64,000 bases of DNA, from NCBI GenBank assembly GCA_030447305.1, contig JAUJPC010000003.1:186001-250000 (forward strand). The letters are read 5' to 3'. The DNA is from Actinomycetota bacterium (GTDB taxonomy: Bacteria > Actinomycetota > CADDZG01 > JAHWKV01). Both the position numbers and the translations under genes were made by a program. Shown here in pieces: positions 1 through 64,000 of this stretch (within the stretch, counting starts at the first letter, position 1; each line of letters starts with the position of its first letter). Below the pieces are notes generated by a model. The model worked only from the letters and a program-made list of their open reading frames with translations, had not been told where the DNA came from and searched no databases.

Positions 1-561
1 CTGAACTCTTTGTTGTTCGCGTTGCTGGTGGTAGCCGGGGGCGTTCCCGGAGGGGAGTTCCTGCTCGCGGTAACCGGCATGGTGGTAATGGTGTCGGTGC
101 TCCTGCACGGCGCAAGCGCGACACCGCTGTCGGGGTGGTACGGCCGGCGGGTGGCGACCGAGGTTCTCGCCGAGGAGCGTATCGGCACCGCAACCGGACT
201 GTTCGAGCGCAATGACGAGTCCTCCGACCGCATCGGCGTCGCCGAGCTGGCTGAGATGATCCGCAGTGACGACCCTCCCGTCGTCGTCGACGTTCGCGCC
301 CGGTCGCAGCAGGACCGGGACGGGGTCCAGATACCGGGCAGTGTGCGGGTGCTTCCGGGATCCGTTCCGGAGTGGGCCTCCACCCAGCTGAAGGACCGGC
401 CCTATGTCCTGTACTGCACCTGACCGAACGAAGGCACCAGCGCCCGGGCGGCGCGGCACCTGAAATCTGCAGGGTTCCCCCGGGCTTGGGCGCTCAAGGG
501 GGGACTGGAGGCCTGGCGCAACGAGTATCCGGTCGAGGAGCTGGCTCGGCCAGCCGTCTGA
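1..561 (+). CDS. Na+/H+ antiporter C-terminus fused to rhodanese, in-frame TGA at catalytic Cys
   Basis: The gene is cut by the window start. Visible residues 1-50 carry the last membrane segments of a CPA1-type Na+/H+ antiporter, including the typical LLHGASATPL motif. A rhodanese (sulfurtransferase) domain follows from about residue 75. The frame meets TGA at 421-423, codon 141, then stays open for 45 conserved codons to TGA at 559-561. The junction reads YCT-TGA-PNEGTSARAA. In this rhodanese subtype the usual sequence is YCxCPNExTSAR, so TGA sits exactly at the loop Cys that accepts sulfur. Either the codon is read as selenocysteine or a nonsense change truncates the protein at 423. I infer selenocysteine because the downstream half is intact. 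No selA, selB or selC is visible here. The gene ends directly against the convergent gene at 562. Confidence 0.7.
440..454 (+). promoter_or_regulatory. SECIS-like hairpin downstream of in-frame TGA
   Basis: A 5-bp GC stem (GCGCC/GGCGC) with loop CGGGC lies 17 nt after the TGA at 421-423. The apical loop starts 21 nt after the TGA and has a G in its first two positions, which fits the general layout of bacterial SECIS elements. Short hairpins are common in GC-rich coding DNA, so this is only supporting evidence. Confidence 0.3.
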
Positions 562-2082
562 CTATCCCGTCTGGCTGTGAAACGTGACCAGCTGGTCAAC
601 GGGGGCGTAGTCGTCGGTGAGAATCCGGGCGTCGCCGGCGAAAGCTTCGTACTCCGCCCCCTCGATCAACGAGTACTCCGGAACCCTCTCCCTCAGTTGT
701 GCCTCTATCTGTTCAATCCGCAGTGGCCGGTCCGACCCCACCAGCACCAGGTTGTCTCCTCCCCGACCCGCTAGGACTTCGGGCCTTGAGATGAGGGCGA
801 CGTGGGGAAAGACCTCCGCTATGGTGGCCGCTTCCGCCCGGGCAAACAGCAGGGGAGCGTAGTCGATAACGTTGACGAGGTAGATGCCGCCCGGGCGAAG
901 TATTCGGCGGATCTGTTTGGCGGTTTCCACAGTCGTCAGGTGCCATGGGACGGCGAGGCCGCCGAACGCGTCCTCAACCACGAGGTCCCGGCTGTCGTCA
1001 GGCTGATCCGCCAGCCCAACTCGGCCGTCACCTATTTGCGCCTTGATTCCGTCCCCCAGCTTCAGGCCAAGGCGGCGAACGTCCAGCTCGACGACTCCCT
1101 TGTCGATCTCGAGCACCAGGTTGTCGGACCCCGGGCGCGTAAAGTCCAGATACAACGGGATGCTGAAGCCGCCACCTCCGATGTGTAAAGCGTCCAGGGG
1201 CTCGCCCGGTCTGGCTCCGTCGACAACCGAGGCAAACGTTCGAGTGTAGGAAAACTCGAGGTAGGACGGATCCTCAATGTCGACATACGAATGGAAGAGA
1301 GTGTCCATGCGCAGCGTGCGTCCCGACGGCCGCTCGGGGTCCGGTACCACCCGGGCACAGTGGTAGGCTGTCTCAACGTCGCACGGGGGAGGGTAAAACG
1401 AGGAGGCGATCGCCCCTAGAACGGCGAAAGCCAGCAGGCCGTAAGCGCCGGGATGGCCCCGAAGATAGAGGGTGAGAACAACACCCAGAACAATGAGAAG
1501 GCCGCCCAGCACCAACAGGATCCTACTCGTGGGCATCTGAGCAACCAGAATGAAACCTGTGGCAAAGGTGGCGACCAGGGCACCGAGCGTTCCGACCCCG
1601 GAAAGCCGTCCAACCACGCGGCCCGTCTCATCCAGTGCCTGAAGGCGGAGTTTCACGACCAGGGGAGTCACGGCTGCCAGGAGGGCGGCAGGAGCCAGGA
1701 TTGCCACCGCTGCCATGGCCAGGACAGCCCCGGCATCCCCACCTCGCACCTGTTCGCCGGTCCAGCGAACGGCCGGCCCGACGAACAGCACCAAGATGCC
1801 GGCCAAGAGCACCATGGGACCAAGGATTTTGCGCGGTGGATAGGCGTCGGCCGCGCGTCCGCCCAGCCAGGCGCCCATTGCAATAGCTGCCAGAGCAAAG
1901 CCGATTACTGCGGTGCTGGTCTCGAGTGTCAGCCCAAGGTAAGGCGCAACCAGGCGCAGGCTGAGTATCTCCAGTACCAGTACCGCACCGGACGCGACAA
2001 AAACAAGCCATCCGGCAACCGCTGCCGGCAGGCCTGTTCGGGTGTTAGAGATGGGGTCTCGTACTGCCGTGCGCTCGCTCAA
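562..2082 (-). CDS. Membrane-fused spermidine synthase-like protein
   Basis: A 506-residue protein. Roughly residues 20-235 form a run of hydrophobic helices. The C-terminal half is a spermidine synthase-like Rossmann methyltransferase fold, with the nucleotide loop HIGGGGFSIP near residue 295, the acidic LEID strand that follows, and VVEDAFGG near 365. This membrane-plus-synthase architecture is common in bacteria and often lacks proven polyamine synthase activity, so the substrate is unknown. The stop abuts the convergent rhodanese gene. The start is the first ATG after a non-coding gap that holds a perfect inverted repeat. Confidence 0.8.
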   Translation of the reverse strand: MSERTAVRDPISNTRTGLPAAVAGWLVFVASGAVLVLEILSLRLVAPYLGLTLETSTAVIGFALAAIAMGAWLGGRAADAYPPRKILGPMVLLAGILVLFVGPAVRWTGEQVRGGDAGAVLAMAAVAILAPAALLAAVTPLVVKLRLQALDETGRVVGRLSGVGTLGALVATFATGFILVAQMPTSRILLVLGGLLIVLGVVLTLYLRGHPGAYGLLAFAVLGAIASSFYPPPCDVETAYHCARVVPDPERPSGRTLRMDTLFHSYVDIEDPSYLEFSYTRTFASVVDGARPGEPLDALHIGGGGFSIPLYLDFTRPGSDNLVLEIDKGVVELDVRRLGLKLGDGIKAQIGDGRVGLADQPDDSRDLVVEDAFGGLAVPWHLTTVETAKQIRRILRPGGIYLVNVIDYAPLLFARAEAATIAEVFPHVALISRPEVLAGRGGDNLVLVGSDRPLRIEQIEAQLRERVPEYSLIEGAEYEAFAGDARILTDDYAPVDQLVTFHSQTG

Positions 2083-2170
2083 GGACTTTCAGTTCGTCGG
2101 ATTCCTCAGCCGATATTACGACCGAAACTGAATGAGCTTTACGCGATGCTAGGAGAGGTGACGCACTTCG

Positions 2171-2200
2171 CTTCGGTCACTCGGGGCCGAGTGACCGAAG
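2171..2200. repeat. Perfect 14-bp inverted repeat
   Basis: CTTCGGTCACTCGG is followed after 2 nt by its exact reverse complement. It lies between the stop of the small minus-strand ORF ending at 2216 and the start of the synthase-like gene at 2082. No T-tract follows on either strand, so it is either a U-less terminator for the small gene or an operator for the synthase-like gene. Confidence 0.6.
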
Positions 2201-2215
2201 TCGATACGGAAGTGT

Positions 2216-2392
2216 TTAGGCAGCGCCTCGCTGCAGAGAAGAGTGCCGGGGTCGAGTCATTGCGTCCATAAACTCGTCCCAGTGCTCGGCATCCCGCGAG
2301 CACTTGGTGCCTTCCTTGTAGACCTCGCCACAAAAAGCACAGGTCCAATCGGTGGCGCTTTGCTGTGCGACTGCTACTCGCTGTAAGAACAT
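2216..2392 (-). CDS. Small Cys-containing hypothetical protein
   Basis: A 58-residue ORF starting at ATG 2392 with a GAGGTGG ribosome-binding site about 8 nt upstream. The core WTCAFCGEVY...TKC holds a CxxC pair and a third Cys, as in a small zinc-binding knuckle, followed by an acidic helix HWDEFMDAM. I do not recognise the family. An overlapping frame (2139-2348) has no such pattern. The gene is plausible but short, and its only support is the motif and the ribosome-binding site. Confidence 0.4.
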   Translation of the reverse strand: MFLQRVAVAQQSATDWTCAFCGEVYKEGTKCSRDAEHWDEFMDAMTRPRHSSLQRGAA

Positions 2393-2493
2393 ACGACCCA
2401 CCTCATTTCCCGAAATACATGTCGATTCTGTGCCCTACATGTATCCAGAAAACGGCGGTCTGAAACCCTGATAATTTTCTGGCCATCCTCGGA

Positions 2494-3366
2494 TCAGGGA
2501 TCGGCCGGTTTTGTTGCCTGAAGTGTGCCGTACAGAGCCACGCCGATCAGGGTGCCCCAAAGCCCCGCTAGGAGCGGCACGGCGGCTCCGCCAAAGACGG
2601 CAAACGCCCCTAACCCGCAACCCGCTGCAAGCCTCTGTCCGGCCCGCAGTCGCTCCGGCCGGATCTTCGCCTTCCCCCGGTCCTGAACCGACCTGGGCGC
2701 GTACCGCCGCATGAAAGCGAAGCCCAGCATGCCCCCTGCGACAGCAGCCCAGTCCAGCGGATCCGGCATGACGAAACCAAGCTCAAGGGTGTCGCGGAGC
2801 AGGGTGACGGCGGAGGTTGCGGCGAGCGCGGCAAGCGAACCGGCGTAGTTTCGCCGAGGGCTCGCCTCGGGCAACCCGGTATCCCAGGCGAGCGCCGCGG
2901 CGACCGCAACCCCGCCGATCCAGCCCCGCGGAGTCAATGCGATGGCTCCTGCCAGCAGGGTAAGGGCCACCAGGTCCAGGCCGGTCGGAGCCTTTCCCGT
3001 GCTCCTGGTGACGATACGCAAAGCCGCCAGGAGCGCCACCGATGCTCCGGCGGGAGCCGACCCGCCCAGCAAAATCAATCCTCCAAGCGCGGCCGCAAGC
3101 AAGGCCGACTGCGAATGGTCGGGATCGATCTCCCGGGCGACTGCCCATGCCAGGAACAGCATCGCGGCGGCGTTGACCGCCACCCCGGTGGCGTGAGCAG
3201 TGCTACGAGCGGCTCTCAGCTGTAATAGCAGAACTGCGGCGAAGGCCAGCGCCGACAAACCCAGAATCAGAAGGTGGAACCGGTTCCGGTGACTCAGTGC
3301 GCGCCAGAGGCCAGAAAGCTCGCCGGCTCTTCTTGCGACCGAAGCCGGACCTCGGGCCGGCGTCAT
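2494..3366 (-). CDS. Hypothetical multi-pass membrane protein
   Basis: A 290-residue protein with about seven hydrophobic segments spread over its length (for example residues 32-48, 90-115, 130-150 and 255-285) and basic connecting loops. It starts 31 bp after the stop of the S9 peptidase gene on the same strand, so the two may be co-transcribed. I recognise no motif or family. The role is unknown. Confidence 0.6.
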   Translation of the reverse strand: MTPARGPASVARRAGELSGLWRALSHRNRFHLLILGLSALAFAAVLLLQLRAARSTAHATGVAVNAAAMLFLAWAVAREIDPDHSQSALLAAALGGLILLGGSAPAGASVALLAALRIVTRSTGKAPTGLDLVALTLLAGAIALTPRGWIGGVAVAAALAWDTGLPEASPRRNYAGSLAALAATSAVTLLRDTLELGFVMPDPLDWAAVAGGMLGFAFMRRYAPRSVQDRGKAKIRPERLRAGQRLAAGCGLGAFAVFGGAAVPLLAGLWGTLIGVALYGTLQATKPADP

Positions 3367-3397
3367 GGCCGTGCGCGGCTTGTTGGGGCCAGACTGC

Positions 3398-5353
3398 TCA
3401 CCGCCCTTGGGTTATGGCTTCGGAGTTCTCGATCTCCACGGGCGGCAGGTCGTCCGCAGGCGAAAAGCCCAGGATCCGACCATAAAAGTACAGCTCCGCC
3501 TCGGCGATCCGCTTGATGCTCTCGGCCTTGCGAAACCCGTGCTGCTCGCCCTCGTAGGCCAGATAGGCAAAGGGGATGCCCTTGGCGCGGAGCGCGTCGA
3601 CCATCATCTCCGCCTGGGAAGGAGGGACCACCTTGTCCTCGAGCCCCTGGAAGATGATCAGCGGGGTGCTCAGCCGGTGGGTGTGGAAGATGGGTGAGCG
3701 CTCCTCGTAAAGAGCCCGCGCTTGCGGCCAGGGCCCGATCAAGCTGTCGAGGTATCTGGACTCGAACTTGTGGGTGTCCTCGGCCAGCGCGCCGGCGTCG
3801 GCCACCCCGTAGTGGCTCCCGCCGCATGCAAAGGCGTCCCGAAAGGTGAGTGCGCACAGGGTGGTGTACCCGCCGGCGCTTCCTCCTCGGATGACAAGGC
3901 GGCCGCCGTCGGCGTCGCCCCTACCGGCCAGATAGCGGGCGGCATTGGTGCAGTCGTCGACGTCGACGACGCCCCAGGCCCCGTTCAGGCGCCTGCGGTA
4001 CTCGCGTCCGTATCCCGTGCTGCCGCCGTAGTTGACGTCTACCACGCCGATTCCCCGCGATGTCCAAAATTGGATACCCAGGTTCAATGCGGAGGACGTC
4101 GCCGCGGTAGGGCCTCCGTGGCTGATGACAATCAGGGGCGGGAGCTCGTTTTCCGGACCCACGAAGTCGGCGTTTCGGGGCGAGTAGTACAGGGCATGGG
4201 CGGTCAGCCCGCCTTCGGTGGGGAACTCGATCGCCCTGGGGGTGGAGATCAGCTCGGGGGATATCGTTAGGTCGCGGCTTCGGCGAACAACCCGGACGTC
4301 ACCGCCCGGAACGGAGATCTCCACGACGGCCGGCGGCTGGGCGGCGTTGGCCCCGACCGCCAGGACGGAGGACCCGAAAGGCTGCAGCGATCCCAGAGAT
4401 GTGAAGCCGGTTTCGATGGGAGTGAAGCCCTTCTCGCCGGCCCCCAGAACGCCCAGCCTGTCCAGGCCCTCCTCGGTCCAGCAAGCAACCAGCGTGCCAT
4501 CGGACAAAAAGGTGTAGGAGGACTGGCCGAACACCCAGTCCGGGCCGCAGAACTCGACGTCGCGGGGAGCCACCGCACGGGCGGTTCCATTCTCGTCCGC
4601 ATACAGGTTCCACCACCCCGTTCGATCCGAGATGTAATGCAGCCCGCCATCGGGGGAGTAGCGGGGCTGGCTCAACGCCTCGTCGGGTCCTCCGGCCACA
4701 AAGCGGGGCTCCGCCGGGGTCAATTCCGGACCCAGCGCCGCCTCCCAGAGCTTCGTGCCGTCCCAGGGCATTCGGGGATGATCCCAGCTCAGCCACGCCA
4801 GGTGGTCACCTCGAGGGCTGAACCGGGGAAAGGAGTAGAAGTCGTGTCCTGCAGCCAGCACCCGCGGCTCGGACGACCCATCCGACGGCAGAGCGGCTAT
4901 CTCGTTGATGACCCCGTCATCGGAATGGCGCTCCCGTACGCAGACCAGCCAGCGGCCGTCGGGGGAGATCACCGGATCTGCGTACCGCCAGGCCGCCGTC
5001 GGGGGCGGTTGCGGAGTGATCGGTTCCGGCTGACCGCCGGCTAGGTCGATGCGATACAGGCGCTGATCGGCGAAGTTCGAGAAGTAAATCGTGTCGCCGA
5101 AAACCGCGTACGCCAGGCCCCCGTACTCATGGACCAGAGTCCGGACGGCAAACCTTTCAGGCAAGACTTCTGTGACGGTCCCGTCGGCCGTGCGCCTCAC
5201 TATGGTGTACCGGCCGCCCTCAGAGGGTCGCATCTCGACCCACGTCACCGCGTCGCCCTGGGGCAGCGGGTAGCTCAGCCCCACCACCTTTTCCACGAGC
5301 AGGTCGGGGGTGATGGGCGAGCCCCATGATCCATAGGAAGCCACCGTGGTCAT
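3398..5353 (-). CDS. S9 family prolyl oligopeptidase-like peptidase
   Basis: A 651-residue alpha/beta-hydrolase peptidase. Residues 1-370 look like the beta-propeller gate, with repeated SPDGRW / SPRGDHLAW blades. The catalytic domain follows: an oxyanion region VISHGGPTAA near 410, the nucleophile motif GGSAGGY near 490, an Asp region LEDKVVPPSQ near 590, and the catalytic His in EGEQHGF near 620. Members release short peptides or act as acylaminoacyl or dipeptidyl peptidases in the cytoplasm. No signal peptide is visible. The full catalytic triad is present, so the protein should be active. Confidence 0.93.
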   Translation of the reverse strand: MTTVASYGSWGSPITPDLLVEKVVGLSYPLPQGDAVTWVEMRPSEGGRYTIVRRTADGTVTEVLPERFAVRTLVHEYGGLAYAVFGDTIYFSNFADQRLYRIDLAGGQPEPITPQPPPTAAWRYADPVISPDGRWLVCVRERHSDDGVINEIAALPSDGSSEPRVLAAGHDFYSFPRFSPRGDHLAWLSWDHPRMPWDGTKLWEAALGPELTPAEPRFVAGGPDEALSQPRYSPDGGLHYISDRTGWWNLYADENGTARAVAPRDVEFCGPDWVFGQSSYTFLSDGTLVACWTEEGLDRLGVLGAGEKGFTPIETGFTSLGSLQPFGSSVLAVGANAAQPPAVVEISVPGGDVRVVRRSRDLTISPELISTPRAIEFPTEGGLTAHALYYSPRNADFVGPENELPPLIVISHGGPTAATSSALNLGIQFWTSRGIGVVDVNYGGSTGYGREYRRRLNGAWGVVDVDDCTNAARYLAGRGDADGGRLVIRGGSAGGYTTLCALTFRDAFACGGSHYGVADAGALAEDTHKFESRYLDSLIGPWPQARALYEERSPIFHTHRLSTPLIIFQGLEDKVVPPSQAEMMVDALRAKGIPFAYLAYEGEQHGFRKAESIKRIAEAELYFYGRILGFSPADDLPPVEIENSEAITQGR

Positions 5354-5387
5354 GCCTGCAGGTTAACCCAGCCTCACCCAACGGGTT

Positions 5388-5405
5388 GAGCGGGCCTTCC
5401 CGCTC
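5388..5405 (-). terminator. Putative terminator hairpin
   Basis: A perfect 7-bp stem GAGCGGG/CCCGCTC with loop CCTT, located just after the stop of the fmdB-like gene and before the S9 peptidase start. No strong T-run follows, so termination is inferred. Confidence 0.4.
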
Positions 5406-5421
5406 CTTTCGGCGCGGGGAG

Positions 5422-5625
5422 TCAGCTACAGCGGGCGCAAGCTCCTGCGCCACAGGAGGGCGCGGGATCCGCAACACGGCCCCCCATGCCGGCGATCACC
5501 GACATCAAGCGGCGTGGTTTTCCCGCTCCGCAATCCGGGCAGGTTGCCTCCTCTACCTTGGCAGAGGAGATCAGCGTCTCGAACTCGTTTTCGCAGCTTG
5601 CGCATTTGAACTCGTAGATCGGCAT
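5422..5625 (-). CDS. FmdB family zinc ribbon protein
   Basis: A 67-residue protein. The N-terminus MPIYEFKCASCENEFE is diagnostic of the FmdB family, and two CxxC pairs (CASC and CPDC) form the zinc ribbon. The C-terminal tail is Gly- and Cys-rich (CGAGACARCS). FmdB-type proteins are small putative regulatory or chaperone-like zinc proteins, and the target is unknown. The tail adds Cys residues beyond the core ribbon, as in many actinobacterial members. Confidence 0.9.
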   Translation of the reverse strand: MPIYEFKCASCENEFETLISSAKVEEATCPDCGAGKPRRLMSVIAGMGGRVADPAPSCGAGACARCS

Positions 5626-5686
5626 GTACGAATTGTAGACCTCATCGTGGGTACAGAAAAAGGGATCACAATGTAGGTGCTAGAGC

Positions 5687-7234
5687 ATGAGCTCCAACGA
5701 AGGGACCAAGGTGGAAGATTCCGAGATCCTCACCAGGTTCGAGCAGCTGCAACGCAAGCTGGCGTCTTTTTGGGGTTCGGCAGACGATCCGACCCGTCCT
5801 CCCCAAACGATTTTCGTTGTGCCGTCGATCTCGTATCCAAAATCGGTGCTCGCGATGCTTCACAGCGTCCAGCAGTACGAGGAACGGTTCCTCATTCTGT
5901 TCATGCTGCTCCGTAATCCCCGAACGCGCCTCGTTTATGTCACGTCGGAGCAGATCCTGCCCAACGTCGTCGACTACTACCTGCACCTGCTCCCAGGCGT
6001 CATTTCCAGTCACGCCCGCCAGCGCCTATTCCTCGTCTCCACGATGGACGGCACGCTTCGGCCCCTGACCGAGAAGCTGCTCGAGCGCCCCCGGCTGGTC
6101 GACAGTTTGAGGAGGTTGATAATCGACCCAGACCGGGCGTACATCATCCCGTTCAACACAACGTCTATGGAGCGGGAGCTGGCGGTCCGGCTGGGAATCC
6201 CGATTTTGGGAGCCGACCCCAAGTTCATCCCGTTGGGCACCAAGAGCGGCTGCCGCAGGCTGTTCGCCGAGGAGGGGGTACCGCACCCCGCCGGATTCGA
6301 GGATCTCGCCGCATGGGGCGACGTGGTGTCGGCGATCTCTAAGCTCAGGGCCGAGAAGCCGGACCTGGCAAAGGTCCTGGTGAAGACCAACGCCGGGGTG
6401 AGCGGCTGGGGCAACGCCCCCATCACCCTTGCAGGCCTGCCGCCACCCGGCGACCCGGGTGAATCGGTGAGCCTCGAGCGGGCGCTACGAGACCAGATCG
6501 GCGATAAGTATCCCGGCTTCGAGGCTCAGTTCATAAAGGAGGGAGGCATCGTCGAGGAACTGGTATCCGGAGACCGTGTTCGCAGTCCGAGCGCCCAGAT
6601 GCTGATCGACCCTCTGGGCGGGGTCCAGATGCTGTCGACCCATGACCAGCTGCTCGGCGGCCCGGCAGGACAGGTTTATCAGGGGTGCCAGTTCCCGGCC
6701 GATCCGGCGTACGCGGTTCAGATCACCGAGGAAGCGGCCAAGATCGGGCGGCGGCTCGCCAGGGAGGGAGTGGTCGGCAGGGCGGCCATCGACTTCGTCT
6801 GCGTCCGAACCTCCGGTGACTGGAAGACCTACGCCATCGAGCTCAATCTGAGGCAGGGAGGCACCACCCACCCCTTCCTGACGCTGCAGTTCCTGACCGA
6901 CGGCCGCTACATTCCCGAGCAGGGCGTCTTCATTGCCCCCAACGGCCGGCGAAAGTTCTTCGTGGCCTCGGACCATGTGGAATCTCCCCGTTACCGGGGC
7001 TTTACTCCAGACGACCTGTTCGACATCGTCGTACGCAATCGCCTCCACTTCGACCACGCGGCCCAGACCGGAGTGGTCTTTCACATGGTGAGCGCGCTGC
7101 CGGAGATCGGCCAAACCGGCTTGACTGCGGTCGCCGACTCCGCCCAGGAGGCCCAATGGATGTACGACACGGTCATCCGGGTGCTGGACGCCGAGGCCCA
7201 GGACGCCTTTGAGGAGCGGCCGTCTTTTGGATAA
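5687..7234 (+). CDS. PGM1-like ATP-grasp peptide/carboxylate-amine ligase
   Basis: A 515-residue soluble protein. The N-terminal 150 residues are a Rossmann-like region. An ATP-grasp domain follows, with the Lys-bearing strand VLVKTNAGVSGWGN near 230, acceptor region FIKEGGIVEELV near 285, and the metal-binding strand YAIELNLRQGGTTHPF near 385. A C-terminal domain continues to 515. This matches the peptide ligase PGM1-related group, which joins peptides to amino acid-like acceptors. It stands alone, convergent with glnA, with no precursor peptide or transporter beside it, so its substrate is unknown. Confidence 0.8.
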   Translation: MSSNEGTKVEDSEILTRFEQLQRKLASFWGSADDPTRPPQTIFVVPSISYPKSVLAMLHSVQQYEERFLILFMLLRNPRTRLVYVTSEQILPNVVDYYLHLLPGVISSHARQRLFLVSTMDGTLRPLTEKLLERPRLVDSLRRLIIDPDRAYIIPFNTTSMERELAVRLGIPILGADPKFIPLGTKSGCRRLFAEEGVPHPAGFEDLAAWGDVVSAISKLRAEKPDLAKVLVKTNAGVSGWGNAPITLAGLPPPGDPGESVSLERALRDQIGDKYPGFEAQFIKEGGIVEELVSGDRVRSPSAQMLIDPLGGVQMLSTHDQLLGGPAGQVYQGCQFPADPAYAVQITEEAAKIGRRLAREGVVGRAAIDFVCVRTSGDWKTYAIELNLRQGGTTHPFLTLQFLTDGRYIPEQGVFIAPNGRRKFFVASDHVESPRYRGFTPDDLFDIVVRNRLHFDHAAQTGVVFHMVSALPEIGQTGLTAVADSAQEAQWMYDTVIRVLDAEAQDAFEERPSFG

Positions 7235-7435
7235 CTCCGAGGTGCAGGCGAGGCGATTTGAATTCGGGACTGGAGAAGGGGGTCCCGGCGGAGCGCCCTA
7301 CGGAGGAGGCTCGTGGCGGCGAGACCGGATGGGCACTCCGGGGACCTTGGCAAGAGCATAGAGATCCGATGTTATGCCGCGGTTGCCGGACGGTTAAGTC
7401 TTGGTAAACGTCTGCGGCACACGTTTTCGGTGGCC

Positions 7436-8776
7436 TTACAGGATCGGCAGGTAACGTTCCAGCTCGTATGGGGTGACGTACGCCTTGTGGTCGTTCCACT
7501 CCTGCTTCTTGTTCCGGATGAACCACTCAAAAGTGTGCTCGCCCAGGGTCTCGCGGACTAGGTCGGAGGCTTCGCAGATCTGGATTGCCTCGTGAAGGTC
7601 CTCGGGCAGTGACCCGATGTCGGCCGCCTTGCGCTCCTTCGTGCTCATCTCGTAGATGTTGTCGTCCGCCTCCGGCGGCAGCTCATACTTTTCGTTGATG
7701 CCCTTGAGTCCGGCGGCGAGCATCACGCTGAACGCCAGGTACGGGTTGCAGGCCGGGTCCGGGAAACGAGCCTCGATGCGGGTGGCCTGTTCCTTGCCGG
7801 GCTTATACATCGGAACCCTGACCAGGGCAGAGCGGTTTCGCCGGGCCCAGCAGACGTAGACGGGGGCCTCGTAGCCTTGCACCAGCCGCTTGTAGGAGTT
7901 GACCCACTGGTTGGTCACGGCGCAGATCTCACTGGCGTGGCGCAGGACGCCGGCGAGGAACGACTTGCCGGTCTCCGACAGGTGGGCGTCGTCGGATGAG
8001 TCGAAGAAGGCGTTGTGATCCTCGGAAAACAGCGACATGTGGGTGTGCATTCCGCTGCCGTTGTATCCGGCGACCGGCTTGGGCATGAAGGTGGCGTAGA
8101 CCCCAAGCTCCTGCGCGATCTCCTTTACCACCAGGCGGTAGGTCATGACGTTGTCCGCCATCGACAGGGCGTCGGCGTAGCGCAGGTCAATCTCGTGCTG
8201 GGAAGGTGCCACCTCGTGATGGACGTATTCCACCGGAATGCCCATCTCCTCGAGGTACTCGACGGTTCTCTTCCGAAGGTCGCCCGCCTCGTCGAGCGGG
8301 GTGAGATCGAAATAGGACCCTTGGTCGAGGAACTCGGTGCCCTTGGAGTCCTTGAAGTAGAAGTACTCGAGCTCGGGGCCGACGTAGTAGCTGTATCCCA
8401 TGTTGGCCGCCTCTTGGAGCGTTTTCTTCAGGACCTGCCGGGGGTCGCCCGCGAAAGTTGTTCCGTCCGGCAGCCAGATGTCACAGAACATCCGAGCCGA
8501 GTCAGAGCGTGAGGGGTGGGCGGGCATGACCTGGAAGGTCGAAGCGTCCGGCCATGCAATCATGTCCGACTCCTCGATCCGGGCAAATCCTTCGATCGCC
8601 GAGCCGTCGAATCCGATGCCCTCGGTGAGGGCCTCTTCCAGGTCCGTTGGCGTGATATCGAAGGCTTTGAGGAAGCCGAGGATATCGGTGAACCACAGGC
8701 GCACGAACTTGATGTTGCGCTCCTCCACGGTCTTCAGGACAAACTCTTGGTCGGGTGTCAGCAAAGGTTCCTCCAC
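7436..8776 (-). CDS. glnA: Type I glutamine synthetase (GlnA2-like)
   Basis: A 446-residue glutamine synthetase, the same length as mycobacterial GlnA2. It joins ammonia to glutamate using ATP. Signatures include GFDGSAIEGF near 53, PELEYFYFKD near 133, NGSGMHTHMSLF near 240 and the ATP site RIEARFPDPACNPYLAFS near 335. The late loop NIYEMSTKERKAADIGSLP resembles the GSI-alpha class more than the adenylylated GSI-beta class. It starts 36 bp downstream of the glnR-like gene on the same strand, so the regulator probably sits in the operon it controls. It is convergent with the ATP-grasp gene. Confidence 0.96.
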   Translation of the reverse strand: MEEPLLTPDQEFVLKTVEERNIKFVRLWFTDILGFLKAFDITPTDLEEALTEGIGFDGSAIEGFARIEESDMIAWPDASTFQVMPAHPSRSDSARMFCDIWLPDGTTFAGDPRQVLKKTLQEAANMGYSYYVGPELEYFYFKDSKGTEFLDQGSYFDLTPLDEAGDLRKRTVEYLEEMGIPVEYVHHEVAPSQHEIDLRYADALSMADNVMTYRLVVKEIAQELGVYATFMPKPVAGYNGSGMHTHMSLFSEDHNAFFDSSDDAHLSETGKSFLAGVLRHASEICAVTNQWVNSYKRLVQGYEAPVYVCWARRNRSALVRVPMYKPGKEQATRIEARFPDPACNPYLAFSVMLAAGLKGINEKYELPPEADDNIYEMSTKERKAADIGSLPEDLHEAIQICEASDLVRETLGEHTFEWFIRNKKQEWNDHKAYVTPYELERYLPIL

Positions 8777-8812
8777 AACTGGGTTTCGCCCACGGCGGGC
8801 GACTCGAGCTCT

Positions 8813-9469
8813 CTAGCCTGCGAAGCGGTATCCCACATTTCGAACTGTCTCGATCATGTGCGCCTCATGGCCCAACTTGGCCCTTAACCGTCTCACATGG
8901 ACGTCGACGGTCCGGGTTCCACCGAAAAAGTCGTAACCCCACACCTCGCTGAGGAGGGCGCTACGTGAACAAACTCGCCCCGGCCTCTGCGCCAGGTACG
9001 CGATCAGCTCGAACTCCTTAAATGTAAGGTCCAGGGTCTCTCCCCGCACGCGCACCTCGAATCGTTCACGGTTGATGGTGATCTCTCCCCGCTTGATGAC
9101 CTCGGACGACTCCGTCTCGGCCGGACTGACGACTCGCCTGAGGCGGGCATCCAGCTCTTTGGCGGTGCAGCGGTCCGTAAGAAAGTCGGCTGGGCCGGCC
9201 GACCAGTCGAACGTGGCAAGGTCGTCGTCCGACAGGACCACCATGAAGGGAGCCTCGGACTCGCCCCTCAGCTTACGGAGGACGCCCGCCGCCTCATCCG
9301 GGCGGTCCCGGCCGTCGATGAGGATGAGGTCGGCGAGCCGCCGGCTCAACAGGTCGGGCGTGGCGTCGGAGAACTTGATGGGTTCAGGGGCCGGTCTCTT
9401 CCCGGCGAGGGCAGGGAAGGATTCCTCGGGATCGGTTCGTTGGGCGCTCAGCCAAAGTAGGCGAATCAT
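8813..9469 (-). CDS. glnR: GlnR-like OmpR-family nitrogen regulator
   Basis: I place the start at ATG 9469, giving 218 residues. A longer upstream extension is Arg/Pro-rich and not family-like. The N-terminal receiver is atypical: it keeps one candidate Asp, D52 in LILIDGRDR, but lacks the acidic pair and the usual Thr/Lys switch residues, as in orphan GlnR proteins. The C-terminal winged helix (about 120-218) has LTFKEFELIAYLAQRPGRV and the ending RTVDVHVRRLRAKLG...VGYRF. It lies directly upstream of glnA, which supports a nitrogen-assimilation role. The operator was not located. Confidence 0.85.
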   Translation of the reverse strand: MIRLLWLSAQRTDPEESFPALAGKRPAPEPIKFSDATPDLLSRRLADLILIDGRDRPDEAAGVLRKLRGESEAPFMVVLSDDDLATFDWSAGPADFLTDRCTAKELDARLRRVVSPAETESSEVIKRGEITINRERFEVRVRGETLDLTFKEFELIAYLAQRPGRVCSRSALLSEVWGYDFFGGTRTVDVHVRRLRAKLGHEAHMIETVRNVGYRFAG

Positions 9470-9555
9470 TGAGGACAGTCTAAGTCCTGAACGTGTAGCC
9501 GTGACGATATTCGAATATTCATCCCCCCATGACCCAAACCGTAGGATAGCGCGCA

Positions 9556-10407
9556 ATGACTCCGGGGTCGCAGACCGCTCCGCCGGTCCTGACGCGGGCC
9601 GCTCTGGCCGGCCTGGCCGCCGGCGCCGCCGTCTCCTCACTGTTCGGGGTGCGGATCTTCGCCGGTTTTGTTGCTGTGGCGCTAGCCGCGGGGGTGGTGC
9701 TGGCCTTTAACGCTCTGGTTGAGGCGGGCCGAATCTTCTCGGCTTTGGGTGGTCTGCTGGCCATGCTTTTCCCCCTGGCAGTGGCCGAGCGGGGCGAGGG
9801 CGGCATCATGTTGGCCGGTGCGGCCAGCCTGATGGTGCTGGCCGCCGGTTACGTGGTGAGGGGACAACGGCCTCCGAGCCTGGAAGGGCTGGCCGCCGGC
9901 TTGGCCATCGTGCTGCATCTCGGTCTGCTGGGTTCCTACCTGGTTCTCATTGCGGCAGCGGGAAACCGGCTCCTTCCTGCACTGGTCCTCATGGCGGCTG
10001 CTTTCGAGATGGTTTACGGGGTTCTGGCGGGCCGGGGTAGTCCCGCTTCAAGGCTCCGGCAAAAACCCGGGCAGAAGCACCGCCGGGGGCGGGTGATCCC
10101 GGCCGGGCAGCGGTGGATTGACATCAAGGCGGCCATCGGAGGAGTGCTGGCGTGTCAGCTGGCGGCACTGGGAGCCCGCTTCTTCCTCCCCTCGCCGCCG
10201 GGTGTGGGGAGCTCGGTGCTGCTTGGGGGGGTTGTGGGGGCGGGCGCGATCCTCGGTCATGCCGGCGCGGTCGCGGTTTCCAATGATCTTAGATCTCGGT
10301 TGCGCGGCCGTTCCGGGGTGCTCGACTCAGCCGTCTTTCCTCACCTGAACGCTCTGCTGTTCGCTGCCGGAGCCTTTCACTACGGGTTTCGGCTGTACCT
10401 GGTCTGA
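9556..10407 (+). CDS. Degenerate CdsA-like membrane protein
   Basis: A 283-residue protein with about eight membrane segments. Its C-terminus (SNDLRSRLRGRSGVLDSAVFPHLNALLF) follows the outline of the phosphatidate cytidylyltransferase signature, which ends in a GG-Asp-Arg-x-Asp pattern. Here the conserved Lys-Asp and His-Gly-Gly positions are missing, so CDP-diacylglycerol synthesis is doubtful. It is divergent from glnR. Its last 81 bp overlap the 3-prime end of the convergent nifU-like gene. Confidence 0.55.
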   Translation: MTPGSQTAPPVLTRAALAGLAAGAAVSSLFGVRIFAGFVAVALAAGVVLAFNALVEAGRIFSALGGLLAMLFPLAVAERGEGGIMLAGAASLMVLAAGYVVRGQRPPSLEGLAAGLAIVLHLGLLGSYLVLIAAAGNRLLPALVLMAAAFEMVYGVLAGRGSPASRLRQKPGQKHRRGRVIPAGQRWIDIKAAIGGVLACQLAALGARFFLPSPPGVGSSVLLGGVVGAGAILGHAGAVAVSNDLRSRLRGRSGVLDSAVFPHLNALLFAAGAFHYGFRLYLV

Positions 10408-10782
10408 ACCGGCGACGGAACGCCGGGATCGCACCTGTTCTATAGCAGCGCCGAGGGCGTCAAGCACTATAGAAGCGCAGTTGACCCGGTCCGGGGGTAT
10501 GCCGTCCAGACGCGACGACAGCGCGTCGGTATCGAGGATCTCAGCCGCAGTCAGCGAAGTGCCGGTCACCAGCTCGCACAGGGCATCCGCCGATGCGATG
10601 GCCGTGGCGCAGCCTTGAGATCGGAACCGAGCGTCAACGATGAAGCCATCCTCGACCTTTATCGCCAGGTGCACGACGTCGCCGCAGGTTATGTTGCCCT
10701 CTTCGCCGGTCCCGTCGGGAGCGTCGAGGTCACCGGCGTGCGAGGGATTTAGAAAGCGGCTCATAAGAGCCTGGCTGTACAT
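10327..10782 (-). CDS. NifU/IscU-like Fe-S cluster scaffold
   Basis: A 151-residue protein matching the NifU N-terminal/IscU fold. The three ligand Cys are C33 (ITCGDVVH), C58 (QGCATAIAS) and C102 (VNCASIVL). The last 25 residues are a polar tail. It should assemble transient Fe-S clusters in the cytoplasm. It is divergent from mrp/apbC, an Fe-S carrier, so the two likely share a pathway. The tail overlaps the convergent CdsA-like gene, so the final codons may be less constrained. Confidence 0.88.
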   Translation of the reverse strand: MYSQALMSRFLNPSHAGDLDAPDGTGEEGNITCGDVVHLAIKVEDGFIVDARFRSQGCATAIASADALCELVTGTSLTAAEILDTDALSSRLDGIPPDRVNCASIVLDALGAAIEQVRSRRSVAGSDQVQPKPVVKGSGSEQQSVQVRKDG

Positions 10783-10865
10783 TGCTCCACTTTAAGTGAC
10801 GGCCGACTCCTCACTAAGCCGTGTGCCACGAGCAAGAGCAAGAGAAGGGTGCGGTACTCTTGGGC

Positions 10866-12005
10866 ATGCCCACTATCGACCAGGTGAGGGACGTCCTCGC
10901 CACCATTAACGACCCGGAGCTGCACCGCAGCATCGTGGAGCTCGGCATGGTGAAGGGGATCGAGGTGGCTGCTCCGCAGGTGACCGTGGACCTGGCTCTC
11001 ACCATCCCCGGGTGCCCCCTGAAGTCTTTCTTTCAGGAAGTCCTTCCGGCCAAGATTTCGGCCTCTTTCCCTGAGATCACGTCGGTCACCGTCAATCTCG
11101 GTGCGATGACGGATGAGGAGCGCAAGGCGCTGGTCGGAGGAGTGCGCAGCCAGACCCCGACGTCGTTTGCCACGCCGGAATCCCGCACCACCGTGCTGGC
11201 GATAGGCAGCGGAAAGGGCGGAGTTGGCAAGTCGACCGTAACTGCCAACCTCGCGGCGGCGCTGGCCAAGCGGGGCCACTCCGTAGGGCTTCTCGACGCC
11301 GACATCTGGGGCTTTTCGTCGTCCCGCATGGTCGGCACCTCGGCCCGCCCCACCGTGGTCGACGAGCGCCTGATAATTCCGGTCGAGGCCTACGGCTTCA
11401 AGATGATCTCGATGGGCAACCTGGTGGAGGACGACCGGCCGATCGTCATGCGGGGCCCCATGCTCCACAAGATCCTGCAGAATTTCCTTACCGACGTGCA
11501 TTGGGAGGAACCCGACTACCTTTTGATCGACATGCCACCGGGCACCGGTGACATCTCTCTGTCGCTATCTCAGTTCGTGCCAGGCTGCTCCATCGTTTTG
11601 ATCACCACGCCTCAGCAGGCGGCCGAGAAGGTTGCCGAGAGGGCCGGGCACATGGCCGGCAAAGTCGGGATGAAGGTGGCCGGCGTGATCGAGAACATGG
11701 CGTATGCGATATGCGAGCACTGTGGCGAGCGGACTCACCCCTTCGGAACCGGTGGGGGACATGAGCTGGCAGACACTTTTGGCGCGCCGCTGTTGGGACA
11801 GATACCGCTGGATCCACCGATGGGTGAGTTGGCGGACCACGGCAAGCCCTCCGTTATCGTGAGCCCGGAGTCACCCTCGGGCCGAGCATTCGAGGAAGTG
11901 ACCGATGCCGTGATCAAGGTCATTCCGCCCCGGCCGAAGTCCAGGGCGCGCAAGTCGCTGCCCATCATCATGAGCCCTTCGGCGGCGCCCGTCCGCACCG
12001 GCTGA
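10866..12005 (+). CDS. mrp: Mrp/ApbC P-loop Fe-S carrier ATPase
   Basis: With ATG 10866 the product is 379 residues and starts MPTIDQV, as family members do. A -10-like TACTCT ends 5 nt before this ATG and there is no close ribosome-binding site, so the mRNA may be leaderless. GTG 10821 would add 15 residues. Residues 1-85 are a MIP18/DUF59 domain (NDPEL...PGCPL). The deviant Walker A GSGKGGVGKST lies near 118, DADIWG near 145, and the CxxC cluster ligands ICEHCG near 285. Mrp/ApbC proteins carry and transfer 4Fe-4S clusters, which fits the neighbouring NifU-like scaffold. Confidence 0.93.
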   Translation: MPTIDQVRDVLATINDPELHRSIVELGMVKGIEVAAPQVTVDLALTIPGCPLKSFFQEVLPAKISASFPEITSVTVNLGAMTDEERKALVGGVRSQTPTSFATPESRTTVLAIGSGKGGVGKSTVTANLAAALAKRGHSVGLLDADIWGFSSSRMVGTSARPTVVDERLIIPVEAYGFKMISMGNLVEDDRPIVMRGPMLHKILQNFLTDVHWEEPDYLLIDMPPGTGDISLSLSQFVPGCSIVLITTPQQAAEKVAERAGHMAGKVGMKVAGVIENMAYAICEHCGERTHPFGTGGGHELADTFGAPLLGQIPLDPPMGELADHGKPSVIVSPESPSGRAFEEVTDAVIKVIPPRPKSRARKSLPIIMSPSAAPVRTG

Positions 12006-12372
12006 GGAACTGAGCGAAGGATCTCAGAAGCGGAGGCGGAGCCCGCTGGCGGGGCGGTTCGCAGCGGCGAGAAAACTTCTGGCTTTATTGACTCCCCACC
12101 CTGTACGATACCGATGTCGCATGGCCCGGAAGCGGTCATTTGATTGGTTAATTGCCACTTGGTAGTTCGGATGTGGGGGTTTTTGCCTCCAGGCGTTTTT
12201 GTTTTTCTGATTCGAGGGCAGAAACTTCCCAGAAAGGCGGTTTCAGAGCGGCTAGTCTCAACTAGGATTGATATCCCGCTGACGGCGGAATCGCTCTGAT
12301 AGAGTTTGCTAGACTGCGGGAGAAATACCCATTGATACGAACGATTCAAATGAAGCATAAGAGGAGGTAGCA
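12006..12372 (+). other. Intergenic leader region, no gene seen
   Basis: This 367-bp gap separates mrp from the LPRTG gene. It contains T-rich runs around 12178-12205, including GCCTCCAGGC followed by two T-runs (a weak terminator for mrp). TTTGCTAGACT at 12305-12315 resembles an extended -10 promoter element for the next gene. I see no convincing -35, riboswitch or ORF. Confidence 0.35.
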
Positions 12373-12912
12373 ATGAAGAAGATCACGGGACTACTGCTCG
12401 TGACCGTGGTTGCAGGAGCGATTCTCGCGGCGATGGCGTTCCCAGCGTTCGCAGCTCCTACCAACATGGGCGGAGTGGTGGTTGAAGAAGGCGACGCGCC
12501 GGACTGTCGGGGCGGAAGCTGCGGCGGCATGATTGTCGAGGACCCGGCCGGCGAGGGGCCGGACTGCACCGGCGGTAACTGCGGCGGAAGCATCTGCGCG
12601 GGGCCGGACTGCGGAAGCTGCGAAGGCGGTAACTGCGGTGGAAGCATCAGCGGTTCTGCTGAGAAAGAGAAGGTCGTCAAGAAGGACATGGAAGAGGACA
12701 AGGAGAAGGTAGTCTTCGTCCACAAGGCTCCGGCGAAGCGCCGTGCTGCTGGTGCACAGGCTCTTCCGAGGACCGGTGTTCCCACGTCAGCAACTCTGGC
12801 ACTGGGCGCAGGAATGATTCTGGTCGGTATGTTCTTCACCTTTGTGGAGCACCCCTCCACCAAGCTGGCGATGGCAGCGATGTCCTACCGCCCGAAGCGC
12901 CGTATTAACTAA
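12373..12912 (+). CDS. Secreted Cys/Gly-repeat protein with LPRTG sorting signal
   Basis: A 179-residue surface protein, preceded by an AGGAGGTAG ribosome-binding site. Residues 1-27 are a signal peptide ending AFAA. Residues 40-95 hold four repeats of the pattern PDCxGGxCGG, giving an evenly spaced Cys ladder. A charged Lys/Glu stretch follows (about 97-120). At about 133 an LPRTG motif precedes a hydrophobic segment and a basic tail ending PKRR, the layout of a sortase substrate. No sortase gene is in the window. The Cys-rich repeat could bind metal or form disulfide cross-links. It ends 10 bp before a strong bidirectional terminator. Confidence 0.8.
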   Translation: MKKITGLLLVTVVAGAILAAMAFPAFAAPTNMGGVVVEEGDAPDCRGGSCGGMIVEDPAGEGPDCTGGNCGGSICAGPDCGSCEGGNCGGSISGSAEKEKVVKKDMEEDKEKVVFVHKAPAKRRAAGAQALPRTGVPTSATLALGAGMILVGMFFTFVEHPSTKLAMAAMSYRPKRRIN

Positions 12913-12920
12913 GAATCACT

Positions 12921-13715
12921 TCACAACAAACAGCCCCCGGTTTTCCGGGGGCTGTTTGTTGTATTGGCAGCCGAGGAACAAGACAGGGTGCGGAACGCCT
13001 CCCCCCGTCGATCCCCGTCGATCGACACGGGCACGCTTGATGTACTGACTAATAGCGGCGGCTGGAGATTCCCGTCGCAAAGCTTTTGTGCGCTCGACGA
13101 GCTTGTGATGCGCCAGTCGGTCTCCTTGTTGAAGTGGAACCAGCTAAAGGCCCTTATCTCGGGACGCCGCTCGAGTGAGGCGAAGAAGTCCTTGATCCAC
13201 AGGGCCTTGCTTCCTCCGGCTTCGGCGCTGGCGACCTCTGCGATCGCAATCGGCTTGGTGGTCAATGCCCGTAGCTCGGCCAGGCTGGGACCAAAGATCT
13301 GTTCAAACGAGAGCCACCCACCCCAATCCAGTGCTGAGCCGCCGTTGTAGCCGTCGAGCGCGACCCAGTTGACATAGGCGTCACCTGGATAAAACGACGA
13401 CAGTGGCCGGGTGCCGGCGAGCCTTACGAACGGGCTCCACACCCATGACACGTTGGTGACGCCCTCCGCCCGGAAGATGTCGTGGACGTGCCGCCACGCC
13501 TGGACATAGCTGCCGGGCTGGTTGCCGTTGACACCCTCCGACCAGGGATACCACGGTCCGTTCATCTCGTGAGCGAACCTGAGCTGCAACGGCTTTCCCC
13601 ATGCCTTGATACCTCGTGCCCAATCACGAAAGTACGAGTCGTGGGTACCGTCGATAATCCGGGCCAGTGAGTACTCAGGCTGTTCCACGCCGCCGTCATG
13701 CCTCCAGGGCTCCAA
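12921..13715 (-). CDS. GH26 mannanase-like protein, C-terminal fragment
   Basis: A 264-residue frame carrying most of a glycoside hydrolase family 26 catalytic barrel. The acid/base Glu lies in RFAHEMNGPWYPW near residue 50 and the nucleophile Glu in IAIAEVASAEAGG near 160; DGYNGG and SWFHFNKETDWR follow. The family cleaves beta-1,4-mannans or related glucans. The same frame reads upstream as YYQAFSYAPTFNPALAEAVRG, joining the fragment at 13754-14071 through a +1 shift near 13820. The last 25 codons run through the terminator and are not family-like. Confidence 0.75.
   Translation of the reverse strand: MEPWRHDGGVEQPEYSLARIIDGTHDSYFRDWARGIKAWGKPLQLRFAHEMNGPWYPWSEGVNGNQPGSYVQAWRHVHDIFRAEGVTNVSWVWSPFVRLAGTRPLSSFYPGDAYVNWVALDGYNGGSALDWGGWLSFEQIFGPSLAELRALTTKPIAIAEVASAEAGGSKALWIKDFFASLERRPEIRAFSWFHFNKETDWRITSSSSAQKLCDGNLQPPLLVSTSSVPVSIDGDRRGEAFRTLSCSSAANTTNSPRKTGGCLL
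12923..12962. terminator. Strong bidirectional terminator
   Basis: An 18-bp perfect stem with loop TTTT. The GC core CAGCCCCCGG is flanked by ACAACAAA on the left and TTTGTTGT on the right, giving T-rich tails in both directions. It serves the plus-strand LPRTG gene and lies over the 3-prime end of the minus-strand GH26 frame. Confidence 0.93.
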
Positions 13716-13753
13716 TGTGATCTGCGGCGTGGCGCCACGCGCCCCTCACCGCC

Positions 13754-14071
13754 TCAGCCAGAGCCGGGTTGAAGGTGGGGGCATAGGAAAAAGCCTGATA
13801 GTACGAAATTAGAGTCGACCGTTTCCCGCGCTGCAGCCTCGAAGGAGTTCAGCTCAGAAAAGTCGTAGGGCCCCGAGTAGGTGATGCCTCCGAACAAGAC
13901 CTTCCTAGAGATCTGCGCATCTGCAGCACTAGACGGTAGAGAAACCACCGAGGTCAACAGCAGGACCAGAGTGGTGCGGAGGACGAATGGTCGTACCCAC
14001 GTCTTGCGACCCGCGAGTTGACTATTCGAATTGGCATATTGCCTCTTGAACATTCGAAGGGCTCCTGGCAA
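13754..14071 (-). CDS. GH26 mannanase-like protein, N-terminal fragment
   Basis: The 5-prime part of the same gene. After a basic start it has a signal-like hydrophobic stretch (about 29-50, ending SAADAQ), then the beginning of the GH26 barrel, LFGGITYSGPYDFSELNSFEAAARETV. The frame then leaves the family sequence and stops. One extra base near 13820 would restore a continuous GH26 protein of about 380 residues. Whether this is an assembly error or a true frameshift cannot be decided here. Confidence 0.65.
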   Translation of the reverse strand: MPGALRMFKRQYANSNSQLAGRKTWVRPFVLRTTLVLLLTSVVSLPSSAADAQISRKVLFGGITYSGPYDFSELNSFEAAARETVDSNFVLSGFFLCPHLQPGSG

Positions 14072-14326
14072 GAAAGTGCGATTCCGGTTGGTTGCCGACT
14101 TGGCTTGTGATTTCCCACTCTTTCTATCGGCACCTTACGTAATTTGTAAAGGAAAGTTTCCAACCGAACAGGTCAATCCTCGGCAAATCGCCTGCTAAGT
14201 TTCTAGTCCGCGAGTCAGTGGGCGTCAAAGGCCGACTGATAGCCCAACAGTGATGACTACACGCGGCGGGCGCAGGCGTGGAGTGGGGCGGCGACGCCGA
14301 AGATCTCTTCCGTCTAGATGGTTAAG

Positions 14327-16267
14327 TTACTCAAGGCCTGCATTTCCGCCGCCGAGCTTGCTGTTCTGGTCGGCCGCCTGAACTGAGCTGCCGCCGGGTC
14401 CCTCGTGAGTCGTGCCACCCGTCGAAGGGCCATTGGGAGTTTCCGGCACTTCCGAGACCCGAGGTAGATCCGCCGGCTCTTTGGTGCCGCTGGAGCGAAT
14501 AGAGCCGCTGGAGGCTGAAGGTGCCTCAGGAGTTGACCTATCGCTGCGACTGGATCGGCGGCGAGTGGCCGGTGGAGTGCTCAAGGAATCGTGGGAGAGG
14601 CTGGCCGGCTTAGCAGTCCGGGTTTCAATTGGAAGGCTTGCAGTACGCAAGACTTCAGAGTTTTCGGTCGAACTAGAATCTCCCTTGTCGTCTCCCATGC
14701 CACTTTGCTCCACGAAGCCAGAAATCTGGATTTGAGCTCGGTCGTCACGTTTGGCCTCCATGAGCGCATTTGGAGGTGACGACGGCTCTAGGTCGTCTGG
14801 AGGGCCGCTCGCCAGGAATGCAAGGACTGCGGCGGTTGCTGCCGCACCGGTGACCCCAACTCGGGCGACAGAGCGTATGGACTTTTGGAACCACCTTCTT
14901 ATTCCCACGGTAAAGAGGGGTATCGCCAGGGCTGAGGCGATCCACGCCGCCCATACTGCCGCCACGGCCCGCGCCCAGCTCGGCGTAATCAGGGCTTGGG
15001 CAATTGAAAGCATCAGCAGTGCGAACAAGACGAACTGGGGAAGCAGAATCCACGACAAGGTTTTTTGTTTCGCTTTTTCCGTGACCGGGCTCGAGAAGTT
15101 GATGCCGGTGAGGGCTCGCAATGTGGCAAGGAGGTACGTCGGAGCGAGATAGATGCCCTTTTGGATGGACCTGAGTCCCCCTCTAGGACCTCCCATCAGC
15201 ATCACATACATGAACTGCAAGGTGAAGTAGGGAGTGGCGTAGACGACGTACGTCCACGCGGATTCAGAACGGATGAGCGGCACGTTCCAAAGGAGCACCA
15301 GGGCCGGAGCGAGAAAGAACATCAGCTGGGTAACCATGACCAGGTAAAAGCCGCCAAGGTGCAGGTAATTGAGCCTCTGTTTGAGCGTAAGGCCTGACTT
15401 GAGCAAGGGGTTATCCCAGAAAACCATGCGAAGACTGTCGGTGGCCCATCCCAGCCGTTGCCGCAACACCTCCACTCCTGTGAGGGGGGCCAGACCGCGG
15501 GTGACAGGGCGCGGGTGGTAGACGCTGGTCCATCCCTCGGCGTGGAACTGGTACGACGAGTGTAGGTCCTCCACGATGTTCCATTCGGAGAACCCTCCGA
15601 TGGACTCAAGGGCCTCCCTTCGGTACACAACACCATTTCCGCATGAAATGGCACTGTTGGCGGCATCTTTAGCCGGCTGAATGTAAGCGTAGAAGAATGT
15701 CTCCTTGTTGCCGAAGATGTCTCCGGACTGGGTCTCGAAGAACTGAGCGGTTGAGACATAGGCCACACTCGGATCTTTAAAGTAACCCAGCACCTGATGC
15801 GCGAAGTCCACTCGTGCCCTGTGGTCTGCGTCTACGACGGCCACGAACTCGCTCCCGGTCGCCTTCAAGGCATGGTTCAGATTGCCCGCCTTCCTTCGGG
15901 AGCCGGTGGTGCGGGTGAAGCACTTCACACCGTATTTCTCGGCAAGCGACTCGATGTCTGCCCAGTTGGGCTTGTTCGCGATGCGGCCGTCATTGAGCAG
16001 GTAAGTGTTGTGAGGGTAGTCGATCCTGAGGGCCGCCTGGAGCGTGCGTTCGACCACCTCCACCGGCTCTCCACAGACGGGAATGAACACGTCTAGGGAG
16101 CCCTCAGGCTTGGCGGGTGGACCACTGCGTTGTTTCACCTTCCAGTACAGCAGCACGCCGGCCAGCGTAAACAGGTAATTCAGGACCTCGGCGAAGCCCA
16201 GTGCGAAACCGGCGAGTCCCGTACCGTCCAGCGTCGTAGTGCGCCAGGACAGGTAACGAAACCCCAA
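14327..16267 (-). CDS. Cellulose synthase-like family 2 glycosyltransferase
   Basis: A processive GT2 of 646 residues from TTG 16267. Motifs are VDADHRARVD (DxD) near 145, IVEDLHSSYQ (the catalytic TED-like Asp) near 230, and QRLGWATDS (QxxRW-type) near 265. About five further membrane helices extend to about 470. The last 170 residues are a disordered Ser/Pro/Thr-rich tail with no PilZ domain. It probably makes a beta-linked exopolysaccharide. The open frame extends 27 codons upstream with family-like sequence (GQIAWARAAAVGSLILG), preceded by AAGGGAG, but offers only CTG 16348 or ATT as a start. The annotated start may therefore be too short. Confidence 0.87.
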   Translation of the reverse strand: MGFRYLSWRTTTLDGTGLAGFALGFAEVLNYLFTLAGVLLYWKVKQRSGPPAKPEGSLDVFIPVCGEPVEVVERTLQAALRIDYPHNTYLLNDGRIANKPNWADIESLAEKYGVKCFTRTTGSRRKAGNLNHALKATGSEFVAVVDADHRARVDFAHQVLGYFKDPSVAYVSTAQFFETQSGDIFGNKETFFYAYIQPAKDAANSAISCGNGVVYRREALESIGGFSEWNIVEDLHSSYQFHAEGWTSVYHPRPVTRGLAPLTGVEVLRQRLGWATDSLRMVFWDNPLLKSGLTLKQRLNYLHLGGFYLVMVTQLMFFLAPALVLLWNVPLIRSESAWTYVVYATPYFTLQFMYVMLMGGPRGGLRSIQKGIYLAPTYLLATLRALTGINFSSPVTEKAKQKTLSWILLPQFVLFALLMLSIAQALITPSWARAVAAVWAAWIASALAIPLFTVGIRRWFQKSIRSVARVGVTGAAATAAVLAFLASGPPDDLEPSSPPNALMEAKRDDRAQIQISGFVEQSGMGDDKGDSSSTENSEVLRTASLPIETRTAKPASLSHDSLSTPPATRRRSSRSDRSTPEAPSASSGSIRSSGTKEPADLPRVSEVPETPNGPSTGGTTHEGPGGSSVQAADQNSKLGGGNAGLE

Positions 16268-16529
16268 TATTAAGGACCCAACTGCAGCGGCCCTGGCCCA
16301 CGCGATTTGGCCGGGTGGCCGAGTTAGAGTCGGTTTGTGGAAAATCAGTAGCTCCCTTCGGGGTCACGTCCGTTCCGTTAGGGAACAGGTCTACCGTATA
16401 CGTTCCCCCGGCTTCGCGATCCAACCAAAGAAGGACCGTCTCTGCAGGGAGCAGCCGCTTCTCTTTCCGGACTATTGGGACGGCCGTGAGCGGCTAAAGA
16501 GGCGGGGAAGAGTGTGAGCTCCTAGCGCT

Positions 16530-17087
16530 TCAAGGAGCCGCTGCGCCGTCGGATTCTGCGCCGTCGGCTCCCACGCCGCCGCTAGCACCGCTTGCTCCTG
16601 CTCCGCCGCTGGTGCCACCACTGCCTGCATTGGCGCTGTCGCCGCCGTCGGCTCCATCGCCGCCCTGGCCGCTCCGAGCTTGGCCACCGTCGCCGTCGCC
16701 GCCCCGGCCGCCGATCCCGTCACCGCCCGTGCCGGCAGATCCCTCAGAAGTGGAGCTTCCTCCCCCTCCGCCATCGCCACCTCGAGCTTCGCCGCCGTCG
16801 CCGCCGTTACCACTGCCGCCTACCGTGCGGCCGCTGCTGCCACCGCTGCCGGCCCTGCCACCAGAGCCGCTATCGGCTCCTGAACCACCAGAGCCGCTCT
16901 CAACGACCTGTGCGTTGTCCCCGGTCTGGAGGTCGAATTCCTCGGAACATCCGGTGCCGGCTGCGGAGGCTTGGCCGGACGCAGTCGACGGACATTCGTT
17001 CTGAGCAACCGCACCTGGGATGACGGTGACCGCAACCACCATTGCCAGAAACAGAATCGCTGTGGGTACAGGTGAAAGTCTGCGCAT
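16530..17087 (-). CDS. Gly-rich secreted repeat protein, paralog 1
   Basis: Start ATG 17087 has GGAGG 6 nt upstream; 185 residues. A signal peptide covers about 1-28 (MRRLSPVPTAILFLAMVV...AVAQ). Two Cys follow, in QNECPS and GTGCSEEF, then a conserved block EFDLQTGDNAQ. The remaining 110 residues are low-complexity GGSG, GGDG and SGG repeats. No LPxTG or membrane anchor is present. It shares the block order of the two genes upstream on the same strand. The function is unknown; a matrix or cell-surface structural role is inferred from composition and from the neighbouring glycosyltransferase. Confidence 0.7.
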   Translation of the reverse strand: MRRLSPVPTAILFLAMVVAVTVIPGAVAQNECPSTASGQASAAGTGCSEEFDLQTGDNAQVVESGSGGSGADSGSGGRAGSGGSSGRTVGGSGNGGDGGEARGGDGGGGGSSTSEGSAGTGGDGIGGRGGDGDGGQARSGQGGDGADGGDSANAGSGGTSGGAGASGASGGVGADGAESDGAAAP

Positions 17088-17269
17088 GGAAGCCTCCAGT
17101 CTTACAGGTCGTAAAATGTGCGGCGGCAAAAGGCGCAGAAGTCAGACCTCCGTCCCTGCGGGTCATGTATATCAGGGTGATCTGCCTCAGGCCGGGATTT
17201 GAGAGTGAGTCGGGCGGGGTCATTACGGGGCTGTGCGACCTGGCCGCCAATCAGGAAGACGACAAATGA

Positions 17270-17302
17270 AAGGAAGGGCGGCCGGATGGCCGCCCCTTCC
17301 TT
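17270..17302 (-). terminator. Terminator of Gly-rich paralog 2
   Basis: A stem of AAGGAAGGG-CGGCC against GGCCGCCCCTTCCTT with one bulged base and loop GGAT, placed 26 bp after the stop at 17328. The minus-strand tail is T-containing. It closely resembles the hairpin at 18280-18312, so gene and terminator appear to have been duplicated together. Confidence 0.8.
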
Positions 17303-17327
17303 GTGAAGCTAGCTAGCTGTGGTTGCC

Positions 17328-18086
17328 TTAGCCGGCTCCGTTAGCTCCGTCAGCTCCGCCATCTCCGTCGACTCCGATGCCGCCGCTGGAACCGGCTGCG
17401 CCGGCGCCGCCGCTGGGGGCACCTTCGCCGCCTTCGCCGCTCTCGCCGCCTTCGCCGCCTTCGCCGCCGTCGCCGCTTTGAGCGTCGCCGCCGTCACCGT
17501 CGCCACCGGCGCCCCCGGTGCCGTTGCCGCCGTCGCCGCCGCCACAGCCACCGCCGCTGCCGTCGCAGACGCCGTTGCCGCCCGTGCCGCCGTCGCCGCC
17601 GCCACCGCTGGCGCCGTGGCCGATGGTTGCACCGGCGTACGCACCGCTGCCACCGGCTGCGCCGCCGCCGCCGCCGTCGCCGCCGACGCCGCCGCCGTTG
17701 CCGCCGTCGCCGCCGCTGCCGTCGCCACCGTCGCCGCCGTCGCCGCTGCCGCCCTCGGCGGCGCCGCTGTCGCCACCGGCGCCGCCTTCGCCGCCGTCGC
17801 CGCTGTCGCCGCCGGCGCCGCCGGCGCCGGTCTCAGCTGCCTGCTCGTTGTCGCCGGTCTCCAACTCGAATTCCTGCACGCAACCCGTGCCGGCGTTGCC
17901 GCCGACGTTGATGTCGCCAGCTTCTTCTTCGTCAGGGTCCGGGTCGGGGTCGGGGTCACCGTCCAGGTCGACGTCGACGAAGGGGAAGTTGTTCGCCGGA
18001 CAGAGGTTTTCTGCTACTGCGGTCGGGACCAACAGAGCCGCCGCGAGGGCGAGCATCATGAGGGTGCCCATGAGTTTCTTGATCAT
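17328..18086 (-). CDS. Gly/Asp-rich secreted repeat protein, paralog 2
   Basis: 252 residues, ribosome-binding site AGGAGGTAG before ATG. A signal peptide covers 1-25 (MIKKLMGTLMMLALAAALLV...AVAE). An Asp/Pro run (DLDGDPDPDPDPDEEE) is followed by NVGGNAGTGCVQEFELETGDNEQ, shared almost exactly with paralog 3. The rest is Gly/Asp/Ala repeat (GGDGGDGSGGDGG), interrupted at about 150-165 by the conserved island YAGATIGHGASGG. Cys occur in NLCP, GTGCV and VCDGSGGGC. It resembles no domain I can name; it is not a true RTX repeat because the aliphatic position is missing. Confidence 0.75.
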   Translation of the reverse strand: MIKKLMGTLMMLALAAALLVPTAVAENLCPANNFPFVDVDLDGDPDPDPDPDEEEAGDINVGGNAGTGCVQEFELETGDNEQAAETGAGGAGGDSGDGGEGGAGGDSGAAEGGSGDGGDGGDGSGGDGGNGGGVGGDGGGGGAAGGSGAYAGATIGHGASGGGGDGGTGGNGVCDGSGGGCGGGDGGNGTGGAGGDGDGGDAQSGDGGEGGEGGESGEGGEGAPSGGAGAAGSSGGIGVDGDGGADGANGAG

Positions 18087-18279
18087 TACTACCTCCTGTG
18101 CGTTTTCGAAGCTAAACCGAGTTCACATCTGGGATCGGTCAATATACTTACCGCTCGAGCAGATTCCGAGCCGGTGGTTGAACCCTATCAGATCCGCGGG
18201 TGAGAAAGTCAACGTTCCCAACGGATTTTGCAGTAAGTAAGTGCAGGGTTCTATGGGTCTTTTGGAAAGAGACAAAATG

Positions 18280-18312
18280 AAAGAAGGGGCGGCCGGAGGC
18301 CGCCCCTTCTTT
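18280..18312 (-). terminator. Terminator of Gly-rich paralog 3
   Basis: A perfect 15-bp stem AAAGAAGGGGCGGCC with loop GGA, 19 bp after the stop at 18332. The minus-strand continuation is TCATTTTGTC. Confidence 0.88.
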
Positions 18313-18331
18313 CTGTGAAGCTGCTCCTGGC

Positions 18332-19081
18332 TTAGGCGCCGCCGTCGTTTCCGTCGACTCCGATGCCGCCGCTGGCACCGGCTGCGCCAGCGCCACCGCT
18401 GGCTCCACCGTCACCCGCGTCGCCGCTGTCGCCACCGTCTCCGGCTTCGCCGCCTTCGCCGCTCTCAGCGTCGCCGCCTTCGCCGTCGCCACCGGCACCG
18501 CCGGTGCCGTTGCCGCCGTCGCCGCCGCCGAAGCCGCCGCCGCCGTCGCCGCCGTCGCCGTCGCTGCCGTCGCAGGCACCGTGGCCGCCATTGCCGCCGT
18601 CACCGCCGCCGCCGCTGGCGCCGTGGCCGATGGTTGCGCCGGCGTAGTGACCGCTGCCACCCGCCGCACCGCCGCCGCCGCCGTCGCCGCCGACGCCGCC
18701 GCCGTCGCCGCCGTCGCCACCGCTGCCGTCGCCGCCGTCGCCGCCGTCGCCGCTGCCGCCGGTCGCTGCGCCGCTGTCGCCGCCGTCGCCGCCGGCACCA
18801 CCCTCGCCGCTGTCGCCGCCGTCTCCGCCGTCACCGGTGACCGCCTCTTGCTCGTTGTCGCCGGTCTCTAGCTCAAACTCCTGCACGCAACCCGTGCCGG
18901 CGTTGCCGCCGACGTTGACGTCGCCGACTTCCTCGTCATCAGCGGCACCATCGCCATCAGCGTCTACGAAAACGATGGGCACGTTCACCGCGGGACATTC
19001 ATTCTCTGCCACTGCAGTCGGGACCAACAGAGCCGCCGCCAGGGCGAGCAACATGAGGGTACCCATGAGCTTCTTGATCAT
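18332..19081 (-). CDS. Gly/Asp-rich secreted repeat protein, paralog 3
   Basis: 249 residues, same AGGAGGTAG ribosome-binding site, and signal peptide nearly identical to paralog 2 (MIKKLMGTLMLLALAAALLV). The acidic linker (DADGDGAADDEE), the block GTGCVQEFELETGDNEQ and the island YAGATIGHGASGG are shared with paralog 2, and the remainder is GGDGGDG-type repeat. The close match, including the terminator, indicates a recent tandem duplication. The acidic Gly-rich composition suggests a hydrated or calcium-binding extracellular layer, which is inference only. Confidence 0.75.
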   Translation of the reverse strand: MIKKLMGTLMLLALAAALLVPTAVAENECPAVNVPIVFVDADGDGAADDEEVGDVNVGGNAGTGCVQEFELETGDNEQEAVTGDGGDGGDSGEGGAGGDGGDSGAATGGSGDGGDGGDGSGGDGGDGGGVGGDGGGGGAAGGSGHYAGATIGHGASGGGGDGGNGGHGACDGSDGDGGDGGGGFGGGDGGNGTGGAGGDGEGGDAESGEGGEAGDGGDSGDAGDGGASGGAGAAGASGGIGVDGNDGGA

Positions 19082-19305
19082 TTACTACCTCCTCGTAACT
19101 GCTACTTGCTTCTACGTTTCGTGGACATTGCCGCCACGACCGTATGAGTTCCTGCTCGGTTTACTGCTCGGATATTGCAAGTTAACGAATGGATACTACT
19201 TGATTTACCCCGACCTGCTAGACCCTAAGGCAAAGTTCTTGAAGTAATTTGCCATGCGTGAGCTTGGCGCATGAATACTACTTGGGGCCGCCGGTTACTT
19301 CAAGA

Positions 19306-19833
19306 TTACTGGCCCTTCTTAGTGGATTTGACCCGGGGGAAGATCTCGGCAGCCGAGGCGGCTCGATCCAGGATGAGGATGCCGTCCAGATGGTCGATCT
19401 CATGCTGAAGGGCCCGAGCCTCGAACCCCGACGTGGAAACGTCCAGATTTTTTTGATCCAGACAGACCGCTTTGAGCGTTATTCGCTCCGCTCGCTTTAC
19501 GTTGGCGGTGATCTCGGGCAGCGAAAGACAACCCTCGCGGCCGATCGCCGATCCTTCGGAGTCGGAGATTCTTGGGTTGATCAACACCAGCCTCCCGTGG
19601 CTCTCCTCCGCTTTGGGATGGCTGCTCACGTCTACCACGATGATCCGCAGTAGAACTCCGATCTGGGGAGCGGCGATTCCCACGCAACGGTTGTGGGCCG
19701 CCATGGTGTCGACCAGGTCCTGCGCTACGCTGCGGACCGTGTCGTCGACGCGCTCGACGTGCGCCGCAGGCTGCTTCAGCCGTGGATCGGGGTAAACGAG
19801 AACCTTGCGAATCACTGGAGCACTAGAGCTCAT
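19306..19833 (-). CDS. def: Peptide deformylase
   Basis: 175 residues with all three deformylase motifs: GIAAPQIG near 53, EGCLSLP near 100 and QHEIDHLDG near 143. The Cys and two His bind the metal, and Glu of HEIDH is catalytic. The enzyme removes the formyl group from new N-terminal methionines. Its start overlaps the 3-prime end of the ACT-domain gene by 11 bp, so the two are probably translated together. Confidence 0.96.
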   Translation of the reverse strand: MSSSAPVIRKVLVYPDPRLKQPAAHVERVDDTVRSVAQDLVDTMAAHNRCVGIAAPQIGVLLRIIVVDVSSHPKAEESHGRLVLINPRISDSEGSAIGREGCLSLPEITANVKRAERITLKAVCLDQKNLDVSTSGFEARALQHEIDHLDGILILDRAASAAEIFPRVKSTKKGQ

Positions 19834-20347
19834 CGGGCTCGGCCGTGCGCAGTGTCACCTCCACCCCCATCTCGGCCGCTATCGGACGAAGCCGGGCATC
19901 CAGGGTCGAGGCGTCGAGCCCGGGGGGGAGCTCCACATCGAGCATGACCGTATAGATGCCCCCCGCTATGCGGCTCACCAGGTCGGTGATATTCACGTGT
20001 TGGCTCGCCAGCTCGTTTGAGATCGTGTACACAATGCCCGGATGGTCGGAGCCGTACAGGGAGATGACGTAAGGCCGGAGGTGTTCCGGCCCCCGCGTAC
20101 TATCCGTAGCGTCGGTAACGGTTATCGAGAGAGCCATTCGTGAAGCCGTCGGCTCCAAGGAGTGTTGGAGATCCGACGCGGACAATCCATCGGGCGCCTC
20201 GATAAGCATGATCATGGCGAATTGGCCGCCCAGCAGGGTCATGGAGCAGTCGGACAGGTTGCATCCGAGCTCGAATAGAACCTTCGTCACGCCGGCAACG
20301 ATGCCGGGCCGGTCCTTTCCTATCGCCGTCAGCGCAAGCTCGTGCAT
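19823..20347 (-). CDS. Tandem ACT-domain regulator (GcvR-like)
   Basis: 174 residues made of two ACT domains, about 1-80 (GKDRPGIVAGVTKVL) and 90-170 (GSDHPGIVYTISNEL). This layout matches the glycine cleavage repressor GcvR group, in which ACT domains sense amino acids. No DNA-binding domain is present, so any regulation would act through a partner. It is divergent from rsiG. Confidence 0.82.
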   Translation of the reverse strand: MHELALTAIGKDRPGIVAGVTKVLFELGCNLSDCSMTLLGGQFAMIMLIEAPDGLSASDLQHSLEPTASRMALSITVTDATDSTRGPEHLRPYVISLYGSDHPGIVYTISNELASQHVNITDLVSRIAGGIYTVMLDVELPPGLDASTLDARLRPIAAEMGVEVTLRTAEPDEL

Positions 20348-20442
20348 TCGGGTCTCATCTCTCGGGGGCCCTACGCTCCGGTACAGGCGGCACCGGAATC
20401 TTCGACGTTACAGCAGCCGAGTTAAACTTGGGGGCAATCAAC

Positions 20443-20470
20443 CAGTGTGGCCCAAGCAGTGTGGCCCAAG
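20443..20470 (+). repeat. Tandem 14-bp direct repeat before rsiG
   Basis: CAGTGTGGCCCAAG occurs twice head to tail, ending 20 bp before the rsiG start codon. It could be a regulator site or a recent duplication. A similar TGTGTGGCC core recurs at 24911 and 24938. Confidence 0.7.
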
Positions 20471-20489
20471 TTGGCCGGAGGATCCAGAC

Positions 20490-21026
20490 TTGCCCGAAAA
20501 GCGAGAAAGACGGGAGGACAGAATTCTGGATCCCGAATTCCTTACAGGTGTCGAATCGATTCCAACGGCCGACCTTCGCCTCCGGAGGGACGAATGCCGC
20601 GAGCTGGAGGCGGAATTCTCCTACGCTCGCCGCCTGCTCCAGGGCAAGATCGACATTCTCGCCTCCGAGCTGAAGCGCCGTTCGGAGGGGGGCGACTCGG
20701 GAATGGGTGATCTGGTCAGCCGGCTGCCCTCGATCCTTGCCGACGAGGCACGTTCCGGCCCTGCGACCCGCCTTCTGGCGACCGAGCTGCCCCGCAACGC
20801 CGGCAGGTACCGCCGGCAAACCGAGCGGCTGGCCACCGGGGTCGCCGATATCGAGTCCTCGTCCCCTGAGGAGCTGTCCGCCATGGTGGAGGAGCTTGCC
20901 GCAGAAGAGCGCAAGGTATCCGAAGACAGGCGCCGGGCACAGCAGATCATCGACGGGCTCAACGCAGAGCTGGTGAGGCGTTACCGGAAGGGTGAAGAGG
21001 ACCCCTCGGCCCTGCTGAGCTCTTAG
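20490..21026 (+). CDS. rsiG: RsiG-like c-di-GMP-binding anti-sigma factor
   Basis: I choose TTG 20490 because GGAGG lies 8 nt upstream; 178 residues. Two predicted helices carry the exact RsiG motif E-x3-S-x2-R-x3-Q-x3-D: E40-S44-R47-Q51-D55 and E140-S144-R147-Q151-D155, exactly 100 residues apart. In Streptomyces, RsiG uses these two helices to bind a c-di-GMP dimer and sequester the sigma factor WhiG. The double motif matches the Streptomyces type rather than the single-motif homodimer described for early-branching relatives. A c-di-GMP phosphodiesterase gene follows 9 bp downstream, which supports a c-di-GMP role. No whiG is in this window. Confidence 0.9.
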   Translation: MPEKRERREDRILDPEFLTGVESIPTADLRLRRDECRELEAEFSYARRLLQGKIDILASELKRRSEGGDSGMGDLVSRLPSILADEARSGPATRLLATELPRNAGRYRRQTERLATGVADIESSSPEELSAMVEELAAEERKVSEDRRRAQQIIDGLNAELVRRYRKGEEDPSALLSS

Positions 21027-21035
21027 GTCATTTGG

Positions 21036-21809
21036 ATGAGCCCCCACCCTCCGGAGGTGACCGAACCCGGCACCACGACGCCGTCCGAGTTCGACTCCGA
21101 GATGGATTACCGGGCGGAGCTGGAGCGAACCCGCTCCCAGCTGCTGGTATTCGCCCGCGACATGAGCGCCGTCCACCAGCGCAAACGTGAGCACGAACAA
21201 AGGCTGAGCGTGCTCCTGGAGGAGCTCCGGACCGACTACCTGTCCATCGTGGAGACTCTGGCTCTGGTTGTCGAGGCCAAGGACCGGTACACCTCCAACC
21301 ATCTCGAGAGGTGCAAGCGCTACGGCATAGCGCTCACCAGCAGGATAGATGCCGAGCTGATCACGCCCCAGCTGCAGTACGGCTTCCTGCTGCATGACGT
21401 GGGTAAGATCGGCATCCCGGAAGCCATCCTCATGAAGCCCGGACCGTTGACCGAGGAGGAGATGACCATCATGCGGACCCATCCGCTGATCGGCGTCCAG
21501 ATAGTAGCGCCGATGCGTCGGGTCCTCGACGACGTGACGGTCGAGGTGATCCGCCACCACCACGAACGTTTTGACGGCACCGGCTACCCCGAACGAAAGG
21601 CAGGGAGCGATATCCCGCTTTCGGCCCGGATCTTCAGCGTGGTCGACAGTTTCGACGCGATGACGTCGGACCGGCCCTACCGCAAGGCCCTGGCTCTGGA
21701 CGAGGCCCTGACCCGGCTGAGGGCCGAGTCGGGACGCCAGTTCGATCCCGACGTCGTGGCGGAGTTCGAGCAGCTGATGCAGAGCATCCAGTCCCCCGAA
21801 GACTGGTAG
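21036..21809 (+). CDS. HD-GYP domain cyclic-di-GMP phosphodiesterase
   Basis: 257 residues. Residues 25-75 look like a coiled coil. The HD-GYP domain has H120-D121 in LLHDVGKIGIPE and the second signature HHERFDGTGYP at 175-185, followed by FDAMTSDRPYR. These residues bind the metal pair and hydrolyse c-di-GMP. It lies 9 bp after rsiG and is probably co-translated, so it could lower the c-di-GMP that RsiG senses. No receiver or membrane domain is present; the coiled coil may be the input or partner surface. Confidence 0.92.
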   Translation: MSPHPPEVTEPGTTTPSEFDSEMDYRAELERTRSQLLVFARDMSAVHQRKREHEQRLSVLLEELRTDYLSIVETLALVVEAKDRYTSNHLERCKRYGIALTSRIDAELITPQLQYGFLLHDVGKIGIPEAILMKPGPLTEEEMTIMRTHPLIGVQIVAPMRRVLDDVTVEVIRHHHERFDGTGYPERKAGSDIPLSARIFSVVDSFDAMTSDRPYRKALALDEALTRLRAESGRQFDPDVVAEFEQLMQSIQSPEDW

Positions 21810-21857
21810 GCGTCCTGTTCGCAAGGCTACTTGCGTGGTTCTGCTAGCGTCGCCACT

Positions 21858-22865
21858 GTGGACATCAAGACTCATCAGGTTGCCGACGCCTTTGGGCTCC
21901 CGGAGTGGCAGACCCTCCTGAAAGCGGATCCCAACCGGCATATCTTTGCCGGTCCGGAGTGGAACCGGCTCTGGTGGGAGCGGTTTGGGGAAGGGAGCCA
22001 GGAGGGATTGGTGTTGACCTTTTGGGCTCCGGAGCCGGTTGCGCTTGCCGCCTTGACCATCGACCAGACGCCCGACGGCCGCAGGATGCGCTTTCTGGGG
22101 GGCGATGATCTGACCGACTACCAGGGTCCCCTCATCGCAGCCGAAGCGCATCGCCAGCCCGTGGCCGACGCGTTCCTTAGGTTCCTGGTCGAGGACTTCG
22201 ACGGCTGGGACTACCTCGAAGCCAAGGGGCTCCCCGTGCCCTTCCACTTCTCCGAATGGCTTGTCGAAGCGGCAGACCGAATGGGGCTCGCCTTCGACCT
22301 GGAGCTGCACGAGCTGACCGCCGTCCTGATGTTGCCTTCCCGGTGGGACGACTACCTGGCGGGGCTGGGGTCCAAGAAGCGGCATGAGCTCGCGCGAAAG
22401 ATGCGCCGTTTCGATCGAGAGGCGGGATCCGCAACCGTGAGAACGAGCGACGACGAGCGGCTAGAAACCGACATCGAAGCTTTCATCGAGCTCCATAAGG
22501 CCAGCGGGGGGGAGAAGGGTGAGTTCATGCTGCCGGCTCGGGAGGCCTTCTTCCGGGATGTGGCGGCCACCCTTCAGCCTCTTGGCATGCTGTCACTGGA
22601 CTTCCTAGAGCTTCAGGGCCGTCCGATTGCCGCCGCCATCTCGTTTCGCTACGACGGGGTCTTCTATCTCTACAACTCGGCGTACGACCTGTCGCTCCGA
22701 CCCATATCGCCGGGACTGATCCTTGTTGCCCGGCTGATAAGGCGGTCTATCGAGGAGGGAGCTCGTCGATTCGACTTTCTACGGGGCCGGGAGCGCTACA
22801 AATACGACCTTGGCGCTGAACCCATGCCCCTGCACTGGATATCAATACGTAAGCCTCCGAGGTAG
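21858..22865 (+). CDS. CelD/BcsL-like GNAT acetyltransferase
   Basis: 335 residues from GTG 21858. TAGCGT ends exactly 7 nt before this GTG, the spacing of a leaderless actinobacterial promoter; TTG 21831 would add nine residues. The protein matches the CelD/BcsL group of acetyltransferases, often linked to polysaccharide synthesis, with FAGPEWNRLWW near 30, the LGSKKRHELARKMRRF region near 175, and the closing RGRERYKYDLGAEP. Target and acyl donor are unknown. It sits between the c-di-GMP genes and an MshA-like glycosyltransferase. Confidence 0.75.
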   Translation: MDIKTHQVADAFGLPEWQTLLKADPNRHIFAGPEWNRLWWERFGEGSQEGLVLTFWAPEPVALAALTIDQTPDGRRMRFLGGDDLTDYQGPLIAAEAHRQPVADAFLRFLVEDFDGWDYLEAKGLPVPFHFSEWLVEAADRMGLAFDLELHELTAVLMLPSRWDDYLAGLGSKKRHELARKMRRFDREAGSATVRTSDDERLETDIEAFIELHKASGGEKGEFMLPAREAFFRDVAATLQPLGMLSLDFLELQGRPIAAAISFRYDGVFYLYNSAYDLSLRPISPGLILVARLIRRSIEEGARRFDFLRGRERYKYDLGAEPMPLHWISIRKPPR

Positions 22866-22997
22866 CCCGCCGCCCGGCTGCGTGCTCGCTTTGCGTACTA
22901 AGGACGGCCCTGAGCTACCATTTTCCTAGTTGAATAAAGCTGCGGCCGAGACTTTGTAAAGGCTTGTATAGCTTTCCCGTTCCGATAACGAAGGGCC

Positions 22998-24353
22998 TTG
23001 ACGTTGGCCGTTAGAGATTTCTCCCCTACCGCCGCACCCGTCTACCGGCCGATTCGGCGCGTGGCCATGCTGGTGGTCCACTCCAACCCGCTGGCGGAGC
23101 CGGGGGAAGGGGATGCCGGCGGCATGACGGTCTACGTGCGGCAGATGGCCTACAGCCTGGTCCAGCGCGGGATCGAGGTGGACATCTTCACCCGTCGAGA
23201 TTCGGCCGGGACTCCGTCCGAGGTAACCCTTCGTCCGGGGGTGCGCGTGATCCAGGTCGAGGCCGGAAGCCCCGATCTTTCGAAGGAGCGGATCCCCGCC
23301 TTTCTGCCCGAATTCAGCGCCAGGCTCTTGAGCCTGGTGGAAGAGTCAGGTCTCGACTACGACGTCGTCCACAGCCACTACTGGCTTTCGGGAAAGGTCG
23401 CGGCGATAGCGAGTGCCCGCTGGAGGGTGCCGTTCGTGCACACCTTCCACACGCTTGGCCGGGAGAAGAACCGGGCCAAGCGTCCGGGAGACCTGATGGA
23501 GCCGGAGCTCCGTTTGGACGGAGAGGCCCGTGTGATCGCCGATGCGTGTGCGATCGTGGCGAGCACCGTCGAGGAACGCAAGGCGCTCATCGAGCTCTAC
23601 TCCGCCCACCCGGAGCGGATCCACCTGATTCCTCCGGGAGTGGACCACGCCACCTTCCGCCCGGGGGACCGGGAGGCGGCAAAGGAGTCGCTGAGCCTGT
23701 CCGGCAAGAGAGTGATGCTGTTCGTCGGTCGGCTTCAGCCTCTAAAGGGAGCAGACATTGCCATTTCAGCTCTCGGTCACCTGGTGGAGTGGGGCAGGCT
23801 CAAGGCCGATGAGGCCGAGCTTCTCATCGTCGGAGGGTCCAGCGGTGCGTCGGGCGCTGGAGAGGCTGAGAGGCTCGCGCAGCAGGCGGCCGAGCTCGGC
23901 CTGTCGGACATGGTTCGCTTCATCGCCGCACAGCCGCACCACCACCTGCCGGGCTTTTACCAGGCGGCTGACGTCTGCCTGGTCCCTTCCTACACGGAGT
24001 CCTTCGGCCTGGTGGCTCTCGAGGCCCAAGCGTGCGGGGTGCCGGTGGTCGGTTCGGCGGTGGGCGGGCTCAAAGCGATCGTTCGTCACGGGCAAACCGG
24101 ATTCCTGGTGGCCCCCGGAGCTTCGGAGTCCTTTGCCGAGAGAGCCTGGATGGTGCTTTCGGATTCCCGTTTGTCGGGCAGCATGGGGAGGATTGCGGTT
24201 TGCTCATCCGGGGACTTCGCGTGGGACCGATCGGCCGGCGAGCTGCACGATCTATACACCGCCGGGTCCAGAAGCGACGATTGCTCGCCCTCCTCAATGT
24301 GGAGCGGGAAGAAACCTTTTGGGTCGCGAACAATTGTCCTGAGGCGGTCTTGA
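22998..24353 (+). CDS. MshA-like family 4 glycosyltransferase
   Basis: 451 residues with a two-domain GT-B fold. The N-terminal PGEGDAGGMTVYVRQ loop near 38 and HSHYWLSG near 124 are typical of MshA, which makes N-acetylglucosaminyl-inositol phosphate in mycothiol synthesis. The C-terminal UDP-sugar site has VGRLQPLKGAD near 245 and ESFGLVALEAQACGVPVVG near 335. Other GT4 enzymes share these motifs, so MshA is likely but not certain. TTG 22998 or TTG 23004 could start it; the second is better spaced from AAGGG. The last 30 residues are not family-like and may reflect decay or a frame error. Confidence 0.8.
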   Translation: MTLAVRDFSPTAAPVYRPIRRVAMLVVHSNPLAEPGEGDAGGMTVYVRQMAYSLVQRGIEVDIFTRRDSAGTPSEVTLRPGVRVIQVEAGSPDLSKERIPAFLPEFSARLLSLVEESGLDYDVVHSHYWLSGKVAAIASARWRVPFVHTFHTLGREKNRAKRPGDLMEPELRLDGEARVIADACAIVASTVEERKALIELYSAHPERIHLIPPGVDHATFRPGDREAAKESLSLSGKRVMLFVGRLQPLKGADIAISALGHLVEWGRLKADEAELLIVGGSSGASGAGEAERLAQQAAELGLSDMVRFIAAQPHHHLPGFYQAADVCLVPSYTESFGLVALEAQACGVPVVGSAVGGLKAIVRHGQTGFLVAPGASESFAERAWMVLSDSRLSGSMGRIAVCSSGDFAWDRSAGELHDLYTAGSRSDDCSPSSMWSGKKPFGSRTIVLRRS

Positions 24354-25081
24354 CTGCCCCCGGCGACGCTCGGTAACTTGTCCCAGTCGCAAGCGGTCAG
24401 GGAGTCTCCCGGCAGCGAAGCGGTCCTGTAAGAGCTTTAGCGAATCCTCGCTAGTCTCTCGTCTTTGAAGGCTTACGCCTGCAGAGGCGAGGATTTGGGC
24501 GGGAAGGCCATTGCATCTGCAGGGTCGTGGAGCCGGTTTCTCGGACAGCCTGTGGCTCGCAGGGCCCAAGATGCCGTAAGGAGGCACGGAGCTGTGTTCG
24601 GGGAAGTGCGCAGCGAAGTGCGACCCGAGGTACCTCGGGCCCTGCGGCAATTTCGGGCCCGTCAGCAGAGCGGGAATAATTCTGCGGCATCGCCCTTGAC
24701 CGTCCTCTGAGGCCAAATGTAGGTTTCTTCAGTCCCGAGCGGTACTGAGGACCGGCAGCGGATCCTTGTGGCGGCTCAGTTCAGGCCGAAACCTTTTTCG
24801 GCGAGGTCGGGAATCCGGCAACGCCCACAGGAAGTACAGCCTTCTGAGCGCCCGAAGTGATCGCAAAGGCATCTGGATTGCTCGGGATTCTTTAGGGCTC
24901 AGGCCAATAAGGTTGTGTGGCCAGCCGAAGTTGGGCGGGTTGTGTGGCCCCAACTCCTGAGCCTTAAAGCTTTTGGCGAGGGATGGGCCCTCGGGGTGCT
25001 CCGAAGGGAGGAGTCGCCCGCCAAGGGCCCACCCCTCGTCGCGCCCCTTCTCCTTCTTATTGCGTCTGCGATACTGCCTCA
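24354..25081. other. 728-bp gap without a convincing gene
   Basis: Between the MshA-like gene and proC. ORFs of 81 to 140 residues exist on both strands, but none has a ribosome-binding site, family motif or natural composition. A structured element with repeats lies at 24890-24969. I see no tRNA, rRNA or insertion element. Confidence 0.5.
24890..24969. other. Long interrupted hairpin with nested stems
   Basis: An outer 14-bp stem (24890-24903 with 24956-24969, one G-T pair) encloses 52 nt. Inside, AGTTGGG/CCCAACT (24929-24935 with 24949-24955) makes a second stem, and GGTTGTGTGGCC occurs twice (24911 and 24938). This could be a structured RNA or a complex operator. It matches no RNA family I recognise. 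Confidence 0.4.
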
Positions 25082-25903
25082 ATGGATACCTTCAGCGGCC
25101 GGGTTGCCGTCATCGGCTCCGGCAAAATGGGCGAGATCCTGTCCGCCGGCATGGTTCGCTCCGGCCTACTAAAGCCGGATCAGATCCTGGTGACCGATGC
25201 CGATGGGCAAAGGGTCAAGGAAGTGGCCGGCAGGCATGGGTTCTCCTCGCCGGACGGCAACAGAGAGGCGGTTGAGCACTCCCGCGTCGTCGTCCTCGCC
25301 GTCAAACCCAAGGACGTCGGCGCCGTCCTGGCCGAGATAGCGCCCGAGGTCGGGGCCTCCCACCTCATCGTCTCCATAGCCGCCGGCGTCACGACGAAGA
25401 CTCTGCAAGCAGGCCTCGGTTCGTCCGCGGTGGTGGTGAGGGCCATGCCCAACGTGGCTGCGCAGGTGGGGGAGGGCATCACCGCCATCTGCGCCGGAGA
25501 CCGGGCCGGTGAGGAGCACCTTTTGCTGGCACGCCAGGTGCTGGGGGGGGTGGGACCGGTGATAGTGATCGAGGAGGCTTACATCGATGCCGTCACTGCG
25601 GTCTCCGGGTCGGGCCCTGCTTACTTCGCCCTGTTTGCGGAGGCGATGATCGACGCCGGAGTTACCCTGGGGCTGCCCAGGTCAGTCTCGAGCCAGTTGG
25701 TGGCACAGACCTTGAGGGGTACCGCGGCCCTGGTGACCGATGCGGGGATGAAGCCGGCGGAGGTTCGTGAGGCCGTCACGTCTCCCGGGGGCACGACCGC
25801 CATGGCAGTCCGAGAGCTGGAGCGGGCGGGGGTCCGGGCTGCGGTTCTCAACGCGGTCCAGGCGGCGCTGGACCGCGCGAAGGTGCTGGCCGGAAACAAG
25901 TAG
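25082..25903 (+). CDS. proC: Pyrroline-5-carboxylate reductase
   Basis: 273 residues from ATG 25082. GATACT ends 6 nt before it and no ribosome-binding site is seen, so the transcript may be leaderless. The Rossmann motif VAVIGSGKMGE is at the start. The family signature AVSGSGPAYFALFAEAMIDAG lies near 165 and VTSPGGTTAMAV near 225. The enzyme reduces pyrroline-5-carboxylate to proline with NAD(P)H. It is a complete family-length protein. A small lysine-rich gene converges 17 bp beyond. Confidence 0.96.
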   Translation: MDTFSGRVAVIGSGKMGEILSAGMVRSGLLKPDQILVTDADGQRVKEVAGRHGFSSPDGNREAVEHSRVVVLAVKPKDVGAVLAEIAPEVGASHLIVSIAAGVTTKTLQAGLGSSAVVVRAMPNVAAQVGEGITAICAGDRAGEEHLLLARQVLGGVGPVIVIEEAYIDAVTAVSGSGPAYFALFAEAMIDAGVTLGLPRSVSSQLVAQTLRGTAALVTDAGMKPAEVREAVTSPGGTTAMAVRELERAGVRAAVLNAVQAALDRAKVLAGNK

Positions 25904-25920
25904 GCGAACTGGACCGGCGA

Positions 25921-26031
25921 TCAGGCCGATCCGCCACCCGCTTTCTTAGCCGCCTTCTTGGCCTTCTTGGCCGCTTGGGCTGCGTCGTTCTTGGGGCGTT
26001 TCTTCTCCTTCGGTGCGGGCTGCTTGGCCAC
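25921..26031 (-). CDS. 36-residue Lys/Ala-rich basic peptide
   Basis: A short ORF from GTG 26031 with GGGAGG 4 nt upstream. The sequence is VAKQPAPKEKKRPKND then AAQAAKKAKKAAKKAGGGSA, almost all Lys, Ala and Pro. Such composition is seen in histone-like tails and some nucleic-acid-binding peptides. It lies between proC and bldC on the opposite strand. No homolog is recognised; composition, frame length and ribosome-binding site are the only support. Confidence 0.5.
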   Translation of the reverse strand: MAKQPAPKEKKRPKNDAAQAAKKAKKAAKKAGGGSA

Positions 26032-26216
26032 GATGCCTCCCTTCGACCGGGTGGTGGCCTGGCCCTGATGGCGGATACGCCTGGCCTGCCACATCGGCTG
26101 AATCCCACTTTGGAATTTTGCCGTCTCCGGGTGAGGGATTGTACCCCGTCAGGCGCGCCCGTTGCCCTATGTCGCCGATGTGGCGGGATGTATACTCCCG
26201 AAAAAAGGGTGAGCGA

Positions 26217-26411
26217 ATGGCTCGTGACAAGCAAGGGTTTCAGTTTTTGACCGTGAGCGAAGTTGCTCAGTTGATGCGCGTATCCAATATGACCGTCTAC
26301 CGGCTGATCAAGTCGGGAGCTCTGAAGGCCGTGCAGGTGGGCAACCGCTACCGCGTCAAGGAGTCGGACGTTCATCAGTATCTCGACGATCACTACGTCA
26401 GAGCGGTCTGA
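26217..26411 (+). CDS. bldC: BldC family MerR-like developmental regulator
   Basis: 64 residues from ATG 26217, with a purine-rich AAAAAAGGGTGAG upstream. A single winged helix-turn-helix: FLTVSEVAQLMRVSNMTVYRLIKSG then ALKAVQVGNRYRVKESDVHQYL. BldC binds DNA as head-to-tail multimers and controls the timing of development in Streptomyces; this copy has nearly the same length and sequence. It is followed after 265 bp by bS22. Confidence 0.93.
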   Translation: MARDKQGFQFLTVSEVAQLMRVSNMTVYRLIKSGALKAVQVGNRYRVKESDVHQYLDDHYVRAV

Positions 26412-26676
26412 GCGCAAACTAAAATCCACCGTGCTTCTCCCGGTCGGGTTTGGCGCTCTCGACCGCAGGGAAGCGACAGAACGCTGTGGTCCGTGGAGTA
26501 CCGGCGGCAGGACGATGTCCGCCGAATGGTATCGTCAGTAGGCACCATGCCGGGATCTCGGCGTAAGTGGTCCGGCCGGCACACCTAGCAGGACCACCTC
26601 CGGCTGCTCCTTGGGGAGAAGATCTCCGGCGGCCGGCCTGAACAGCGGCTAAGAATTTCCTAGAGAAGGGCTCGAT

Positions 26677-26778
26677 TTGTCATCCGTCGTAAAGAAGCGC
26701 AGGAAGAAGATGCGTAAGAAGAAGCACAAGAAAATGCTCAAGCGGACGCGCTGGCAGCGTCGTCAGCAAGGTAAGTAG
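26677..26778 (+). CDS. Ribosomal protein bS22 (AURKAIP1/COX24 domain)
   Basis: 33 residues starting at TTG 26677 with GAAGGG 6 nt upstream. The sequence SSVVKKRRKKMRKKKHKKML then KRTRWQRRQQGK is the small very basic protein of actinobacterial 30S subunits, called bS22 in mycobacteria. Length and pattern match. The next gene begins in the same frame directly after its TAG stop. Confidence 0.92.
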   Translation: MSSVVKKRRKKMRKKKHKKMLKRTRWQRRQQGK

Positions 26779-27606
26779 GCCTTCCGTCAGGTAACGTTCC
26801 TCTCCGACTTCGGGCTCTCCGACGAGTACGTCGCAGTCTGTAAGGCGGTAATCCGCAGTATCGCTGCCGAGGTGGAGATCCTCGACATAAGCCACCTCGT
26901 CCGCCCGTTCGGCGTGCGTGAGGGCTCCGTGGTGCTCGCAGAGTCGGTCGGCTACTTTCCGAACACAGTGCACCTTGCCGTTGTCGACCCGGGCGTGGGA
27001 TCGCTGCGGCGGCCGCTCGTCCTGGTGACGGTCGAGGGTTCGCCTCTGGTGGGACCGGATAACGGGCTTCTGCTTCCGGCGGCCGACCGCCTGGGGGGTG
27101 TGGAATCGGCATGGCAGATCACCAACCGCGAGCTGGGGAGGCCGGATCCTTCAAGTACCTTCCACGGCCGGGACATCTTTGCGCCCGCGGCTGCCCATCT
27201 TGCCGGAGGCGTCTCTCCGTCGAGGTTCGGCCCCCAGGTGGAGGCGGGTTCGCTGGTCCAGCTTCCCTTGGGGAAGGTGGAGCAGGCGGGGGACAGCTTT
27301 CGCGGTGAGGTTCTTTTGGTCGACCGGTTCGGTAACCTCCAGACGAGCTTTCGAAGGACCGAGCTCGGCCAGCTGGGCCTGGGTCCGGGTGATTCCGTCG
27401 AGCTCCGCCTGGGCGGCCGCCGGCTCACGGCGGTTCTGCGCGAGTCCTACTCGTTCGGCGCCCCCGGCGAGCTGCAAGTAATTGAGGACTCTCACGGAAA
27501 CCTGGCGGTATGCGTAAACCGCGGCAGTGCCGCCGAGCTGCTTGGAGTCCCCGCCGCCGGTTCGACGGTCGTCCTGGCAAGGGCGGAGCCGGACCCCGAA
27601 GGGTAA
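26779..27606 (+). CDS. SAM hydroxide adenosyltransferase (DUF62), start codon unclear
   Basis: The protein family hydrolyses S-adenosylmethionine to adenosine and methionine and is related to fluorinases. Conserved sequence begins RQVTFLSDFGLSDEYVAVCKA at 26785, including the N-terminal Asp that contacts SAM. VDPGVGS follows near 70, GPDNGLL near 95, and the C-terminal barrel carries VDRFGNLQTSF and DSHGNLAVCVNRGSA. No ATG, GTG or TTG occurs in frame between the bS22 stop (26776-26778) and GTG 26872, and using that GTG would remove the active N-terminus. Either a non-standard start, readthrough of the bS22 stop, or a base error must be involved. Confidence 0.8.
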   Translation, partial: AFRQVTFLSDFGLSDEYVAVCKAVIRSIAAEVEILDISHLVRPFGVREGSVVLAESVGYFPNTVHLAVVDPGVGSLRRPLVLVTVEGSPLVGPDNGLLLPAADRLGGVESAWQITNRELGRPDPSSTFHGRDIFAPAAAHLAGGVSPSRFGPQVEAGSLVQLPLGKVEQAGDSFRGEVLLVDRFGNLQTSFRRTELGQLGLGPGDSVELRLGGRRLTAVLRESYSFGAPGELQVIEDSHGNLAVCVNRGSAAELLGVPAAGSTVVLARAEPDPEG

Positions 27607-27612
27607 TGGCCT

Positions 27613-27711
27613 TCAGCGCGGAACGCTGCTGACCTGCATCACGCCCAATGCTCCCATTATCAGGATCGCCAAGAGCAGTACGGCAACCGCCACAATCGTA
27701 TTTCGTCTCAC
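27613..27711 (-). CDS. 32-residue single-helix membrane peptide
   Basis: A GTG start at 27711 gives MRRNTIVAVAVLLLAILIMG then ALGVMQVSSVPR: a basic N-terminus, one hydrophobic helix of about 20 residues, and a short polar tail. It is convergent with the SAM hydrolase gene. The ribosome-binding site is weak. Membrane topology is clear, but the gene itself is uncertain. Confidence 0.35.
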   Translation of the reverse strand: MRRNTIVAVAVLLLAILIMGALGVMQVSSVPR

Positions 27712-27767
27712 CGAATGAGAATATCCTGACCGGTGCATAGTCGGATGGGCTCAGGGAGATCTGGCAC

Positions 27768-28028
27768 ATGAATGGTCTCATCTACAGCATCATCGTAGGA
27801 GGAATAGCCGGCTGGCTGGCCAGCATCGTCACCGGCACCAACGAGCGGATGGGATGTCTGCTCAACATCGTGGTGGGAATCATCGGCGGCTTCATCGGTG
27901 GCTGGGTGTTCCAGAGGATGAACTGGCAGATGCCGGGCGGCGTTTGGGTCGGGCCAATAGTGGTGGCTTTTGTCGGCGCTGCCCTTCTGTTGGGCGTGGT
28001 GCGTCTGCTTATGGGGGGCCGGCGCTAG
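27768..28028 (+). CDS. GlsB/YeaQ/YmgE family membrane protein
   Basis: 86 residues with three membrane segments and the family repeats IIVGGIAGWLASIVTG and LLNIVVGIIGGFIGGWVF. The family (also called transglycosylase-associated protein) is linked to stress responses and its biochemical role is unknown. Complete family length. It ends 3 bp before the convergent response regulator. Confidence 0.93.
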   Translation: MNGLIYSIIVGGIAGWLASIVTGTNERMGCLLNIVVGIIGGFIGGWVFQRMNWQMPGGVWVGPIVVAFVGAALLLGVVRLLMGGRR

Positions 28029-28031
28029 TAA

Positions 28032-28442
28032 CTACTTTCCCAGTTGGAGGGTTAGCTCGCAGATAGCGCGCTCCAGCGTTTGGAGTCCCTCGGCTTTTCC
28101 TACGCAAAGGGCAACTCCGACGCGGGCGGCCTCCTGCTTCAGTTCCTTGTCCACGTAGGCGGTGTAGAGAATGATGTTCTGGTCCGGGGACTCCGCGAGG
28201 ATGCGGCGGGAGGCTTCCAGCCCGTTCATTCCGGCCATGGCATGGTCGATCACCATGACGCTCGGCCGGTGCTCCGCAGCCAGTTCGATCGCCTGAGCGC
28301 CACTGGAGCCCTGTCCAACGATGTTGAACCCGTCCAGGGTGAGAAGGGACACCAGCATGTCCAGGACGTGCTTGGTGTCGTCCACGACCACCAGATCTAT
28401 CGCCAAGTTCTTCCTTTCATCGGGACCGGTTGGCATCGCCAT
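28032..28442 (-). CDS. Single-domain response regulator
   Basis: 136 residues, a lone receiver domain. The acidic pair is VVVDD near 20, the phospho-acceptor Asp lies in VMVIDHAM near 65, the switch Thr in ILYTAY near 94, and the Lys in LCVGKAEG near 115. No output domain is attached. TTG inside (residue 13) next to GGAAG is a possible shorter start. No histidine kinase is adjacent. Its partner is unknown; single-domain regulators often act in phosphorelays. Confidence 0.85.
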   Translation of the reverse strand: MAMPTGPDERKNLAIDLVVVDDTKHVLDMLVSLLTLDGFNIVGQGSSGAQAIELAAEHRPSVMVIDHAMAGMNGLEASRRILAESPDQNIILYTAYVDKELKQEAARVGVALCVGKAEGLQTLERAICELTLQLGK

Positions 28443-28496
28443 CCGGCGGACCCTTTCGATTCACATTACTTGAAGATTCGCAGATAGGGTGTAGGT

Positions 28497-29237
28497 GTGA
28501 TGGGTCTTTTTCCATTGGCTGCAGCACTTGTGAGTGGCGCATTCTCAGCCTCCGTGATCCGTCAGTTCTTGAGTCGTCGCCGGCCCCATCAGCTCGCCTG
28601 GGGAATTTCGCTTGCCACCTTCGCGGCAGCCTCATTCTCCGCAACTGTGGGGATGTTTGCCGGCTGGTCGGCTCCGGTTTTTCGTGCCTACTACCTGTTC
28701 GGTGCTCTGGTTAACGTGCCGATCCTCGCATTGGGAACCATCTATCTGTACTTTCCTCGCCGCGTGGGCCACGCCGCGGCGCTGGTGGTGGGCACGGCAT
28801 CGGTCTACGCCGCCCTAGCAGTGCTCAACGCCGGGATCCCGGAGGCCGGGCTGGCGGTATCAGGGTCGATCCCGATGGGTTCCGACGTGTTGCCTTCGCC
28901 GGTGCGTGCCTTGTCCCGTTATTACTCCTACGTGGGATTTGTGATTGTGGTGGCCGGTGCGGTGTGGTCCGCGGTAAGGCTGGCCCGGCAGCCGGGAGAG
29001 CGGGTCAAGCGGCTCGCTCAAGGCAACGCGCTGATTGCCGCCGGCACCGTCGTGGTGGCTCTGGGCAGTGCATTCGCCCGGCAGGGGCAGGGTTCGGTAT
29101 TTGCGGTAGGTCTGGCGGCAGGGGTTTCCGTCATGTATGCCGGGTTCCTGCGCGCGGCCGGCACTTCAGGCCGGCAATCGCAAGAGAGCAGGGTTAAAGC
29201 GCCGGGTGGGGCGGCGTCCGACCGGGCCGTGAGTTAG
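28497..29237 (+). CDS. Hypothetical seven-helix membrane protein
   Basis: 246 residues from GTG 28497 (ATG 28500 also possible). About seven hydrophobic segments between residues 3 and 225 resemble the layout of a seven-helix membrane protein, with motif FRAYYLFGALVNVPILALG near 65 and RYYSYVGFVIVVAGAVWSAVRLA near 145. A polar tail follows. I do not recognise the family. It lies upstream of ccdA on the same strand, 31 bp apart, so a shared transcript is likely. Confidence 0.55.
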   Translation: MMGLFPLAAALVSGAFSASVIRQFLSRRRPHQLAWGISLATFAAASFSATVGMFAGWSAPVFRAYYLFGALVNVPILALGTIYLYFPRRVGHAAALVVGTASVYAALAVLNAGIPEAGLAVSGSIPMGSDVLPSPVRALSRYYSYVGFVIVVAGAVWSAVRLARQPGERVKRLAQGNALIAAGTVVVALGSAFARQGQGSVFAVGLAAGVSVMYAGFLRAAGTSGRQSQESRVKAPGGAASDRAVS

Positions 29238-29268
29238 CCGGTGGGCTGTCTGGAGCCGAGGACCTCAG

Positions 29269-30015
29269 GTGGCGGCTGACGTCGTCTCGGTGGGCCTTCC
29301 CATCGCCTTGGTAGCAGGGGCGGCTTCCTTCCTTTCTCCTTGTGTGTTGCCCTTGCTTCCCGGCTATCTGTCGTACATGTCCGGGATCTCCCTGGAGATG
29401 GTCCGGGCGGGCAAGGCGCCGGCGCGAAAGCTGCTGGGTCCCACGCTGCTGTTCGTTGCCGGATTTTCGACGATCTTCGTGGTGTTGGGGACGTCGGCCA
29501 GCCTCGCGGGCTCGCTTCTCCGCGAGAATCAGCTGCTCCTGACCCGGATCGCGGGCGTGCTGGTAGTGGTCATGGGTCTGGCGTTCATGGGCGTGCTTCC
29601 CCTCCCCTTTCTGTACAGTGAGAAGCGCCTGGACATGCGCAGGGGCAGGACGCTGGCCGGCAACTACCTCATGGGCCTCAGCTTCGGTCTCGGCTGGACC
29701 CCGTGTATAGGTCCCACCCTTGGGGCCACGCTGGTCATTGCCTCGCAGGCGGAACGAGTGGGGGAGGGAGCCCTTCTGCTCCTCGTCTACTCGTTGGGCC
29801 TGGGCATTCCTTTCGTCCTCTCCGCCGTGGGGGTTTCCCGGCTGGCCGGAGCGCTCAGCTTCTTCCGCAGGCACGAGAACCTGATCCTGAAGGTCAGCGG
29901 CGGACTGTTGGTGGCGTTCGGGGTCCTTTTGTTCACCAACCGGGTCTATCTGATCTCGGCGTCTATTCAGCGCTGGATGGACGCGGTGGGCCTCGAGGAG
30001 CTGATCGGCATTTGA
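29269..30015 (+). CDS. ccdA: CcdA/DsbD-type thiol-disulfide membrane transporter
   Basis: 248 residues, six to seven membrane segments. The conserved Cys lie in FLSPCVLPLLPGY near 25 and SFGLGWTPCIGPTLG near 145, which relay reducing power across the membrane for cytochrome c assembly or other periplasmic thiols. The glutaredoxin-like gene overlaps its stop, and the c-type cytochrome operon converges just downstream, which fits this role. Confidence 0.93.
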   Translation: MAADVVSVGLPIALVAGAASFLSPCVLPLLPGYLSYMSGISLEMVRAGKAPARKLLGPTLLFVAGFSTIFVVLGTSASLAGSLLRENQLLLTRIAGVLVVVMGLAFMGVLPLPFLYSEKRLDMRRGRTLAGNYLMGLSFGLGWTPCIGPTLGATLVIASQAERVGEGALLLLVYSLGLGIPFVLSAVGVSRLAGALSFFRRHENLILKVSGGLLVAFGVLLFTNRVYLISASIQRWMDAVGLEELIGI

Positions 30016-30251
30016 GCGACGTGGTGTTGTACTCCAAGCCGGGATGCTGTCTGTGTGACGATGCGAAGCAGTCCCTTCAAAAAGCCGGCTCGGTGTTTCG
30101 TGAGGTGGATATCACGCGGGACGAGGGACTGATGAACGAGTTCGGCATGGTTATCCCAATAGTCGAAGTTAACGGGTTGGCGGTCTTTGAAGCCGGTATG
30201 AACCCGGAGGATCTGCCGGATCTGGTCAACGAGGCTCTGGCCTCCGGCTGA
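30012..30251 (+). CDS. Glutaredoxin-like protein
   Basis: 79 residues from TTG 30012, whose TTGA overlaps the ccdA stop, implying coupled translation. The N-terminal strand and redox motif LYSKPGCCLCDDAK contain CxxC with an extra Cys. VDITRDEGL and IPIVEVNG (the cis-Pro region) complete the thioredoxin fold. It probably supplies or accepts electrons with CcdA. Confidence 0.88.
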   Translation: MSDVVLYSKPGCCLCDDAKQSLQKAGSVFREVDITRDEGLMNEFGMVIPIVEVNGLAVFEAGMNPEDLPDLVNEALASG

Positions 30252-30259
30252 GATTACGA

Positions 30260-30301
30260 AAACGCCCGGCCTACTGGCCGGCCAGAGCGTCTGGTGCGTT
30301 T
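30260..30301. terminator. Bidirectional terminator between convergent operons
   Basis: An inner stem CCGGCC-TACT-GGCCGG (30266-30281) sits inside an outer pairing AAACGC (30260-30265) with GCGTTT (30296-30301). It separates the glutaredoxin gene from the 3-prime end of the long minus-strand cytochrome operon. Confidence 0.7.
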
Positions 30302-30314
30302 ACGTCGTACTGAA

Positions 30315-31352
30315 TTAAGCGAGCTGTGGCTGGCTGAGCCGTGCCTCTCTCTCCAGCTTCGATACGCCGATCAGGTGAAGAATGAACAGGATCACGCTGA
30401 CCACCAGGTAGATGAATGCCGGCACCTTCACCGATCCGCGTACCCGCACCGCCGCCACCTCGGCATCGTCCGGTGCTCCCGGCTGGCCGGTCATGTCGAG
30501 TGTGGCCATCGGAACGTTGGGCTTGATCTTGTCATCGAGGCGGAAGCCGAATTTAACCAGTTTCCCGGCTTTGTCCGATGCGAGCGGGAGGACCTGGCCA
30601 TCGGCTTCCACTTCCATCACTGGTGTGCCTGGAGTAACATCCGCCCCGCGCTCGACGAGGAACTTGGTCACGGTGGCTTCGGGTTTGCCGCCCAGGTCGC
30701 CTGCCATGATCTCCTCCGTGGCCACCGCACGACCGACTGCCAGCACCGACTCCTTACCGGCGACATCCACCGCTTTCATCCGCACGTCGGTGGTGGTGAA
30801 CTTCTCCGGGTCCAGTGCAAGCTCCCCCTCGACCATGTCACTGGCGGATTCGCGCTCCCCGGGAATGTCGCTCACGGCCTCGGAGACCAGCGCCTCCATG
30901 ACCGGCTCGGCGTTTTCGAGCTCGCTTTCCGCCCTCCCCTTCCCCAGGTCGGCAAGCTCGGCGTTTTCGTCCGGCTCCACCCAACCCTCGCCGTCGGGGT
31001 AGTCACTGGTGTCCCAGGTGCCCCACCGGGTATCGGCCTCCTGCAGGTCCGGGGCAAGGGCCGCTGGGTGCCACGCCGTCTCGGTCCCCAGGTCTCCCCA
31101 GAACCCTTCCTCGCCCTTCGGGCCCAAAGCTGTGAAGAACCAGATAAGCGAGAGAATCGTCATTACGGCGAACAGGCAGGCTCCGGTTACGAAGTAGCCG
31201 AGCTTGGCACCGAGAATCATGGAGGTCAGCAGCCAGACGCTGCCCACGAAGACCACGATGAAAGCGACCGTGATTGCGATGCCCTTCCAGAAGTGGTCGC
31301 CCCCTCCGCCGGTAGCAGCTTCGGTCGCCAGGAGGGCTATCTCCGACCGCAC
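30315..31352 (-). CDS. Membrane protein with lipoyl-like domain in cytochrome bc operon
   Basis: 345 residues. Two membrane helices lie at about 22-75 and one at about 315-335. Between them is an acidic linker and, at about 225-290, a biotinyl/lipoyl-like fold (VTKFLVERGADVTPGTPVMEVEADG). The usual modified Lys of the ETDK turn is replaced (EADG), so it probably carries no cofactor. It is the last gene of the quinol oxidase operon, 1 bp after the diheme cytochrome. I know no named subunit of this type; a structural or docking role in the complex is inferred from position. Confidence 0.65.
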   Translation of the reverse strand: MRSEIALLATEAATGGGGDHFWKGIAITVAFIVVFVGSVWLLTSMILGAKLGYFVTGACLFAVMTILSLIWFFTALGPKGEEGFWGDLGTETAWHPAALAPDLQEADTRWGTWDTSDYPDGEGWVEPDENAELADLGKGRAESELENAEPVMEALVSEAVSDIPGERESASDMVEGELALDPEKFTTTDVRMKAVDVAGKESVLAVGRAVATEEIMAGDLGGKPEATVTKFLVERGADVTPGTPVMEVEADGQVLPLASDKAGKLVKFGFRLDDKIKPNVPMATLDMTGQPGAPDDAEVAAVRVRGSVKVPAFIYLVVSVILFILHLIGVSKLEREARLSQPQLA

Positions 31353-32273
31353 CTACAAGCTCCTCTCGTAATCAACAACCAGCTGGATCTGCTCATCGGT
31401 GAGAGTGCCGGCCCACCCGGGCATCGCACCGGTTCCCTGACCGGATGTGCCGTAGGGCTGTCCGGGCTTGGAACCTTCCTTTACGAAGGTCTTGTGGTCC
31501 TCGATGTTGGGGAACTGTCTTGTCTCGGACCCACCCTTCATTGCCGGACCGGACCCGCCGGCGCCTCCGATCCCGTGGCAGGTGGAGCAGAACTGGTTGA
31601 AGATCTGGTCACCTGTCGCGTCGGCGCCCACCTCCGGCTCCTCGTTGATGCTCTTGAGCCATGCGACGATGTCGTCGAGCTCCTGTTCGGTCAAAGGTCC
31701 ACCGTACTTATTGCCCCAGGTGGGCATATCCGTGCCGGGCCTGCCGCGCTCGATGGTTTCCCGGATGAACTCCTCGGCGTCCTCGAAGCCGGGTGGCGGC
31801 TCCTCGTACCGGGCGAAGACGGTCTTTAGCTCGGGCACCTGGACCACGGATCGGACTCCGGTGTCCGGGTTGAGGAAGTCGTTGGTGCCGCCTTCAGCCT
31901 CAACGCCGTGGCAGCGGGCGCACTCCTTGCCGGCCGGGTTGGACTCTCCCGTCTCCTGGTCCGTTGCCATGGCGTAGTACCGCTCGCCCCTCTCCAGAGA
32001 CTCCTCTTCGAACATCTTCTCGGTGTCCAGCCGGTTCTGGGGCTCCTGGACCCAGTAGGCCGGCATGACGAAGGCACAGACCAGCGGGCGGGCCAGGCCC
32101 CACCCATGGATCTTGGTGAGGCGAGTGGACTCGAGCACCGCGTCGATGTCTGCTGGCCGAAGAGCCGGTGGGACCTTGTTCTTGGTTTTGGGCTCCGACC
32201 GGGTTCGGAGGACGACGAGCGCGGCACCTGCGGCTACGGCCCCGACTAGAAGTGCAATGAGTAGCTGACCCAT
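31353..32273 (-). CDS. Membrane-anchored diheme cytochrome c
   Basis: 306 residues. An N-terminal helix (about 3-23) anchors the protein. Two c-type heme sites are CARCHG near 112 and CSTCHG near 230; the C-terminal Met ligand region AMPGWAGTL lies near 285. This is the cytochrome c partner of the Rieske/cytochrome b pair, analogous to QcrC in actinobacterial bcc complexes or diheme subunits elsewhere. Its hemes would be attached by the upstream Ccm system. Confidence 0.9.
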   Translation of the reverse strand: MGQLLIALLVGAVAAGAALVVLRTRSEPKTKNKVPPALRPADIDAVLESTRLTKIHGWGLARPLVCAFVMPAYWVQEPQNRLDTEKMFEEESLERGERYYAMATDQETGESNPAGKECARCHGVEAEGGTNDFLNPDTGVRSVVQVPELKTVFARYEEPPPGFEDAEEFIRETIERGRPGTDMPTWGNKYGGPLTEQELDDIVAWLKSINEEPEVGADATGDQIFNQFCSTCHGIGGAGGSGPAMKGGSETRQFPNIEDHKTFVKEGSKPGQPYGTSGQGTGAMPGWAGTLTDEQIQLVVDYERSL

Positions 32274-32300
32274 GATCCCCCTGCTAAGTGGTTCTAACGG

Positions 32301-33008
32301 CTAACCTGCGCCGGTGACGCAGTGCGCACCTTCTGGCTGAGGCTGTGTGGTGCTGGTTCCTCGCGGGGCACCGGCGATGATCGTAGCGGTGTCCACCACG
32401 ATCTGACCGTCGACGACCTCGACGCGAAACTGGTCAAGGCTTCGAGGCGCCGGCCCGTCGCGGTACTCCCCGTTGATCGAGTACTTGGACCCGTGGCACG
32501 GGCACTCGAACCACTTGGCGGGCGGGCACCACGGGACACTGCACCCCAGGTGAACACATTTGCGGTAAAGCGCCATGAAGCCCGAGACATCCACGTTGGC
32601 CGACTTATAGGCGGGGATGTCTGCCGCGTCCGCCGGGTCACCTTCGTAAAGGGTCAGGTAAAACCGGCCGTCCGGGATGAACTTGGGCTCCCGGTTGGCA
32701 AGCTCCGCGCGGGTCTCGTCGGCTCCGCCGACCGTGATCTTGGACCCGAACCCTTCCCTCAGGCGGGGGTACAGGAAGTCGATTGACGCCAGGGCGAACT
32801 GACCGAGGAAGGCCAGAGAAGCTGCTCCCACGCCTCTAAGAAGGAACTTGCGGCGGCCGACGTCCGTGACGTCCGAAACCGGCTGGACCTCCAACTGGTT
32901 GGGGCTAACGGGACCGGCCTTGCGGGCTCGGGCGCCGATGAGTGCGAATGGTACCCAGGCCAGCAGAGAAGCCAGGCCGATGATGATGGCGAACTGAATA
33001 GGTGTCAT
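32301..33008 (-). CDS. Rieske iron-sulfur protein of the bc complex
   Basis: 235 residues from ATG 33008, overlapping the cytochrome b subunit stop by ATGA. One N-terminal membrane helix is followed by a twin-arginine-like GRRKFLLRG near 50 and a second hydrophobic stretch. The 2Fe-2S ligands are in CVHLGCSVPW near 155 and CPCHGSKYS near 175. It moves electrons from menaquinol to cytochrome c. The Cys of VHLGCS and of CPCHG also form the usual disulfide. Confidence 0.95.
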   Translation of the reverse strand: MTPIQFAIIIGLASLLAWVPFALIGARARKAGPVSPNQLEVQPVSDVTDVGRRKFLLRGVGAASLAFLGQFALASIDFLYPRLREGFGSKITVGGADETRAELANREPKFIPDGRFYLTLYEGDPADAADIPAYKSANVDVSGFMALYRKCVHLGCSVPWCPPAKWFECPCHGSKYSINGEYRDGPAPRSLDQFRVEVVDGQIVVDTATIIAGAPRGTSTTQPQPEGAHCVTGAG

Positions 33009-33844
33009 AGCTCGAAAAATATCCCCGCGTCCCATGGATAGACAAAGTTGAATCCGGGGCCTCGGAAGATCGACCCTAGCATGCCCAGAATTGCGAACAT
33101 CAGCATGAAAATAGTCCACATCGCGATGGCGAGCTTGCGGTCGCCGGGCTTGTTGGACGGGTTACGGTCGATGTAGGGAGTGGCCATCAAGCCGAGGATG
33201 ATCCACTGCGGAATGGTCACGCCTGCCACCTGTGGGTGGAAGTAACGAAGCAACTCCTGCAGTCCGAGAAAGTACCACGGCGCCTTGGAGGGGTTTGGAG
33301 TGACGTTGATGTTGGCCAGCTCCCGCAGCTCGGCGTTGACGAACACGGACGTGAGCACCAGAAAGGCCGTGACCGCCAGCACGGCCAGGAACTCTGCCGC
33401 CATCAGGTGCGGCCAGGTGTTGACCCGGTCGATGGGCTCCTTCTCGACCCTCTGGATGGATTCGGGCTTGACGACGGCCAGCAACCGCTGGATCCGGTCC
33501 GGCGCCGCTTCGCCGGCACCCACGCCCGCACGAGCAGCCGCCCGCCGCCCGCCTGGTGCGGCGGCGGGAGGAGCCGCAGGGGCTGCCGCGGGAGGAGCAG
33601 CAGGGGCCGCAGCAGCCGCGGGGGCGGTTGCGCCTACCGCTGCAGGCTCAGGTGCCTCGGCTGCTGCTGCGGCTGGCTTTTCAGCCGGAGCTGCAGGTGG
33701 TGGGGGAGGTGCGGAACCGGCGGCAGCCGCCTTGCGCGCCCGGTGCCTGGCCGCCTTTGCGCGAGCCTCGGCAACGGCCGGGGACGACCCCTTGGCGTTC
33801 TCCTCCGCCAGAGTCTGGTCGTAGATTTCGTCGGGAGTTGGCAT
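33005..33844 (-). CDS. Cytochrome b C-terminal subunit (subunit IV-like)
   Basis: 279 residues. The first 115 residues are an unusual Ala/Pro-rich, basic cytoplasmic extension. The rest matches cytochrome b6f subunit IV: TPNPSKAPWYFLGLQELLRYFHP (containing the quinol-site PWYF pattern in place of PEWY) and three membrane helices. It pairs with the b6-like subunit encoded just upstream. The long low-complexity extension is not seen in standard subunit IV and may interact with other complex parts. Confidence 0.9.
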   Translation of the reverse strand: MPTPDEIYDQTLAEENAKGSSPAVAEARAKAARHRARKAAAAGSAPPPPPAAPAEKPAAAAAEAPEPAAVGATAPAAAAAPAAPPAAAPAAPPAAAPGGRRAAARAGVGAGEAAPDRIQRLLAVVKPESIQRVEKEPIDRVNTWPHLMAAEFLAVLAVTAFLVLTSVFVNAELRELANINVTPNPSKAPWYFLGLQELLRYFHPQVAGVTIPQWIILGLMATPYIDRNPSNKPGDRKLAIAMWTIFMLMFAILGMLGSIFRGPGFNFVYPWDAGIFFEL

Positions 33845-33878
33845 CAGTTAATTCTAGTCTTCTCGAGCGACGTGCGGA

Positions 33879-34670
33879 TCATAGTGGCCCTGAAATTCCG
33901 CCGTCCTTGCGGACCCTCCAAAAGTGCACTGCCATCAACAGCGTGAGCACAAACGGAAGAGCAAGGACATGGAGGGTGTACCAGCGGATAAGTGTTCCCG
34001 CACCAATCTGAACTCCTCCGAGGAGTACGAACGAGACCTCTTTTCCTACGAGCGGCGACTCGTAACCCATCTGGGTTCCCACGGTGACCGCCCAGATGGC
34101 CAGCTGATCCCAGGGAAGCAGGTAGCCGGTGAAGGCTAGGAGCAGGGTGAGGAGAAGCAGCACGACGCCGATGACCCAGTTGAACTCCCGGGGCGGCTTG
34201 TAGGAGCCGGTGTAGAAGACGCGGGACATGTGGAGGAACACCGTGACGACCATCAGGTGAGCGCCCCAGCGGTGCATATTGCGCACCAGCTGGCCGAACG
34301 CCACCGACGTGTGCAGCCCCACCATGTCGGTGTACACCACCTCTGTCGACGGCCGGTAGAAGAACATCAGGAAGATGCCGGTGATGGTCAGGAAGATGAA
34401 CAGGAAGAAGGTGAGGCCGCCCAGGCACAGGGTGTACGAGAGCTTGATCCCGTGCCGCTTCACCTTCACCGGGTGAAGGTGGTAGAGCACCGAGTTCATG
34501 ACCACGTAGGCACGGTTCCGCGGCGAGTCTTGGTACCCCTTGGTCAGAACCGAACCGGGCCTGAACATCGAACGCCATACCTGGCCGCCCCTCAGACCAT
34601 CCCACGCACCCTTGAGAAGGGCCCCCGGGTGGCGCAGACCACCAAGGCGTTCCTTTAGTTTTGTCGCCAC
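33879..34670 (-). CDS. Cytochrome b6-like subunit
   Basis: 263 residues, four membrane helices. Heme b ligands are H133/H147 (13 residues between) and H234/H249 (14 between), the spacing of cytochrome b6 and not of mitochondrial-type cytochrome b. C82 in [11 protein letters not shown] aligns with the Cys that binds the extra heme c(n) in b6f complexes. The chain ends KDGGISGPL, as b6 does. With the separate subunit IV gene this makes a b6f-type split cytochrome b, oxidising menaquinol here. Confidence 0.93.
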
Positions 34671-34695
34671 CCGCTCTCCTTGCTGTCTTTATAGA

Positions 34696-35109
34696 TTACG
34701 ACGCCGCGCCGGAGACCTTGCCCATCGCCCTTGCCGGAGCCTTCTGGGCCTCCAGCCTGCCGATGGTCAGCGCCCCGGTGGGACACCTCTCAACGCAAAG
34801 CAAACACCGGGTGCACGCGTCGTCGTCGATCACAAACAAAATGTCGTTTGGCCTCATGTCCCGTGCGACCTCTTCGGATCCTGCCTCCTCCACGATGTTG
34901 GGAGTGAGCATGAAGATGCAGTACCAGGGGCAGATGTCGACGCAGCCCTCGCAGAGGATACACAGTTCGGGAATGAGGCCGATGTACCGAGGCGGCTTGC
35001 GAACGGACTTCAGCCAGGAGGGCGCCACGTCCTGCATGACGTAGTCGGTGCGAAGGCGCGGCTTCTCAATATCGTTCTTCTGGCTGAAAGGGTCTTGCGG
35101 GAACTTCAT
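34696..35109 (-). CDS. 2[4Fe-4S] ferredoxin in the cytochrome b operon
   Basis: 137 residues. Two clusters: CILCEGCVDICP near 50 and CTRCLLCVERCP near 98. About 48 residues precede the first cluster and a short basic tail follows the second. There is no membrane helix. Its place between the small membrane protein and cytochrome b6, with 25 bp or less around it, suggests a complex-associated electron carrier. Standard bc or b6f complexes have no such subunit, so it may bring in or take away electrons at the cytoplasmic side. Confidence 0.88.
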   Translation of the reverse strand: MKFPQDPFSQKNDIEKPRLRTDYVMQDVAPSWLKSVRKPPRYIGLIPELCILCEGCVDICPWYCIFMLTPNIVEEAGSEEVARDMRPNDILFVIDDDACTRCLLCVERCPTGALTIGRLEAQKAPARAMGKVSGAAS

Positions 35110-35116
35110 CGGTCGG

Positions 35117-35461
35117 TCATTTGCCGGGAAGGTATCCCTTTACGCCCTCGCCGCCGCGCAGGCCCAGGCGCCGGCGACGCCTCTCGCCCAGGATGTAGGT
35201 GGCTGCGATGGGAATTGCAAAGATGAAGGTTTGAAGGCCCATGGAGATCGCGTCGTGGATACGCACGAGCGTGTAGGGATCCTTGAACTCGATGCCGGTC
35301 AGGCTGTTGATCACCTCTCCGATCTTCTCCGAGTTGCTGTCCCACGTATAGCGGAACATCGAGGGCAGGAAGCCGAGGAATACGATCAGCAGGCCGGTGA
35401 TGATGGTGGAAAGCATGATCGCCTTCACCCAGGTCATCGACGATTCAGCTTGTTTGCTCAA
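35117..35461 (-). CDS. Small two-helix membrane protein of the bc operon
   Basis: 114 residues with helices at about 13-33 and 70-92, separated by a polar loop (YTWDSNSEKIGEVINSLTG), and a basic C-terminus rich in Arg. It starts the quinol oxidase group and is followed by the ferredoxin 7 bp later. I recognise no family. Position suggests a small subunit that might anchor the soluble ferredoxin. Confidence 0.6.
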   Translation of the reverse strand: MSKQAESSMTWVKAIMLSTIITGLLIVFLGFLPSMFRYTWDSNSEKIGEVINSLTGIEFKDPYTLVRIHDAISMGLQTFIFAIPIAATYILGERRRRRLGLRGGEGVKGYLPGK

Positions 35462-35551
35462 TGGTTTTGATTCCTTATCTGAGACGTTGACGGCCGCATT
35501 ATAGCCGACGCTTTGAAAGCCCCCTCGCTGCTGACAAACACATCCGACACT

Positions 35552-35701
35552 CTACTTTGACACTCCTTTTTTTTCCGACGCTCGGAGCTCTTCAATACGC
35601 TTTTCGAGAGCCCGTTGGCGGCGGGAGACCGAAAAGAGGAAAAGGGCGATCCCGATCCAGACAAGCCCGTAGGCAAGACCCAAGAAGCCGAGGCCGTCCA
35701 T
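35552..35701 (-). CDS. ccmD: Heme exporter subunit CcmD
   Basis: 49 residues from ATG 35701. One membrane helix (YGLVWIGIALFLFSVSRRQ) is followed by RALEKRIEELRASE, the standard CcmD layout. It helps release holo-CcmE from the CcmABCD transporter. It lies 40 bp after ccmC. A longer upstream start is not family-like. Confidence 0.85.
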   Translation of the reverse strand: MDGLGFLGLAYGLVWIGIALFLFSVSRRQRALEKRIEELRASEKKGVSK

Positions 35702-35741
35702 ATTAAGAGATCCTCCAGGCGGGGCAGCGGGTGTACACGCG

Positions 35742-36455
35742 CTAAGAGTAACGCGCGGGCCGGGGGCGCAGAACCGCATCCTCCAGGGACTCCAACTCCA
35801 TCACATCGGTCTCCAGCTTGAGCAGCCGTACGCTCAGGGCCAGGAACACCAGGTACAGCAGTGTGAACAACGCCATCATGGCTACGAGCATGATCTGCAT
35901 CTCGGCCGGAAGCGCCGGATCGGATTCCGGACGGATGACCGTCCGTGAAGGATGTTGTCCCCGCCACCAGTCGACCGAGAAGTGCACCAGTGGAACCACC
36001 ATGAAACCGGCAATCCCGATAACCGCCGCTATGCGGGCCCCCCGACCTTCGTCTGATGCGTTGGCCCGGAAGGCCAGGTAGCCGAGATAGATGAGGAAAA
36101 GGACCAGGGTCAGGGTCAGGCGGGGGTCCCATGCCCAGTAGGCGCCCCAGATCGGACGACCCCACAGCATCCCGGTGACAAGGTTCAGCGCGGTGAACAG
36201 CACTCCCGTCCGGGCACTGGCGTGGGCGACCCAGTCCCACCGCATGTCCCCGGTCCGCAGGTAAGCGATCGAGCAAACCAGCACCACCCCGAAGGCCAGG
36301 TACGCGACCCACGCCGAAGGCGCGTGGACGTAGAGGATGCGCTGAGCCACACCCTGAAAGGCTTCTGTGGGCACCCAGAAGAAGATGCCGGCGAGCCCGG
36401 CCAAAAAGCCGGCGGCCAGAAGCTGTTGAGTCAACAGGAGAGGGTCTTTTCTCAT
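35742..36455 (-). CDS. ccmC: Heme handling protein CcmC
   Basis: 237 residues, six membrane helices. The tryptophan-rich WGAYWAWDPRLT motif near 105 and flanking His (YVHAPSAW near 43 and VPLVHFSVDWW near 160) bind heme for transfer to CcmE. Its start overlaps the ccmB stop by 4 bp. Confidence 0.95.
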   Translation of the reverse strand: MRKDPLLLTQQLLAAGFLAGLAGIFFWVPTEAFQGVAQRILYVHAPSAWVAYLAFGVVLVCSIAYLRTGDMRWDWVAHASARTGVLFTALNLVTGMLWGRPIWGAYWAWDPRLTLTLVLFLIYLGYLAFRANASDEGRGARIAAVIGIAGFMVVPLVHFSVDWWRGQHPSRTVIRPESDPALPAEMQIMLVAMMALFTLLYLVFLALSVRLLKLETDVMELESLEDAVLRPRPARYS

Positions 36456-37156
36456 TCCTCGATCACAAACTCGAAAGTTACGGCTCCGAGGGTCAGGAAA
36501 ATGACATCGAAAACCGTCAAGAGGATAAACCAGCGGCCTTCACTACCGAATTCGCCCTTGATCAGAAGGGTAGAAGTGAGCCTGGACGCCCCCAGGATGA
36601 CCGGCAGTGCCAGAGGAAACGTGAGAAGGGGCAGCATCAACGACCGGGCCTCGGCATGCTGGGTCGCCGCCCCGAACAGGGTCCCCACGGCGGCGAGGCC
36701 CAGGCTGGCCACAAGGACCACCGGGATCAGTCCGGGCAGCAGGCTTCTTGGCGGGATGTTGGCGAAGAGCACGAACAACGGGATGGCCAGGAGCTCCGCC
36801 ACCGTCAAAAACGCCAAGTTGCCGATCATCTTGCCGGTGTAGAGCGCCGCCGGGTCGACGGGAGCCAGCAGGAGGCCGTCGGCAGCCGAGCCCTCGCGGT
36901 CCACCGTCGCGCTACGTCCGAACCCGATGACCCCGGCGAAGAAGATGCTGGTCCACAGCAAAAGGCCGGCTATCTCCCGGGCGGCAAGAGTGCCGGCCCG
37001 CGGCTCGGGCACGGGAGCCCGCAGGGCGCCGGGCGGCAAAGCAAAAGTCAGCAGGAAGACCAGGCACATTGCGAAGACCACCATGACCGGCGCGACCTGC
37101 TTTCCCCGGGCTTCCGCCCGGAGGTCCTTGGTCGCCAGTGCCAGGACCGTCCTCAA
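36452..37156 (-). CDS. ccmB: Heme exporter permease CcmB
   Basis: 234 residues with six membrane helices. The N-terminus (ALATKDLRAEARGKQ) and the segment GFGRSATVDREGSAADGLLL are typical of CcmB, the permease paired with CcmA. ATGA overlaps join it to both ccmA and ccmC, giving tight coupled translation. Confidence 0.93.
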   Translation of the reverse strand: MRTVLALATKDLRAEARGKQVAPVMVVFAMCLVFLLTFALPPGALRAPVPEPRAGTLAAREIAGLLLWTSIFFAGVIGFGRSATVDREGSAADGLLLAPVDPAALYTGKMIGNLAFLTVAELLAIPLFVLFANIPPRSLLPGLIPVVLVASLGLAAVGTLFGAATQHAEARSLMLPLLTFPLALPVILGASRLTSTLLIKGEFGSEGRWFILLTVFDVIFLTLGAVTFEFVIEE

Positions 37157-37797
37157 ACGGGCCGCCCCTCGGACGGCCCGGGATGCCCTGCGGCGGGTTC
37201 CAGCCGCCCCCCTGTCAGGTGGACGATGCGGTGAGCAACCTCCTCGGCCCTGGAGCGGTCGTGGGTGGAGAGCACCACCGTGCGTCCAGGTCTGGCGATT
37301 AGCTCGGGAAGCCGGTTGGAGCCGGCCTCGTCCAGTCCCGAGAAGGGCTCGTCGAGCAGCAGAAAATCCGGGTCGTGCAGCAAGGCTCGTGCCAGTCCCA
37401 GCCGCTGGGTCTCGCCTCGGGAGAAAGTGCGGACAAGTGCGGTGCCCTTGTGGGTCAGCTCCACGCGATCCAGCATGCCGGCGATCAGGGTGCGGTCCAC
37501 CCGGTAAAGGTCGGCGTAGAAGCGCAGGTTCTCCGCTGCGGAGAGGTAGCGGTAGAGGAAGGGCTCGTGACCCAGGTACCCAATCCGGGACTTGCGTTCT
37601 CTGGGCGCGGATCCCGCTATGGCCACCGTGCCGCTGGTGGGTCTCAACAAGCCGGCGGCTACCCGCAAGAGGGTCGACTTGCCCGATCCGTTGGGCCCCA
37701 GCAGTCCGACGGTCGTCCCCTCCTCAACCGCGAGGCAGACGTTGCGAAGTGCCCATACGGTGCCAAACCTGCGGCTTACGTCCTGGAGGAGGATCAC
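37153..37797 (-). CDS. ccmA: Heme exporter ATPase CcmA
   Basis: 214 residues, an ABC ATPase. Walker A GPNGSGKSTLLR near 34, signature SRGETQRLGLARALLHDP near 130, Walker B LLLDEPFSGLDE near 148 and switch His STHDRS near 182 are all intact. CcmA powers release of heme-loaded CcmE. Start abuts the stop of the exported protein gene. Confidence 0.93.
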   Translation of the reverse strand: MILLQDVSRRFGTVWALRNVCLAVEEGTTVGLLGPNGSGKSTLLRVAAGLLRPTSGTVAIAGSAPRERKSRIGYLGHEPFLYRYLSAAENLRFYADLYRVDRTLIAGMLDRVELTHKGTALVRTFSRGETQRLGLARALLHDPDFLLLDEPFSGLDEAGSNRLPELIARPGRTVVLSTHDRSRAEEVAHRIVHLTGGRLEPAAGHPGPSEGRPV

Positions 37798-38994
37798 TCA
37801 AGAGTTCTCTGCGGGCCTGGTCAGCCTCGCAAGCAGCGTTGAGCGCTCGGCTTGATAGGATTCGGTGTCCAGGCCGCCGGCATCGAACCTCTCGTCCAGC
37901 GCGGCCACCTGCTCGATCAGCTCCTGCCGCGTGGCGTCGGCAGGCTGCTCCGCGGCGCTATGCGAGGAAGCAGCGGCAAGGGCATCGGCAGCTTTGCGGC
38001 GCCGCATCCGGATAGAGCCGGCGAAGTAAAGCGCCCCCAGCGCGGCCACCACGGTCCCAAAGCCGAACCAGACTCCGTTGGACGACGCTCCGCCGGCGAA
38101 GCCGATGTCGGCCTGCAGGACCGCGCCGGGGTTCATCGGGCCCGACCGGTAGCGGTCGTACTCCTCGCCTCCCAGCTTTTTCGATTCCGCAAATTGAAAA
38201 CCCGGGGCAACCGCCAGCTTCAGGCGCTTGCCCACCAGCAGGTCGGCGTGGTCGGTCGGGTAGTAGACCTCCCGGCGTAGCTGCCAGCCGGAACGCGGAA
38301 CCTTGACCTTGAACAGGTATGCCACCGAGGTCTCCCCGGGCATCAGGGCCGACGTCGTCACCAGACGGTTCCCGGCAGTGGCGAGCCCGGCACCGTTTCC
38401 GGGGTCGGCCGGAGCCAGGTCAAACGCGGACTCCGGGACCGGAAGCTTCAGGACCTCCCGGGGCTGGTCCGTCCCCTCGGCCGCCTGGTCCTTGGCCTGG
38501 TCCGCGCCGACGAAGGAGCGGTCGGAGTCGTTACGGAACCTCATCAGCTGGAGAACCTCCAGCACGTCGCTCTGCCCCTCGGCGGTGCTCTGCAGAATGG
38601 TCATGGAGTCGGAGGCGAGTCTCACCACGGACGTATCGTTGGTGGTGTCGAAGATCCTCAGCTCGATCCCCTCGATCCTGCCGGGCTCCAGGACCTCGCT
38701 GTAGGCGGCACCGCGGAAGAAGAGTCCGATGAGATGGCCCCTCGCCGGATCGGCGTCGAAGGTGAAGGCTCCGTCAGGAGCTACCGGCACGTGCGTGGGC
38801 TGTCCCTGAGGTTCCCCGTCCTGGGTATTCTGCAGCACGGTGACCCTCAGGTCGCCCGGCAGGGGCACTCCGGCGGTTCCCATGACCACCTTCCCAGATG
38901 CGGCAGCGGCCAGCGCAGGCGCCGGGAGGGCGGCTCCCAGCAGCACGAGAAGGGCCGCTGCCGGCACGACTCGTTTTACGAACCCTGATGTCAT
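37798..38994 (-). CDS. Exported protein in the ccm operon
   Basis: 398 residues. A signal peptide (about 1-30, ending ALAAAAS) leads to a beta-rich extracytoplasmic region of about 280 residues with carboxypeptidase-regulatory-like and other repeats. One membrane helix (WFGFGTVVAALGALYFAGS) lies near 310, followed by a cytoplasmic tail ending in a short helical SHOCT-like segment (LDERFDAGGLDTESYQ). It sits between ccmI and ccmA, within a few bases of both. The family is not recognised; a helper role in cytochrome c assembly is inferred. Confidence 0.65.
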   Translation of the reverse strand: MTSGFVKRVVPAAALLVLLGAALPAPALAAAASGKVVMGTAGVPLPGDLRVTVLQNTQDGEPQGQPTHVPVAPDGAFTFDADPARGHLIGLFFRGAAYSEVLEPGRIEGIELRIFDTTNDTSVVRLASDSMTILQSTAEGQSDVLEVLQLMRFRNDSDRSFVGADQAKDQAAEGTDQPREVLKLPVPESAFDLAPADPGNGAGLATAGNRLVTTSALMPGETSVAYLFKVKVPRSGWQLRREVYYPTDHADLLVGKRLKLAVAPGFQFAESKKLGGEEYDRYRSGPMNPGAVLQADIGFAGGASSNGVWFGFGTVVAALGALYFAGSIRMRRRKAADALAAASSHSAAEQPADATRQELIEQVAALDERFDAGGLDTESYQAERSTLLARLTRPAENS

Positions 38995-39031
38995 TTATCG
39001 GGGGCCGGGGCCGTTGCATGCACCTGGGTGC

Positions 39032-39376
39032 TCACTGTCTGTGCATCCGGGCCCGCGCCGCCCGGATCTCGTCCTCGAGGGTCTGTTGGTCCGACTCCGG
39101 CGACGACTTACCGCCCAGCTCGTGGAGGATGCCGAGAGCCTCGGCCTTGCTCTGCTGCCTCAGTTGCAGGTAGTCGTCGTCTTCCATCTTTCCCATCTCG
39201 TGGTCCATCTCCAGGTCGACGATGGACCGGTAAACGCTCTGCTTCTCCTCCAGCAGGTCGGCAGTTCGCCTGTCGACCGGCGGGGAGCCAAGACCCCGCC
39301 GCCGTTCCAGCAGCGGCCGTACGATCCATCCCCCCAGCACGAGTGCCACCAGTGCGACCACCATCTGCTCTGTCAT
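39032..39376 (-). CDS. CcmI-like cytochrome c biogenesis protein
   Basis: 114 residues from ATG 39376, overlapping ccmH by ATGA. One N-terminal helix (VALVALVLGGWIVRPLL), then a coiled region: EEKQSVYRSIVDLEMDHEMG and KMEDDDYLQLRQQSKAEAL. This matches the membrane-proximal part of CcmI, which presents apocytochrome to CcmF/CcmH. The TPR domain of longer CcmI proteins is missing. Confidence 0.75.
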   Translation of the reverse strand: MTEQMVVALVALVLGGWIVRPLLERRRGLGSPPVDRRTADLLEEKQSVYRSIVDLEMDHEMGKMEDDDYLQLRQQSKAEALGILHELGGKSSPESDQQTLEDEIRAARARMHRQ

Positions 39377-39834
39377 TCGGATCCTCGCCGGAAGCTGCCG
39401 AAGTCCTGTTGGAACAGGTTCTCGTCCTGCTCGCTCAGCTCTACGGGCTGAGGCTGGGGCGCCGCCCTCACCCGGCGGCGGAGAACCAGGGTCACCGCGC
39501 CGATGCCGGCCAGAGCGAGCAGCGGCGGCCCCATCCATGCGATGGACCCTCCCGGCCTTGCCAAAGCCACCTCGCCGAAGTTGTCGACAATCCAGCGGTC
39601 GATCTCGGAGTTGGTGGCGCCTCGAGCGACCATCTGGTCGATCTCTCCCCTGACGCGGCTCGCCTGGTCGGACGGGCACTCCTCCAAAGTGAGTCCCGGA
39701 CAGAACGGTGACATCATGCGCCCGGCCACCTCATCGGCGGTTGGAACCTCGTCGGGATCAGGGCCGGACAAAAAGGAGATGCCCAACGCCAAACCGCCCA
39801 GGACAGCAATGGCCGCAAGGGGCCACATCTTCAT
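39373..39834 (-). CDS. ccmH: Cytochrome c maturation protein CcmH/CycL
   Basis: 153 residues from ATG 39834. After a signal/anchor helix comes the redox region MSPFCPGLTLEECPSDQA near 41-58, with two Cys separated by eight residues in place of the E. coli CxxC; this spaced form occurs in several lineages. Then REIDQ-type helices (RVRGEIDQMVARGATNSEI) and a second membrane helix near 105. It keeps apocytochrome thiols reduced. ATGA overlaps on both sides. Confidence 0.88.
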   Translation of the reverse strand: MKMWPLAAIAVLGGLALGISFLSGPDPDEVPTADEVAGRMMSPFCPGLTLEECPSDQASRVRGEIDQMVARGATNSEIDRWIVDNFGEVALARPGGSIAWMGPPLLALAGIGAVTLVLRRRVRAAPQPQPVELSEQDENLFQQDFGSFRRGSE

Positions 39835-41828
39835 ACCGGCACCGGTACCGACTCTTTGGCCCTGGCTGTGCCTGCAGCGACGGGGCGCGGCTCCGGGGGC
39901 TTGCCGGAGAGAATCACCAGCATGCCGAGTGCCATAAAGGCGCCTCCGATCCAGATCCATGCCACCAATGGGTTAACCCAGGCTCTCATCGTGACCGTGA
40001 AGCTCGAGTCCATCTGCGTCAGCACCAGATACAGGTCGTCGGACAGCGAGCTCCTCAGGCCGATCTCGGACTGCGCCTGGTCCTGGGCGAGGTGGATGTT
40101 GCGCTGGGGCGTCAGCTGCGCGACCCTCCTGCCGTCCTCGGCGACGTTCATCACCGCCATGCGGACCGCCTTTTCGTCGGTGGTGAAGGTGCGGGCGCGT
40201 GCGTACGTCACGTCGTAACGGCCGATGGCGAAGGAGTCACCCGGCTTCATGGTGCCCGACCACGATTCCCGAAATGCGGTCCCGGAGATGCCCAGGCAGA
40301 TGAGCACCACGCCGAGGTGGACTATGTAGCCGCCGTACCGCCGGCGGTTGCCCGAGATGACGGTTAAAAGCCCCTTGGGGTAGCCCAACGGGCCCTTACC
40401 GCGGTGTGCCCGGGCTCCCCTTACGAACTCGCCGATGGTCGCCACGGCCACAAAGGAGATCAGCCCGAGCCCGAACATCGCCCCGGCGGAGCGCACTCCG
40501 TTAAGCGCAAGAGAAGCCACCGTGGCGGCTCCGCCGACCAAGGGGAGGAATATATGGCGCTTAAGGCTCCTCCAGGAGGCGCGCCGCCATGCCACCAGAG
40601 GCCCGATGCCCGTAAGCGCAAGCAGCGCCAGTCCCATCGGAGCGATGACCGTGTTGAAGAAGGGGGGCCCCACGGAGATCTTGGCCCCGCTGAAAGCCTC
40701 CACCATGATCGGATACAGCGTCCCCCACAGGACGGTTAGCGCAATGGTCACCAGCAGAAGGTTGTTGAAAAGGAACATCGCTTCCCGGCTGAACATCGTC
40801 TCCAGGTGGCGCTGGGAGCGCAGCTTCTCGTACCGCCAGCCAAGCAAACCGAAGGCGAAGACCAGCACCACCGCCAGGAAGGGCAGGAACATCGTGCCGA
40901 CCGGCGACTCGCTGAAGGTGTGGACCGACGAGAGGAGTCCCGAGCGGGTGAGGAAGGTCCCGAAGATTGCCAGGCAGTAGGTGCCCAGAATCAGCGCCAC
41001 ATTCCAGATCTTCAGCATCTGGCGGCGCTCCTGGATCATCACCGAGTGCAGGAATGCCGTGCCGGTCAGCCAGGGCAAAAGGCTGGCGTTCTCGACCGGG
41101 TCCCAGGCCCAGTAACCGCCCCAGCCGAGCTCCATGTAAGCCCAGGCGCCGCCCAGTATTATGCCGACCGTCAAGAACGACCATGCAAGCACCGTCCAGC
41201 GGCGCGTGGAGGTAAACCATCCTGCCTCGAGCCGGCCCGTGACCAGCGACGCCACGGCAAAGGCGAACGGCACGGCGAAGCCGGTGAGCCCCAGGTAGAG
41301 CATCGCAGGGTGGATGGCCATGAACGGCGACTGAAGCAGCGGGTTGAGCCCCCTGCCGTCGCCCGGGATGGGAGATAAAGAAGTGAAAGGGTTGGCGCCC
41401 AGCACCAGCACGCTCGCGAAGAAGGTGAGGATTCCGGCCAGCACCGCCGTGGCCACCGGGGTGAGGTCGGGGCGCCTTTTGCGCTGGACCGCCATCGCCG
41501 AGACGGAGTAGAGGGTGGTAAGCAGGGTCCAGAACAGCAGCGATCCTTCCATTCCGGCCCACAGCGCGGTAAACGTGAAGATCGGGGAGGTGGAACGGCT
41601 CGAGTAGCCGTGCACGTACTTGAGGGAGAAGTCTCTGCTGTAAAACGCGTAAACCAACAGCACGGTGGCGCAAACGATAAAGAAGGCGCCCGCGAACAGG
41701 GCCCGTTCTCCCGACAAGGCAAGGCGCCGGTCGTTCCTCTTGACCCCCAATGCGGAGGAGATCGTGGACCACAGGGCACAGGCTAAAGCGGCGAGCAGGA
41801 TTGCCTGCCCGGCGGCGCTTATCTCCAC
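39831..41828 (-). CDS. ccmF: Cytochrome c heme lyase subunit CcmF
   Basis: 665 residues with about 15 membrane helices. The WWD-type motif GWGGYWAWDPVENASLLPWL near 235, plus conserved His in flanking loops (for example LHSVM near 262), handles heme. CcmF joins heme from CcmE to apocytochrome thiols. Family length is complete. It is preceded by ccmE 31 bp upstream and overlaps ccmH by 4 bp. Confidence 0.96.
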   Translation of the reverse strand: MEISAAGQAILLAALACALWSTISSALGVKRNDRRLALSGERALFAGAFFIVCATVLLVYAFYSRDFSLKYVHGYSSRSTSPIFTFTALWAGMEGSLLFWTLLTTLYSVSAMAVQRKRRPDLTPVATAVLAGILTFFASVLVLGANPFTSLSPIPGDGRGLNPLLQSPFMAIHPAMLYLGLTGFAVPFAFAVASLVTGRLEAGWFTSTRRWTVLAWSFLTVGIILGGAWAYMELGWGGYWAWDPVENASLLPWLTGTAFLHSVMIQERRQMLKIWNVALILGTYCLAIFGTFLTRSGLLSSVHTFSESPVGTMFLPFLAVVLVFAFGLLGWRYEKLRSQRHLETMFSREAMFLFNNLLLVTIALTVLWGTLYPIMVEAFSGAKISVGPPFFNTVIAPMGLALLALTGIGPLVAWRRASWRSLKRHIFLPLVGGAATVASLALNGVRSAGAMFGLGLISFVAVATIGEFVRGARAHRGKGPLGYPKGLLTVISGNRRRYGGYIVHLGVVLICLGISGTAFRESWSGTMKPGDSFAIGRYDVTYARARTFTTDEKAVRMAVMNVAEDGRRVAQLTPQRNIHLAQDQAQSEIGLRSSLSDDLYLVLTQMDSSFTVTMRAWVNPLVAWIWIGGAFMALGMLVILSGKPPEPRPVAAGTARAKESVPVPV

Positions 41829-41859
41829 TGCTCGATTCCTCCCGAGTTAATGCACCGTC

Positions 41860-42249
41860 TTAGCCGTCGGCGGCCAGCTTGGCTTCCATCTTTGACGGAC
41901 ACTTGACCAGCACGCTGGAGGCGGCGAACGCCTGCGAGCCCATCGCTCCCTCGGCCACCACCTCAACGTCTCCGGCGAATGTGTCCGGCAGGGCGTCCTC
42001 GGTGGTCACGTCTACCTGCGAGGACCCGTCGGTGACCGCAAAGCGGGTGGTGGCTCCGCTAAGCTGGATCGATCCGGGCACCACCTTGCCGGCAACTCGC
42101 ATCGTGCGGTTGCCCTCGTAGCTTCCCGATGTCAGCTCCGACGGCGTTCGATAGTAGGTCGTGGTTCCCGAGAGCGACCAGACGATCAACCCGACGATTG
42201 AGGTAACGATCACTCCCGCGGCCAAGCTGAAGCGTTTTGTTGCGGACAT
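41860..42249 (-). CDS. ccmE: Heme chaperone CcmE, Cys variant
   Basis: 129 residues from ATG 42249. One N-terminal anchor helix, then an OB-fold (MRVAGKVVPGSI, RFAVTDGSSQV). In E. coli heme binds covalently to His of HxxxY. Here the matching place reads VLVKCPSKMEAK, with C117 in place of His and M121 where Tyr usually stands. Cys-type CcmE proteins (CxxxY) exist in sulfate reducers and archaea; the Met variant is unusual. It opens the minus-strand ccm operon. Confidence 0.88.
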   Translation of the reverse strand: MSATKRFSLAAGVIVTSIVGLIVWSLSGTTTYYRTPSELTSGSYEGNRTMRVAGKVVPGSIQLSGATTRFAVTDGSSQVDVTTEDALPDTFAGDVEVVAEGAMGSQAFAASSVLVKCPSKMEAKLAADG

Positions 42250-42479
42250 GCCGTCATTATCCCATCGTTGAAATCGCAGCTTGGCCCGGATGCTTGTCCC
42301 CACAGAACTTTCGATTCGATCGCAAGTTCGCTGAGACGGTAGTCGGAAAATGGAGGAGCCATGGGAGCAAAGAAGAAATCCTGCCGGGGACGACCATCAC
42401 CCTGCAACTTTCTGATCCGCCCTCCGGATTAGACTTGGATTGAAGCAACTGCTCAATATTCTTGGAGGGAGCACCAAAG

Positions 42480-43805
42480 TTGGGCGAGTACGACGCAATA
42501 GTCGTCGGAGCGGGACCCGGGGGCTCCGCCGCCGCCTACTGGCTCGCATCCGCCGGGCTCAAGGTTGCCCTGCTGGAGCGCAAAGCGCTTGGGCGGGACA
42601 AGGTCTGCGGCGACGGGCTCACGCCCCGCGCCACCAAGGCTCTCATAGAGATGGGAGTCAGGCCGGCAACCGAGTCCTACCACCGGATCCGGGGCTTGAG
42701 GGTTCTCGGCGCTGGACGGGAGATGGAGCTGGACTGGCCCACTCTAAGCAACTTCCCCGGCAACGGTCTGGTGGCTGCACGCCGGGTCCTGGACGCCGAC
42801 ATCACCGACCGCGCGGTGGAGGCCGGCGTCGACGTGCTGGACATGACCGAGGCAGTAGGCCCGGTCCGGGAGGGGTCGACGCTCACGGGCGTGATGTGGG
42901 TTCGCAAGGAGCATGTCGAGGGTGGAGGCGTGGTCAAGGCCGACGAGGGAGTGCTCCTCGCTCCTTTCACCATAGTCGCCGACGGCGCCTCGAGTTCGTT
43001 CGGCCGGTCACTTGGCATCCGGATGGACCCCACCTATCCCCTCGGCCTCGGTATCCGGGCCTACTACCGGACCGACCGCCATGACGACGACTTCATCGAA
43101 TCCTGGCTGGAGCTGCGCAAGGACGATCTTCTACTTCCCGGTTACGGCTGGCTGTTCCCGCTGGGTGACGGGACGATGAACGTCGGAGTCGGACTCCTGC
43201 AGACCTCGAAGAAGACGCTCAATGTAAATCTCAACCGGCTGCAGCACGACTTCATCGACGTCCTGCCGAGGTCCTACGGAATTACACACGAGGGCGCCAC
43301 CGGACCCTACAAATCCGCCAGGCTGCCGCTCGGTGGCAGCATCCGCAAGCCCTGTGGGGACGGCTTTTTGTGCATCGGGGACGCTGCCGGGATGATCAAC
43401 CCGTTCAACGGCGAGGGGATCGACTACGCCCTCGAAACCGGCAAGCTGGCGGCCGGCATGATCAGCGCGGCTCTCGCCAGGGGCAGCTCCACCGAGCTTG
43501 TCGACTACCAGGTTGCCCTCCGGGACATCTACGGTGGGTACTACCGGCTGGGCCGGCTGTTCCTCAGGATGATCAGCAAGCCCGAGCTTTTCCGGGTGAT
43601 GTGTCAGATCGGTATGCGGTCGGAGACGGTCATGGCCTTTGCTCTTCAGGTCCTCGCCAACCTGGCGGAGGAGAACGGCGGCAAGCTTGCCGACCGGGCC
43701 TTCAGAGGGTTGGTCAAGGTGGCCGAGCGGGGCCTCGACGAGTACACCGAGCCTGACATCCCCATGCCCGCCGGGGTGCCTTCGCGCGACAGGGTAGAAG
43801 TCTAG
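42480..43805 (+). CDS. Geranylgeranyl reductase family flavoprotein
   Basis: 441 residues from TTG 42480, chosen because GGAGGGAG ends 8 nt upstream; a further TTG at 42462 lies inside that ribosome-binding site. The N-terminal FAD site is DAIVVGAGPGGSAAAYWLA, then LERKALGRDKVCGDGLTPRA and the second FAD motif CIGDAAGMINPFNGEGIDYAL near 305. The family saturates isoprenoid double bonds, and in actinobacteria a relative (MenJ) reduces menaquinone side chains. Its place 400 bp before nuoA fits that role. Confidence 0.9.
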   Translation: MGEYDAIVVGAGPGGSAAAYWLASAGLKVALLERKALGRDKVCGDGLTPRATKALIEMGVRPATESYHRIRGLRVLGAGREMELDWPTLSNFPGNGLVAARRVLDADITDRAVEAGVDVLDMTEAVGPVREGSTLTGVMWVRKEHVEGGGVVKADEGVLLAPFTIVADGASSSFGRSLGIRMDPTYPLGLGIRAYYRTDRHDDDFIESWLELRKDDLLLPGYGWLFPLGDGTMNVGVGLLQTSKKTLNVNLNRLQHDFIDVLPRSYGITHEGATGPYKSARLPLGGSIRKPCGDGFLCIGDAAGMINPFNGEGIDYALETGKLAAGMISAALARGSSTELVDYQVALRDIYGGYYRLGRLFLRMISKPELFRVMCQIGMRSETVMAFALQVLANLAEENGGKLADRAFRGLVKVAERGLDEYTEPDIPMPAGVPSRDRVEV

Positions 43806-44050
43806 GCCAGGAAGGCGGCAGATCCTCCGGAGAGCTCCGAAAGTCCGTCCGCCGGCTCCTCGAATGAGGCTCCCGCCGATCCGGCGGGTGTAAGAGGCCT
43901 TCTGGGGAACCGATCTCCGGCATTGCCGCCTGAGCCGGGGCCATTGAAAGGCGGAAGGTAGGAACGTTGACGCCTTGATCGGACCTTTGCTGCAACCGCT
44001 GCCGCGGCGGCCAGGGCAGCGAAACCCACCCCACCGACGATCCGGTCCAT
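43802..44050 (-). CDS. Small anchored hypothetical protein
   Basis: 82 residues from ATG 44050. A single hydrophobic helix (GGVGFAALAAAAAVAAKV) is followed by a basic and then Pro/Gly-rich tail. It ends inside the last codon of the convergent reductase gene (4-bp overlap). No family recognised. Confidence 0.45.
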   Translation of the reverse strand: MDRIVGGVGFAALAAAAAVAAKVRSRRQRSYLPPFNGPGSGGNAGDRFPRRPLTPAGSAGASFEEPADGLSELSGGSAAFLA

Positions 44051-44118
44051 CCTCTTATTGTACGTCGCCGAGGCGGCCCTGCCAGAAAGCGAAGCAGGCA
44101 GTAACTTGGGGTTTGTCC

Positions 44119-44134
44119 TACCGTTCGTACGGTA
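44119..44134. promoter_or_regulatory. Palindrome upstream of nuoA
   Basis: TACCGT-TCGT-ACGGTA, a perfect 6-bp inverted repeat 72 bp before the nuoA start. It is a candidate operator for control of the complex I operon; no regulator can be named. Confidence 0.4.
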
Positions 44135-44206
44135 AGGCGTGGGGGTATCGAGCCTCGGGGGTAGGGGCAAAGCTTGTGATAGCTTTCAGGGGTCTGTCAG
44201 CTGTCG

Positions 44207-44596
44207 ATGAAAGGGATTTTGGGGCTCATGCCGGACGGCTATTTCGGTTCATATCTCACCCTGGCGGTCTACGCCCTGGCCATGATTGGTCTCGTTGCAG
44301 GCACGCTCGGGCTCAACCGTCTGGTTTCCCCCAAGGTTCCCAAGAGGGAAAAGCTCACCACTTACGAATGCGGAGTGGAGCCGGTGGGGACCGGCCAGTC
44401 CCAGACCACCATCCGGTACTACATGTTCGCCCTTCTCTTCGTCATCTTCGACGTGGAGGCGGTGTTCTTGTTCCCGTGGGCGGTGGTGTTCGAGGAGATT
44501 GGCATGTTTGCCTTTATCGAGATGATGATCTTCATAGCAATCCTTGCTCTCGGCCTGCTTTACGCCTGGCGGAAGAAGGTGCTGGACTGGCTTTGA
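44207..44596 (+). CDS. nuoA: NADH-quinone oxidoreductase subunit A
   Basis: 129 residues, three membrane helices. The loop [11 protein letters not shown] near 51 with its conserved Cys and the segment [15 protein letters not shown] near 78 identify NuoA. It is the first gene of the eleven-subunit complex I operon. Confidence 0.96.
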
Positions 44597-44651
44597 TGTC
44601 CCGCAGGGCCGGCCACAACCGCTTCATCCGATTTTTCGTAGAGGAGCGCTG

Positions 44652-45197
44652 ATGGCCCAGGATTCTGATGTCGAGAAGGTCAAACTCCCCAAGTCGGTCA
44701 GCTTTCTGCTGAACTGGGGACGCAAATACTCACTTTGGATGTTCCAGTTCGGCCTGGCCTGCTGTTCCATCGAATTCATCGCGTCGGCCATGCCGAAGCA
44801 CGACATCATGCGTCTGGGAGTCATCCCGTTCCCCGCCTCCCCAAGGCAGGCAGACCTGATGGTCGTGGCGGGCACGGTGACCGACAAAATGGCCCCGGCC
44901 ATCAAGCGAGTCTACGAGCAGATGGCGGAACCCAAGTACGTGATCTCCATGGGCTCCTGCGCCAACTGCGGCGGCCCCTACTGGGATTCCTACTGTGTGA
45001 CCAAGGGCGTCGACCAGATCATTCCGGTCGATGTCTACGTCCCCGGCTGTCCGCCTCGGCCGGAGGGACTCTTGGGCGGCATCATCCGGCTGCAGAACAT
45101 GATTCAGAGCGAAAACATCAAAGAGAAATGGCAGGGTAGTGACCACACAGGGAAGATCCCTCAGATCATTGGAACGGGTCGGGCCGGAGGAATTTAG
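44652..45197 (+). CDS. nuoB: NADH-quinone oxidoreductase subunit B
   Basis: 181 residues from ATG 44652 with GAGGAG upstream. The N2 cluster ligands are the CC pair in [10 protein letters not shown] near 37, C in [10 protein letters not shown] near 102 and C in [10 protein letters not shown] near 132. N2 passes electrons to quinone. Its 3-prime end overlaps the start of nuoC. Confidence 0.97.
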
Positions 45198-45690
45198 CCG
45201 GCGCGTCTCCTCCAAGCTGGAGGACCTGGCCAGTGGTTTCGAAGTTCAATACGGGCATGTTTGGGCGAGGGTCGAGCCGTCGCGCATCGTCGATGTCGTG
45301 CGTACCCTCAAGACCGATCCCGGCCTAGCCTGTACCTACTTCACCTTTCTATCAGGCGTTGACTGGCAGGCCCAGGGGTTCGAGGTCGTCATCGTGCTGT
45401 ACTCGGTAACCTACGGGAACACGGTGGGGCTCAAGGTGCCTGTTCCGGCTGAGAATCCGAGTATGCCCACCATCACCGGCATTTTTCGCAGTGCCGACTG
45501 GCACGAGCGGGAGGCTTCCGAGATGTTCGGCATCAACTTCGAAGGCCACCCCAACCTGGTGAAGCTGTACCTGCCGGAGGATTTCATCGGGCATCCGCTG
45601 CGCAAGGACTTCCGGCTCGCCAGCCGGGTCTTCAAGCCCTGGCCAGGCGCCAAGGATCCTTCTGAGGCGGCCGGAGGAGGAAGGGCATGA
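45139..45690 (+). CDS. nuoC: NADH-quinone oxidoreductase subunit C
   Basis: 183 residues from GTG 45139, overlapping nuoB by 59 bp; TTG 45169 would shorten the overlap to 29 bp. The family signature [25 protein letters not shown] lies near 120-145. The C-terminus SEAAGGGRA matches the end of both downstream mini-ORFs, so the repeat unit there was probably derived from this junction. Its TGA overlaps the first mini-ORF start (ATGA). Confidence 0.94.
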
Positions 45691-45749
45691 GCACCTTGAT
45701 CAAGGCCGCTCGACTTTGTGGGGCGTCGGCCGGTGGAGGAAGGGCATGA
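45687..45749 (+). CDS. 20-codon mini-ORF 1 between nuoC and nuoD
   Basis: [20 protein letters not shown]. It overlaps the nuoC stop by ATGA and its own stop overlaps the next start by ATGA. The ribosome-binding site is GGAGGAGGAAGGGC. The peptide has no known family; it may only be a product of the duplication, or it may pass ribosomes from nuoC to nuoD. Confidence 0.5.
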
Positions 45750-45807
45750 GCACCTTGATCAAGGTCGCTCGACTTTGTGGGGCGTCGGCCGGTGGAGGAA
45801 GGGCATG
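45687..45807 (+). repeat. 59-bp tandem duplication of nuoC-nuoD junction
   Basis: Two 59-bp units (45687-45745 and 45746-45804) differ at one base (C against T at the seventh codon). Each carries ATGAGCACC at its start and GGTGGAGGAAGGGC, a strong ribosome-binding site, at its end. A third ATGAGCAC begins nuoD. The unit therefore repeats the ribosome-binding site and start codon three times. Confidence 0.95.
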
Positions 45808-45808
45808 A
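45746..45808 (+). CDS. 20-codon mini-ORF 2 between nuoC and nuoD
   Basis: [20 protein letters not shown], one residue different from mini-ORF 1. Same ribosome-binding site. Its TGA overlaps the nuoD ATG, so ribosomes finishing it are placed on the nuoD start. Confidence 0.5.
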   Translation: MSTLIKVARLCGASAGGGRA

Positions 45809-46965
45809 GCACGCTTATTCCAACCACCGACCGCTGGCTTAGGGAGGCTCGACTCGCCGGCGACGCCACCCTTCGTACAGAGGAGATGGTGCTGAACATC
45901 GGCCCCCAGCACCCTGCTACCCATGGTGTGCTTCGGGTCGTAGTCACCCTGGACGGCGAGAAGATTGTCGAGGGAACTCCTGTGGTCGGATACATGCACC
46001 GGGGACACGAGAAGCTGTTCGAGCAGCGCGACTTCCGTCAGATCACCAACCTTTGCTCCCGGATGGACTGGCTGTCGGGCCTCAACAACGAGATCCCGGC
46101 CTCCATTGCAGTCGAGCGGCTGATGGAACTGGAGGTGCCTCGCAGGGCCACCTACCTCCGGGTGATCATGGCCGAGATCAACCGCATCCTGAACCACCTG
46201 ATGTTCACCGGCTCGTTCGGACTGGAGCTGGGAGCCACCACCCCGGTCATGTATGCCTTCCGGGAGCGCGAGCTGCTTCAGTCCGCCATGGAGCTGGCCA
46301 CGGGGGGCCGCCTCCACTTCGGCTTTATTCGCCCGGGGGGTCTAAAGGAGGACGTGCCGCGAGGGTTCGTGGACCTGGCGCTGCGGGGCATCCGGCAGCT
46401 CCAAAAGGCGATTCCGGATTACGAGGATCTGCTGATGGGCAACGAGATCTTCAAAGCCCGGACCGTCGGCGTCGGAGTTCTCGATCCCGATCTGGCCCTG
46501 GAGTACGGGGTTTCGGGACCGATCCTGCGGGGCAGTGGCATCCCCTACGACGTTCGCAAAGCCGAGCCGTACCTGAACTACGACGAGTTCGACTTCAACA
46601 TCCCGGTCGGAACCAACGGTGACTCGTTCGACCGCTACTGGGTCCTCATCCAGGAGATGAAGGAGTCGGCGAAGATCGTCGAGCAGGCACTGCTGGACCT
46701 GCCGGCGGGATCCCACATCGGCCAGGTGCCCAAGCGGCTGACCATCCCGAAGGGTGCCATCTGGGCCAAGGCCGAGAACCCGCTGGGAGAGCTCGGCTAC
46801 TACATCGTCTCCGACGGCGAGGCCAAGCCGTACCGGATGAAGGCCAGGACTCCCTCCTTCAACAACATTTCCGTGGTGCCCCACATGCTGCGCGGAGCCT
46901 ACGTCCCCGACATGGTGGCCATCCTGGGCAGCATGTTCTTCGTGGTGGGAGATATCGACCGGTGA
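45805..46965 (+). CDS. nuoD: NADH-quinone oxidoreductase subunit D
   Basis: 386 residues from ATG 45805, third copy of the repeated ribosome-binding site and start. NIGPQHPATHGVLRVVVTLDGE near 32 forms part of the quinone site, with GYMHRGHEKL near 63 and the closing DPVMGEVDR-like end here GDIDR. It lacks Fe-S clusters. GTG upstream at 45718 lies in the repeat and is not needed. Confidence 0.97.
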   Translation: MSTLIPTTDRWLREARLAGDATLRTEEMVLNIGPQHPATHGVLRVVVTLDGEKIVEGTPVVGYMHRGHEKLFEQRDFRQITNLCSRMDWLSGLNNEIPASIAVERLMELEVPRRATYLRVIMAEINRILNHLMFTGSFGLELGATTPVMYAFRERELLQSAMELATGGRLHFGFIRPGGLKEDVPRGFVDLALRGIRQLQKAIPDYEDLLMGNEIFKARTVGVGVLDPDLALEYGVSGPILRGSGIPYDVRKAEPYLNYDEFDFNIPVGTNGDSFDRYWVLIQEMKESAKIVEQALLDLPAGSHIGQVPKRLTIPKGAIWAKAENPLGELGYYIVSDGEAKPYRMKARTPSFNNISVVPHMLRGAYVPDMVAILGSMFFVVGDIDR

Positions 46966-47975
46966 TGGCCGACGCTCTAGGGAACGGGTACGTTCAGCTC
47001 GGGCTGAAGATGTCCGTGCTGCTGATCCTGCTGCCGGCGACGCTGGTTCTGGGCTGGGTGGAGCTCAAGATCGGCGCCCACATGCAGGCCCGCCTGGGTC
47101 CCATGTACCCCGGTGGGTTCCACGGCTGGGCTCAGACTCTTGCCGACGGCATCAAGTTCGTCCTCAAAGAGAACATAATTCCCCGCAACGCGGACCGCAG
47201 TGTGTTCGCGCTGGTGCCTTACGTCACCATGCTGGGCGCCGCTCTCATCTTCGTGGTGATTCCCGCCGGACGCAACCTGGTGATCGAGGACCTGGAAGTA
47301 GGTGTCTTCTACGTCCTGGCGGCCTCCTCGGTGGGTGTTATCGGCATCCTGATGGCGGGTTGGTCCTCCGCGAACAAGTACTCGTTGATGGGCGCCCTCA
47401 GGGCGGCGGCTCAGCTGATCGCCTACGAGCTCCCGCTGGTTCTCGCCGCAGCCGCGGTGGCGATGATGGCCGGCTCGCTCTCGCTCGTCGATATCGTGGA
47501 AGCACAGAAGTCGATCGAGATCGCCGGTTTCTACATCCCGTTCTTGCCGTTCCAGATAGTCGGCTTCATCATCTTCCTTACGGCAGCCACCGCGGAGCTC
47601 ACCAGGCCGCCCTTTGACATGCCCGTTGCAGAGGCCGAGCTCATCACGGGCGCGTTTACCGAGTACACCGGCATCCGGTTTGCTTTCAGCCTTTTTGCCG
47701 CGGAGTACATCTCGATGATCGGGCTGGCGGCATTTGGAGCCACCCTGTTCCTCGGAGGCTATGCCCCGCCGCACTCCGCGCTGGAGTTCATCCCGGGCAT
47801 CGTTTGGCTGTTGCTTAAGACGCTGACTATCCTCTTCCTGCTGATCTGGGTGCGCTGGACGTATCCCCGACTGCGTGAGGACCAGCTGCAGAAGTTCGCC
47901 TGGAAGTTTCTGATCCCGCTGTCTCTGGTGAACATCTTCGCCACCGGAGCCCTGAAGCTGACCCCGTGGATCTAG
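46962..47975 (+). CDS. nuoH: NADH-quinone oxidoreductase subunit H
   Basis: 337 residues, eight membrane helices. ERKIGAHMQAR-like VELKIGAHMQARLGPM near 27 and the acidic loop TAATAELTRPPFDMPVAEAELITG near 205-230 are the quinone-entry region. It follows nuoD directly (GTG 46962 or ATG 46965 overlap the nuoD stop). nuoE, nuoF and nuoG, which normally lie here, are absent. Confidence 0.96.
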   Translation: MMADALGNGYVQLGLKMSVLLILLPATLVLGWVELKIGAHMQARLGPMYPGGFHGWAQTLADGIKFVLKENIIPRNADRSVFALVPYVTMLGAALIFVVIPAGRNLVIEDLEVGVFYVLAASSVGVIGILMAGWSSANKYSLMGALRAAAQLIAYELPLVLAAAAVAMMAGSLSLVDIVEAQKSIEIAGFYIPFLPFQIVGFIIFLTAATAELTRPPFDMPVAEAELITGAFTEYTGIRFAFSLFAAEYISMIGLAAFGATLFLGGYAPPHSALEFIPGIVWLLLKTLTILFLLIWVRWTYPRLREDQLQKFAWKFLIPLSLVNIFATGALKLTPWI

Positions 47976-47997
47976 TGAGCACTGCAAGGAGTAGCCA

Positions 47998-48600
47998 ATG
48001 GCCGTAAGCGAAAGCCAAGTTGATGAGCTGGTGCCCCGCCAGGAGCTGAAGACGCTCTCTCCGGGCAAAACCAAGCGCACCACTTTCGGCATCGGGCTGA
48101 TCAAGGGCCTCGGCATCACGCTGCGGCACATGCTGACGCCGGCGGTTACTGTGCAGTATCCGGATGAGTCCGCCCCGCTTCCTCCCCGGTCGCGCGGCAT
48201 CATCGCCCTCAAGGAAGAAAACTGCACCGTCTGCATGCTGTGCGCCCGCGAGTGCCCGGACTGGTGCATATATATAGAAGGACACAAGGAGGCGCGCGAG
48301 AGCGTCGGGGGCAAGCGGGCCAAGAAGTTCAACGTGCTCGACCGCTTCGCGATCGACTATGCCCTTTGCATGTACTGCGGGATCTGCGTGGAGGTCTGCC
48401 CGTACGACGCTCTTTTCTGGGGCCAGCTCGACAACTACTCCGAGCACGATGTCACCCAGCTGACGCATGAGATGGAGCAGCTGAACCAGTGGATGTACCA
48501 GGTGCCACCTCCGGAGGAGCTAGAGATCGGCGCCATGGGACCGGCTGTGAAGCCGGCTGCCGGTCCCCCGGCCGCCGGTGTCGAGAAGGAAGGGGCCTAG
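47998..48600 (+). CDS. nuoI: NADH-quinone oxidoreductase subunit I
   Basis: 200 residues with two 4Fe-4S motifs, [12 protein letters not shown] near 77 and [12 protein letters not shown] near 123 (N6a and N6b). The C-terminus is extended by about 30 residues, Pro/Gly/Ala-rich. In complexes without NuoEFG this subunit can receive electrons from a ferredoxin-like donor. Confidence 0.95.
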
Positions 48601-49086
48601 GTGCAGGGCCTGGTCTTTTTGATCGTGGCCGCCGTCTCAGGCATTGCCGCGGTGCGACTGGTCACGAATAAGAACCTGGTACACGCGGCTCTCTATCTGG
48701 TGGTGACCCTGTTGGGGATGGCAATCATCTTCCTGCTGCTGACGGCAGAGTTCGTTGCCTGGGTGCAGGTGCTGATCTACGTAGGAGCGGTCATCGTCCT
48801 TCTGCTATTCGGCTTGATGCTGACTCGTGCCCAGATCGGAAAAACCGCCCTGGACCGCCAGCAACGCTGGGTGGCAGGTCCGGTGGCTTTGGTCCTGTTT
48901 GCCGTGACCACGCCGGTGCTGTGGCGGTTTTTCGACGGCAGGACCATAAACCTGGAGCGGCAGACCGGCAACACCGCCGACCTGGGAACAGAGATCTTCA
49001 CCAACTTCGTTCTGCCGTTCGAGATCGCTTCGGTGCTGCTGCTGGCCGCACTGGTTGGTGCAGTCTTTCTTGCAAAGAGAGATTAG
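48601..49086 (+). CDS. nuoJ: NADH-quinone oxidoreductase subunit J
   Basis: 161 residues from GTG 48601, immediately after the nuoI stop. Five membrane helices with NLVHAALYLVVTLLGMAIIFLLLTAEFVA and QVLIYVGAVIVLLLFGLML, typical of NuoJ. Confidence 0.95.
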   Translation: MQGLVFLIVAAVSGIAAVRLVTNKNLVHAALYLVVTLLGMAIIFLLLTAEFVAWVQVLIYVGAVIVLLLFGLMLTRAQIGKTALDRQQRWVAGPVALVLFAVTTPVLWRFFDGRTINLERQTGNTADLGTEIFTNFVLPFEIASVLLLAALVGAVFLAKRD

Positions 49087-49392
49087 ATGCCACTCAACTG
49101 GGTCCTGGTTCTAACCACCTTTTTGTTCTGCGTTGGGGTGTACGGCGTGCTGGCTCGGCGGAACGCAGTCATCGTCCTGATGTCCATCGAGATCATGCTG
49201 AACGCCGTCAACCTGAACTTCATCGCCTTCAACGGAGTCGTCGGCGGTGAGCGGCTGATCGGGCAGGTTTTTGCCCTGTTCGTCATCGCCATTGCGGCGG
49301 CCGAGCTGGGCATCGGCCTGGCAATCGTGCTGCTGATCTACCGCAACAGCTTCACCGTGTCCCTTGATGAGGTGAACCTGCTCAGATGGTAA
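49087..49392 (+). CDS. nuoK: NADH-quinone oxidoreductase subunit K
   Basis: 101 residues, three helices. VYGVLARRNAVIVLMSIEIMLNAVNLNF carries the conserved membrane Glu (SIEIMLN), and FVIAIAAAELGIGLAIVLLIYR the second Glu. It overlaps nuoL by 7 bp. Confidence 0.96.
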   Translation: MPLNWVLVLTTFLFCVGVYGVLARRNAVIVLMSIEIMLNAVNLNFIAFNGVVGGERLIGQVFALFVIAIAAAELGIGLAIVLLIYRNSFTVSLDEVNLLRW

Positions 49393-51428
49393 GCCTTCTC
49401 GCTACCGCAGCCGAGCACGGCACCGAGACCGCCGCTTCGGGCGGCGGCGCAATGGAGCTGGCATGGGTTATCCCGGTCATCGCCATGGTTTCCGCCGCAC
49501 TGATATGGGCGATCGGCAAGCGTTTGCCGATGAGAGGGGCCGAGATCGGCGTTGCGGCAATGATCGCGGTCTTCATCGGCGGCCTGCTGGTGTTCTTTGA
49601 CGCCATCGCCCACATCAACGCGGACGCGGAGTGGCACGGGTTCGAGAAAGCCGTGACCTGGATGAACTTCGGGCCGGGCTCGACGGTCGAACTGGGGTAC
49701 ATGGTCGACGGCCTGGCGGCCGTCATGATGGTGATCGTCGGCTTCGTGGCCCTGATGGTGCACATCTACGCCGCCTCTTACATGAAGGGTGAGGTCCGGG
49801 TCACCCACTTCTTCGCAACCCTGTCGCTGTTCACGGGCTCGATGCTCACCGTGGTCCTGGCCAACAACCTGCTGATGATGCTGGTCGGTTGGGAGGGCAT
49901 GGGTCTGTCCTCGTACCTGCTCATCGGGCACTGGTGGGAGAAGCACGAGAACTCGTCGGCGGCGATCAAGGCGTTTCTCACCACCCGCGTCGGGGACATC
50001 GGATTCATGTTCGGCATCTTTGTGCTGTTCTGGGCCGCAGGCAGCTTCAACGTTGCCCACATCAACGAACTGGCTGCTGATGGCGGCATAGCGAGGGGAA
50101 CCCTTACGGTGGCCGCGCTGCTGCTGTTCTGCGGAGCCGTCGGCAAGTCGGCCCAGTTCCCGCTTCACACCTGGCTCCCAGACGCCATGGCCGGTCCTAC
50201 ACCGGTATCGGCACTGATCCACGCCGCCACCATGGTTGTCGCCGGCGTCTATCTGGTGGCCCGGATGTTCCCGGTGTTCGACAACGCTTTCGACGTGGCA
50301 CTCGACGTGGTGGCGGTCATCGGCTCCATAACTACGGTGATAGCGGCACTTCTGGCGCTGGTCCAGCAGGACCTGAAGAGGGTGCTGGCCTACTCGACCA
50401 TCTCCCAGCTGGCTTACATGATCGCCGGGCTGGGCGTGGGGGCGTACACCGCGAGCGTCTTTCACATCTGGACCCACGCCTGGTTCAAGGCGCTGCTGTT
50501 CCTGGCAGCCGGCTCGGTCATCCACGCCGTGCACTCAAACAACATGACCGACATGGGCGGGCTGTTCCGCAAGATGCCGATCACGTCCATCACCTACATC
50601 GTCGGAGGATTGGCGCTGGCCGCCTTCCCGCCCTTCGCCGGCTTCTGGTCTAAGGACGAGCTGGTCGTCGGCGCCTACGAGGCAGCGACTGCCGGCAGCA
50701 GGGCGGGGACTCTCACCTTGGTCGCCATGCTCCTCACCGCATTCCTCACCGCCTGTTACGTGGCCCGCATGCTAGCACTGACCTTCTTCGGCAAGCCGAG
50801 GTACGACCCTGAGCATGTGCACCCCCACGAGAGCCCCAAGCTGATGACGTACCCCCTGATCGCACTGGCGGCACTGGCGGTGGCCGGAGGCTGGGTGGGG
50901 ATCCCAGGAGAAATGAACCAGTTCGGCAGGTGGGTTCACTACGGTGACGAGCACGCCGCCTTCAACCCGATGATCGCAATTCTCTCCACGGGCCTAGCGT
51001 TGGCCGGCTTCGCCGCGGGCTGGGCAATCTTCCGGATGGGCAAGGTCAAGATCGACGTGCGCAAGACGGCGCTGGCACCGTTTTACCGGCTGCTGCTCAA
51101 CAGGTACTACCTGGACGACATCTACTTCAAGGGGATCGTCCGGCCGGTGAGGGACCGCCTCTCCGCGGCCGCTTACTGGATCAACCAGAAGGTCCTCGAC
51201 GGCGCGGTCAACGCGGCCGGCATGGTAGCTGTGGCCTCCGGCAGGTTCGCGTATCGAGATGTCGACCAGGGCCTTATCGACGGACTGGTGAACAACCTGG
51301 CTCGTCTAACCGGCCGTACTGGGGACAAGCTGAAGTTCTGGCAGACCGGCAACATGCAGCGCTACGCCGCGGCCATGTTCCTGGGAGTCGCCACCCTTGT
51401 GGGGGCGTTCGTGTTTTTTCGAATTTAA
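49386..51428 (+). CDS. nuoL: NADH-quinone oxidoreductase subunit L
   Basis: 680 residues, antiporter-like proton pump with about 16 helices and a C-terminal amphipathic lateral helix. Conserved residues include WEGMGLSSYLLIGHWW near 170, FPLHTWLPDAMAGPTPVSALIHAATMV near 255 and the channel Lys regions. Complete family length. Confidence 0.96.
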   Translation: MVSLLATAAEHGTETAASGGGAMELAWVIPVIAMVSAALIWAIGKRLPMRGAEIGVAAMIAVFIGGLLVFFDAIAHINADAEWHGFEKAVTWMNFGPGSTVELGYMVDGLAAVMMVIVGFVALMVHIYAASYMKGEVRVTHFFATLSLFTGSMLTVVLANNLLMMLVGWEGMGLSSYLLIGHWWEKHENSSAAIKAFLTTRVGDIGFMFGIFVLFWAAGSFNVAHINELAADGGIARGTLTVAALLLFCGAVGKSAQFPLHTWLPDAMAGPTPVSALIHAATMVVAGVYLVARMFPVFDNAFDVALDVVAVIGSITTVIAALLALVQQDLKRVLAYSTISQLAYMIAGLGVGAYTASVFHIWTHAWFKALLFLAAGSVIHAVHSNNMTDMGGLFRKMPITSITYIVGGLALAAFPPFAGFWSKDELVVGAYEAATAGSRAGTLTLVAMLLTAFLTACYVARMLALTFFGKPRYDPEHVHPHESPKLMTYPLIALAALAVAGGWVGIPGEMNQFGRWVHYGDEHAAFNPMIAILSTGLALAGFAAGWAIFRMGKVKIDVRKTALAPFYRLLLNRYYLDDIYFKGIVRPVRDRLSAAAYWINQKVLDGAVNAAGMVAVASGRFAYRDVDQGLIDGLVNNLARLTGRTGDKLKFWQTGNMQRYAAAMFLGVATLVGAFVFFRI

Positions 51429-51458
51429 CCGGATGAGCGATGACACGACGGAGGTTCT

Positions 51459-53012
51459 ATGAACTTGGTGGATGAGTGGGGAATCACTCTGGCGGTGTTC
51501 CTGCCCCTGCTCGGGGCGCTGGCGATTGCTTTGACCCCCAAGGGAACCGAAGGGATACAAAAGCTTCTGGCGCTGGGCAGCACGGGAGCTGCCCTGGTGA
51601 TCGGTCTGATGGTCGCCTTCGCCTTCGAGCACGGCGAACCCGGCCTTCAGTTCGAGAAGAATCTGCAGTGGATCCCCTCGATCGACGCCAATTACCATGT
51701 CGGCATCGACGGCATCTCGCTTCCTCTCATCGTCCTCAGCCTGCTCGTCACCTTCCTGTGCATCGTCTACGCCTACCGGCACATTCCCGAGCCGGGCAAC
51801 ACCAAGGCGTTCCTTGCGCTGATCCTGTTGCTGGAGACGGGAATGAACGGCTCGTTTATCGCCCTGGACCTGATCCTGTTCTTCGTTTTCTGGGAGCTGG
51901 TGCTGGTCCCGATGTACTTCCTCATCGGCATCTGGGGCGGCGAGAACCGGCAGTATGCGGCCATCAAGTTCTTCCTGTACACGCTCTTCGGGAGCGTCTT
52001 CATGCTGCTGGGCTTTCTGGCTTTGTACTTCCAATCGGACCCCCACACCTTCGACATGGTCCGGCTGCAGGGGGCCGGAGTCCTCAACCTGCCCATCGGC
52101 CTGGCGAACCTGATCTTCGCCGGACTGGCGCTCGGCTTCGCGGTCAAGGTGCCGATGTGGCCGTTCCACACCTGGCTGCCGGACGCCCATACCCAAGCTC
52201 CGACCATCGGCAGTGTGCTGCTGGCGGCGGTGATGCTGAAGATGGGCACCTACGGGTTCATGAGAATCGCGATTCCGATCCTGCCCGAGCCGGCTCAGGT
52301 GTTCGCTCCGTTGATCGCCATCCTGGCGGCGATCGCCATCGTCTACGGAGCCCTGTGCTGTCTGGCGCAGACAAACCTGAAACGAATGATCGCCTTCTCC
52401 TCCGTGGGCCACATGGGATTCGTCATGCTCGGGATTGCCACCTTGACCCCTGAGGGCTTCAACGCTGCGGTGTTCGGTATGGTGGCCCACGGTGTGGTGA
52501 CCGGGATGCTGTTCTTCCTCGCCGGGTCGATCAAGGAGCGCTACCACTCCTACGAGATGCCGGAACTGGCCGGGATGGGCCTGAAGATCCCCCGGATGGC
52601 GGGTCTGCTGGCCTTTTGTGCCATCGCATCGCTGGGACTGCCCGGACTCGCCGGGTTCTGGGGGGAGGTTATGGCCCTGCTCTCGTCTTACCGGCCGCTC
52701 GAGGGGCTCAATCTCACCGTCTTCCGCTCCGCCATGGTCGTCGGTGGTATCGGCACGGTGCTGACCGCCGGCTACTTCCTGTGGATGCTGCAGCGGGTCA
52801 ACATGGGCAAGGCGTCGGAGGCCTCGCTTAAGCACAGATACGCCGACGTCGAGCGGCTGGAGTATGCGGCCTGGGTCCCGCTTCTGGCTCTGATCCTGGT
52901 GCTCGGCCTCTACCCCCGGCTGATCATGGACACCACCACGAGCTCGGTGACCCGCCTGACCGAGACCGTCGCCGGTGAACGGGCCGAGGTGGCGCAGGCA
53001 GCCGAACGCTGA
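51459..53012 (+). CDS. nuoM: NADH-quinone oxidoreductase subunit M
   Basis: 517 residues, 14 helices. FWELVLVPMYFLIGIWGGENR near 143 and WPFHTWLPDAHTQAPTIGSVLLAAVMLKMGTYG near 230 identify NuoM. Its last base is the first base of nuoN, giving overlap. Confidence 0.96.
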   Translation: MNLVDEWGITLAVFLPLLGALAIALTPKGTEGIQKLLALGSTGAALVIGLMVAFAFEHGEPGLQFEKNLQWIPSIDANYHVGIDGISLPLIVLSLLVTFLCIVYAYRHIPEPGNTKAFLALILLLETGMNGSFIALDLILFFVFWELVLVPMYFLIGIWGGENRQYAAIKFFLYTLFGSVFMLLGFLALYFQSDPHTFDMVRLQGAGVLNLPIGLANLIFAGLALGFAVKVPMWPFHTWLPDAHTQAPTIGSVLLAAVMLKMGTYGFMRIAIPILPEPAQVFAPLIAILAAIAIVYGALCCLAQTNLKRMIAFSSVGHMGFVMLGIATLTPEGFNAAVFGMVAHGVVTGMLFFLAGSIKERYHSYEMPELAGMGLKIPRMAGLLAFCAIASLGLPGLAGFWGEVMALLSSYRPLEGLNLTVFRSAMVVGGIGTVLTAGYFLWMLQRVNMGKASEASLKHRYADVERLEYAAWVPLLALILVLGLYPRLIMDTTTSSVTRLTETVAGERAEVAQAAER

Positions 53013-54460
53013 TGGACGTTAACCTCACCGCGCTACTTCCCGAGATCATCCTGGCCGTGGTGGCCTGCGGCGTGATGACCATCGACCTGTTCCTCCCCAA
53101 GGAGCGCCGGGGTGCGGCTTTTATGTTCTCGGTGGTGGGTGTGCTCGCCACCCTGGTCGCGGTTCTCAACCTCTACGGTCAGAACATCACCACGCTCGGC
53201 GGGATGTTCGTGGTCGACCGCTTTGCGGTGATCTTCAAGATCGTTTTCTGCGTCGCCGCTCTCCTGGTCTTCGCCGTGTCGCACGCCTACCTGAAAGAAG
53301 ACGGCGAGATTCCCCACGGTGAGTACTTCACCATGATGATGTTCGCGCTCCTCGGCATGCTGACCATCGCCTCCAGCCGGGACCTCATCGCCATCTTCGT
53401 CTCGATTGAGATGATCTCTATTCCCTCGTTCGTCCTGGCGGGTATCCGCAAGCACGACATCCGCTCCAACGAGGCGGCGCTAAAGTTCTTCCTGTTCGGC
53501 GTCCTGTCGACCGCCCTGATGCTGTTCGGCATGTCCCTGTTCTACGGAATCGCGGGGGCGACGAATCTGGCCGATATCTCCGAGAACCTCGCCGGGCGAA
53601 CCGACATCGAGGAGGTCTCCCTGCTCGCGATCCTGTTTCTGATCGTCGGTTTCGGGTTCAAGGTCTCCGCCTTTCCGTTCCAGTGGTGGGTGCCCGACAC
53701 CTATGAGGGGGCGCCCATCCCGGTCGCTGCTTTCCTGTCGGTGGCATCGAAAACAGCCGGCTTCGTCGGTCTTTTCCAGGTCATGTTCCTGGCCCTGGGG
53801 AGCCTGGCCGGCACCTGGCGCCCGATGTTCGGCATCATCGGAGTGGTGACCATGACCTTCGGGAACCTGGTTGCTCTCCAGCAGAAGCAGATCGTCCGGC
53901 TGCTCGCGTACTCGTCGATTGCCCAAGCCGGCTACATGCTTGTCCCTCTTGGAGTTGCGAGTGCAACGAACACGGAGTTGAACACCACGATCGTTTTTGC
54001 GGTGGTGGCATACCTTTTGGTGTACGCCTTTATGGAGACCGGCGCATTCGCCTCCGCGACCGCCTTCTCGCGACGGGGCGGCGGTTACATGGTCGACGAC
54101 TACGCGGGAATGTTCGCTCGATCGCCCGTGCTGGCACTGGCGATGAGCGCCTTCTTGCTGTCGCTGGCCGGCATCTTTCCATTTGCCGGCTGGTGGGCCA
54201 AGCTGGTGGTCTTCCAGGCCCTGATCGAAGGCGGCGGCTTATGGTTGGCGATTGCCATGGGCATCAACACCGTGGTGGCGCTGTTCTTTTATTCCGCGGT
54301 GGTGAAGCGCATGTTCTTCGACAGGTCGGAGGTCACCACGGCGGTGACCCTGCCTCCGGTGCTTGCCGGAGCGATTGGCATCGCCGCCTTGGTGGTGGTC
54401 GTCGGTGGGGTGCTGCCGGATCTGTTCGGCAGGCTGGCCCAGAACTCGCACTTCTTCTAA
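53012..54460 (+). CDS. nuoN: NADH-quinone oxidoreductase subunit N
   Basis: 482 residues, 14 helices. SIEMISIPSFVLAGIRKHD near 130, KVSAFPFQWWVPDTYEGAPIPVAAFLSVASK near 223 and ALAMSAFLLSLAGIFPFAGWWAK near 375 identify NuoN. Last gene of the operon; the stop lies 3 bp from the convergent GNAT gene. Confidence 0.96.
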   Translation: MDVNLTALLPEIILAVVACGVMTIDLFLPKERRGAAFMFSVVGVLATLVAVLNLYGQNITTLGGMFVVDRFAVIFKIVFCVAALLVFAVSHAYLKEDGEIPHGEYFTMMMFALLGMLTIASSRDLIAIFVSIEMISIPSFVLAGIRKHDIRSNEAALKFFLFGVLSTALMLFGMSLFYGIAGATNLADISENLAGRTDIEEVSLLAILFLIVGFGFKVSAFPFQWWVPDTYEGAPIPVAAFLSVASKTAGFVGLFQVMFLALGSLAGTWRPMFGIIGVVTMTFGNLVALQQKQIVRLLAYSSIAQAGYMLVPLGVASATNTELNTTIVFAVVAYLLVYAFMETGAFASATAFSRRGGGYMVDDYAGMFARSPVLALAMSAFLLSLAGIFPFAGWWAKLVVFQALIEGGGLWLAIAMGINTVVALFFYSAVVKRMFFDRSEVTTAVTLPPVLAGAIGIAALVVVVGGVLPDLFGRLAQNSHFF

Positions 54461-54463
54461 CCG

Positions 54464-54988
54464 CTACCCGAGGTCCTTGCGGTACAGCCAGTAAGGCTCC
54501 TTGCCCCGCCTGGGCAATCCCTGCTCGCAGCGGAAGCCCATCCGGGTGAGAAGGCCCTGAGCATCGGCCAGGTAACCGGCGACCACCGCTCCCAGCGAGG
54601 CGGCGCCGTGCTGCTCCGCCCGCAGCGTGCACGCCTCCACGAGCGAAGCGGCCACACCGCGCCCGCGGGCCGGCGGAGCCACTGCCAGCAGAGCGATCGA
54701 TGCCCACTCCGCCGGCAGGGGAGTGGTTGAGCGGCCGGGTTGGTGGTATGCGACCGACCCCACCAGGCCCCCATCCGAGCGGACAACAAAGAAGGACGCG
54801 GCCTTTGCCCGCTCACCGATCGAGGTCAGGGTGCGCACCAGATCGGGCCATGCCTCCGGGCCGAGGGCAACTGCGAACTCGCGGTACGCCCACACGTTGA
54901 GGTGGGCGATCGAGATCCGATCTTCCGAAGCAGCGGCTTCGACCGGGAAACTCGAGCTCGGGAGAGGCTTGCTGCCTTCTGGTTCCAC
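54464..54988 (-). CDS. GNAT family N-acetyltransferase
   Basis: 174 residues. The acetyl-CoA loop is LLAVAPPARGRGVAASLVEAC near 95-115, preceded by GGLVGSVAYHQPG. The C-terminus ends GFRCEQGLPRRGKEPYWLYRKDLG, typical of GNATs acting on amines. Substrate unknown. Separated from glnD by 35 bp on the same strand. Confidence 0.85.
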   Translation of the reverse strand: MEPEGSKPLPSSSFPVEAAASEDRISIAHLNVWAYREFAVALGPEAWPDLVRTLTSIGERAKAASFFVVRSDGGLVGSVAYHQPGRSTTPLPAEWASIALLAVAPPARGRGVAASLVEACTLRAEQHGAASLGAVVAGYLADAQGLLTRMGFRCEQGLPRRGKEPYWLYRKDLG

Positions 54989-55023
54989 CCGACCAGCCTA
55001 CCGGTCCTGAATCCCAGGCCGGC

Positions 55024-57318
55024 TCAAGCCTCGAGGCCGTGCAGAACCGCCTTCTCAAGCTCCCGCAAGGTGTAGTCATCGGTGATCTTTTGGCCGTCCC
55101 GGCCCCGGACGTAAAAGGAGTCAACCACCTTGCCACCCATGGTCTGCACCTTGGCGGATCGGATGTCCAGGTCCAGGTCGACCAGGGCTCTGGTGATCCG
55201 GTAGAGAACGCCGATGCCGTCGGCGGCATGGACCTCGACCACCGTGGCGTTCTGCGAAGTGTGGTTGTCGAACCTTACCGAGGCAGCAACCGGTTTGCGG
55301 GTGGTCGGCTTGGCGCGTCCGTACGTACGGGCCCGCTCGGCCACCCGGGCCTGAAGCGCCAGCCCTCCCTCAAGGGCAAGCTTCAGGTCATTGCGGACCC
55401 TCTCCCACGGCGTCACGTCCCGACGGGGGTCGGCGACCTTGAACTGGGACAGTGCCCGGCCGTCGTCGCTCGAGTAGGCGTTGGCCGACAGAACATCCAG
55501 GCCGTGCAGCGCCAGAACGCCGGCCACCCGGCTGAAGGTGCCGGGCCGGTCATCCGCGTAGACGGTGACCACGCCGTTACCCGCCTCAATCATGTCCTGA
55601 TTGCCGGCAAGCTTGCGCAGCTGCTCATCGGTGGGGAACGCGCCGTTGGCGAAGGCATCGGCCGGCGTGCCCCGGAGCACCTTGTCGACCCTGCCGACCA
55701 ACTCGGTCACCAGACTCGCCTTCCACGGGCTCCAAGCGGACGGTCCGGTCGCCAGCGAGTCGGCTTCGGTCAGAGCCCAGAGCAGATGAAGGCGCTCGGG
55801 GGTGACGACAGTGCGGGCCACCGTCTGCAGTGTCCCCGGGTCGTCGAGGTCCCGCCGGGTGGCTGCGTCGGGAAGAAGCAGGTGGTACTTCACCAGCTCG
55901 CCGAAGGTGGCCACATCGCTGGAGGAGAAGCCCATGCGGGTCGTAATCGTCTTGATCAGCTCAGCCCCCACGGTGCTGTGGTCCCCGGGGTATCCCTTTC
56001 CGATGTCGTGCAGCAATGCCGCTACCATGAGCATGTCGACCCGGTTCACCCTGCCCGTAAACTGCGCTGCGTGGGCGGTGGTCTCCAAAAGGTGCCGGTC
56101 GACGGTGAAAAGGTGGTAGGCGTTGTGCTGCGGACGGGCCTGAACCGGCCGCCACTCCGGAAGCATTCGCACCCACAGTCCTCTTTGGTCCAGCGCCTCG
56201 ATCACCCGGATCGCTTGCGGTCCGGTGAGCAGCAGGTCGACCAACAGCTGCCGCATCTCGGCAGGCCACGGCTCCGGGACCGGGGGATTAGACGCCACGA
56301 GCCGCTCCAGAGAGATTCGCTCGATCACCGTGTCCCGGCCGGCCGCGGCGAGGGCGGCCCTCAGCGGAAGCAGCGGATCTGCCCACGGGGCGTCGTCGCC
56401 CAGCTCAACCTCCCCGCCCTTGAGAAGGATCCCCTTCCCGAGGTGCTGAGTCCGACCTGCTACCCGGCTTACCGTCCCTCGCAGGTTCGATCGGATACGC
56501 CGCCAGGCGTCGTCACCGGTCCACGCGATCACCCGAGCGGCCTCGGCTATCCGGAACATCATCGTGTTGGCGTCGCGGTCGCCGAGGGCCTGCGCCACGG
56601 CCGGCTGCTCCTGCAGTGCCAGCACGTTGTTCGGACGACCCGTGAGGCGTTGAAGCTCAACCCGCGCGTCCAAAATGACTGCGTAAGCTCTGGCCATCGT
56701 CTCGGAGTCGTGTTCCAGCAGCACGCGGTGCGACGCCTCGGCCCACCCCAGGGCATGGACGTCTCGGAGTCCGCCCCGGCCTTCCTTAAGATCCGGTTCC
56801 AAGCGGAAGGCCACCTCACCGAACCTGGCGTGGCGTTCCTCGGTCCGGTCGGCAAGCTGGCTCAGCCAGCGCTTGGAGCGGCGTTCCCACTGGGCTCCTG
56901 CCTCGACCGCCAACTGTGCCGATAGGGATGTGTCACCGGCGATGTGGCGGGCGCTCAGAAGTGCAGTGGCGGTGTCGAGGTCCTCGTCGGCCAGGCTGAG
57001 GGCTTCCTTGACCGTCGAGACGCTCTGGCCGAGCTTGAGTCCCTCATCCCAGATCGGATACCAGATTCGGTCGGCAATCGTACGCAGGTCGGGAACCCGA
57101 TAGTGAACCAGCATGACGTCGATGTCGCTGCCCGGGCTCAACTCGGATCGGCCGTACCCGCCGATGGCTACCAGCGCCAGCCCGCGCGGGTGGACCGAGT
57201 CCAGGGCTTTGCTCAATAGCTCGGCCAGCCACGTATCCACCAGATCGCTATGAGCCCGGCACCAAGCGGCCCCCTTCAGCGAGTTGTCGGCAAGGAGAAG
57301 CTGGAGTTTCGACACCAT
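55024..57318 (-). CDS. glnD: PII uridylyltransferase/uridylyl-removing enzyme
   Basis: 764 residues, shorter than the E. coli form. The nucleotidyltransferase site GGYGRSELSPGSDIDVM lies at about 53-69, the HD hydrolase domain has LLHDIGKGYPGDHSTVGAEL near 445, and two C-terminal ACT domains start near 600 (DRPGTFSRVAGVLALHG) and 700 (ADGIGVLYRITRALVDLD). GlnD reads glutamine through the ACT domains and modifies PII, and in actinobacteria PII is often adenylylated by it. It complements the glnR and glnA genes at 7-9 kb. Confidence 0.95.
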   Translation of the reverse strand: MVSKLQLLLADNSLKGAAWCRAHSDLVDTWLAELLSKALDSVHPRGLALVAIGGYGRSELSPGSDIDVMLVHYRVPDLRTIADRIWYPIWDEGLKLGQSVSTVKEALSLADEDLDTATALLSARHIAGDTSLSAQLAVEAGAQWERRSKRWLSQLADRTEERHARFGEVAFRLEPDLKEGRGGLRDVHALGWAEASHRVLLEHDSETMARAYAVILDARVELQRLTGRPNNVLALQEQPAVAQALGDRDANTMMFRIAEAARVIAWTGDDAWRRIRSNLRGTVSRVAGRTQHLGKGILLKGGEVELGDDAPWADPLLPLRAALAAAGRDTVIERISLERLVASNPPVPEPWPAEMRQLLVDLLLTGPQAIRVIEALDQRGLWVRMLPEWRPVQARPQHNAYHLFTVDRHLLETTAHAAQFTGRVNRVDMLMVAALLHDIGKGYPGDHSTVGAELIKTITTRMGFSSSDVATFGELVKYHLLLPDAATRRDLDDPGTLQTVARTVVTPERLHLLWALTEADSLATGPSAWSPWKASLVTELVGRVDKVLRGTPADAFANGAFPTDEQLRKLAGNQDMIEAGNGVVTVYADDRPGTFSRVAGVLALHGLDVLSANAYSSDDGRALSQFKVADPRRDVTPWERVRNDLKLALEGGLALQARVAERARTYGRAKPTTRKPVAASVRFDNHTSQNATVVEVHAADGIGVLYRITRALVDLDLDIRSAKVQTMGGKVVDSFYVRGRDGQKITDDYTLRELEKAVLHGLEA

Positions 57319-57498
57319 CGTCGAAGCGTATTCCGACCGGCCCAGCCAAGATCCTGTTTTCCGGCTGCGGGGCTCAGATTTGACGCGCTTTTAACGGAAC
57401 TTAAGCGGCGCATAACAAACGACAAACCCGATTTTTAGCGTTTTCTAAGCGCCGGAAGGATCCTTAATCGACGGGGCGCAAGTACCCTGGATTAAGGG

Positions 57499-58377
57499 GT
57501 GATGACAGTGAAGAACAACATGAAGACGGTTATCCTGCTGGGCACGCTGGCAGGTCTGATGGTTTGGCTGGGCAACATGATCGCCGGCCGCTCAGGCGCG
57601 ACGATAGGCTTGGTGTTCGCCGCGGTGATGAACCTGGGTGCCTACTGGTTCTCGGACAAGATCGCCCTGAAGATGAGCCGCGCGAGGCCGATCAGCCGGG
57701 CGGAAGCTCCCCAGCTCTACTCCATGGTTTACCGCCTGACGCAGAGGGCCGGGATCCCCATGCCGAGCATTCACATCATCCCGTCGCAGCAGCCGAACGC
57801 CTTTGCCACCGGACGGAACCCTTCGCATGCCGCAGTGGCGGTAACCGAGGGCATCCTTGAGATGCTGAGCCCCTCGGAGTTGGAGGGGGTCCTGGCGCAC
57901 GAGCTGGCGCATGTGCGGAACCGCGACATCCTCATCGCGTCGGTGGCGGCAACCATCGCCGGCGCGATCTCCTTCATTGCCACCATGGCCCGGTGGGGCG
58001 CCATGTTCGGTGGTAGCGATGAGGACAACAATCCTGCGGGCCTGGTCGGCGTTCTCGTGGCCAGCATCGTCGCCCCTCTGGCGGCGATGGTCATGCAGAT
58101 GGCAGTTTCCCGGTCCCGTGAGTTCCAGGCCGATGCGGTCGGTGCCGAGATTGCCGGGCGACCCAACGGGTTGTCGAGCGCTCTTCGCAAGCTTGAGATC
58201 GCCTCCCAACGGGTGCCGATGGCCGTCAATCCTTCAGCGGCCCCCATGTTCATCGTCAACCCGCTACGGGGTCCATTGGCACACGGTGCTGCTCGCCTGT
58301 TCAGCACCCATCCGCCGACCGAGGAGCGGATTCGGAGGCTCGAGGAGATGGCCGGCAGGGCGGGTTACCTAGTCTGA
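57499..58377 (+). CDS. htpX: HtpX family membrane zinc metalloprotease
   Basis: 292 residues from GTG 57499 (ATG 57502 also possible). Two N-terminal helices, then the zinc motif VLAHELAHVRNRD near 132, two more helices, and the third ligand region SREFQADAVGAEI near 200. HtpX degrades misfolded membrane proteins. The upstream 180 bp are AT-richer than the surroundings and contain CGCTT...AAGCG inverted sequence near 57390-57412, possibly stress control. Confidence 0.95.
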   Translation: MMTVKNNMKTVILLGTLAGLMVWLGNMIAGRSGATIGLVFAAVMNLGAYWFSDKIALKMSRARPISRAEAPQLYSMVYRLTQRAGIPMPSIHIIPSQQPNAFATGRNPSHAAVAVTEGILEMLSPSELEGVLAHELAHVRNRDILIASVAATIAGAISFIATMARWGAMFGGSDEDNNPAGLVGVLVASIVAPLAAMVMQMAVSRSREFQADAVGAEIAGRPNGLSSALRKLEIASQRVPMAVNPSAAPMFIVNPLRGPLAHGAARLFSTHPPTEERIRRLEEMAGRAGYLV

Positions 58378-58398
58378 TTCCCGGTAAGTCCAACAAGC

Positions 58399-58420
58399 GG
58401 ACCCCCGAGGTCCCCTTTTT
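58399..58420 (+). terminator. Terminator after htpX
   Basis: Stem GGACC/GGTCC with loop CCCGA, followed by CCTTTTT, 21 bp after the htpX stop. The stem is short but the T-run is clear. Confidence 0.7.
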
Positions 58421-58482
58421 GTTCGTCGTCCCTTCTGGCTTGACTTCGGCTATCCGATTCGCGGTAGGGTTCCCTAGCATTT

Positions 58483-58511
58483 CGGCCGCCGCGGGGATTG
58501 AGCGGCGGCCG
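58483..58511 (+). promoter_or_regulatory. Hairpin in the M23 peptidase leader
   Basis: A perfect 10-bp stem CGGCCGCCGC/GCGGCGGCCG with a 9-nt loop, 32 bp before the peptidase start codon. No T-run follows, so it may act in leader RNA stability or translation instead of termination. Confidence 0.45.
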
Positions 58512-58543
58512 CCTTATGCCCTTATGCCGCTTGGGAGGACCGC

Positions 58544-59731
58544 GTGAGGCGAGGAATGAAGTTGGCGGTTTGCTGCGTCCTTTCTTTGTCGTTGGTCGCC
58601 CTCACCGCGTTTCCCGCCAGTGCCCAGCTTGATAAGCTGTTGAACCAGCTTCTAGCCCCGAAGCCAACTGATCCTCCACCCGCCGAACCAGGTGCTCCCC
58701 CGCCCCCCGGACCCGGGGCGCCCCCGGCTTCGGCTCCGGGCCCCGTACCACCTTCCGCCGTGGCTCCGAACCAGCTGGTTGACCCCAGGACCCTGCCCTT
58801 CCCCATTGCCCTGCCAAGCATTCGCCGCTCTCCGGCTCGCAATACGAACAGGTTAATCGAGCTGCTGCAGCCCGCAGTAGACAGAGGCATCCCACTAGAG
58901 ACTGCGCTCCTGTCGGTCGTGGCACCCTTCCCCGTTGCGGGCAAATCCAACTTCACTCACGACTGGGGCTTTCCCCGCTACACTCCCACGCCGCACCTTC
59001 ACGAGGGCACTGATGTCTTTGCCGACTTCGGCACGCCGGTCGTCACCTCCGAGCCGGGCAAGGTAATCAGCAAAGGAGCCGCCGGCGCCGGTGGGATATC
59101 GGTGTGGGCACGCGGCGACAGCGGCATGGCCTACTACTACGCGCACCTGGAGAGCTGGGCCCAGGACCTGGCGGTGGGCCAGCGGGTGGAGAAGGGCCAG
59201 GTGATCGGTTTCGTCGGCGACAGCGGAAACGCAGAGGGCGGATCGCCGCACCTCCACTTCGAGCTGCATCCCGGCGGAGGGCCCGGAACGCCGGCCCGTG
59301 ATCCCAAGCCGTTCCTGGACGACGCTCTGAACCTGGCGGAGCAACAGGCTGCCGCGTTCGTCCTCGCTCCGGGAGGTATCGTCGCCGGCATACCGAACAC
59401 CGCAGGCCGGACCGTTCTACCCGGCATCATCGTGACGAAGGAGGTTGACAAGCTCCTGCAGGGGACGGCGCTCCGGGTACCCGAGGACGTCATGTGGTTC
59501 TCCATGATGGACCCCACGCTTGGCGGCTTGGGCCTGGCCCGGCAAAGCGCCCTATCGGGAGTTCCCCGGGCCGAGCAGCTGACGGAGGCGGAGAAGGTGG
59601 AGGCGCAGCGTCTGGATGATGTGCGGCAAGCCGTAAACACCACGTCGCAAAAGGTGAGCAACCTTCTCGAAAGGCCAAGCTCGCGGAGTATGGTTGTCGT
59701 CGGCCCCGTGAAACAAGCCCTGATCCGCTAG
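58544..59731 (+). CDS. Secreted M23 family peptidoglycan endopeptidase
   Basis: 395 residues from GTG 58544 with GGGAGG 5 nt upstream. A signal peptide covers about 1-27 (ending SASAQ). A Pro-rich linker runs from 40 to 75. The LytM/M23 domain has the zinc ligands HLHEGTDVFAD near 150 and HLHFELHP near 240, with intact catalytic His. A C-terminal region of about 140 residues follows, not recognised. It should cut peptide cross-bridges in the cell wall. Confidence 0.9.
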   Translation: MRRGMKLAVCCVLSLSLVALTAFPASAQLDKLLNQLLAPKPTDPPPAEPGAPPPPGPGAPPASAPGPVPPSAVAPNQLVDPRTLPFPIALPSIRRSPARNTNRLIELLQPAVDRGIPLETALLSVVAPFPVAGKSNFTHDWGFPRYTPTPHLHEGTDVFADFGTPVVTSEPGKVISKGAAGAGGISVWARGDSGMAYYYAHLESWAQDLAVGQRVEKGQVIGFVGDSGNAEGGSPHLHFELHPGGGPGTPARDPKPFLDDALNLAEQQAAAFVLAPGGIVAGIPNTAGRTVLPGIIVTKEVDKLLQGTALRVPEDVMWFSMMDPTLGGLGLARQSALSGVPRAEQLTEAEKVEAQRLDDVRQAVNTTSQKVSNLLERPSSRSMVVVGPVKQALIR

Positions 59732-59760
59732 AGCTTCAAACGGCGCCGGGCTGCCGTTCT

Positions 59761-60192
59761 TTAGGGTTTCGGCCGCCCCAGCCGCTCGGTTATCTGATCC
59801 GCCGTGTTCTGTATCTCTTCTGGATCCCCCTTCGACGCCGTCGCCGGCGGGACCAGGGAGTCGCTGGACCACCTCGGGATCAGGTGAAGGTGGAGGTGAT
59901 CGACGGTCTGCCATGCCGCCCGCCCGTTCGACTGGAGCAGGTTCATGCCCTCGGCGCCCACGGCGTCGCGCACGGCCGGAGCCACCACGTGCGCCGCCTT
60001 CATCACCGCGGCCGCATCCTCCGGAGTGATCTCCCAGATCGTAGCGGCATGGTTTCGGGGGATAACCAGCGAATGACCCCGGGCCCAAGGGAAGATGTCC
60101 AGAATCGCGATGACGGCCTCGTCCTCGTAGATCCTGGTTGCCGGAGCGTTACCGGCGACAATCCGGCAGAAGATGCAGTCGGTGCCGGCCAT
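59761..60192 (-). CDS. HIT family nucleotide hydrolase
   Basis: 143 residues from ATG 60192. The N-terminal zinc-type pair is in DCIFCRIVAG, and the catalytic triad HLHLHLIPR near 106 (HxHxH). Members cleave nucleoside phosphoramidates or dinucleoside polyphosphates. It follows yajQ on the same strand 4 bp apart, so both are likely co-transcribed. Confidence 0.93.
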   Translation of the reverse strand: MAGTDCIFCRIVAGNAPATRIYEDEAVIAILDIFPWARGHSLVIPRNHAATIWEITPEDAAAVMKAAHVVAPAVRDAVGAEGMNLLQSNGRAAWQTVDHLHLHLIPRWSSDSLVPPATASKGDPEEIQNTADQITERLGRPKP

Positions 60193-60196
60193 TCCT

Positions 60197-60685
60197 CTAC
60201 CGATAGTTAGTGAACTGAAGAGGGATCCCAAAGTCCTCCTCTTTCAGCGCCGCGATCACCGCTTGCAGGTCGTCCCGAGATTTCGAGCTCACCCTGAGCT
60301 GATCTCCTTGAACCTGGCTCTGGACCTTGTGGCCCAACCCCTTGACGAACTTGTTGATTGTGCGGGCCTTCTCGTCGGAGATTCCGTGCACGATGTCGAT
60401 GCTTTGTTTGTAGTTGGACCCGCCGGCCGGTTCGATCTTGCCCTCCGACAGCGCCTTGAGCGACACGTTCCGCCGGACCATCTTCTCCTTTATGACGTCG
60501 ACGGCCGCCTGCACCCGGCCCTCGGAGTTGGACCGGACCTCGATATGTTCCGAGTCGTGCCTTATGTCAGTGCCTGTGTTCTTAAAGTCGAACCGCTGGG
60601 TGATCTCACGCCTTGCCTGATCCAGGGCGTTGATCACCTCCTGGTGGTCGACCTCACTCACCACGTCAAAAGATGTCTGTGCCAA
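60197..60685 (-). CDS. yajQ: YajQ family nucleotide-binding protein
   Basis: 162 residues, full family length: SFDVVSEVDHQEVINALDQA at the start, RFDFKNTGTDI near 31, and ending FGIPLQFTNYR. YajQ-type proteins bind nucleotides, and some bind c-di-GMP and act with transcription factors. This adds a third possible c-di-GMP protein to rsiG and the HD-GYP gene, though 40 kb away. Confidence 0.95.
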   Translation of the reverse strand: MAQTSFDVVSEVDHQEVINALDQARREITQRFDFKNTGTDIRHDSEHIEVRSNSEGRVQAAVDVIKEKMVRRNVSLKALSEGKIEPAGGSNYKQSIDIVHGISDEKARTINKFVKGLGHKVQSQVQGDQLRVSSKSRDDLQAVIAALKEEDFGIPLQFTNYR

Positions 60686-60808
60686 GGTGCCCCCAAGAAT
60701 CGTTGTGTCCCCGTTGCCTTATCCTAATGCTGCGGCGTCCGGCTGCGGCCGTCCACAACTCCCACTCTCTTCCTCGTGGGCGGGACACTCGCAGGCGGTC
60801 CAGGACCA

Positions 60809-60889
60809 GGTGGGATACCTAAGTGGCCAAAGGGAGCCGGCTGTAAACCGGTTGCGCAAGCTTCGGAGGTTCGAATCCTTCTCCCACCA
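60809..60889 (+). tRNA. tRNA-Tyr (GUA)
   Basis: An 81-nt class II tRNA: acceptor GGTGGGA/TCCCACC with discriminator A, anticodon loop CTGTAAA giving GUA, a long variable arm (TGCGCAAGCTTC) and T-arm GGAGGTTCGAATCCTTC. The CCA end is not encoded. No other tRNA is adjacent. Confidence 0.97.
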
Positions 60890-61248
60890 CTAAATCACAG
60901 CAATATAATTTGAAGCACCACTCCTAGACCGACTTCGTTCGGCATCCTCGAGTGCTGCTGATGCCGTTGTTCCCGCTTGCCTTTGGGCCGTCCAACTTAT
61001 CTCGGCAGCGGTCTACCGCTCGACCGTTGGGCAACCGCCTTGACGCTGATCGAGAGGCTCCGGCAAGCTACGTCCCTGTCCTCATTGTCGGGGGAGCTAA
61101 CGCTTGGTGTGGAGTTGGGATGATTTCGCAAACTGATGCCGCGGCCCTCCTCGCGGCAGGCCCCTCGTCGGTGATGTTCTCTTCTATGGGCGTGGTCCCG
61201 CTGCTCCGCAGGCAATCTCCCGCCACTGTTCCGGGCGGCTGAGGTCCA
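60890..61248. other. Gap with no convincing gene
   Basis: 359 bp between tRNA-Tyr and the PAS gene. One 96-codon ORF (60952-61242, plus strand) lacks motifs and a ribosome-binding site, and its codon pattern does not look coding. I see no repeat or RNA fold here. Confidence 0.4.
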
Positions 61249-61614
61249 GTGAACGCCCGCGACTCCAAGAACCTGGTTCTCATCGTTGCCCGGGAGCTGG
61301 CGAGCCTGGTCGCCACTCCGGTCTTTGTCGTGGACGCGGAGGGATCGCTCATCTTCTTTAACGAGTCCGCTGAGGAGGTCTTGGGCCTAAGGTTTTCTGA
61401 GGCGGGCGAACTCTCGGTCGAGGAGTGGTCCACCATATGGGGCCCCCAGGACGCGGACGGCGGCCTCCTCGAGGCATCCGAGCTTCCTCTGGTCCAGGCG
61501 CTGTCGAATCGCCGGCCCACTCATAGACCCTTTGCGATCACCACGCGTAACGGCAAGAAGCTGGAGATCGAGGTTACCGCCTTCCTCTCTTCGCCAGGGC
61601 CGACGAGCTGGTAG
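61249..61614 (+). CDS. PAS domain protein, frameshifted at 3-prime end
   Basis: 121 residues from GTG 61249. A PAS sensor fold: VVDAEGSLIFFNESAEEVLGL near 27, then RRPTHRPFAITTRNGKKLEIEVTAF near 87. After AF the frame leaves the family and stops at 61614. In the next frame the expected ending LFARADELVGGVAIFWVR runs to TGA 61643; one missing C near 61585 explains it. It lies upstream of the MBL hydrolase gene. Ligand unknown. Confidence 0.7.
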   Translation: MNARDSKNLVLIVARELASLVATPVFVVDAEGSLIFFNESAEEVLGLRFSEAGELSVEEWSTIWGPQDADGGLLEASELPLVQALSNRRPTHRPFAITTRNGKKLEIEVTAFLSSPGPTSW

Positions 61615-61660
61615 GGGGCGTCGCGATCTTCTGGGTTCGCTGAACCGGAGGTCGTGAAGG

Positions 61661-62503
61661 GTGGACGTCAAGATCTGGGGGAGCCGTGGGTCCCTGGCAA
61701 CCCCCGGCCCCTCAACCGTCAAGTACGGCGGAAACACGGCCTGCGTCGAGGTGGCGTTGGGTGACCAAATCGAGGTAGTCCTCGATGCAGGAACCGGAAT
61801 CCGGCGACTTGGAGTGGAATTGGAGAGCCGCCGGCCCGAGGTTCTCCACATTCTTCTGACTCATCTTCATTTGGATCACCTGCAGGGGTTGGGCTTTTTC
61901 CCTTTACTGGGTGATCCGCAGGTCGAGGTTCACGTCTGGGGCCCCTCTTCGCCGGTGCAATCACTGGAGAAGCGGATTGGCCGCTACCTATCTCCTCCGC
62001 TCTTTCCGGTCCGCCTGCACGATCTGATGTCCTCGGTCACGTTCCACGATGTCCCGGAAGGGGAGTGGGAAATTGGCACCGCGCGATTTGTGGGCGAGCC
62101 GATCGCGCATCAAGGACCGACGCTGGGATATCGCATCGAGCAGGGAGATCGAGCCGTTGCCTACCTCCCCGATCACGAGCCGGCTAGAGGCAGAAACCTT
62201 CTGGAGATCGAGCCCGAGTGGATCTCGGGGCTGAGGCTGGTTCAAGGGGTTGATGTTCTGCTTCACGACGGCCAGTACACCGACGACGAGTATTCGCAGA
62301 AGCTGGGCTGGGGCCATTCGGGCCTAACGGATGCAGTCACGTTCGCCAAGCTCGCCGAGGTGGGGCGTCTGGTCCTGTTTCATCACGACCCTGCCCACGA
62401 CGACGAGCAGTTGGAGACGATGCTACGGGGGGCCCATGAGCTCTGGGGAAAGGAAGAGAACCAACCGTTGCTTGCTTACGAAGGCATGGTGCTCGAGCTC
62501 TAA
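61661..62503 (+). CDS. MBL-fold metallo-hydrolase
   Basis: 280 residues from GTG 61661 with GGAGG upstream. The start VKIWGSRGSLATPGPSTVKYGGNTACVEV and the metal motif LLTHLHLDHLQGLGFF near 68 belong to the group near phosphoribosyl 1,2-cyclic phosphate phosphodiesterase and cyclic-nucleotide hydrolases. Later ligands are HQGPTLGYR near 150, YLPDHEP near 170 and LFHHDPAHDD near 247. It may act in the same pathway as the adjacent PAS and kinase genes. Confidence 0.88.
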   Translation: MDVKIWGSRGSLATPGPSTVKYGGNTACVEVALGDQIEVVLDAGTGIRRLGVELESRRPEVLHILLTHLHLDHLQGLGFFPLLGDPQVEVHVWGPSSPVQSLEKRIGRYLSPPLFPVRLHDLMSSVTFHDVPEGEWEIGTARFVGEPIAHQGPTLGYRIEQGDRAVAYLPDHEPARGRNLLEIEPEWISGLRLVQGVDVLLHDGQYTDDEYSQKLGWGHSGLTDAVTFAKLAEVGRLVLFHHDPAHDDEQLETMLRGAHELWGKEENQPLLAYEGMVLEL

Positions 62504-62601
62504 AGCAGGGCGAAGGTTGAACCTCACTGCGAGAAGCCTGAGCCAGACGTCTGTAGAAAAATAGGGACGGCAGATTCCAGGAAGGGTGGCGAGGCCAGCC
62601 C

Positions 62602-63213
62602 GTGCAGTGTCCGACGTGTGGACAGACGAACCGCCCCGAAGCCGCATTTTGCGACTCCTGTGGGACGCGCCTTACGCCCGCGCCAGCCGAGCAGCCGGAG
62701 AGGGCGCTCCCCCAGGCCGGGTCGGGGCGCTACGTTGCACTCGGTTACCTCGGCGAGGGCGGGCGAAAGCAGGTCTTCCGGGCCATGGACACGCGCCTCG
62801 ACCGTGAGGTGGCCCTTGCCATCATTCAGACGAAGCGCCTAGATCCAGCCTCCATCGAAAGGGTGCGGCGCGAGGCAAAAGCAATGGCGAAGCTGGGGGG
62901 CCACCACAACATCGTCAATATCTTCGATGTCGGCGAGGAGGACGGCGACATCTTTTTGGTCTCCGAGCTGATGGCAGGCGGATCTGTCGAGGATCTGCTC
63001 GAAAAGTCAGGAGGCCGGGGGCTGCCCCTCGAACAGGTGATGCGGATCGCCGACAATGTGGCGGCGGCTCTTGAGTACGCACACGAACAAGGGATCTTCC
63101 ACCGGGATATAAAGCCGGCCAACGTCTGGCTGACCAAAGACGGCACCGGAAAGCTCGGGGACTTTGGTCTGGCGGTGGGACGCCAGGAGGCCAGGTTGAC
63201 CTCCGAGGCATGA
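62602..63213 (+). CDS. Zinc-ribbon Ser/Thr protein kinase, N-terminal part
   Basis: 203 residues from GTG 62602. Two CxxC pairs (CPTCG and CDSCG) form an N-terminal zinc ribbon, then a Hanks kinase domain. The Gly loop is [10 protein letters not shown]; the usual VAIK Lys region reads [11 protein letters not shown], so the ATP Lys is shifted or replaced. [11 protein letters not shown] near 168 and DFGLAV near 190 are intact. The frame ends at TGA 63211-63213, where the family sequence continues in another frame after one missing G near 63208. Confidence 0.8.
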
Positions 63214-64000
63214 TGCTGGGAACCGTCGCCTACATGTCGCCGGAACAGGCAACCGGCATCCAGGTCGATGCGCGCAGTGACCTCTACTCCCTGGGCGCCA
63301 TGCTCTACGAGGCCGCGACCGGAAGGCCCCCGTTCGCCGGCGACGATGCGGTTGCGATCATCTCCCAACAGATAAACACCGCTCCGGTTGCACCCTCATG
63401 GCACAACCCGGAGATCCCTCAACCACTCGAGGCTCTCATCCTGCAGCTGCTCTCCAAGTCTCCCGACGAGAGGCCGCAAACCGCAGGAGAAGTAAGAGAG
63501 CGACTAAAGCACGCTACCGAGAAGACGTCGATAGTCACCGAGCGCGTCCTGCAGGAGGAGCGCAACCCCCTCGAGAGGCTGGCTTCCGGTGTTTTCGTGG
63601 GAAGGGAGGCGGAGACTGCCGAGCTGCGAACGATGTTTGACGGGGTGAGGCGATCAAAAGGCGGAATCGCTCTCCTGGTGGGAGAGCCGGGCATCGGGAA
63701 GACGCGGACGTCTGAGGAGCTCATCACCTACGCCCGCTTGAACGGTGCTCAGGTTTTGGTCGGGCGCTGTTACGAAGGTGAAGGAGCCCCGGCTTACTGG
63801 CCGTGGATTCAGGTCATTCGGTCTTATGTGCACGAGCGCCCCCAGGAGCTCCTGGCTTCGGAGATGGGCTCGGGGGCTCAGCAGATCGCCCAGATAGTTT
63901 CCGAGGTCAAACAGCTCGTTCCGGGCGTGGAGACTCCTACCACAACCGATCCCGATGCGGCGAGATTTCAGCTGTTCGACTCGGTAACCACGTTTCTGCG
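63210..64000 (+). CDS. Ser/Thr kinase C-lobe and AAA/NACHT-like ATPase, cut by window end
   Basis: A continuous frame from 63210 to the window edge (263 codons). It starts [16 protein letters not shown], the kinase activation-segment end, then [17 protein letters not shown] and a closing helix. An AAA-type domain follows with [11 protein letters not shown] and Walker [10 protein letters not shown] near 155, like PknK-type kinases with a STAND ATPase region. Together with 62602-63213 it is one gene interrupted by a -1 shift. The rest lies beyond the window. Confidence 0.8.

Follow-up and report, generated by a model that had tools for sequence, protein, structure and literature searches.

A twin-motif rsiG gene beside an HD-GYP gene: a probable reader–eraser pair for c-di-GMP in uncultured actinobacteria

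The rsiG gene and its HD-GYP neighbour

The locus lies in the window, the 64-kb stretch of DNA analysed here, and comprises a gene for a twin-motif RsiG protein, a gene for an HD-GYP protein that starts after 9 intergenic bases on the same strand, and a gene for a FemAB/GNAT-like acyltransferase. Its features are as follows.

20490–21026, forward strand: rsiG, predicted c-di-GMP-dependent, twin-motif anti-sigma factor (178 aa, TTG start; from Pfam, PDB and AlphaFold)
20607–20654, forward strand: c-di-GMP motif 1, E40-x3-S44-x2-R47-x3-Q51-x3-D55, on predicted helix 26–65
20907–20954, forward strand: c-di-GMP motif 2, E140-x3-S144-x2-R147-x3-Q151-x3-D155, on predicted helix 126–166
21036–21809, forward strand: hd-gyp, predicted stand-alone HD-GYP phosphodiesterase (257 aa; N-terminal helix 20–80, then the HD-GYP domain)
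21282–21647, forward strand: HD-GYP active-site residues D83, H89, H120, D121, K124, H149, H175, H176 and D204, with Y85 standing in for the third-metal glutamate
21831–22865, forward strand: FemAB/GNAT-like acyltransferase (Pfam Acetyltransf_6, 107.6 bits), 21 bp after hd-gyp

Regarding rsiG, its TTG start at 20490 has GGAGG about 10 bases upstream and is kept in three congeneric species; the stop codon ends at 21026. The product scored 91.6 bits against the Pfam RsiG family (PF22802), in two stretches, and the closest solved protein was S. venezuelae RsiG (PDB 6pfj, E 5e-18), with single-motif RsiG proteins next. In the AlphaFold model (mean pLDDT 82), the motifs lie one apiece on two long helices (26–65 and 126–166), and no structures other than S. 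venezuelae RsiG chains (6pfv/6pfj first) matched it significantly; homology to that protein holds in both sequence and fold, which bears out the identity proposed in the earlier note.

Both motifs have the exact form E-x3-S-x2-R-x3-Q-x3-D at the residues given in that note, and the broader pattern that characterises twin-motif RsiG, E-x3-S-x2-R-x3-[QH]-x3-D, occurs twice, once per long helix. In an alignment of 21 homologues, the columns of motif 1 are invariant or nearly so; in motif 2, E, S, R and D are invariant and Q is variable. A chance origin of the motifs is ruled out, because the six-frame open reading frames of 984 kb of the genome (~839,000 residues) hold no exact copy beyond these two. 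The spacing of exactly 100 residues, claimed to be that of Streptomyces, did not hold: it is 99 in two Streptomyces and 98–107 in other relatives, a range that excludes it as a signature. From homology and the fold model, the product is a genuine twin-motif RsiG, predicted to bind c-di-GMP and WhiG.

As for the second gene, its product scored 115 bits against Pfam HD_5 and was related to PDB 4mcw (E 2e-35); the fold predicted by AlphaFold matches that of HD-GYP structures, and the 257 residues include no fused sensor domain. The HD pair, the HHExxDGxGYP motif and all seven shared metal ligands (H...HD...H...HH...D) are in place, as is the D183/K225 pair of PmGH; the enzyme is intact, as had been proposed, and with every shared ligand kept a degenerate HD-GYP is ruled out. 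The catalytic set is likewise intact in all other rsiG-linked HD-GYPs read. HD-GYP subgroups are defined by the residue at the position of PmGH E185 (PMC4159591), which is glutamate or aspartate in the trinuclear subgroup; there Y85 replaces the third-metal glutamate, so the protein falls outside that subgroup and into the Y/F one, which is probably dinuclear. Following PMC4159591 and PMC8177086, it should be a two-metal enzyme making pGpG. Compared with three congeners, dN/dS was 0.10–0.15 for rsiG and 0.08–0.11 for hd-gyp, and purifying selection acts on both genes (0.08–0.15 overall).

The two genes would be transcribed together, and the FemAB/GNAT-like gene, found in the same order in three other loci (L037, L039 and L040), belongs to the conserved block and is possibly co-transcribed as well. 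Searches near the rsiG/hd-gyp pair gave no sigma-70-type promoter or terminator above chance, no WhiG-type promoter was found upstream of the rsiG locus or of the cyclase gene described below, and the search for RNA families in the window gave only a tRNA.

Three other features of the window were recorded. A 676-residue open frame antisense to rsiG and hd-gyp (20355–22385, reverse strand) looks like a high-GC shadow frame and not a gene. Upstream of rsiG, the reverse strand encodes secreted glycine/aspartate-repeat proteins (16530–19081), two of them nearly alike (MIKKLMGTLM..VPTAVAEN.. followed by GDGG repeats), and genes resembling them also lie upstream of rsiG in L039 and L040. A stand-alone response-regulator receiver gene is found about 6 kb from the pair (28032–28442, reverse strand).

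Conservation of the gene pair

The pair is kept in seven of the eight genomes of the order and is tight in five of them, with a gap of 2–9 bp in the genus and in G254. In G147 and G093 the two genes lie 0.9–1.0 kb apart with an opposite-strand gene between them, so they cannot be a single simple operon there, and close linkage must have arisen, or been retained, in just some members of the order. Pairing is absent from G179, of the same order, and from 16 of 16 genomes of the sister order of the class.

Outside the class, 21 of 62 twin-motif genomes, the 21 belonging to eight families, carry a close HD-GYP relative immediately 3' of rsiG in the same orientation. The 62 genomes are a selected and not a random sample, with pairs called by comparing coordinates, and the count of 21 is probably too low, given contig ends and the strict threshold; if a genome has a few HD-GYP genes in every 3 Mb, chance alone would place one beside rsiG in well below 1% of genomes, by our estimate. 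Eight loci from six families (f8, f11, f12, f15, f58 and f66) have the order rsiG-receiver-HD-GYP, with a separate receiver-domain gene in the middle (L070 2011–3678, L254, L255, L256, L064, L253, L111 and L251). The stand-alone receiver at 28032–28442 is only ~30% identical to these receivers, which leaves its reading as a displaced member of such a cassette unsupported. A further locus, L061, has rsiG and the receiver without the HD-GYP gene.

In the tree, a weakly supported branch separates the rsiG-linked HD-GYPs from eight unlinked ones, a topology that fits one origin of the linked enzymes. The partner is not required by RsiG, since many lineages lack it: an HD-GYP neighbour was present in only 4 of 80 named RsiG loci, all four in metagenome-assembled genomes, and it was absent from the Geodermatophilaceae rsiG loci read and from within ~4.5 kb of rsiG in two Streptomyces loci. 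These loci rule out a universal association, just as conservation in relatives and beyond the class rules out a peculiarity of this genome. No standard rsiG locus with an HD-GYP partner was known to the earlier note, and this stands for the open-licence papers searched, none of which mentions rsiG beside an HD-GYP gene; among uncultured lineages, however, such loci are common, and the arrangement is thus not peculiar to this genome. The predicted reader and eraser of c-di-GMP appear to recur as a gene pair across many uncultured actinobacteria.

Adjacency of this kind could also reflect chromosomal inheritance without any functional link, the two genes travelling in a slowly changing block with FemAB-like and glycosyltransferase genes. 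A block of an HTH gene, a FemAB-like gene and a glycosyltransferase gene is indeed conserved near rsiG even where the HD-GYP gene is missing, and the absence of pairing from the sister order and from the Streptomyces loci is in line with this explanation. It is nevertheless unlikely, because ten families share the same-strand arrangement and a single type of HD-GYP although the spacing and the inserted receiver gene vary; moreover, both proteins concern one signal.

Some genomes contain several RsiG matches, six in G112 (including L091 4707–5174) and five in G063; these may represent several sigma–anti-sigma pairs.

WhiG, the c-di-GMP proteins and the proposed switch

The genome (2.88 Mb, 98% complete) encodes four sigma-70 proteins with region 3, one of which is WhiG-like. 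Among solved proteins it is closest to S. venezuelae WhiG (E 1e-80), in keeping with membership of the FliA/WhiG family; it scored 261 bits against the FliA_WhiG model, above the cut-off of 189.6, and 316.8 bits against the NCBIfam WhiG equivalog, below the cut-off of 343, and for this reason it is labelled WhiG-like, a probable orthologue of WhiG. Of the three WhiG residues known to contact c-di-GMP, it shares K57 and R62 and has A in place of G61. The gene sits between dprA and rpsB, in the order dprA-whiG-rpsB, which is also that of Streptomyces. This finding rules out the absence of WhiG from the genome, and agrees with the expectation that the sigma factor would be encoded elsewhere.

As for c-di-GMP itself, the genome has one GGDEF cyclase, a GAF-GGDEF protein with an intact GGEEF motif and the RxxD inhibition site, and one HD-GYP protein, the neighbour of RsiG; genome-wide searches for EAL and PilZ proteins found none. 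The circuit of this genome therefore looks minimal, with a single cyclase, a single phosphodiesterase and, in a genome-wide search that covered PilZ proteins, a single recognised receptor. The congeners have 2–3 GGDEF proteins each, so the one-cyclase economy is not a trait of the genus. The locus had been described as a self-contained c-di-GMP switch, an expression that proved too strong, since the genes for the cyclase and for WhiG lie on two further contigs, one on each.

The most economical account is that rsiG and hd-gyp are a reader–eraser pair for c-di-GMP, in which the HD-GYP protein lowers c-di-GMP and frees WhiG; we consider this probable from the predicted functions and gene order. 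At high c-di-GMP, RsiG would bind two molecules through its two motifs and hold the flagellar-type sigma factor WhiG inactive; the adjacent HD-GYP would hydrolyse c-di-GMP, probably to linear pGpG, upon which RsiG would release WhiG, and the freed sigma factor would transcribe its targets, likely including a Tad pilus operon. The level of the signal would be set by the only recognised cyclase and the only recognised phosphodiesterase of the genome.

This account presupposes that the HD-GYP acts on c-di-GMP. Some HD-GYP enzymes prefer pGpG or 3',3'-cGAMP (PMC8177086), and the tyrosine in place of the third-metal glutamate would be compatible with such a preference, in which case the signal of RsiG would not be erased. 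This appears very improbable: none of the seven shared ligands has been lost, nor has the D183/K225 pair, and a genome with an active-looking cyclase and no other recognised c-di-GMP phosphodiesterase would then be left without a recognised way to remove c-di-GMP.

A different possibility, which we regard as somewhat doubtful, is that the HD-GYP acts mainly by contact, docking on RsiG or WhiG and displacing the anti-sigma factor, or stripping bound c-di-GMP locally. The precedent is RmdB, an EAL phosphodiesterase that in Streptomyces antagonises RsiG by binding WhiG (PMC13232838); in the linked HD-GYPs a long N-terminal helix is preserved and a fused sensor domain is lacking, and a fixed adjacency would suit a protein complex. 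The HD-GYP is, however, unrelated to RmdB and has no GGDEF domain and, as the only recognised phosphodiesterase of the genome, it would suffice by bulk degradation, as the reader–eraser account has it.

As for the targets of WhiG, a tadE-tadG-cpaB-cpaE-cpaF-tadB operon has a WhiG-type promoter, TTAAGT-N13-GCCGATAA, ~90 bp upstream of it. A promoter with an identical layout is found ahead of a small HTH gene in the vicinity of a second Tad cluster. The promoter scan covered a third of the genome; within it, these two Tad-associated sites were the only ones with a perfect −10 and a near-consensus −35 element, and the total of WhiG-type hits was in modest excess (6 against ~1.5 expected). The promoter before the Tad operon suggests pili as one output of WhiG, a plausible one because in Rubrobacter the RsiG–WhiG switch was proposed to drive type IV pili (PMC8325347). 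The two Tad/Flp clusters preceded by these promoters are L199 and L200, on contigs C6 and C4 of this genome; in the C6 copy, the pilin gene is separated from the promoter-HTH gene by transposase-like genes.

Comparison with known systems

The RsiG–WhiG switch is known; the genetic wiring of rsiG with an HD-GYP gene is apparently new. The locus resembles the RsiG-(c-di-GMP)2-WhiG system of S. venezuelae (PDB 6pfj, 6pfv) in its twin-motif RsiG, with the motifs on two long helices, and in a WhiG partner gene between dprA and rpsB. It differs in that hd-gyp adjoins rsiG, unlike in the two Streptomyces loci, and these data hold no sign that the present organism sporulates.

The single-motif RsiG of Rubrobacter (PMC8325347) offers a second comparison: there too, a WhiG-type promoter precedes pilus genes, and c-di-GMP enzymes belong to the same regulatory theme. 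The present RsiG, with its two motifs, is expected to be a monomer, the candidate pili are of the Tad type, and its gene is paired with one for an HD-GYP.

Finally, RmdB of Streptomyces (PMC13232838) is likewise a c-di-GMP phosphodiesterase tied to the RsiG–WhiG complex; it is a GGDEF-EAL protein that binds WhiG via its GGDEF domain, whereas the present enzyme is an unrelated HD-GYP, linked to the complex by gene order only. The RmdB work, published in 2026, gave a first answer to the question of how the tight RsiG-c-di-GMP-WhiG complex comes apart, and the recurrent pairing of rsiG with a phosphodiesterase gene suggests that other actinobacteria solved its disassembly with an unrelated enzyme. 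Because its c-di-GMP circuit seems to be so small, this genome would also lend itself well to studying whether it is the local or the global pool of c-di-GMP that counts.
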